From a virus, in IMG/VR virus record IMGVR_UViG_3300013131_000217, positions 1 to 26,353 of that record: DNA of 26,353 nt. One strand, written 5' to 3'. Below the pieces are notes generated by a model. It was not told the DNA's origin, made no database searches, and saw only the letters and a program-made list of their open reading frames with translations. The position numbers and the translations under genes were made by a program. Of the stretch, positions 1-26,353 are shown piece by piece; the first letter of the stretch is position 1; the number at the start of each line of letters is the position of its first letter.

Positions 1-569
1 CAAATGCTGATGGTACTGCAGCACACGCAGAAGGAGGATATTCAGATGCAATAGGAGATTATGCACATTCTGAAGGATATTTAACTTCTGTGTTGGGATT
101 TTATGCTCACGCAGAAGGAAACAATACAGATGCAGATGGTACGGGCGCACACGCAGAAGGATATGCAACATACGCGTCAGGTGCGTTTTCACACACTGAA
201 GGTCAATTCACAGAAGCTTTAGGACGAAATTCACACGCAGAAGGAAGTAGTTCCATAGCTTTAGGCATTGCGTCTCACGCAGAAGGATTTTATACAATAG
301 CTTCAGGTTCATATCAACATGTTTCGGGTAAATTTAATAAACATGGCGATACTACTTCTTTATTTATTGTGGGTAATGGTACGAGCAACGCTAATAGATC
401 GGACGCGTTCTTGGTACGAGAATCAGGATCAATTGTAATGCCAACAACTCAATCTGCAGCTCCTGCATGGACTGGTCGCGACGGTGAAATTGTTCCTGCT
501 ACGATAGGAGGAGTACATCGTCTTTATATGTATATGGCCGGAGCTTGGCGCTCTGCCTCTTTTGCTTAA
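1..569 (+). CDS. Tail-fibre protein, 3' part, HAEG beta-roll repeats
   Basis: The reading frame is open from base 3 to the TAA at 567-569, so the gene begins upstream of the window. The GTG at 90 is not a real start. About 189 residues are visible. The first half consists of seven 14-residue repeats beginning HAEG, HSEG or HTEG (bases 24-317), a pattern like the YadA/Hep_Hag head repeats that form trimeric left-handed beta-rolls. A short linker follows (HVSGKFN), then a C-terminal domain with DAFLVRESGSI, APAWTGRDGEIVP and a closing YMYMAGAWRSASF. That ending is typical of phage fibre or receptor-binding proteins. It probably acts at the virion tail tip in host recognition, by family resemblance. 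The next gene follows after 14 bases. The fibre role is fairly sure; the exact ligand cannot be told. Confidence 0.8.
   Translation, partial: NADGTAAHAEGGYSDAIGDYAHSEGYLTSVLGFYAHAEGNNTDADGTGAHAEGYATYASGAFSHTEGQFTEALGRNSHAEGSSSIALGIASHAEGFYTIASGSYQHVSGKFNKHGDTTSLFIVGNGTSNANRSDAFLVRESGSIVMPTTQSAAPAWTGRDGEIVPATIGGVHRLYMYMAGAWRSASFA
24..317 (+). repeat. Seven tandem 42-bp repeats (14 aa, HAEG motif)
   Basis: Each unit encodes H-(A/S/T)-E-G followed by ten variable residues with a Gly near position 11. DNA copies share 'cacgcagaagga' but are otherwise diverged, so the array is kept by protein structure and not by recent duplication. A degenerate eighth unit (HVSG) begins at 318. Confidence 0.85.
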
Positions 570-583
570 AATCTACATACACT

Positions 584-2512
584 ATGATAAAAAATGTAAT
601 AGCTCTCTATCCAGGACGTTTTCAGCCGTTCGGAAAACATCACGCAGCTGCGTTTAAATGGCTACAGCAAAAATTCGGATCAGCAAACGCATACATTGTA
701 ACTTCAGACAAAGTCGAGCCCCCAAAATCTCCATTTTCATTTCAAGATAAACGAGATATTATAAGTCACTATGGATATGACGATCGGCTAGTACAGGTGA
801 AAAATCCATATAAAGCGGAGGAAATATTGGCTAAGCTCAACCCCGCTGATACAGCAGTTGTATTCATGGTAGGAGCGAAAGATATGAAAGACGATCCGAG
901 ATTTACAATGAAACCGAAAAAAGACGGATCTCCGTCATATTTTCAATCGTTTGAAACGAATAAAACCAATTTGCAAGGATTTGATAAACATGGTTATTTA
1001 ATTGTAGCTCCTCATCAGTCAGTGACTATTCCCGGATTTGGTGAAATGTCAGGAACGTCAATGCGAAATGCGCTAGCATCGGCTAAATCTAATACAGAAA
1101 AAATAAATTTATTTAAATCTATATTTGGTTGGTATGACGCGAAAATTGCAGATATGATTTTTAAAAAGCTGCAAGTTTCAGAGACAAAACTTTTTAGTAA
1201 AAACTGGTGGTCTGAATCTTTAGAATTAACTGAAGATCCATGTTGGGACGGATATAAACAAGTTGGAATGAAGAAAAAAGGTAAAAAGCAAGTTCCAAAT
1301 TGCGTTCCTACCAATGAAGGTTATATGTCTGCTAAAGTGCAGGCAAAGCACGATGCTAAAATTGAAAAATTGAAAAAATATCTTCGCTCTCATATAGGAC
1401 GAGAATTTGTATATAATTTCAATGAATTTCCAAAAACAGTATTTGGAGTATCTCGAGAAGATTTACAAGAGCAGTTGCTAAAAGAAGGGGGAGCCGGGGG
1501 ACACATGCATCACCCATTTGACATTGAATGGGTTAAATCAGGAAAAGATTTACTGCAAGTATTTCAAAAATCAATCGAATATTTGAAAAAAGGTCCGGCT
1601 TCTGTTAAAATTGATGGAGTTAACGCTTCTATACGATTAATTACACTTGACGGAAAAAAGACTTTTGTAATGGATCGAGGTTCAAATAAACCATTAGACG
1701 TAAAAGGAATTACCAAATCAGAATTAACTGATCGATTCGGGGAAGGGCATGGAATGATAAAAATTGGAGGAACTGTATTAGATATTTTCAATGACGCAAT
1801 TCCTGCAATTACTTCAGAATTGAAAAAATTAAAATTATGGGACAACCCTAACATCATGTTCAACATCGAGTATGTAGCTGGGTCAACCAATGTGCTTTCA
1901 TACAATAAAAATTTCCTAGCTATACATGGATTGATTGAAATAGAGCAAGTAACTCCTACTAGAAGAGCAACTAAAGAAATTTCATATAACGAGTCTGCAT
2001 TGCAAGATCTTTTAAATAAACTTCAACCAACAGCATCGAAATATGGATATCAAGTTTTAGGATCTGTTCCTACCGAGCTCGACGGAACTCCGAATTTACT
2101 CGCTGCGTTAGGAAAATTATACACCATTGACTTTGGAGATCGAAAAGAAACAAAAAAGCTTTCTCAATGGCTTTCTTCAGTAACAATTCCAAAAGACGAA
2201 AAAATAAAAACTGCAGACGGTAAAGTAATTTCTGCATTGTCCAAAGAAGTTTTATTGAAACTTTCTGAAGAAACTCCTTTGACGGAATTTTTATCTGATC
2301 CGAAATACTATCAAGACGCAATAAATGGATACATTACGTATTTAGCTACTATGAAATTAGGAGACGCGATTTTAGAAAAATTATCTTCTCCGCTAGGTCC
2401 TGTTTCCGAGCATGAAGGAATTGTTATAAGAGACCCGGACATTTCAATGCAACCGTTTAAACTTACTGGAAAATTTATTTTAGGAGGATTGGCCAGCTCT
2501 TTTAAAAAGTAA
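584..2512 (+). CDS. Fusion: NMNAT-like nucleotidylyltransferase + ligase-type nucleotidyltransferase domain
   Basis: I start the 642-residue protein at ATG 584 because the nucleotidylyltransferase motif begins immediately (MIKNVIALYPGRFQPFGKHH); the frame extends back to 545 only without conserved content. Residues 1 to about 195 resemble cytidylyltransferase/NMNAT enzymes: GRFQPFGKHH at 11-20 replaces the usual (H/T)xGH, and MSGTSMR at 155-161 corresponds to the second signature (S/T-x-x-R). Residues 219-242 hold a short CW-x-GY...VPNCVP module seen in other phage proteins. Residues 300-642 look like a covalent nucleotidyltransferase (DNA/RNA ligase superfamily): KIDG at 342-345 (motif I, K342 as candidate nucleotide acceptor), FNIEY at 426-430 (motif III-like), HEGIVIR at 610-616 (motif IV), PFKLTGKF at 624-631 (motif V-like). 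Substrates are unknown; roles in NAD metabolism or nucleic-acid repair are inference. Confidence 0.75.
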   Translation: MIKNVIALYPGRFQPFGKHHAAAFKWLQQKFGSANAYIVTSDKVEPPKSPFSFQDKRDIISHYGYDDRLVQVKNPYKAEEILAKLNPADTAVVFMVGAKDMKDDPRFTMKPKKDGSPSYFQSFETNKTNLQGFDKHGYLIVAPHQSVTIPGFGEMSGTSMRNALASAKSNTEKINLFKSIFGWYDAKIADMIFKKLQVSETKLFSKNWWSESLELTEDPCWDGYKQVGMKKKGKKQVPNCVPTNEGYMSAKVQAKHDAKIEKLKKYLRSHIGREFVYNFNEFPKTVFGVSREDLQEQLLKEGGAGGHMHHPFDIEWVKSGKDLLQVFQKSIEYLKKGPASVKIDGVNASIRLITLDGKKTFVMDRGSNKPLDVKGITKSELTDRFGEGHGMIKIGGTVLDIFNDAIPAITSELKKLKLWDNPNIMFNIEYVAGSTNVLSYNKNFLAIHGLIEIEQVTPTRRATKEISYNESALQDLLNKLQPTASKYGYQVLGSVPTELDGTPNLLAALGKLYTIDFGDRKETKKLSQWLSSVTIPKDEKIKTADGKVISALSKEVLLKLSEETPLTEFLSDPKYYQDAINGYITYLATMKLGDAILEKLSSPLGPVSEHEGIVIRDPDISMQPFKLTGKFILGGLASSFKK

Positions 2513-2513
2513 A

Positions 2514-2522
2514 ATATTTATA
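2514..2522 (+). promoter_or_regulatory. ATATTTATA motif upstream of the zinc-ribbon gene
   Basis: The motif starts 24 bases before ATG 2538 and directly follows the stop codon of the preceding gene. It is one of nine exact ATATTTAT copies, all just upstream of genes. It is followed by TTAAATAA, giving dyad symmetry (ATTTA-TAT-TAAAT). Proposed late promoter; no experimental support. Confidence 0.55.
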
Positions 2523-2537
2523 TTAAATAAAAAAGTT

Positions 2538-3134
2538 ATGGGAAACGAAAAAGCAGTAAGTAAATTACGTAATATAGACGCTATCCGAAAAATGTTGGAT
2601 GGCACTCATAAAAGTCAAACAAAAAAGACTTTTGGATTTAATGAAGAAGTAAGTTATGTTGAGAGAAAAGTTGGAGATGTTTGGACTGACTCCAATGGTG
2701 TTGAGTGGGAGCAGCGTGATGGATTTAAAATTAAAAAAGGAAAACTTGATTCTATTCGAGTTGAATTGCAAATGCCGGAATGTTGTCCGGAATGTAACAA
2801 TCCAATGACAAAACGATTAGATAGAAAGTTTTGGGAATTGGAAAAGCGTTGTTTGGATTGTCAAGTTTCTTTCGAGCATAATCTTCGTATTGAAGGAAAA
2901 TTCAAAGAGTATGAGCGAAATAAAATTTTAAAAAATGCTGAAGCATGGCTTGCCCAAGCCGAGCAAGAAGCAAAAGACATTGCAGCGGCATTTCGAAATC
3001 CATTAACATTTACCAATGTAGATGGTACTGTTGAAGAGTGGTTTGGTGGAATGACCGGAGACGAGATAGCTGAAAAAATAGAAAACGAATTTGAATTGTT
3101 TAAAGAAAATTTCATAAACAAGTTAAAAGCGTAA
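2538..3134 (+). CDS. Conserved phage protein with zinc ribbon
   Basis: The protein has 198 residues and its start follows AAAAAAGTT-ATG. Its centre carries two CxxC knuckles, C83-x2-C86 and C105-x2-C108, with the strongly charged segment TKRLDRKFWELEKR between them, the layout of a zinc ribbon. The N-terminal third contains VWTDSNGVEWEQRDGFK, which looks like a small beta domain. The C-terminal half (from about 120) is mainly helical and acidic. Similar proteins are, to my knowledge, frequent hypothetical proteins near the terminase and head genes of marine T4-like phages. The role is not known; metal binding is likely from the Cys spacing. The next gene starts 22 bases downstream after a weaker TTATTTAA box. 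Confidence 0.75.
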   Translation: MGNEKAVSKLRNIDAIRKMLDGTHKSQTKKTFGFNEEVSYVERKVGDVWTDSNGVEWEQRDGFKIKKGKLDSIRVELQMPECCPECNNPMTKRLDRKFWELEKRCLDCQVSFEHNLRIEGKFKEYERNKILKNAEAWLAQAEQEAKDIAAAFRNPLTFTNVDGTVEEWFGGMTGDEIAEKIENEFELFKENFINKLKA

Positions 3135-3156
3135 ATGACTTATTTAACATAAAAAA

Positions 3157-3846
3157 ATGATAAAATTAAAAACATTACTTAAAGAAGCTGAAGAAAAAAA
3201 GACACTGACTGATTTAGAATCTACAGAAGAAGCAGTATTAAAATTTTTCGAGTCTAATAAAAAAAAGCTAGAAAATCTTGCTGATGAAGAAGATTGGGAC
3301 GAGTTTTACGATTTAGCTTTTGAAAAATTTCCAGAAGCAGATCAAGATGATGTAGCGCAAGCAATGAACAAAGCTGCTATGAGAGCAGGTTGGTTTGAAA
3401 ATGAAATTGAAGATTATCGTCAGACTGAAAAAGAGCTTGAAGATATGGCTTTCGGTACTAAACAGCAGCAAAAAGGAATTGATATGGGCGACTACGATAA
3501 AAAAATGAAAACTCCTAAAGCATCGCCGACAGAATTAAAGCCAGAAGAGCTTAAAAAGCTAAAGACAGAATCTTTTAAAAAAAAAGAAGTTTTAGAAGAA
3601 GCTGAATATCGCGGCAGAAAAGTAAAACTAGGAAAACCTTTTTACACACCTGGCGGGCCAAGAAAACGTGCTGTATACGTGAGAAATGACAAAGGCAATG
3701 TAGTTAAAGTAGGATTTGGAGAGCCTGGAATGAAAATTAAAAAGAACAATCCAGCGAGAAGAAAGTCATTTCGCGCAAGACATAAATGTGACACAAACCC
3801 AGGTCCTCGTTGGAAGGCGCGTTACTGGTCATGTCGCTATTGGTGA
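3157..3846 (+). CDS. Unknown head-region protein with 10-residue leader and cationic C-terminal module
   Basis: 229 residues. The N-terminus is ten residues ending LLKE before Ala (MIKLKTLLKE, then AEE), nearly identical to the leader of the gene at 4826 and reminiscent of the T4 internal-protein targeting leader cut after (L/I)-x-E. Residues 15-140 are acidic and helical. Residues 151-229 form a compact basic module: YRGRKVKLGKPFYTPGGP, VYVRNDKGNVVKVGFG, then ARRKSFRARHKCD (200-212) and ARYWSCRYW (221-229). I recognise this C-terminal module as recurrent in phage proteins but know no proven function. Arg/Lys richness suggests nucleic-acid contact. A virion protein packaged with DNA is possible (inference). 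Confidence 0.7.
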   Translation: MIKLKTLLKEAEEKKTLTDLESTEEAVLKFFESNKKKLENLADEEDWDEFYDLAFEKFPEADQDDVAQAMNKAAMRAGWFENEIEDYRQTEKELEDMAFGTKQQQKGIDMGDYDKKMKTPKASPTELKPEELKKLKTESFKKKEVLEEAEYRGRKVKLGKPFYTPGGPRKRAVYVRNDKGNVVKVGFGEPGMKIKKNNPARRKSFRARHKCDTNPGPRWKARYWSCRYW

Positions 3847-3872
3847 TAAATTAATAAACAAAAAATACAAAA

Positions 3873-4829
3873 ATGAAATCAAATTTAATTACAGAAGCAG
3901 CTCGATTTCAAAAATTAGCAGGTATAAAAGTCGTAACTGAAGACGCAGCATCTGATTTAGAAAAGGCTATGAATAAAGATTTAGCAGGAGCTGTAGCTGA
4001 TTTAAAAACATTGGCTAAAAATTCTGATTTTAAAGATTTAGCTAATAAAGGAGTTGAAGATGGTAACCCAGATGATGAAAAGGTACCGTTCTCAACAACC
4101 AACATAGCAAACACTAAGATGTATCCAACTCAAGCAGAGATTGGTTTTGGAAACAGTTTAGACGATATCGTAAACGACAAGTACGGAGCGATCGAATCAG
4201 CATTTACATCTCTAGTTAAGATGCCATCACCGGATGGCAAGGTCCCGGTATTATGTGCAGAAATTGGTGGCAAAATAGCTATATTAGATGGTCATCATAG
4301 ATGGTCTTTATGCTTTATGATAAACCCAGGAGCAGAAATGGCTTGTGATATTATGAAGGCACCGGCTGGGATGGACGCAGAAGAGGCTCTTAAAGCTATG
4401 CAGTTGGGTATAGCAGCAAAAGCTGGAAACGTAGTAACTAAACCATTTGAAGGAAAAGATTTGATGGCAACGTCGACAGAAGAGGTTAAGAAGTATATTT
4501 TAGATAATATTGGTGAGAAGGAGATTGCAACTTTTGCAAAGCATAAAAGTGAATTAAACACTAAAGAAGCTATAGCTGATCATATTGCTAATGCTCATAA
4601 ACTCATCTTAAAGATGAAAGGTGCATATCCACGCACAATCATGCCACAAGCTGGGAAATCAGGAACATCTCAAGATGATGTAAACCAAGCTTTCTCATCA
4701 GGAGAGGTAAACTTTAAAGAACCATTTACAGAATCAAAACAATATCAAAATTTTAATACCCAGCTTTTCGAAGCCGTACTAAAAAAATCAATATCTGAAT
4801 TTAGTAAAACTATTAAACGTAAAAAATGA
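3873..4829 (+). CDS. ParB/sulfiredoxin-like domain protein
   Basis: 318 residues. The N-terminus MKSNLITE-AARFQKLAGI combines a possible prohead-protease site (ITE before A) with the KLAGI phrase that also closes the scaffold protein (RFKKLAGLK). The recognisable core is VPVLCAEIGGKIAILDGHHRWSLC (residues 124-147): DGHHRW at 139-144 matches the phosphate-binding G-x-x-R signature of ParB/Srx-fold proteins (GERR in ParB, GCHR in sulfiredoxin). No DNA-binding helix-turn-helix of classical ParB is obvious; the remainder is helical. ATP-dependent modification or nuclease activity is conceivable from the fold but unproven. The stop overlaps the next start (ATGA, 4826-4829), so the two are translationally coupled. 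Confidence 0.65.
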   Translation: MKSNLITEAARFQKLAGIKVVTEDAASDLEKAMNKDLAGAVADLKTLAKNSDFKDLANKGVEDGNPDDEKVPFSTTNIANTKMYPTQAEIGFGNSLDDIVNDKYGAIESAFTSLVKMPSPDGKVPVLCAEIGGKIAILDGHHRWSLCFMINPGAEMACDIMKAPAGMDAEEALKAMQLGIAAKAGNVVTKPFEGKDLMATSTEEVKKYILDNIGEKEIATFAKHKSELNTKEAIADHIANAHKLILKMKGAYPRTIMPQAGKSGTSQDDVNQAFSSGEVNFKEPFTESKQYQNFNTQLFEAVLKKSISEFSKTIKRKK

Positions 4830-5371
4830 TTAAATTAGCAACTTTATTAAAAGAAGTCGAAGAAGGTCAGAAATGTCCTATCGCGACGCAAAACATCGAC
4901 GTTAATTTAAAACATAGACAAATTGCTATTGATCGTTACGGTTATGGGCCGTTGAATCCTAACAATCCAAACATTAAATTTTGGAAAGCAAAAGCTGAAG
5001 CGTGGAAATTGGATTCAATTGAAGAAGCGAAAGACGCGAGATGTAATAGCTGCGCTGCGTTTAACATTACAACTAAAATTTTAAATTGTATAGAAACTGG
5101 ATTAGCAGCTGGAGAAAAAGAAGTAGCTATACAATCTACAGAACCTGAAACTTCTGTGGCACCGCAAAACGAAGGAGAAGAAGCTGCAGTGGCAACTCAA
5201 CCAGAACCAGCTACAGAGCCGGAAACAGACGATACTCAAGGAGCTGCACAAGACGCTTGGGATACTATCGAGGCTGGCAAATTAGGATACTGCACCATGC
5301 ACAAATTCAAATGCGCCGGCTCTAGAACTTGCAATGCATGGATATCAGGAGGACCTGTAAAAGATAAATAA
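4826..5371 (+). CDS. Cys-rich conserved phage protein, possible metal or Fe-S binding
   Basis: 181 residues, starting in ATGA overlap with the preceding gene. It has the leader MIKLATLLKE-VEE, almost the same as in the gene at 3157. Then comes a conserved N-terminal segment with C17, RYGYGPLNPNNPN (37-49) and the CNSC pair (C73, C76) followed by C88. A low-complexity Glu/Pro/Ala/Thr linker (100-140) leads to DAWDTIEAGKLGYC (143-156) and a tail with C156, C163 and C169. The CxxC...C...GYC order is reminiscent of high-potential iron-sulfur proteins, although spacing differs because of the linker. I know homologues only as hypothetical phage proteins. Metal binding is inference from Cys conservation. 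Confidence 0.65.
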   Translation: MIKLATLLKEVEEGQKCPIATQNIDVNLKHRQIAIDRYGYGPLNPNNPNIKFWKAKAEAWKLDSIEEAKDARCNSCAAFNITTKILNCIETGLAAGEKEVAIQSTEPETSVAPQNEGEEAAVATQPEPATEPETDDTQGAAQDAWDTIEAGKLGYCTMHKFKCAGSRTCNAWISGGPVKDK

Positions 5372-5394
5372 TAATTCATTAAACAAATAAAGTT

Positions 5395-5652
5395 ATGCCT
5401 TTGGTATCACCATTACTTGCTGCACAAATTTTAGCGGCATTTCAAAAACAGTCAGCTGCTGCTGCGACAGATGGATATTCAGTTGCTCAAGCACAGTTGC
5501 AATTAGCTCAAGATTTAGCAACTGCTATTGACAGTTACATTAGATCAGCTACTGTCATCGTACCACCAGGTCAAGCCGTCGCAACAGCTGGTACGCCTTT
5601 AGCACAAACAGGAGCTACAGTAGCTCCTTCACTTCCGGCAATAATTACATAA
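5395..5652 (+). CDS. Small Ala-rich conserved phage protein
   Basis: 85 residues, start in the AAATAAAGTT-ATG context. Residues 1-45 are Ala/Gln/Leu-rich and helical; residues 46-85 carry AIDSYIRSATVIVPPGQAV and a Thr/Ala/Pro-rich end. I recall similar small proteins in many tailed phages, without a firm role; a structural function is plausible. It ends 37 bases before the terminase, and a hairpin plus ATATTTATA separates the two. Confidence 0.6.
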   Translation: MPLVSPLLAAQILAAFQKQSAAAATDGYSVAQAQLQLAQDLATAIDSYIRSATVIVPPGQAVATAGTPLAQTGATVAPSLPAIIT

Positions 5653-5654
5653 AT

Positions 5655-5688
5655 TTACTACCGACTATATTTATATAAAAGGTAGTAA
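5655..5688 (+). promoter_or_regulatory. 8-bp inverted repeat enclosing ATATTTATA upstream of terminase
   Basis: TTACTACC (5655-5662) and GGTAGTAA (5681-5688) are perfect complements flanking an 18-base loop that contains ATATTTATA (5667-5675). The second arm ends one base before the terminase ATG at 5690. This may combine the end of the upstream operon with the promoter of the terminase operon. Whether it works as DNA cruciform, RNA hairpin or operator cannot be told. Confidence 0.5.
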
Positions 5689-5689
5689 C

Positions 5690-6277
5690 ATGGCTGAGCC
5701 GAAATCGCTGAAAGAAATCATACGAGAAGAGTATAGAAAATGCGCCACTGATCCGGTGCATTTTATGCGAAAATACTGTCAAATTCAACATCCACAAAAA
5801 GGAAAAATTCCATTTCATTTATATCCATTTCAAGAAAGAACATTGCGAGATTTGCGAGATCATGATTATAATATAATTTTGAAATCTCGGCAATTAGGAA
5901 TTTCTACATTGACAGCAGGATATGCATTATGGTTAATGACGTTTTTTGGCGACAAAAATATTTTAGTTATTGCTACAAAACAAGAAGTAGCGAAAAATCT
6001 CGTTCTCAAAGTAAAAGTAATGTATGAAAATCTTCCGTCTTGGTTGAAACTACCAGCTACGGAAGATAATAAATTATCGCTACGTCTTAATAACGGATCA
6101 CAGATAAAAGCAACTTCAGCAGCAGGTGATTCCGGTCGTTCAGAAGCACTTTCTTTATTAATAGTAGATGAGTGTTGTGAATATAATACGAATATAACAA
6201 TACGTAATAAGCATACAGGAGTTATCGAAGAAATTTCAATTGGAGATTTTTATAATCGTCTAGAAAATACGTATTAG
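5690..6277 (+). CDS. terL: Large terminase N-terminal part (gp17-like ATPase) fused to split-intein N-half
   Basis: 195 residues. Residues 1-161 are the N-terminal ATPase portion of a T4 gp17-like large terminase: KSRQLGIST (65-73) is the Walker A-like motif and SLLIVDE (155-161) is Walker B with catalytic E161. Directly after E161 the sequence changes to an intein start, CCEYNTNITIRNKHTG, with C162 as splicing Cys1 and Thr at intein position 6 (block A). The N-intein is only 34 residues and ends at a TAG stop (6275-6277). The rest of the enzyme is encoded at 7607-8719 and would be joined by trans-splicing to give LLIVDE-CAFI, the normal Walker B context (usually LLIVDEAAFI). The spliced enzyme has 531 residues. 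The stop is therefore not a pseudogene mutation. Confidence 0.92.
   Translation: MAEPKSLKEIIREEYRKCATDPVHFMRKYCQIQHPQKGKIPFHLYPFQERTLRDLRDHDYNIILKSRQLGISTLTAGYALWLMTFFGDKNILVIATKQEVAKNLVLKVKVMYENLPSWLKLPATEDNKLSLRLNNGSQIKATSAAGDSGRSEALSLLIVDECCEYNTNITIRNKHTGVIEEISIGDFYNRLENTY
6173..6274 (+). other. Split intein N-half (34 aa) in terminase
   Basis: Begins at C162 of the upstream terminase gene and holds only intein block A (Cys1, Thr6, ISIGDFYNRL at its end). Such a short N-fragment is unlike the common DnaE-type split (about 100 + 35) and matches the atypical class known from AceL-TerL, an experimentally studied terminase intein with about 25 + 104 residues. The assignment to that class rests on split position, host gene and recalled resemblance. 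Confidence 0.88.
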
Positions 6278-6279
6278 CC

Positions 6280-6287
6280 ATATTTAT
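6280..6287 (+). promoter_or_regulatory. ATATTTAT motif upstream of homing endonuclease gene
   Basis: Exact copy, 26 bases before ATG 6306, placed within the gap between the terminase N-part and the endonuclease. It would let the endonuclease and the coupled terminase C-part be transcribed independently. A 10-base palindrome AATACGTATT (6266-6275) spans the end of the preceding gene. Confidence 0.5.
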
Positions 6288-6305
6288 TTAAAACAAAGAC
6301 TTTAT

Positions 6306-7283
6306 ATGGATATATCTATTTTATATAATAAGTGCGGTGACTTATGCGCTGGGCTTGAAAATATATCGTTTTATCAAAAACGTAATTTAATTACTTTATA
6401 TAATGATATACACGAAACTACGTCGTTTTTAAATAATTACAATGTTTCGATGAAAGAACGTATATTTTATATAAAAAATAATCTTTTAAATTTACAGCAA
6501 TGTATTTATTGTAATATCAATAAACTCACATACCATACAAACACAAAATCGCTGTCAGTTACATGTGGAAACGACGATTGCATCAAAAAATCAAAACTTA
6601 GATATCGAGATACAAGTCATTTATATGTATATAAAACATGTAATTGCGGCAGTCAATATAAAGTTTCAAAAAAATCTGGCTTAAGCAAACAATATTGTTC
6701 TAGAAAATGTTACGTTAAATTTAAGCAATATACTCATAGCGTATATACAATCGAAAAAATACGAATATCAAATAAAAAAACACATAATGATCCTAAGTGG
6801 CGCGAGTCGAAAAAAGATATTTACGACCAATCACATAAAAAAATTTCTGCTACTATGAAAAAAAAGATTTCAGAAGGATCATTTACCCCGTGTATTACAA
6901 ATTCATGGACAAAATGGTCAGCGTATGTAAATATTAATAATCAATGCAGAAAATTTCGAAGCTTTTGGGAGGCATCATTTTTTGTATTAAATACAAATTT
7001 AGAATTTGAAAAAATACGTATACCATATACATATAATAATCAAATTCATAGTTATATTGTCGATTTTGTTGATATGACTAATAAAATACTATACGAAATA
7101 AAACCAAATTCTACAAAAACAAATGAACTAAATCAAATTAAATTTTCTGCAGCTCATGATTGGGCAAAAATTAATGGATATTCGTTTAAAATTATATCAG
7201 ACGATTGGTTTAAACAAAATGCAAAGACTATTGATTATACGAATCATCCGCAATTATATAGTTCAATGAAACAATTTTTATGA
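6306..7283 (+). CDS. Free-standing Vsr-like (EDxHD) homing endonuclease inside fractured terminase
   Basis: 325 residues. The N-terminal half has paired Cys clusters (C66-x2-C69, C87-x4-C92, C112-x-C114, C131-x3-C135), likely zinc fingers. Residues 172-196 (DQSHKKISATMKKKISEGSF) form the helical DNA-binding stretch common in phage homing endonucleases. The C-terminal part (216-303) matches the Vsr/PD-(D/E)xK-type EDxHD family: FRSFWEASF with E222, IHSYIVDF with D253, YEIKP with E264 and K266, and a closing helix-strand with DDW. This family was described in genes fractured by split inteins, where the endonuclease gene lies between the intein halves exactly as here. It would cut intein-less terminase alleles and spread the insertion. 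Its stop overlaps the downstream start (ATGA 7280-7283). The sequence is especially A+T-rich, in keeping with acquisition. Confidence 0.88.
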   Translation: MDISILYNKCGDLCAGLENISFYQKRNLITLYNDIHETTSFLNNYNVSMKERIFYIKNNLLNLQQCIYCNINKLTYHTNTKSLSVTCGNDDCIKKSKLRYRDTSHLYVYKTCNCGSQYKVSKKSGLSKQYCSRKCYVKFKQYTHSVYTIEKIRISNKKTHNDPKWRESKKDIYDQSHKKISATMKKKISEGSFTPCITNSWTKWSAYVNINNQCRKFRSFWEASFFVLNTNLEFEKIRIPYTYNNQIHSYIVDFVDMTNKILYEIKPNSTKTNELNQIKFSAAHDWAKINGYSFKIISDDWFKQNAKTIDYTNHPQLYSSMKQFL

Positions 7284-7606
7284 AAAATATAGTAAAAAAT
7301 ACAGACTATGAAATTTTAACACCTTCAGGATTTTCTGATTTTGACGGAGTCACAAAAACCGAATCTGAAGTTATTTTTCAGTTAACGTTTAATGATAATT
7401 CATATTTACAATGTACGGAAAATCATTTACTAAAACTAGAAACTGACGTATTTTTAGAAGCATGTCATATACAAATTGGCGATATATTATCAAACGGTAA
7501 AATCGTTTCAGATATAACATATAAAACTGGCGGTTTTTTAGTTTTTGATCCAATTAATGTACATATGAACAATGAATATTACAGTAATGATATTGTCAGC
7601 CATAAT
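7280..7606 (+). other. Split intein C-half (109 aa) in terminase
   Basis: Carries block B (TENH) through block G (SHN before Cys+1), i.e. nearly the whole HINT fold. It has its own ATG. Phrases such as ILTPSGFSDFDGV and FDPINV recall the C-half of the AceL-TerL intein. The endonuclease is not in the intein but encoded separately just upstream. Confidence 0.88.
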
Positions 7607-8719
7607 TGTGCATTTATTTCTAACGTTGAAGAAATTTGGATATCAGCTCAACAAACGTTAGCAACGGGCGGCGGAGCTATTATTTTATCAACTCCAAACG
7701 GTACCGGTAACTTTTTTCATCAAACATGGGTTGAAGCGGAAACCAATCCGAAAAGTAAATTTAATCCAATCAAGTTACATTGGTCAGTACATCCGGATCG
7801 AAATCAAAGTTGGAGAACTCTTCAAGATGAACTTTTAGGCACGAAAGGCGCAGCTCAGGAATGTGATTGCGATTTTGTAGCTTCTGGACATACCGTTATT
7901 GACGGTCCATTAATTCAATGGTTTCAACAAACTACAGTGCAAGACCCGGTTGAAATGCGTGGAGTCGATCAAGCTTTATGGATTTGGGAACATGTAGATT
8001 TTACGAAAAATTACATTGTCGTGGCAGACGTTGCGCGTGGTGATGGAGGAGATAACTCTGCATTTCATGTAATTGAAATTGAGTCGGTTACGCAAGTTGC
8101 TGAATTCAAAGCACAACTTCCAACAAAAGAGTATGGAAATTTACTGGTGAATATTGCTACTGAATATAATGATGCATTGTTAGTAATTGAAAATGCTAAT
8201 ATTGGATGGGCTGTAATACAAGTAGCTTTGGACAGAGGATATAAAAATTTATACTATTCACCAAAAGATTCTTCAGTAGCTGACGTGTCGCAACAGTTAG
8301 CTCGATATATTGATTTAAAAGACACAGCTCAAATGACTCCAGGATTTACTACATCATCACGCACTCGACCTCTTTTAATTTCTAAATTAGATATGTATAC
8401 GAAAGAGCGAGCTGTTGTTATTAGAAGTAAGCGATTAATTGAAGAATTGTTTGTATTTATTTGGAACGGTTCAAAAGCTGAAGCGCAGCATGGTTACAAT
8501 GACGATTTAGTACTTTCATTTTCCATAGGGCTATGGATACGAGATACAGCCCTTAAACTTCGTCAGCAAGGTTTGGATATGCACAGAAAAACTTTGGATT
8601 ATTATGGAAAAGGATATCAAGGAGCTTACGGCAGTATTGCGTCTTCAAGAAAAGATGCTGGTTGGACAATGCCTACCGGGCCTACCGGGCAAGATATGGA
8701 CTTGACTTGGCTGTTGTAA
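7280..8719 (+). CDS. terL: Split-intein C-half fused to large terminase C-terminal part (motor end + nuclease)
   Basis: 479 residues starting in ATGA overlap with the endonuclease. Residues 1-109 are the C-intein: ILTPSGFSDFDGV near the start, CTENH (block B TxxH, T46-H49), LVFDPINV, and IVSHN-C at the end (terminal H108-N109; Cys110 is the +1 extein residue). From C110 the protein continues as terminase: CAFISNVEEIW, the coupling motif STPNGTGN (137-144), then the RNase H-like nuclease with D250 (VVADVARGDGGD), E304 (LLVIEN) and D408/D409 (YNDDLV). The nuclease triad is intact, so the spliced enzyme should package and cut DNA. The tail has a small tandem duplication (PTGPTG). Trans-splicing with the product of 5690-6277 is required for activity. 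Confidence 0.92.
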   Translation: MKNIVKNTDYEILTPSGFSDFDGVTKTESEVIFQLTFNDNSYLQCTENHLLKLETDVFLEACHIQIGDILSNGKIVSDITYKTGGFLVFDPINVHMNNEYYSNDIVSHNCAFISNVEEIWISAQQTLATGGGAIILSTPNGTGNFFHQTWVEAETNPKSKFNPIKLHWSVHPDRNQSWRTLQDELLGTKGAAQECDCDFVASGHTVIDGPLIQWFQQTTVQDPVEMRGVDQALWIWEHVDFTKNYIVVADVARGDGGDNSAFHVIEIESVTQVAEFKAQLPTKEYGNLLVNIATEYNDALLVIENANIGWAVIQVALDRGYKNLYYSPKDSSVADVSQQLARYIDLKDTAQMTPGFTTSSRTRPLLISKLDMYTKERAVVIRSKRLIEELFVFIWNGSKAEAQHGYNDDLVLSFSIGLWIRDTALKLRQQGLDMHRKTLDYYGKGYQGAYGSIASSRKDAGWTMPTGPTGQDMDLTWLL

Positions 8720-8745
8720 AAAATTCTTGTATATTGTATTTTTTA

Positions 8746-8753
8746 ATATTTAT
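8746..8753 (+). promoter_or_regulatory. ATATTTAT motif upstream of portal gene
   Basis: Exact copy 25 bases before ATG 8771. It lies in a palindromic context, ATTTATTT-T-AAATAAAT (8748-8764), so its functional direction cannot be read from sequence alone. It is preceded by a T-run. Confidence 0.5.
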
Positions 8754-8770
8754 TTTAAATAAATCGATTC

Positions 8771-11239
8771 ATGGCAGATAAAAGTCTTTACGGTCGTTTA
8801 AAGCGTCTATTCAATAATAATGTAATCGTTCGTCGAGTTGGAAAATCAGCTTTACGAGTGATTGACAATGATCATTTACAATCGTTAGGAAATGCACATA
8901 ATTCAAAGTTTGTAGATCGCTTCACTCGTTTACATGGAGTGCGACCTCACTCAATGAACACGTACAATCCAAACTACAATTACTTTTCTTCAAAAACAGA
9001 ATTGTATACTGATTATGAAGTTATGGATCAAGATTCTATCATAGCATCGGCATTAGACATTTATGCAGACGAAACTGTAATGAAAGATGATTTCGGAGAC
9101 GTGCTGCGCATTACTAGCGACAATGAAAATATTAAAAAGATTTTACATAATTTATTTTATGATGTTTTAAATATTGAATTTAATTTATGGCCATGGGTTC
9201 GTAATATGTGTAAATACGGAGACTTGTATTTACGCTTAGATGTTCATGATGAAATAGGAATTGTAAATGTCGTGCCAATGTCTGCATATGAAATTATTCG
9301 TGAAGAAGGAGTTGCATTGGACAATCCATATCACGTGCAATTCAAACAATTAGGAGGCGGAAACATCATATATGAAAATTTTGAAATCGCACATTTTCGA
9401 TTGCTAAACGATTCAAATTTTCTTCCATACGGTAAATCAATGATCGAACCAGCTCGTAAAGTTTGGAAACAGTTAACGTTGATGGAAGATGCGATGTTAA
9501 TTCATCGTATAATGAGAGCACCAGAAAAGCGAATTTTTAAAATTGACGTTGGTAATATTCCTCCAAATGAAATTGATAACTACATGCAACGTATTATCAA
9601 TCAAATGAGAAAAACTCCGTATGTCGATCCTCAGACCGGCGATTACAATTTGAAATTCAATATGCAAAACATGTTGGAAGATTATTTCCTTCCTGTGCGT
9701 GGAGGGCAATCTGGAACTGAAATTGACACTTTAAGTGGAATGGAATTTACCGGTATTGATGACTTAGAGTATCTACGAAATAAAATGATGGCTGCGCTGA
9801 AAGTGCCTAAAGCTTTTTTAGGTTACGAAGAAGGATTGTGTATAGCTCCGGATACGTTAATACCTTTGATGTCAGGAGAAGAAAAAACAGTTTTACAATT
9901 AATAGAAGATTATGAAAATGGCATAAAAAATTACGTCTATTCAATTGATGAAGAGTCAAAATTAATTGTACCCGGCGAAATAGAATGGGCTGGATTTACT
10001 CGTATGAATGCAAAAATAGTACGCGTTCATTTAGATAACGGAAAATATATAGACTGCACACCTGATCATAACTTTTTAACAAGAGATGGTGAATGGATAG
10101 AAGCACAAAATTTAGTTGCCGATCAATCATTAATGCCGTTATATACTAGGTTATCAACAAATAAAAATATATCCGGATATACTGAAGTATATCATCCTGG
10201 GACGGGGAAATGGGAAATGGTACATAGATTGGTATCTAATTATTATGATAAATTTGATATTGATAGATATAGTTTTGTAGACGTTCATATGCCATTAGCT
10301 AAAGTTAACAAAGGTTTTATAAATAATTTTAAAGGAGAGTATGCTAATCATAAAGTAGTTAATGTAGAATTTTTATCAGAACAAATTGACACGTGTGATT
10401 TAACAATAACTAAATATCATAATTTTGCGACATCAGCGGGGGTGATAATTCACAATTCAGGAAAAGCGACACTCGCAGCTGAAGACGTTCGTTTTGCTCG
10501 CACTATAGAACGAATTCAAAGAATTGTAATTTCTGAGCTTCATAAAATAGCTATTGTGCATTTATTTTCGCAAGGATTTAAAGACGCTGAACTCATAGAT
10601 TTTGAATTGACTATGACATCGCCGTCGACTATTTACGAGCAAGAAAAATTAACTTTATACAATACCAAAGTTGATTTGGCTAAATCTATGGTAGAAGGAA
10701 AAATAATGTCCAAAGAATGGATTTATAAAAATATATTTAACTTTACAGATTCAGACGCTACTGCTATTGAATTAGGTCTAATAGAAGATGCAAAAGAATC
10801 TTTTAGATTGACAAAAATCAATGACGAAGGTGAAGATCCAGCAGCGAAAGAAGAAAAGCCTAAAGAAGAAGGCGGAGAGGGAGATGAGACAGAAGAAAAA
10901 GGAGAAGAAAAAGATAAAGAAGAAAAAGAAGGCGGTAATCCATTTGAAAGTGTAAATAAAACTTTAATGAAAAAGTACGATTCAGAGGCAAAATCTAAGC
11001 GAACTCCTGAAGGAGGATGGCCTGGAGCTGGTCGACCGAAGGAAGGTGTGAAATACAATACACACGAACATCCCCGAGGTTACGATCCAATTGGCCGAGT
11101 TGCGTGGAAAAATGCACGAAATGAATCAGTATCCGACGTAATTAACAAATACGGATTGCAAAAATTTACTAAAAAATCTAAGAAAATTATTTCTGAAAAT
11201 TCTTCATTGTTAGATGAGTCGAACCTTATTGAAGATTAA
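8771..11239 (+). CDS. 20: Portal vertex protein (gp20-like) containing an in-frame intein
   Basis: 822 residues as translated, 616 after removal of the intein at residues 357-562. The portal is the dodecameric head vertex through which DNA is pumped; it initiates head assembly and docks the terminase. Extein signatures: TDYEVMDQDSIIASALDIYADE (80-101), the central WKQLTLMEDAMLIHRIMRAPEKRIF segment (232-256), DDLEYLRNKMMAALKVPKAFLGYEE (330-354) and, after the intein, SGKATLAAEDVRFARTIERIQR, a highly conserved gp20 stretch. The extein junction reads GYEEGL-SGKATL. The C-terminus has an acidic Glu/Lys/Gly linker (about 692-727) followed by GWPGAGRPKEG and HEHPRGYDPIG. The terminase lies directly upstream; no sheath or tube gene comes between. 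Confidence 0.93.
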   Translation: MADKSLYGRLKRLFNNNVIVRRVGKSALRVIDNDHLQSLGNAHNSKFVDRFTRLHGVRPHSMNTYNPNYNYFSSKTELYTDYEVMDQDSIIASALDIYADETVMKDDFGDVLRITSDNENIKKILHNLFYDVLNIEFNLWPWVRNMCKYGDLYLRLDVHDEIGIVNVVPMSAYEIIREEGVALDNPYHVQFKQLGGGNIIYENFEIAHFRLLNDSNFLPYGKSMIEPARKVWKQLTLMEDAMLIHRIMRAPEKRIFKIDVGNIPPNEIDNYMQRIINQMRKTPYVDPQTGDYNLKFNMQNMLEDYFLPVRGGQSGTEIDTLSGMEFTGIDDLEYLRNKMMAALKVPKAFLGYEEGLCIAPDTLIPLMSGEEKTVLQLIEDYENGIKNYVYSIDEESKLIVPGEIEWAGFTRMNAKIVRVHLDNGKYIDCTPDHNFLTRDGEWIEAQNLVADQSLMPLYTRLSTNKNISGYTEVYHPGTGKWEMVHRLVSNYYDKFDIDRYSFVDVHMPLAKVNKGFINNFKGEYANHKVVNVEFLSEQIDTCDLTITKYHNFATSAGVIIHNSGKATLAAEDVRFARTIERIQRIVISELHKIAIVHLFSQGFKDAELIDFELTMTSPSTIYEQEKLTLYNTKVDLAKSMVEGKIMSKEWIYKNIFNFTDSDATAIELGLIEDAKESFRLTKINDEGEDPAAKEEKPKEEGGEGDETEEKGEEKDKEEKEGGNPFESVNKTLMKKYDSEAKSKRTPEGGWPGAGRPKEGVKYNTHEHPRGYDPIGRVAWKNARNESVSDVINKYGLQKFTKKSKKIISENSSLLDESNLIED
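9839..10456 (+). other. Cis-splicing intein (206 aa) in portal protein
   Basis: The intein starts CIAPDTLIPL (Cys1, Thr6) and ends GVIIHN before Ser+1. Block B is CTPDHNFL (T430, H433 of the precursor) and block F is CDLTITKYHNFAT. All residues needed for splicing are present. Between blocks B and F a stretch of about 75 residues (YTEVYHPGTGKWEMVHRLV and following) resembles the N-terminal part of HNH-type intein endonucleases, but no His-Asn-His core is visible. I read it as an intein with a decayed or deleted endonuclease. Confidence 0.92.
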
Positions 11240-11260
11240 TATTAAAAGATAACAAGCATC

Positions 11261-11268
11261 ATATTTAT
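11261..11268 (+). promoter_or_regulatory. ATATTTAT motif upstream of gene at 11291
   Basis: Exact copy 30 bases before the ATG, in the 51-base gap after the portal gene. A small AT palindrome TTAATATTAA lies at 11236-11245. Confidence 0.45.
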
Positions 11269-11290
11269 TTATAAAAATAATACAGAGTAG

Positions 11291-12139
11291 ATGAAACCAT
11301 TGAAGCACTCAAAATTTAAAAATACCGGAGTTCTTTTTGAACTTTTGGTACGTCAGGTTGCTTCCGACACTTTGAACAATGTAGACTCAAAGTCAATTCC
11401 GATTTTAAAGAAATACTTTTCAAAATCTACGGAATTGGCAAAAGAGCTTGAATTGTATCAAACGTTGGTGAAAGAAAGATTTGCAAATGAAGAAAAGGCA
11501 AAAGCTTTAATTGAAGCAGTTTTATCTGCGCGAGTTAAGCTCAATCAAACTGCACTTAACAGACAAAAGTATAATTTGATTAAAGAAATTAAATCAACTT
11601 ACGTTTTAGAAGATTTTTTCAAATCAAAAATCAACAACTATAAAGTTTTAGCGTCTGCATTTAAACTATTTGAATTTTCTGTTGCTGATAATCCAACTGA
11701 AATTGTAACTAACAAATACACTTTGATAGAGCATATTACTTCTAAACAATCGCAAAAAACTAAATTGCCTGTGACTGAAGTATCAGCATTTACTGAACAA
11801 AACAAAGACGTTCGATTACTTGCATATAAAATTTTAGTCGACAAATTCAATGCAAAATATTCTGCATTAAATGAGTCACAAAAAAATCTATTAAGACAGT
11901 ACATTAACAACGTGTCTGACAGCAGTGAATTGCGAGATTTCTTAACTCTTGAATCCGTGCATGTACGTAAAGCGCTTCGAAGCTTAACTGCTAAAGTTTC
12001 AGATAAAGTCACTAAAATTAAATTAACTGAAGTAGCTAATTTATTAAAGCAAATAGAATCTACGAAATCAGTTAAAGACTCGCACGTTTTAAATTTGTTG
12101 CGTTATCATGAATTAATTAAAGAATTAAATAAAATTTAA
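11291..12139 (+). CDS. Conserved head-module protein, function unknown
   Basis: 282 residues, almost entirely helical. It begins MKPLKHSKFKNTGVLFELLVRQVASDTL, a phrase I recognise as a widely conserved N-terminus among marine T4-like phages; YNLIKEIKSTYVLEDFFKSKINNYK (95-119) is the second conserved stretch. No catalytic motif is visible. It occupies the place between portal and prohead protease where T4 has the small core proteins gp67 and gp68, so a role in the prohead core is plausible by position only. The next gene starts one base after the stop. Confidence 0.7.
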   Translation: MKPLKHSKFKNTGVLFELLVRQVASDTLNNVDSKSIPILKKYFSKSTELAKELELYQTLVKERFANEEKAKALIEAVLSARVKLNQTALNRQKYNLIKEIKSTYVLEDFFKSKINNYKVLASAFKLFEFSVADNPTEIVTNKYTLIEHITSKQSQKTKLPVTEVSAFTEQNKDVRLLAYKILVDKFNAKYSALNESQKNLLRQYINNVSDSSELRDFLTLESVHVRKALRSLTAKVSDKVTKIKLTEVANLLKQIESTKSVKDSHVLNLLRYHELIKELNKI

Positions 12140-12140
12140 T

Positions 12141-12434
12141 ATGGCAGCAAATCCAAATCCAGGACCTTACTCATATACACCAGTACCGTATTTTAAAAAT
12201 GTTGGGATTTATTCAAAAGTTGTTTTAGCTTCAGCAACATTTTACGCTACTGGTTCAAATGCAAATCCATCAGCATTTTACGTGTCAGGATCAACAACTG
12301 GCGTGTCTGTTACACTGACTAATGGAGGTCAATTAACTCTTCCTGCAGCTAGTGCTACAGCTCCTGTGCAAATTCATGAAATGGCTGTATACAGTGTTGA
12401 TGCCGGCACAGTATATCTTCTTTATAAACTGTAA
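12141..12434 (+). CDS. Small beta-rich structural-type protein, unknown
   Basis: 97 residues, starting one base after the preceding stop. Composition is Thr/Ser/Ala/Gly/Val-rich with alternating strands (VSVTLTNGGQLTLPAA, MAVYSVDAGTVYLLYKL), like small decoration or adhesin domains. No family recognised. Its place in a gap-free head operon supports a virion role (inference). Confidence 0.6.
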   Translation: MAANPNPGPYSYTPVPYFKNVGIYSKVVLASATFYATGSNANPSAFYVSGSTTGVSVTLTNGGQLTLPAASATAPVQIHEMAVYSVDAGTVYLLYKL

Positions 12435-12435
12435 T

Positions 12436-12990
12436 ATGACTTACATTTCAACTATAAAAAAACGATTTATAACAGAAGCTACTCAAGGCTTTGAAGACAA
12501 TACAGAGTTAACTGACTATCCTGAAGATGTAAATTTTCCTGTGGAAGATGCTGCAAATGAAGATGACGAGTTAGACGAAATATCGACTACTGTCGGAGTT
12601 CCTGGATATCAAACTCCATACGCTTTTGGCGGATTGTCTGACGATGATATAGAAATGCTCGGTTATAAAAAAGTGAAAAAAGTTCGCCAAGAGTCGAAAA
12701 ACGAATCACAATTTGTAAAAATGTCCAAGCAGCTTCATTTAAATGAAATAGCTTATAATACATATAAAAAAGACCCAGTAGCAACTCCGAAACAAAAAAT
12801 CAATCACTCTATAAATTTTATAAATAAAGGGTTGCGTGAAATTGAAAAAGTCGTAAACCATAACGTGCGATTAAAGCAGGAAATGGGAATTGACAACAAT
12901 GTATATTGGAAATCGTCTCGTGAAAATCTTGCTAAAATTAGTGAGCGTTTATTGAGAGTTTCAAAACAATTAAAAGAATTAGCATCGTAA
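12436..12990 (+). CDS. Unknown head-module protein with RFITE leader
   Basis: 184 residues from ATG 12436, one base after the preceding stop; an earlier in-frame ATG at 12352 lies inside the previous gene and is rejected. The N-terminus MTYISTIKKRFITE-ATQG holds a candidate prohead-protease site. Residues 20-55 are very acidic; DEISTTVGVPGYQTPYAFGG (49-68) is a phrase I have seen in other phage proteins; the rest is helical and charged with SRENLAKISERLLRVSKQLKEL at the end. Function unknown; a packaged or scaffold-associated protein is possible. Confidence 0.65.
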   Translation: MTYISTIKKRFITEATQGFEDNTELTDYPEDVNFPVEDAANEDDELDEISTTVGVPGYQTPYAFGGLSDDDIEMLGYKKVKKVRQESKNESQFVKMSKQLHLNEIAYNTYKKDPVATPKQKINHSINFINKGLREIEKVVNHNVRLKQEMGIDNNVYWKSSRENLAKISERLLRVSKQLKELAS

Positions 12991-12991
12991 T

Positions 12992-13603
12992 ATGGAAACG
13001 AAAAAATTACTAGTAGATTACATAACATTCGACGTTTCTCCGGAAATGATTTCCGAGTCTATGGAGAAAAACAACGGACGATTGTTAGTTAAAGGAGTAC
13101 TGCAACGCGCTGAAGCAAAAAATCAAAACGGACGAGTATATCCGAGAGAAGTATTAATGCGTGAAGCGAAAAAGTATTCTGAAATAAACATCAAAGAGCG
13201 TCGCGCGTTAGGAGAATTAGATCATCCTGATTCGCAAGTCGTTAACTTAAACAATGTATCTCATAACATTGTTGAAATGCATTGGAGCAATAACGATTTA
13301 ATTGGTACTGTCGAAGTGCTGTCAACTCCATCAGGAAATATTTTAAAAGAACTTTTTCGGTGTGGAATTAAATTAGGTATTTCATCTCGTGGATTAGGCT
13401 CTGTGCGTCAATTAGGAGAAGGGTCTCTTGAAGTGCAAGATGACTTTGAACTAATAGCGTTTGACTTTGTATCCAATCCGTCAACTCATGGTGCTTTTTT
13501 AAGTCCAATACATGAGTCGATCAATAAAGGAAACGTCAACGTACATGGAAAATACACTAACGTAAATAGAATAATAACTGACATATTATCTGATTTTAAA
13601 TAA
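12992..13603 (+). CDS. 21: Prohead core protease (gp21-like, family S80)
   Basis: 203 residues. It cleaves scaffold, capsid protein and internal proteins during head maturation. Signatures: VLQRAEAKNQNGRVYPREVL (36-55), RRALGELDHPD with H78 (70-80) and GISSRGLGSVR with the candidate nucleophile S131/S132 (129-139), then FELIAFDFVSNPSTHGA (152-168). Length is close to T4 gp21 (212). T4 gp21 cuts after (L/I)-x-E, and several proteins of this window carry such a site near the N-terminus. The start is one base after the preceding stop. Confidence 0.93.
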   Translation: METKKLLVDYITFDVSPEMISESMEKNNGRLLVKGVLQRAEAKNQNGRVYPREVLMREAKKYSEINIKERRALGELDHPDSQVVNLNNVSHNIVEMHWSNNDLIGTVEVLSTPSGNILKELFRCGIKLGISSRGLGSVRQLGEGSLEVQDDFELIAFDFVSNPSTHGAFLSPIHESINKGNVNVHGKYTNVNRIITDILSDFK

Positions 13604-13612
13604 TTTACTACA

Positions 13613-13816
13613 ATGAATTTAGAAGAAAGATTTTTAAACAGTTCTGACAATATCAGAACAAGACCATATTCCGGAATAACTCAATTCAGCATTGATAGAT
13701 CAAGACTGAATATTGATGTCATTCCTCAACGCTATTCAATGGCAGGTCGTCTGGCATCGGCCGGAGACACTTCTCGATTAAATTTAGATGTAACACCTCA
13801 ACGATATCGACCATAA
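13613..13816 (+). CDS. Small protein with duplicated SRLN-DV-PQRY motif
   Basis: 67 residues. It contains an internal duplication: SRLNIDVIPQRY (30-41) and SRLNLDVTPQRY (54-65). It shares one base with the next gene (TAATG, 13814-13818). Unknown function; a short linear binding peptide present twice would fit a scaffold or capsid adaptor (inference). Confidence 0.6.
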   Translation: MNLEERFLNSSDNIRTRPYSGITQFSIDRSRLNIDVIPQRYSMAGRLASAGDTSRLNLDVTPQRYRP

Positions 13817-14220
13817 TGAAACAACCGCTATCACTTAAGAAAATAATTGAATCTGAAATTCAAGCTGCGCTGAACGAAGCTATAACTGAACCTTCAGAGC
13901 AAATTTTAAAAATGATTCAAAATGAACTCAAAGCTCAAACAGGAATCAACGCGCCTTTAACAAAAGCACGTCAACGTAAAAGCAGTCCAAACACAATTTA
14001 CTATGTTTCAGATTTAGTAAAAGAGATTCGCACTCCGGTAATGAATTCTTTATTTCGCACTTTAGAATTAAATGTAATGTGCGAAGAAATTCCTAATCGA
14101 ATTGGCGGATATGCGTTTGTCATTTCAATTGACTACACTCATCCACAAGGAGGGTCGAATGGAATTGACTTAGGTACAATTTTTTACGTTAACGGAAAAA
14201 TATCATCTAGATTTCGCTAA
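13816..14220 (+). CDS. Unknown head-module protein
   Basis: 134 residues. The N-terminus MKQPLSLKKIIESEIQAALNEAITE is an amphipathic helix with several (I/L)-x-E sites. The C-terminal two thirds look alpha/beta (YYVSDLVKEIRTPVMNSL, GGYAFVISIDYTHPQGGSNGIDLGTIFYVNGKI). No family recognised. It is translationally coupled to the previous gene; the next gene follows after two bases. Confidence 0.55.
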   Translation: MKQPLSLKKIIESEIQAALNEAITEPSEQILKMIQNELKAQTGINAPLTKARQRKSSPNTIYYVSDLVKEIRTPVMNSLFRTLELNVMCEEIPNRIGGYAFVISIDYTHPQGGSNGIDLGTIFYVNGKISSRFR

Positions 14221-14222
14221 CA

Positions 14223-14966
14223 ATGCCATATACAGTAAAAAAACAAGATGATAAGTATGCAGTGTATAAAAAAGACACTGGCAAATTAGTAGGTAAAACA
14301 AAAGGAACGAAAGAAGCGTTGCGTCGTTATTTAGCAGCACTTCATATTCACGCAAATGAATCTTTAAACCAAGAACAAATGAAACAAAATCCAATTAAAC
14401 TTTCTTCTTTGATTTCTTTAAAAGAAGGTGAAGAAATCGCTAAAATGACAAATGAAGAAAAGAAAGCTTTTTTAGAAGCCGTATATCAATTTGCAGAACA
14501 TGCCAATGGAATTTATCGGAAGCATTCTTTAAAAGAAACGTCGAAATATTTAGGAGAGCTTATTGAAGCTGCAAATCATTTAACGCTGTCGGAAACGCAA
14601 GATTGGTTTGATACTCAAACTGTCAACCGACACATGAAGCATTTAAGTGAAGCTCATAAAATATTCGAAAAAACAGCTCAAGAAATTGAAGGACTGCAAC
14701 AACGTTTAGAGTCTGCATATGAAGATATTGGATCGACTTTGAATAAGTATTATGATGTTGGTGGTATGGTAACTGAAGCTCAAGGAGAAGAGTATCAAAA
14801 GTTTTTTCAAAAAGCAATGAAGAAATTTAAAATTGAAGAGCCCTCTGATTTAGAAACCCCAAAAGCAAAGAAAAGATTTTTCAATTGGGTAGATAAAAAT
14901 TACGTAGCTAAATCAGAGACTGGTAAGGAAAAAGGAGAGAAAGAGCCTACTAAAGAAAAGAAATAA
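14223..14966 (+). CDS. Unknown modular head-region protein
   Basis: 247 residues. Residues 1-46 form a small basic domain (MPYTVKKQDDKYAVYKKDTG...GTKEALRRYLAALHIHA) that I recognise as a recurrent N-terminal or C-terminal module in phage proteins. The middle (70-185) is helical, probably coiled coil. Residues 190-228 (YQKFFQKAMKKFKIEEPSDL...KKRFFNWVDKNY) are a second recurrent phage module. The C-terminal tail is Lys/Glu-rich. No enzymatic motif. Likely structural or core-associated from its place between protease and scaffold. Confidence 0.6.
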   Translation: MPYTVKKQDDKYAVYKKDTGKLVGKTKGTKEALRRYLAALHIHANESLNQEQMKQNPIKLSSLISLKEGEEIAKMTNEEKKAFLEAVYQFAEHANGIYRKHSLKETSKYLGELIEAANHLTLSETQDWFDTQTVNRHMKHLSEAHKIFEKTAQEIEGLQQRLESAYEDIGSTLNKYYDVGGMVTEAQGEEYQKFFQKAMKKFKIEEPSDLETPKAKKRFFNWVDKNYVAKSETGKEKGEKEPTKEKK

Positions 14967-14968
14967 AG

Positions 14969-15733
14969 ATGAAATTAGCTCCTATTGCGCATAATATTGT
15001 TCTTCAATCGTTAGTAAAAACGTTAGCAGAGTCTGCTACAGGCACGGCTTCGACAGTGCAAAAACAATTATTTTCGTTAGGAACTGAACTTAAAAAAGAC
15101 GGAGAGAACATTACCGATGATGAGGTTCAAGCGGCTATGTTGTCTGCATTGATTGATGCCGATGGTAATATTGACATTGTCAATGTATCTGATATAGAAT
15201 CTGTAAAGACTGAAATTAAAGAGGCTAGATCATATATTATATCAGAGTCTGGAATTCTTCATTCTATAGAAGCTATAGGAACTGTATTAGGAAATTCTGC
15301 ATTAATACATGCACTAGCTGAAGGGCTAGACAAAATTGGATTTAATATTGACGAGAAAAATTTAAAAACTAAATTAAATAAAGCAGTAACTCGAATTAAA
15401 TCAGTAACTGGATTTCCTGCAAAAGTAATGGAAAAAGCTTTTGAATGGATAGCAAAAAAATTAGGATCTGGAATGCTCGGTCAAAAAATTGCAGGAATTT
15501 CTGGGACGATTTTAGTAACAGTTTGTCTACTTGCACTAGCAATTTATTTGTTTCCGTCAATTTCTTCAGGAATTTTAATGATATTTGCTATTTCTGGAAT
15601 GATGGGCAAAACAGCTGAAATTGTTACGTTGATTAAAAAATTAATAGGTCATATTACTGAATATCTAGAACAAAATCCAGAATTTAGTAAAAAGCTGTCA
15701 TCGACAATGTCTACAACCTCTAATAGATCTTAA
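14969..15733 (+). CDS. Two-helix membrane protein in head module
   Basis: 254 residues. A soluble helical N-terminal region (1-175) includes LVKTLAE-SATG (possible protease site). A hydrophobic hairpin follows: ILVTVCLLALAIYLFP (181-196) and GILMIFAISGMMG (201-213), then a basic C-terminal tail. It is larger than a usual holin and lies in the head operon, not beside the endolysin at 20161. A membrane-interacting virion protein ejected with DNA is an alternative. Not recognised; membrane prediction is by eye. Confidence 0.55.
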   Translation: MKLAPIAHNIVLQSLVKTLAESATGTASTVQKQLFSLGTELKKDGENITDDEVQAAMLSALIDADGNIDIVNVSDIESVKTEIKEARSYIISESGILHSIEAIGTVLGNSALIHALAEGLDKIGFNIDEKNLKTKLNKAVTRIKSVTGFPAKVMEKAFEWIAKKLGSGMLGQKIAGISGTILVTVCLLALAIYLFPSISSGILMIFAISGMMGKTAEIVTLIKKLIGHITEYLEQNPEFSKKLSSTMSTTSNRS

Positions 15734-15749
15734 TAATGATTTTACCATT

Positions 15750-15775
15750 TGGGCATGTTTTTCTACACATGCCCA
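15750..15775 (+). terminator. Hairpin after gene at 14969
   Basis: Nine-base perfect stem TGGGCATGT / ACATGCCCA with an 8-base loop, followed by ATATTTATATT rather than a clean T-run. It lies 17 bases after the stop codon. It probably ends the upstream transcription unit, or acts as an mRNA 3' stabiliser. Confidence 0.6.
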
Positions 15776-15783
15776 TATTTATA
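15775..15783 (+). promoter_or_regulatory. ATATTTATA motif upstream of scaffold gene leader
   Basis: Exact copy that touches the terminator-like hairpin. Unlike the other copies it is 114 bases from the next large gene, implying a long leader for scaffold and capsid mRNA. A 27-codon ATG frame (15790-15873) starts 15 bases after the motif, but I cannot support it as a gene. Confidence 0.5.
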
Positions 15784-15798
15784 TTCGTAATGCACAAT

Positions 15799-15862
15799 GT
15801 CTTGTTCATTTTTATACAAGACGCTATAATTTTTTATTCTATTAAGATTTTCAATAATCTTA
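15799..15862 (+). promoter_or_regulatory. Two further hairpins in the scaffold leader
   Basis: GTCTTGT (15799-15805) pairs with ACAAGAC (15816-15822) around a 10-base loop. TAAGATT (15843-15849) pairs with AATCTTA (15856-15862) around a 6-base loop. Both are perfect 7-bp stems. They may tune translation or stability of the abundant scaffold-capsid mRNA, or attenuate it; function is inference. Confidence 0.45.
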
Positions 15863-15888
15863 TTTCCAATTAATTTTTTAATAAAAGG

Positions 15889-16776
15889 ATGAAAGACCTA
15901 TTAAAAGAAGCAATTGCCGATGCAAAGGCAGTTCGCGAAACCGCTTTAGCAAATGCTAAATTGGCTTTAGAGGAAGCTTTTACTCCAAGACTTCAATCCA
16001 TGATTTCTGCGAAATTGGCTGAAGAAATGTCTGACGAAGATATTGACGAAGCTGATGAAATGGAAATGGAAGAAGGCGAAGAGATAGCTGATACAGAGCA
16101 TGAAGCGCCTGCAGAGCACGAAACCGAAGAAGCTCATGAAGAAGAAGCTTCGGAAGAAGATGATGATCTAGATTTAGATGAAATCATCAAAGAATTAGAA
16201 ATGGACGAAGAATTGGATTCTTCAGAAATTGGCGACGGTGACAATGAAGTGGCAGAATTAGAAGCTGACACTGAATTCGACGACGAGCTTTTTGCTGAAG
16301 GTGAAGATGAAGAGTCTATGGATGAGGACGAAGAAGTCGATTTAGATGAAATCGTTCGTAGCTTGCGTGAAGAAGACGAAGAGGCTTCAGAAGAAGAGCC
16401 TGTAGCAGAAGGAGAAGGACATGAAGAAGAGCTTGAAGAAGCTTACAATGTAATTCGCTTTTTGAAAGGCAAAATCAATGAAGTAAATTTGCTAAATGCA
16501 AAACTTCTTTACTCTAATAAATTGTTCCGTAACTTTACATTGAATGAATCTCAGAAAATGAAAGTTATTGAAAATTTTGACAGAGCGTACAATTTGCGTG
16601 AAGTGAAATTAGTGTACTCAACTTTAGCGGAGTCATTTAAAATGCCGACGACTAAAAAAGTAGTTAAAGAATCTTTTGCTTCAAAACCGGTAGCATCTAC
16701 CAAACCTGCGAAGCAAGTACTTTCTGAAGGCACTGAGTTAGCTAATCGTTTCAAAAAACTAGCAGGTTTAAAATAA
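15889..16776 (+). CDS. 22: Prohead core scaffold protein (gp22-like)
   Basis: 295 residues. It forms the internal core around which the capsid assembles and is then degraded by the prohead protease. The N-terminus MKDLLKE-AIADAK carries an LKE/A site. Residues 45-185 are extremely acidic and contain a repeated DLDEI(I/V)xxL motif (95-102 and 151-158). Residues 183-249 (EAYNVIRFLKGKINEVNLLNAKLLYSNKLF...NFDRAYNLREVKLVYSTLAES) are the conserved gp22-type helical core domain. The C-terminus ELANRFKKLAGLK matches the KLAGI phrase of the protein at 3873. It lies directly upstream of the capsid gene, as in T4. AAGG sits too close to the ATG to act as a normal ribosome site. Confidence 0.88.
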   Translation: MKDLLKEAIADAKAVRETALANAKLALEEAFTPRLQSMISAKLAEEMSDEDIDEADEMEMEEGEEIADTEHEAPAEHETEEAHEEEASEEDDDLDLDEIIKELEMDEELDSSEIGDGDNEVAELEADTEFDDELFAEGEDEESMDEDEEVDLDEIVRSLREEDEEASEEEPVAEGEGHEEELEEAYNVIRFLKGKINEVNLLNAKLLYSNKLFRNFTLNESQKMKVIENFDRAYNLREVKLVYSTLAESFKMPTTKKVVKESFASKPVASTKPAKQVLSEGTELANRFKKLAGLK

Positions 16777-16808
16777 TTTTTTAACAATCAATTTAATTTA
16801 AAACAAAA

Positions 16809-18467
16809 ATGTCACTTAACAACATTCTTAATGAAAGTACATCAGTGCTTCGTAAGCAAATGGAAGACACCAAAGGACTTGTTTCCAAATGGAAAAAAAC
16901 CGGTTTGCTTGAAGGTTTAGCATCTGAGTATGAACAGCATGGTATGGCTATCATGCTTGAAAACCAAGCAAAACAATTAGTAACTGAAGCTAACTCTACC
17001 GGAACTGCTGGTAACGCAGAACAATGGTCTGGAGTTGCTCTTCCATTGGTTCGTCGTGTATTCGCTGAAATCGCTGCAAAAGATTTCGTAAGCGTGCAAC
17101 CAATGAACCTTCCTTCAGGTCTTGTATTTTACATGGATTTCAAATATGTAACTGCTCAACCTGGATTTACTGCTGGTGCTAATGCATCTGAAGATCCTAC
17201 CGTAGGCGCATATCAAAACAATTCTGTATTTGGTATTACTAACACTACTGCCGATGCTTCTCAAGGTCTTTATGGATCCGGTCGTTTTGGTTATTCTATT
17301 AATGAATCCAGCGCTACAATTCGCGTGTCTGGTTCATTTACTCCAGCCGCTGGTACTGGATCTATCGCGTCTGTAGTACCTGCCGCAACTACCGATGATG
17401 ATGAATTTGACTACGATTCTAAATTTATCGCAGCTAATTCTGGCTCAGCCGCTTTCAAAAAAATTACCGTAACTTTAGGATCATTGGCTACTCCAGATCT
17501 AGAAGGAGTTCGTGCTTTTGCAATATCCGGATCTGGTATTTCTGCATTTTTCCCTCAATTTACTAAAAATGTTAATGATTCAACATTATCATTTATTGTA
17601 TCTGGTTCGATAGCAACTACCGATCATCAAAACATTACCATAACCTATCAAAAACAACCAGCTGCGAATTCGCGCGGTGATTTTGAAGATACTACAGGTG
17701 CTGATATCGGAATTCCTGAAATCAATGTTGAACTTCGCTCATTGCCGATAGTTGCTAAAACTCGTAAATTGAAAGCAGTATGGAGCCCAGAGTTCGCGCA
17801 AGATTTGAATGCATATCACTCAATTGACGCTGAAGCTGAATTGACTTCAATGCTTTCTGAATACATTTCTCAAGAAATCGATCTTGAAATCTTGGATATG
17901 TTGATTCAAAATGCAGTGACAACTGAAGTATGGTCTGCTCGTCTAGGATATGAGTATAATGCAGCTACTGATGTAGTCGAAGCTCCTAGTGGCACCACCG
18001 TTGCATATTATAACCAAGGAACTTGGTTCCAAACTCTAGGAACTAAAATTCAAAAAGTTTCTAATAAAATTCACCAAAAGACAATGCGTGGTGGTGCAAA
18101 CTTCCTAGTATGTTCTCCTGATATCGCAACAGTTCTCGAATCTATTCCAGGATATGCTGCTGACACTAACGGAGACAAAATGCAGTTTGCTATGGGTGTG
18201 CAAAAAGTAGGTCTATTGAATAGCCGCTTTACTGTGTACAAAAACCCATACATGACCAGCAACTTGATTTTGTTAGGTTACCGCGGATCTCAATTCCTTG
18301 AAACTGGTGCAGTATATGCTCCATATATTCCATTGATTATGACTCCGCTAGTATACGATCCTACCAACTTTACACCACGTAAAGGGGTAATGACTCGTTA
18401 TGCTAAACAAATGGTGCGTCCAGAGTTTTATGGACTTATCAAAGTACATGGCTTGGACAGAGTTTAA
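16809..18467 (+). CDS. 23: Major capsid protein (gp23-like)
   Basis: 552 residues (T4 gp23 has 521), HK97-fold capsid subunit by family. Diagnostic conserved stretch at 75-113: SGVALPLVRRVFAEIAAKDF...PMNLPSGLVFYMDFKY. The C-terminal half has VKVGLLNSRFTVYKNPYM-like and PYIPLIMTPLVYDP segments followed by GVMTRYAKQMVRPEFYG. The N-terminal propeptide probably ends at QLVTE-ANSTG (after E60), close to the residue 65 cleavage of T4 gp23. An earlier ILNE-S site is at residues 6-9. Codon use is more GC-rich and regular than in neighbours, as expected for a highly expressed gene. It shares a transcription unit with the scaffold and ends at a strong terminator. Confidence 0.96.
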   Translation: MSLNNILNESTSVLRKQMEDTKGLVSKWKKTGLLEGLASEYEQHGMAIMLENQAKQLVTEANSTGTAGNAEQWSGVALPLVRRVFAEIAAKDFVSVQPMNLPSGLVFYMDFKYVTAQPGFTAGANASEDPTVGAYQNNSVFGITNTTADASQGLYGSGRFGYSINESSATIRVSGSFTPAAGTGSIASVVPAATTDDDEFDYDSKFIAANSGSAAFKKITVTLGSLATPDLEGVRAFAISGSGISAFFPQFTKNVNDSTLSFIVSGSIATTDHQNITITYQKQPAANSRGDFEDTTGADIGIPEINVELRSLPIVAKTRKLKAVWSPEFAQDLNAYHSIDAEAELTSMLSEYISQEIDLEILDMLIQNAVTTEVWSARLGYEYNAATDVVEAPSGTTVAYYNQGTWFQTLGTKIQKVSNKIHQKTMRGGANFLVCSPDIATVLESIPGYAADTNGDKMQFAMGVQKVGLLNSRFTVYKNPYMTSNLILLGYRGSQFLETGAVYAPYIPLIMTPLVYDPTNFTPRKGVMTRYAKQMVRPEFYGLIKVHGLDRV

Positions 18468-18490
18468 TCTGAACTAAAATAGTACGAAAG

Positions 18491-18524
18491 AAAGGGGTTA
18501 GAAATAACCCCTTTTCTTTTGTTC
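18491..18524 (+). terminator. Rho-independent terminator after major capsid gene
   Basis: Perfect 10-bp stem AAAGGGGTTA / TAACCCCTTT closed by a GAAA tetraloop, followed by TCTTTTGTT. Outer flanks (ACGAA... TTCGT) add further pairing. It lies 24 bases after the capsid stop and is the strongest terminator in the window. Confidence 0.9.
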
Positions 18525-18552
18525 GTTCCGGTCTATTAAAAATACAACTAAG

Positions 18553-18561
18553 ATATTTATA
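18553..18561 (+). promoter_or_regulatory. ATATTTATA motif downstream of capsid terminator
   Basis: Exact copy 23 bases before ATG 18576, following the capsid terminator, so it should start the next transcription unit. Sequence after it (TTAAATAAA) is the same as at 2514. Confidence 0.55.
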
Positions 18562-18575
18562 TTAAATAAACGTCA

Positions 18576-18836
18576 ATGGCAACGATTAATCAAGTTAAAA
18601 CAGAAATTAAAAAAATTGTAAAAGAAGAGCTAAGTCATTTTTCTGAACCTAAACATCCAGATCACGAAGCAAAAATGGCTAAAGGTGAACTGCGTGATAT
18701 GATCAAATTAGGAGCTGAATTGTATAATCAAATTGAAGAAGGCTCTGAATTACCTGGTTGGGTATCTGCATATATTACATTGGCTTCAGATTACATTCAC
18801 AGCGTGCATCAGTACATGACCGAACAAAAATCTTAA
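18576..18836 (+). CDS. Small conserved T4-like phage protein
   Basis: 86 residues, helical. Conserved phrases: EAKMAKGELRDMIKLGAELYNQI and ELPGWVSAYITLASDYIHSVHQYM, a pattern I recognise as a frequent small hypothetical protein in marine T4-like phages. No enzymatic motif; function unknown. The next gene starts 22 bases later behind an AT-rich segment with a degenerate AATTTATT box. Confidence 0.7.
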   Translation: MATINQVKTEIKKIVKEELSHFSEPKHPDHEAKMAKGELRDMIKLGAELYNQIEEGSELPGWVSAYITLASDYIHSVHQYMTEQKS

Positions 18837-18858
18837 TTTATTTTTAAAAAGTTACATC

Positions 18859-19542
18859 ATGGATCAAAAAGAAAAAATTCATAATGTTGAAAAACGGAAA
18901 CCGAAAAATCCGATTAAATTCAATATTCAATTAAATGAAGAGCAGAAAACAGCCAAAGCTGAAATTTTAGCAAATACAGTTACGCTGTTGAAAGGTCAGG
19001 CAGGATCTGGTAAAACGCTATTAGCGTGTCAAGTTGCCTTAGATTTGTTTTTTACTCGAGAGATTGAAAAAATTATTATAACTCGACCAGTAGTAGCAGC
19101 TGCCGATGATATTGGATATTTGCCAGGAGATATGAAAGCAAAAATGGATCCATGGCTTGCTCCTATATATGCAAACTTGTACATGCTTTATAATAAAATT
19201 ACTATTGATAAGATGATCGAGGCTCAAGACATTGAGATACTACCGATCGCTTTTGTACGGGGTAGAACATTTGTAAATTCGGCGGTGATTGTCGACGAAG
19301 CCCAGAATGTTAATAGCAACCAAACTGAAATGATTGTCGGCCGTTTAGGCTTGAATTCAAAAATGATTTTCTGTGGTGACACTGCACAAATCGACTTGCG
19401 AAATAAAAAAGAATCTGGAATTGATTTTTTTAAAATTTTAGAGTCAAGAGTTAAAGGAGTAAAAGTTATTTCGTTATTAAAAAATCATAGGCATCCTATA
19501 GTTCCGGAAATTTTAAATGTATATAAAGAATATTCTGCATAA
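18859..19542 (+). CDS. phoH: PhoH-like ATPase
   Basis: 227 residues. P-loop ATPase of the PhoH family: GQAGSGKT (46-53, Walker A), ITRPVVAAADDIGYLPG (74-90, the family-specific stretch) and VIVDEAQN (143-150, Walker B), then MIFCGDTAQID and LLKNHRHPIV. The single-domain length is typical of phage PhoH. It is common in marine phages and often linked to phosphate stress or RNA metabolism, but its phage role is unsettled. The stop overlaps the next start (TAATG at 19540-19544). Confidence 0.93.
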   Translation: MDQKEKIHNVEKRKPKNPIKFNIQLNEEQKTAKAEILANTVTLLKGQAGSGKTLLACQVALDLFFTREIEKIIITRPVVAAADDIGYLPGDMKAKMDPWLAPIYANLYMLYNKITIDKMIEAQDIEILPIAFVRGRTFVNSAVIVDEAQNVNSNQTEMIVGRLGLNSKMIFCGDTAQIDLRNKKESGIDFFKILESRVKGVKVISLLKNHRHPIVPEILNVYKEYSA

Positions 19543-20156
19543 TGAATACACAACATTTTTTTCTTGAAAAATGTGCTGAATGGCAAAAACAATTTGATTT
19601 ACTTAATGTATACACTGTTTCCAGACTAACAGAAGCAGTAAAGTCAGAAGCGCTTCGAATATTTGACTTTGACGATACGCTAGCAAAAGTTAAAGCTAAT
19701 ATATACGTGACAAATAATGGAAAAGAATTTATTCTTTCTCCTGCTGAATTTGCAGTATATTCACCTAAACCAGGCGACAGTTTCAACTTTCGAGATTTCA
19801 ATGCCATTATCAAAAAAGCGGTGCCAATTCAAAAAAATATTAATTTATTAAAAACAGCCGCGGCAAATCCTAATACTCGCACAACTATATTAACGGCTAG
19901 ATTACTTGCGTATCCAGTTAAACGATATTTGAAAAAAGAATTCAATTTAGATATTTACGTTGTAGCTTTAGGTACAGCAGATCCACAAAAAAAAGCAGAT
20001 TATATTGAAAAGCAAATTCAAAAAGGATATACGGATATTGTATTCATTGACGATTCAATAAAAAATATAAATGCCGTCGCAAAACTCAAAAGTAAATATC
20101 CAGACGTAAATTTAGTTACCACTCATACAACAGAAGCAGAACACATAAAACTTTAA
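19542..20156 (+). CDS. HAD-superfamily phosphatase-like protein
   Basis: 204 residues. HAD motifs: IFDFDDTLA (40-48, nucleophile D42 and acid D44), TTILTAR (114-120, motif II Thr), lysine candidates around K150/K151, and VFIDDSIKN (167-175, motif IV acids). The region LSPAEFAVYSPKPGDSFNFRDF (65-86) is a cap-like stretch that I know from many marine-phage HAD proteins. Substrate unknown; nucleotide or polynucleotide 3'-phosphatase activity is possible by analogy to T4 Pnkp-type domains. Translationally coupled to phoH. Confidence 0.8.
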   Translation: MNTQHFFLEKCAEWQKQFDLLNVYTVSRLTEAVKSEALRIFDFDDTLAKVKANIYVTNNGKEFILSPAEFAVYSPKPGDSFNFRDFNAIIKKAVPIQKNINLLKTAAANPNTRTTILTARLLAYPVKRYLKKEFNLDIYVVALGTADPQKKADYIEKQIQKGYTDIVFIDDSIKNINAVAKLKSKYPDVNLVTTHTTEAEHIKL

Positions 20157-20160
20157 ACTA

Positions 20161-20760
20161 ATGATAAACACTGATAAACTAAAAGGTCATGTACCAGATG
20201 CAGTTTTAGCTCAAATTCCAGAAGCAGCTGCAAAATTCAACATTACAACGTCATTACGATTAGCTCATTTCCTAGCTCAATGCGGTCATGAGTCAGGCGG
20301 ATTTAAATTGGTTACTGAAAATTTAAATTATTCCAAAGACGGTTTAACAAAAATATTTCCTAAATACTTTCCCGGAAATTTAGCTGAATCTTACGCTCGT
20401 CAACCTGAAAAAATAGGTTCTAGAGTTTATGCGAATAGAATGGGAAATGGCGATGAAGCGTCAAAAGAAGGATTTAAATTTTGTGGTCGCGGATACATTC
20501 AATTAACCGGAAAAGAAAATTACAGTAAATTTTCAAAATTCATCGGAGAAGATTGCATTGCCAATCCTAATTTAGTAGCTACAAAATATGCATTAGCTTC
20601 AGCAGCATTTTTCTTCAATTCAAATAATTTATGGGCGATTTGTGATAAAGGCGCGGATGATGCTACGGTAACTGCAGTAACTAAACGAGTGAATGGAGGA
20701 ACTATTGGATTGGCAGATAGAATAAAACACTTCAAAGAATATTATTCACTGTTATCTTAA
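20161..20760 (+). CDS. GH19 endolysin (chitinase-like lysozyme)
   Basis: 199 residues, single GH19 catalytic domain, which cleaves peptidoglycan glycan strands at lysis or during tail penetration. Signatures: AHFLAQCGHESGGF with catalytic acid E44, TENLNYS with E53, GSRVYANRMGNGDE (86-99), FCGRGYIQLTGKENY (107-121) and KRVNGG...DRIKHF near the end. No signal peptide or membrane segment, so release would need a holin or it may be virion-borne. Start is four bases after the HAD gene stop. Confidence 0.93.
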   Translation: MINTDKLKGHVPDAVLAQIPEAAAKFNITTSLRLAHFLAQCGHESGGFKLVTENLNYSKDGLTKIFPKYFPGNLAESYARQPEKIGSRVYANRMGNGDEASKEGFKFCGRGYIQLTGKENYSKFSKFIGEDCIANPNLVATKYALASAAFFFNSNNLWAICDKGADDATVTAVTKRVNGGTIGLADRIKHFKEYYSLLS

Positions 20761-20774
20761 TAAAAGATATTTAT
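20753..20774 (+). promoter_or_regulatory. Small hairpin overlapping ATATTTAT upstream of gene at 20784
   Basis: TATCTT (20753-20758) pairs with AAGATA (20764-20769) around a 5-base loop, and ATATTTAT occupies 20767-20774, 17 bases before the ATG. The hairpin begins within the endolysin stop region. A terminator-promoter junction is proposed. Confidence 0.45.
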
Positions 20775-20783
20775 TAAAAAAGT

Positions 20784-21170
20784 ATGGCAGCAGGAAAATA
20801 CTCATTTACAATCGAGCAAGGTGCAACTTTTAATTTAGAAGTTCGATACAAAGACTCTGATAAAAATCCTATAGATTTAACAGGATATTCCGGCCGGATG
20901 CAAATAAAATCCGGATATGCTGATAACAGCCCTACTTTATACGCTACTTTAAGTAGTTCACTATTACCAGACGGAACTGGATTGAATTTTTCTGGGTCTG
21001 CCGGAACGTCTCCTACTGCATCTGGGTCAATTGGAATTTACATTTCTGCAGCTACATCTTCTTTGTTTACGTTTGATAAAGCATTTTACGATTTAGAATT
21101 ATATTCTGGAACTACAGTTACTAGAATTTTAGAAGGTCAAATCAAGCTATCAAAAGAAGTAACTAGATGA
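20784..21170 (+). CDS. Conserved beta-sandwich phage protein ahead of fibre gene
   Basis: 128 residues. YSFTIEQGATFNLEVRYKDSDKNPIDLTGYSGRMQIKS (6-43) is a pattern I recognise in many phage genes placed immediately before a tail-fibre or baseplate gene. The rest is strand-rich (GSIGIYISAATSSLF, YDLELYSGTTVTRILEGQIKLS). Likely a tail or baseplate-associated Ig-like domain; not assigned to a T4 protein. It overlaps the fibre gene by ATGA (21167-21170), so both are made together. Confidence 0.7.
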   Translation: MAAGKYSFTIEQGATFNLEVRYKDSDKNPIDLTGYSGRMQIKSGYADNSPTLYATLSSSLLPDGTGLNFSGSAGTSPTASGSIGIYISAATSSLFTFDKAFYDLELYSGTTVTRILEGQIKLSKEVTR

Positions 21171-23803
21171 AGATAATTGAAATAGTAACTTTAGGACCGC
21201 AAGGTATTCCAGGTACTTCTGGAACGTCAATATTTACAGAAGTATCTCCTGGGGTATATTCAGCGTCAGGTTCTATACAAGTGTCTGGATCATTTATTGT
21301 ATCCGGGTCATCTACATTTATTAATATAGGCCCTACTATTTTATCTGGGTCTGTATTTGTGCGTGACAGCGTTACTGCAAACGCATTTACCGGTTCATTT
21401 TCCGGTTCATTTTTCGGAAACGGATCAGGGTTGACAAACATCAACGCTTCGTCAGTAGTTGGATTGAATTTGTCTCAAATTTCTTCCGGATCTATTTCAG
21501 CTTCTATATCGCCAAATTCTGAGTTGTTAGTTAACGCTCCAGTAACTGCTACGTCATTTACAGGCTCGTTATTTGGAACTGCTTCTTGGGCACAATACAG
21601 CTTAACAGCATCTTACGCTCTTAATTCACCGACAATTGATTCGTCTTCGTTTGTAACAAACTCTCAAACATCTAGTTTTGCTATTACCGGTTCAAATTCA
21701 TTTATTGGAGACCAATCCATACTTGGAAATTTAGATGTTCAAGGCAATTTAACTGCACGTCAATACATTTTATCGTCATCTGTAATTTACATAACAGCTT
21801 CATTTAGCAGCGGAAGCACTGTATTTGGAAACAGTTTAGATGACACACATCAATTCACAGGATCACTTAATATTACAGGCTCTGCAGTATTAAATAATTT
21901 TTCGTTGGTAACTGCTGATCAAACCGGATCGTTTGTATTAAATAGCGTTACTTCATCAATGCTTTCTCCGTATGTTTCAACGTCAGTAACGTCTTCAATG
22001 TTGAGTCCTTACTTGTTAAACATGCTGACATCAAGTTTTGTAGTAAACTCTCAAACTTCAAGTTTTGTAACAAATTCCGTAACAGCTTCAATGTTGAGTC
22101 CTTACGTGTTAACGTCACTGACTTCATCAATGACTGTACTGTCGAGTAGTTTTGCTGTAACGTCTTCATACATAAACCCAACATTTATATCAGCATCAGC
22201 AGCAGCTTCTGGATTTGGCTCCGGCGGTGGTGGAAATACATTTCCATTTACCGGAGCAGCAATCATTACCGGATCGCTTTCTGTTACTGGCTCTTTTTCT
22301 GTTACAGATTCTGATGCTGTAATTAATTCTATTACAGTTGGACGCGGCTCGTCAAATATCGTCTCAAATACTGCAGTAGGAAATCAATCTTTACTTCAAA
22401 ACACTACCGGATATCAAAACACTGCAGTAGGTTATCGATCTTTAGTTCAAAATACTACCGGATATCAAAACACTGCTCTAGGTTATCGATCTTTACTATA
22501 CAACACTACCGGATATTTGAATACTGCTCTAGGTTATACATCTTTACTTCAAAATACTACCGGATATCAAAACACTGCTCTAGGAGCTGGATCTTTACGA
22601 GATACCACTACCGGATATCAAAACACTGCAGTAGGTCTTGCATCTTTACTTTCAAACACTACCGGATATCAAAACACTGCAGTAGGATTTGCATCTTTAC
22701 AGAACAACACTACCGGATATCAAAACACTGCTCTAGGAGCTGCATCTTTACGAAATAACACTATTGGAAATTTTAATACTGGAGTAGGAATTGGCGCTTT
22801 AGGAACCAATACTACCACCGGTGGAAATACTGCTATTGGAGCTGCAGCTTTATATGCAAATACTGCTAATTATCCTAATACTGCGATAGGAGCATTTTCT
22901 TTACGATACAACACTACCGGATACAAAAACACTGCAGTAGGATTTAAATCTTTATATGCAAACACTTACGGCAATTACAATGTAGCAGTAGGACATTACT
23001 CTTTACTTTCAAATACTACCGGAAATCGAAACACTGCTCTAGGGACAAAGGCAATGTTTAATAATACTACCGGGAATTACAATACTGCAGTAGGCCGTCA
23101 ATCTTTACAATACAATACTACCGGGTACAGAAACACTGCAGTAGGAAATGAATCTTTAGCCTCGAATGATACCGGTCATACCAATACTGCAATTGGATAC
23201 GCTTCTTTACAATTAAATACTACCGGATATCAAAACACTGCAGTAGGAAATGTATCCTTAAAAAATAATACTACTGGAGTTCGAAATACTTCAATAGGTT
23301 TTAATACTTTATATTACAATACTATAGGATATAATAACACTGCAGTAGGTAATTCAGCTTTGAGATTTAACGTTTCCGGATCTAGTAACACTGCAGTTGG
23401 AAATTCGGCTTTAATAAGCAATACCGACGGCGACCTAAATATTGCAATTGGGGCCGCCGCTTTATCAAACAATACTACCGGGAAGAGAAATGTTGCTTTA
23501 GGAAATTTAACATTGAATTCGAACACTGATGGTAGAAGTAATACTGCAGTAGGATATAGATCGTTATTTAATAATAACCAAGCAAAATATAATTCCGCCT
23601 TAGGTGCTGGTACTGATTCATCTGACTATAATGGTTGTTTAATTTTAGGCTTCGGCGCCGTAGCTACGGCTAATTATCAGTTTGCATTAGGATCTTCAGC
23701 AACTCCACTCGGGCCGATCGCAACTGAAGCGTTATACTCTAATCGAACTTTAGAAATCAATTTAAACGGAAATTTATATAAAATATTGTTATACAAACCT
23801 TAA
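21167..23803 (+). CDS. Long tail fibre with 24 tandem 17-residue NTAVG repeats
   Basis: 878 residues. N-terminus MKIIEIVTLGPQGIPGTSGTS has a short collagen-like start like that of the fibre at 24915. Residues 30-400 are Ser/Thr/Gly-rich strands (TGSFSGSFFG, SLFGTASWA) with a threefold TSSMLSPY repeat (about 262-330). Bases 22367-23590 encode 24 tandem 17-residue units, consensus NTAVGxxSLxxNTTGYQ, likely a trimeric beta-roll shaft. The C-terminal cap (CLILGFGAVATANYQFALGSSATPLGP... NGNLYKILLYKP) is a typical fibre end. The probable role is host adhesion. The repeat DNA in units 1-7 is nearly identical, so copy number may vary. Confidence 0.88.
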   Translation: MKIIEIVTLGPQGIPGTSGTSIFTEVSPGVYSASGSIQVSGSFIVSGSSTFINIGPTILSGSVFVRDSVTANAFTGSFSGSFFGNGSGLTNINASSVVGLNLSQISSGSISASISPNSELLVNAPVTATSFTGSLFGTASWAQYSLTASYALNSPTIDSSSFVTNSQTSSFAITGSNSFIGDQSILGNLDVQGNLTARQYILSSSVIYITASFSSGSTVFGNSLDDTHQFTGSLNITGSAVLNNFSLVTADQTGSFVLNSVTSSMLSPYVSTSVTSSMLSPYLLNMLTSSFVVNSQTSSFVTNSVTASMLSPYVLTSLTSSMTVLSSSFAVTSSYINPTFISASAAASGFGSGGGGNTFPFTGAAIITGSLSVTGSFSVTDSDAVINSITVGRGSSNIVSNTAVGNQSLLQNTTGYQNTAVGYRSLVQNTTGYQNTALGYRSLLYNTTGYLNTALGYTSLLQNTTGYQNTALGAGSLRDTTTGYQNTAVGLASLLSNTTGYQNTAVGFASLQNNTTGYQNTALGAASLRNNTIGNFNTGVGIGALGTNTTTGGNTAIGAAALYANTANYPNTAIGAFSLRYNTTGYKNTAVGFKSLYANTYGNYNVAVGHYSLLSNTTGNRNTALGTKAMFNNTTGNYNTAVGRQSLQYNTTGYRNTAVGNESLASNDTGHTNTAIGYASLQLNTTGYQNTAVGNVSLKNNTTGVRNTSIGFNTLYYNTIGYNNTAVGNSALRFNVSGSSNTAVGNSALISNTDGDLNIAIGAAALSNNTTGKRNVALGNLTLNSNTDGRSNTAVGYRSLFNNNQAKYNSALGAGTDSSDYNGCLILGFGAVATANYQFALGSSATPLGPIATEALYSNRTLEINLNGNLYKILLYKP
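22164..22224 (+). repeat. 61-bp perfect direct repeat, copy 1 (fibre at 21167)
   Basis: Identical to 25666-25726 in the last fibre gene, in the same reading frame (SYINPTFISASAAASGFGSG). It lies just before the sequence where the two fibres become unrelated. Confidence 0.9.
22367..23590 (+). repeat. 24 tandem 51-bp repeats (17 aa, NTAVG...NTTGY)
   Basis: All 24 units are exactly 17 codons with no insertion or deletion. Units 1-7, 15 and 17 share nearly the same DNA around 'actaccggata', while later units diverge at DNA level but keep Asn-Thr-(A/G)-(V/L/I)-G. A degenerate 25th unit starts at 23591. Confidence 0.92.
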
Positions 23804-23808
23804 AAGTT

Positions 23809-24627
23809 ATGGTAAAAAAAGTTTTCTTCAACGCATCACTGCCCAGGGCAGGTTCAACACTTCTACAAAATGTATTAATGCAAAATCCGGAAATTTACTC
23901 AACACCTACATCCGGAGTGATAGAATTTCTATTAAATGCTCGTACGGTATATTCTGTCGGTGACGCTTTCAAGGCTCAAGACGCAAAAGAAATGGAAAAA
24001 GGATTTCATGGATTTTGCCGAGAAGGATTGTATGGATTTTTCAGTTCAATAACAGATCGTCCATATGTAATTGATAAAAGCAGAGGCTGGTTAGGTAATT
24101 ACCGATTTGCAAATTTCATAGAACCAAATCCGAAAATTATTGTAATGGTTCGAGATTTGCGAGCTATATTCGCTTCAATGGAAAAGAATTTTCGTAAAAA
24201 TCCGCATAAAGACCCGCAAATCGTTAACGGTGTAGAACTTAAAAACGTTTCAACTGACTCGAGATTAATGCACTTTTCAGTAGCTCCTCCAATAGGACCT
24301 TCTATTGAATGGTTGTATGAAGTAATACATCAAGGCGTGGATCAAAACATTTTATTTATTCGATTTGAAGATTTTACTTCTAATCCAGATTTAGAAATTC
24401 AACGAGTTTATAATTATTTGGAAATACCCTATTATAAACATGATTTTGAAAATATCGAGCAACTCACCAATGAAAATGATGTAATACATGGAATTTTCGG
24501 AGACCATCAAATTCACAATAAAATTACAAAAATGCCTGAAGATTTTATTAATATATTAGGGTATCATAACTGTGACAAATTAAAACAACATTACAACTGG
24601 TATTTTAAAAAATTTAATTATCTATAA
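23809..24627 (+). CDS. Sulfotransferase-family protein
   Basis: 272 residues. PAPS-dependent sulfotransferase signatures: SLPRAGSTLLQNVL (10-23) is the 5'-phosphosulfate loop, and IIVMVRDLRAIFAS (110-123) is the 3'-phosphate-binding site with R115 and S123 at the family spacing. YVIDKSRGWLG (86-96) and ILFIRFEDFTSNP (about 182-194) are further conserved stretches. The reaction would be sulfate transfer from PAPS to a hydroxyl or amine; the acceptor is unknown. Position between two fibre genes suggests modification of a fibre or of host surface glycans (inference). The start follows CCTTAAAAGTT-ATG, five bases after the fibre stop. Confidence 0.85.
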   Translation: MVKKVFFNASLPRAGSTLLQNVLMQNPEIYSTPTSGVIEFLLNARTVYSVGDAFKAQDAKEMEKGFHGFCREGLYGFFSSITDRPYVIDKSRGWLGNYRFANFIEPNPKIIVMVRDLRAIFASMEKNFRKNPHKDPQIVNGVELKNVSTDSRLMHFSVAPPIGPSIEWLYEVIHQGVDQNILFIRFEDFTSNPDLEIQRVYNYLEIPYYKHDFENIEQLTNENDVIHGIFGDHQIHNKITKMPEDFINILGYHNCDKLKQHYNWYFKKFNYL

Positions 24628-24630
24628 AAC

Positions 24631-24885
24631 ATGAACACTATCTTAGAAGAAAGAACACCAGAGCAAGTTCAACAATCAATTTCTGCTGCGTTTGATTCAG
24701 TTAATTTAATCAATCAAATTATTTTGCAAGCAGCGACAGAGCGAACGAAAAAAATAGTGACTCGTAACGAATCACATTTATCGTTGATGTTAACTAAAGA
24801 TTGGTTTGCTGAAGGACTTACGCCTACACAAAAAACAGACATCGAAGCCTGCATTGCAGCTGCTAAAGCGTATGTAGCTCAATAA
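24631..24885 (+). CDS. Small conserved protein between fibre genes
   Basis: 84 residues, helical. RNESHLSLMLTKDWFAEGLTPTQKTDIEACI (50-80) is a phrase I have met in small phage proteins next to tail fibres; no function is known. It starts three bases after the sulfotransferase stop. It ends just before a perfect 20-base palindrome. Confidence 0.65.
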   Translation: MNTILEERTPEQVQQSISAAFDSVNLINQIILQAATERTKKIVTRNESHLSLMLTKDWFAEGLTPTQKTDIEACIAAAKAYVAQ

Positions 24886-24886
24886 T

Positions 24887-24909
24887 AATATCGAACGTTC
24901 GATATTTAT
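24887..24909 (+). promoter_or_regulatory. 20-bp perfect palindrome overlapping ATATTTAT
   Basis: AATATCGAACGTTCGATATT (24887-24906) is its own reverse complement; ATATTTAT occupies 24902-24909, 13 bases before ATG 24915. It could be an operator, a loop-less terminator, or a recombination site between fibre genes. The palindrome is exact, its role is unknown. Confidence 0.55.
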
Positions 24910-24914
24910 TATAA

Positions 24915-26353
24915 ATGAGTGTAAATAATACAGTTAACGATCAATCTACATTCAATTACATAACAATTGTCAATCCTGACAGTTGCCGAGAAACGGTTGA
25001 AGTATCACAACCTTTAGTAAATGTAATTGAAGTAGCTACTGTAGGCCCTGCAGGTGCCACTGGCGTAGCTGGACCGATTGGAAGTTCGCAACCATTTTCA
25101 AATGTCAATAGTAGCGTATGGGCTACAACATCATCAATTCAAATAACCGGGTCGTTAACTGTATCCGGTTCATCTACATTTACCAATATTGGATTAGCTG
25201 TATTTACAGGATCTGTTGTAGTAAATGGATATTCTGTAATTACTTCAAACGACACCGGATCGTTTTTAGTTTCTAACTCATTTAACAGTTTTTCATCTTC
25301 ATACTACACCGACAGCGGGTCTGTATCAAATCGATTAACTAATTTAGAACTGTTTAGTAGCTCGCTAGACTCTACATTTGCTACAGACTCGCAATTAAAT
25401 TCAGCTACTGCTAGCTTAAGCAGTTCAATATCCAACTTAAATGCAAGTTTTCACACATTTAGTGGTTCATATAATACAGGCTCATTTACTGGCTCTTTTA
25501 CAGGCGATGGTTCGCAATTAACTGGAATTGTAAGTAGTAAATGGTCTGGAAGTAATCCAATCACTCGAGCAAGTGATGTAGAAATAACTGGTAGTTTAAC
25601 AGTAACTCAAGGAATTACGGGATCGTTATTTGGAACTGCTTCTTTAGCTATCAATGCTGCAACAGCTTCATACATAAACCCAACATTTATATCAGCATCA
25701 GCAGCAGCTTCTGGATTTGGCTCCGGTGGTAGTAGTGGAATTACTATTGGTACAACTACTATTACAGGAGGAACGTCAGGTCGTATTCCATTTAATAATA
25801 GTGGTGTGTATGGTGAAAGTGGTGAGTTGACATTTAATAATGTTACCGCTTATGTTTTGAGTGGCAACACTTTGGCAATTGGAAGAGGAGCATCTGGGTT
25901 ACAAGCACCACTTGCAGCAAGGATTTCAAACCTTGCGGCAGCACATACTTTAGCAATTTCAGGTAATGGAATTATGAATTGCGGTAATATTGGATTTTGG
26001 GACGACAACTTGGTTACGCAACGAGATATGAGTTTAAGCTATCTTAGCAACCTATACATCAACAACTTCTTTACAAATCGGGCAATATTCACTACAACTA
26101 CGCTGCAATTATTAACTTTAAATTTGTCGGTATTAAATTCAGGTACCGCAACGGCAAAAATACATATTGGAGCCGGGAGTGCCTTTGCAAATACTGCACC
26201 TTTAAAATTCACTTCAGGTTCAAACTTAACCACTCCTGAGAATGGAGCGATGGAATACAACGGAACTAACCTTTTCTTCACGCGAACTGGTGCAGTTCGT
26301 GAAAATGTCCTAACTACACCTACGGTTCATACCGTATCACCTACATCTCCAAA
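24915..26353 (+). CDS. Tail-fibre protein, 5' part (runs off the window)
   Basis: The frame is open from ATG 24915 to the window end, 479 residues seen. N-terminus MSVNNTVNDQSTFNYITIVN leads into VNVIEVATVGPAGATGVAGP (36-55), parallel to the collagen-like start of the fibre at 21167. The proximal part has TGSLTVSGSSTFTNIG, SFTGSFTGDGSQLTGI and SLFGTASLA, shared in style and partly in DNA with that fibre. After the 61-bp repeat the sequence changes to GGTSGRIPFNNSGVYGESGELTFN and later HIGAGSAFANTAPLKFTSGSNL and TTPENGAMEYNGTNLFFTRT, common distal modules of phage fibres. Codon use shifts there towards GGT, AGT and TTG. Probably an alternative receptor-binding fibre. Confidence 0.85.
   Translation, partial: MSVNNTVNDQSTFNYITIVNPDSCRETVEVSQPLVNVIEVATVGPAGATGVAGPIGSSQPFSNVNSSVWATTSSIQITGSLTVSGSSTFTNIGLAVFTGSVVVNGYSVITSNDTGSFLVSNSFNSFSSSYYTDSGSVSNRLTNLELFSSSLDSTFATDSQLNSATASLSSSISNLNASFHTFSGSYNTGSFTGSFTGDGSQLTGIVSSKWSGSNPITRASDVEITGSLTVTQGITGSLFGTASLAINAATASYINPTFISASAAASGFGSGGSSGITIGTTTITGGTSGRIPFNNSGVYGESGELTFNNVTAYVLSGNTLAIGRGASGLQAPLAARISNLAAAHTLAISGNGIMNCGNIGFWDDNLVTQRDMSLSYLSNLYINNFFTNRAIFTTTTLQLLTLNLSVLNSGTATAKIHIGAGSAFANTAPLKFTSGSNLTTPENGAMEYNGTNLFFTRTGAVRENVLTTPTVHTVSPTSP
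25666..25726 (+). repeat. 61-bp perfect direct repeat, copy 2 (last fibre)
   Basis: Identical to 22164-22224. A further 22-base identity precedes it (tcgttatttggaactgcttctt at 25623-25644, also around 21566-21587), so shared blocks are spread through both fibre genes. Confidence 0.9.

What the first reader, a model, noticed from the sequence alone, without database searches (positions are those of the whole stretch)
5690..8719. Large terminase fractured by an atypical naturally split intein with the endonuclease encoded between the halves
Seen: a terminase ATPase domain ends right after Walker B Glu161 with an intein start (C162, Thr6) and a stop 34 codons later. A separate endonuclease gene follows, then a gene starting with an intein C-part (block B TENH, terminal SHN-C) that continues with the missing terminase half. 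Known: most natural split inteins have a long N-part; the AceL-TerL class in phage terminases has a very short N-part and a long C-part. 'Fractured genes' with EDxHD endonucleases have been described from environmental phage DNA. Inference: a functional trans-splicing terminase in which 34 + 109 residues rebuild one HINT domain. A new member of this rare class would also be a useful comparison for split-intein biochemistry.
Basis: partly seen in the sequence, partly recalled or inferred. Interest (0 to 1): 0.92.

Follow-up and report, generated by a model that had tools for sequence, protein, structure and literature searches.

The report
Phage packaging gene fractured by split intein
In this uncultured virus the gene for the DNA-packaging motor is cut in two by a mobile element whose two small pieces very probably weld the protein halves back together, and comparison with other phages shows that such elements hop between viruses and also occur in lab-grown phages.

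Summary
The anatomy is confirmed. TerL is split into TerL-N plus a 34-aa intein N-part (5690-6277), a free endonuclease gene (6306-7283), and a 109-aa intein C-part plus TerL-C (7280-8719). An independent contig repeats the arrangement. In 141 related TerL genes that exact codon junction is uninterrupted. The C-part folds like the atypically split Cat intein (Foldseek E 6e-8). Protein trans-splicing is by far the best explanation; it was not shown experimentally.

Two corrections. (1) It is not at the AceL-TerL site: all 80 Cat-like relatives sit further downstream (FE|CEFLG), with a GIY-YIG nuclease in those read. This one follows Walker B (VDE|CAF). (2) Its endonuclease is a TnsA/T7-endo-I-like PD-(D/E)XK enzyme, not EDxHD.

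The Walker-B-site family includes cultured coliphages, 39 Fletchervirus records (halves about 25 kb apart on opposite strands where mapped), a split pair without nuclease, and uninterrupted inteins. Vacant alleles in this lineage carry Ala at +1; occupied ones always Cys. Two related phages share a 99% identical cassette inside 72-79% identical genes, and one shows a co-conversion-like footprint: evidence that such cassettes move as a unit.

The parts
5690..6172 (+). TerL N-extein (161 aa): ATPase domain up to Walker B LLIVDE
   Evidence: PHROG 5989 terminase large subunit E 2e-48, Pfam Terminase_6N E 1e-7; 87-92% identical to vacant TerL L001-L003
6173..6277 (+). Intein N-part, 34 residues from Cys1, with TAG stop at 6275-6277
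   Evidence: Aligns end to end with other terminase intein N-parts, E 2e-9 to CP30A, E 6e-8 to L044
6306..7283 (+). Free-standing endonuclease gene, 325 aa, PD-(D/E)XK type; E222 (6969), D253 (7062), E264 (7095), K266 (7101)
   Evidence: Pfam Tn7_TnsA-like_N E 5e-6; PHROG 15427 endonuclease E 9e-28; residues invariant in 7 homologues; profile match to T7 endonuclease I E 8e-4
7280..7606 (+). Intein C-part, 109 residues, ending VSHN
   Evidence: CatC 6dsl E 5e-14; AlphaFold pLDDT 90, top Foldseek hit CatC E 6e-8, TM 0.84
7607..7609 (+). Cys+1 codon (TGT); Ala codon in all vacant relatives examined
   Evidence: 76/76 and 65/65 vacant alleles have Ala; occupied alleles have Cys
7607..8719 (+). 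TerL C-extein (370 aa): rest of ATPase domain and nuclease domain
   Evidence: PHROG 2 and 36964 terminase large subunit E about 1e-17; 75-78% identical to vacant TerL L001-L003

Best explanation
A fractured terminase gene. An atypically split (short-N, long-C) intein sits directly after the Walker B glutamate of TerL, with a free-standing PD-(D/E)XK homing endonuclease gene between the two intein parts. The three genes are translated separately. The 34-residue N-part on the ATPase fragment docks into the 109-residue C-part and completes one HINT domain; Cys1 attacks its scissile bond, the acyl group passes to Cys+1, Asn109 cyclises, and the halves are joined as ...LLIVDE-CAFI.... The endonuclease probably cuts vacant TerL genes at this site, so that repair copies the whole cassette together with its own Cys+1 codon. 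Shown here: anatomy, homology, fold of the C-part, catalytic residues, precise vacant sites, and, in relatives, purifying selection and cassette transfer. Inferred: splicing, cleavage and homing.
For: Exact ORFs and motifs; independent near-identical contig; C-part homology and fold to the Cat split intein; N-part homology; uninterrupted inteins at the same site in CP21 and SRB7757; 141 relatives uninterrupted exactly there, all with Ala+1 against Cys+1 in occupied alleles; same fracture in cultured HY03, phiR1-RT, PspYZU05 with only one TerL C-half per genome; Fletchervirus halves on opposite strands about 25 kb apart, one C-half per genome; dN/dS about 0.1 on both intein parts in relatives; cassette transfer L044/L091; low GC of the element, 26-27% against 35-39% in the exteins.
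Against: No splicing or cutting was measured. The window is a fragment, so a second intact TerL elsewhere in the genome is not excluded. Intein position 2 is an extra Cys, where every other intein compared has Leu, Val or Ile. Homing evidence comes from relatives, not from the window's own cassette, and ordinary recombination could also have moved the cassette.
Confidence: 0.92

Rival explanations
1. Genes in pieces without splicing: the insertion split TerL and the two polypeptides work as a non-covalent complex, as described for the mobE-split ribonucleotide reductase of T4-like phages.
For: Such a case exists (cited in PMC10448857, and PMC3322345). All TerL motifs are still encoded by the two pieces.
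Against: Both pieces carry conserved, purifying-selected intein halves with a complete set of catalytic residues; Cys+1 replaces Ala only in occupied alleles; the break lies within the ATPase fold next to Walker B, where uncoupled halves are unlikely to work.
Confidence: 0.05
2. A decayed intein: the element no longer splices and the fragment carries a non-functional or redundant terminase.
For: The window is an incomplete genome, so another TerL could exist. An extra Cys at intein position 2 is unusual.
Against: All catalytic residues intact; no stop or frameshift in any of the three ORFs; nearly identical copy in a second sample; relatives with one TerL only are cultured and viable.
Confidence: 0.02
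3. RNA-level splicing (intron with endonuclease) or an assembly error in a continuous gene.
For: A terL intron with a neighbouring endonuclease gene is known in phage ICP1 (PMC10448857).
Against: No Rfam family in the window at gathering threshold; the inserted sequence codes for intein halves in frame with the exteins; the arrangement recurs in independent contigs and finished genomes.
Confidence: 0.01

Closest known systems
AceL-TerL, GOS-TerL and consensus Cat split inteins (IN 25, 37 and 30 aa; Cat IC 104 aa; PMC11766414)
   Same: Terminase inteins split after a very short N-part; homologous C-part (CatC E 5e-14) with the same predicted fold; Cys+1; a nuclease gene between the halves in the Cat-like loci read.
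   Different: Cat-like relatives are all inserted at FE|CEFLG further downstream in TerL (80 of 80) and those tested carry GIY-YIG nucleases; the window is at Walker B with a TnsA-like nuclease.
Walker-B-site split inteins of cultured phages: HY03, SG1, phiR1-RT, PspYZU05, kaaroe, Thanatos-2 and Fletchervirus (CP30A, NCTC12673)
   Same: Same insertion codon, homologous N- and C-parts, and in the T4-like phages a homologous nuclease.
   Different: Kaaroe, TB34 and Thanatos-2 fuse the nuclease to the N-part; Fletchervirus has no nuclease between the halves, which lie about 25 kb apart. Identity of the joined intein to the window is only 29-42%.
Fractured genes with a new homing endonuclease family (Dassa et al. 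2009; paper not held, content from memory and citations)
   Same: A host gene broken by a split intein with a free-standing endonuclease gene between the halves.
   Different: The nuclease family described there is Vsr-like, later called EDxHD (from memory); here it is TnsA/T7-endo-I-like.
Aeromonas phage PX29 gene 17A/17B
   Same: Terminase split by an annotated N-intein and C-intein with a nuclease.
   Different: Different TerL position (QEH|C, near the FE|CEFLG site) and a GIY-YIG nuclease fused to the C-part.

Membership tests
Inteins (HINT splicing domain) | Cys/Ser at position 1, TxxH, block F Asp, C-terminal HN, and Cys/Ser/Thr at +1 | tested here: met
   C162, T46-E-N-H49, D90, H108-N109, C110
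Inteins (HINT splicing domain) | HINT fold | tested here: met
   C-part model pLDDT 90, matches CatC and many inteins; the joined domain was not folded
Inteins (HINT splicing domain) | Protein splicing activity | not testable with these tools
   Needs co-expression and mass spectrometry
Atypically (short-N) naturally split inteins | N-part about 25-40 residues and C-part about 100 residues, encoded in separate ORFs | tested here: met
   34 and 109 residues in separate ORFs; same split in relatives
AceL-TerL / GOS-TerL / Cat allele family | Same TerL insertion site as the Cat-like inteins (before CEFLG) | tested here: not met
   80 of 80 Cat-like loci are before CEFLG, the window is before CAFI after Walker B
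Fractured genes | Split intein with a free-standing endonuclease gene between the gene halves | tested here: met
   Gene order 5690-6277, 6306-7283, 7280-8719
EDxHD (Vsr-like) homing endonucleases | EDxHD catalytic motif | tested here: not met
   Invariant residues are E222, D253, E264, K266, with no conserved DxHD; Pfam TnsA-like; I-Bth0305I appears only as a weak fold match of a poor model
PD-(D/E)XK nucleases, TnsA/T7-endo-I-like | E...D...ExK catalytic signature and family profile match | tested here: met
Homing endonucleases | Cuts the vacant site and promotes copying of its own element | not testable with these tools
   Indirect only, from relatives: cassette transfer and co-conversion-like footprint

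The most novel reading that the evidence does not exclude
The three-part cassette (N-part, TnsA-like nuclease, C-part) is a self-mobile element that homes as a unit into the Walker B codon of phage terminases, carrying its own Cys+1 codon because vacant genes in this lineage encode Ala there. The Walker-B-site elements would then be a separate, largely undescribed lineage of fractured-gene elements with a full series of stages: uninterrupted intein, nuclease fused to the N-part, free nuclease, no nuclease, and halves dispersed in the genome.
Probability: 0.6. Interest if true: 0.66.

Novelty: new variant of a known kind. Interest (0 to 1): 0.55.

Why it matters
Split inteins with very short N-parts are valued for protein labelling, and few natural ones have been characterised. 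This family supplies distinct pairs at a second terminase site, some in phages that grow on ordinary laboratory E. coli, so trans-splicing can be followed in a real infection. The comparison also bears on how split inteins arise and spread: vacant, uninterrupted, nuclease-fused, nuclease-separated, nuclease-free and dispersed versions of an insertion at one codon are all available. A near-identical cassette in divergent terminases, and a vacant allele 98% identical in TerL-C to an occupied one, make homing of a fractured gene directly testable.

Tried and rejected
A mixed C-part alignment was too diverse for a collection scan. The window's nuclease found only its near-duplicate L082 in IMG/VR, so relatives were reached through L044 and Cat. 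The 34-residue N-part alone finds nothing in the PDB. The nuclease model is poor (pLDDT 50, 4 sequences); its fold matches are only weak support. A group I intron was considered and rejected. Monophyly of the Walker-B-site inteins was tested; the tree shows no single clade and weak deep branches, so the site was perhaps occupied more than once, or inteins moved between sites. Promoter and terminator scans were at chance level. Papers by Dassa 2009, Bachmann and Mootz 2015 and Aranko 2014 are not held.

Full report
What is there. The window, a 26,353-base virus record, carries a T4-like packaging and head module. TerL is encoded in two ORFs with a third between them. The first, 5690-6277, is a terminase ATPase fragment (PHROG 5989 E 2e-48, Pfam Terminase_6N E 1e-7) that reaches Walker B ...LLIVDE161, then reads CCEYNTNITIRNKHTGVIEEISIGDFYNRLENTY and stops. 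The second, 6306-7283, is a 325-aa nuclease. The third, 7280-8719, starts inside the nuclease stop (ATGA), runs 109 residues to ...NDIVSHN and continues CAFISNVEEIW... as the rest of TerL (PHROG 2 and 36964, E about 1e-17). Intein parts and nuclease gene are 26-27% GC, against 35% and 39% in the two exteins, so composition changes at the proposed borders.

It is not an assembly error. Contig L082 from metagenome 3300013132 matches the window at 99.77% over 6,426 bases. In the part of the element that it covers the only difference is one synonymous base in the TerL-N gene; the stop, both start codons and the nuclease are identical. The same three-gene fracture is in contigs L044, L091 and L092 and in finished genomes of cultured phages.

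It is an intein. The C-part matches CatC, a consensus atypically split intein (PDB 6dsl), at E 5e-14. Its AlphaFold model (pLDDT 90, 19-sequence alignment) has CatC as best structural match (E 6e-8, TM 0.84 on the query), followed by RadA, VidaL and gp41-1 inteins among others. The 34-residue N-part aligns end to end with other terminase intein N-parts (53% with CP30A, E 2e-9; 51% with L044/L091, E 6e-8). Uninterrupted inteins of 133 aa (Campylobacter phage CP21) and 136 aa (Desulfovibrio phage SRB7757) lie at the same Walker B site and contain both parts in order. Cys1, T-x-x-H, the block F Asp, Ser-His-Asn and Cys+1 are all present. L044, L091 and L092 lack the penultimate His (SSN|C).

The vacant sites. 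TerL relatives in IMG/VR are continuous across exactly this codon: 76 of 76 in one set and 65 of 65 in another read DE|AAF, with Ala where the window has Cys+1. All occupied alleles in this lineage have Cys. A tree of TerL exteins with the +1 residue removed forces at least three changes of occupancy (these could include losses), yet every occupied allele has Cys. Ala to Cys needs two base changes, so the simplest reading is that the element brings its own Cys codon. Ala is not universal elsewhere: Serratia phage 92A1 is vacant here and has Cys.

Mobility, seen in relatives. L044 and L091 share N-part plus gap (99.2%), nuclease (99.3%) and C-part (99.4%) at DNA level, while TerL-N is 78.5% and TerL-C 71.6% identical. 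Synonymous divergence is 0.016 in nuclease and C-part against 1.4 and 2.9 in the exteins. L044 also has a close vacant relative, L095: outside the element they are about 97% identical, except for the last 210 bases before the insertion (about 75%) and the first 6 after it, which include the Cys codon. A long tract on one side and a very short one on the other is what double-strand-break repair from a donor could leave, but ordinary recombination is not excluded. Between L091 and L092 both intein parts are under purifying selection (dN/dS about 0.1; nuclease 0.2). None of this was observed for the window's own cassette, which has only one near-identical copy.

How it differs from AceL-TerL. A review (PMC11766414) gives N-part lengths of 25 (AceL-TerL), 37 (GOS-TerL) and 30 with a 104-residue C-part (Cat). 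A scan with the Cat C-part returned 80 loci with 79-89% identity, all of which continue with CEFLG after the intein. In the loci read in full the N-half ends ...KVEFE and a GIY-YIG nuclease lies between. So the Cat-like class sits at a different TerL position from the window; that AceL-TerL itself sits there is inferred, because its paper was not available. A further arrangement (L151, L157, L165) is fractured at the equivalent ECD|CDF position with a nuclease-like gene that has no good Pfam match.

The endonuclease. Homologues between or fused beside the halves at the Walker B site share E222, D253, E264 and K266 (7 sequences). Pfam gives a TnsA-like N-terminal nuclease domain in the window, L044, HY03 and kaaroe (E 5e-6 to 2e-9), and a profile search of the PDB gives T7 endonuclease I (E 8e-4). 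This is a PD-(D/E)XK enzyme rather than an EDxHD one. Its own model is poor.

The family in cultured phages. tblastn finds a related C-part in 87 phage records. HY03, phiR1-RT, PspYZU05 and others have the same three-gene fracture at Walker B. Kaaroe, TB34 and Thanatos-2 have the N-part fused in frame to the nuclease. L094 has the split without a nuclease. The Fletchervirus N-half is in 39 records and a 90-100% identical C-extein in 39; in CP30A and NCTC12673 the halves are 25-26 kb apart on opposite strands and there is only one TerL C-half. Five T4-like genomes also have a single C-half. TerL is essential in T4-like phages (established knowledge), so these viable phages make a working trans-assembled terminase very likely for the family. 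A tree puts the window's intein with CP30A and the second-site intein of CP21 (support 87/85) but does not make all Walker-B-site inteins one clade.

Prior knowledge. Aeromonas phage PX29 gene 17 is already annotated with N- and C-intein and a GIY-YIG nuclease, at the downstream position. An intein and an intron in TerL were reported for Campylobacter phage IBB_35 (PMC3322345). From memory, the abstract of the NCTC12673 genome paper (Kropinski et al. 2011) mentions a putative trans-splicing intein; gene numbers 55 and 82 are absent from the feature tables here, in keeping with a joined feature. I found no paper in the held library that describes the Walker-B-site fracture in T4-like coliphages, but that library lacks most subscription journals.

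Verdict. The finding is real and the trans-splicing reading is very likely (0.92). It is a variant of a known arrangement: the split and gene order of fractured genes and of the AceL-TerL class, at a different terminase site and with a different kind of nuclease. The comparative series around it and the cassette transfer in its relatives raise its interest.

Noticed in passing
window 9839-10456, inside portal gene 8771-11239: The portal gene carries its own uninterrupted 206-residue intein (GL|CIAPDT...VIIHN|SGKA; Pfam Intein_splicing E 1e-16). TerL and portal, two neighbouring packaging genes, are thus both invaded.
   Followed up: partly
L044 5163-6862; also L091, L092, L094 downstream of TerL: Portal genes of these relatives carry an intein at a different portal position (YDC|VGPDT...VSN|TMDMD), so the portal gene also has at least two insertion sites.
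   Followed up: no
L253 1106-5416 (Campylobacter phage CP21): One terminase appears to hold three inteins: an uninterrupted one at Walker A, a split one with a T5orf172-type nuclease between the halves, and an uninterrupted one at Walker B.
   Followed up: partly
L151 5382-6143, L157 3478-4251, L165 5370-6143: A terminase fractured at the downstream site with a gene of about 253 residues between the halves that has no good Pfam match; possibly an undescribed nuclease family.
   Followed up: partly
Fletchervirus CP30A: N-half 49486-50202 (-), C-half 74590-75918 (+): Terminase halves with intein parts lie about 25 kb apart on opposite strands; the N-half is annotated as hypothetical protein in several records.
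   Followed up: yes
PHROG 5989 (347-position terminase family): The window's N-half matches this family through residue 193, into the intein N-part, so a short 'terminase' family in a public library may consist of unrecognised split N-halves.
   Followed up: no
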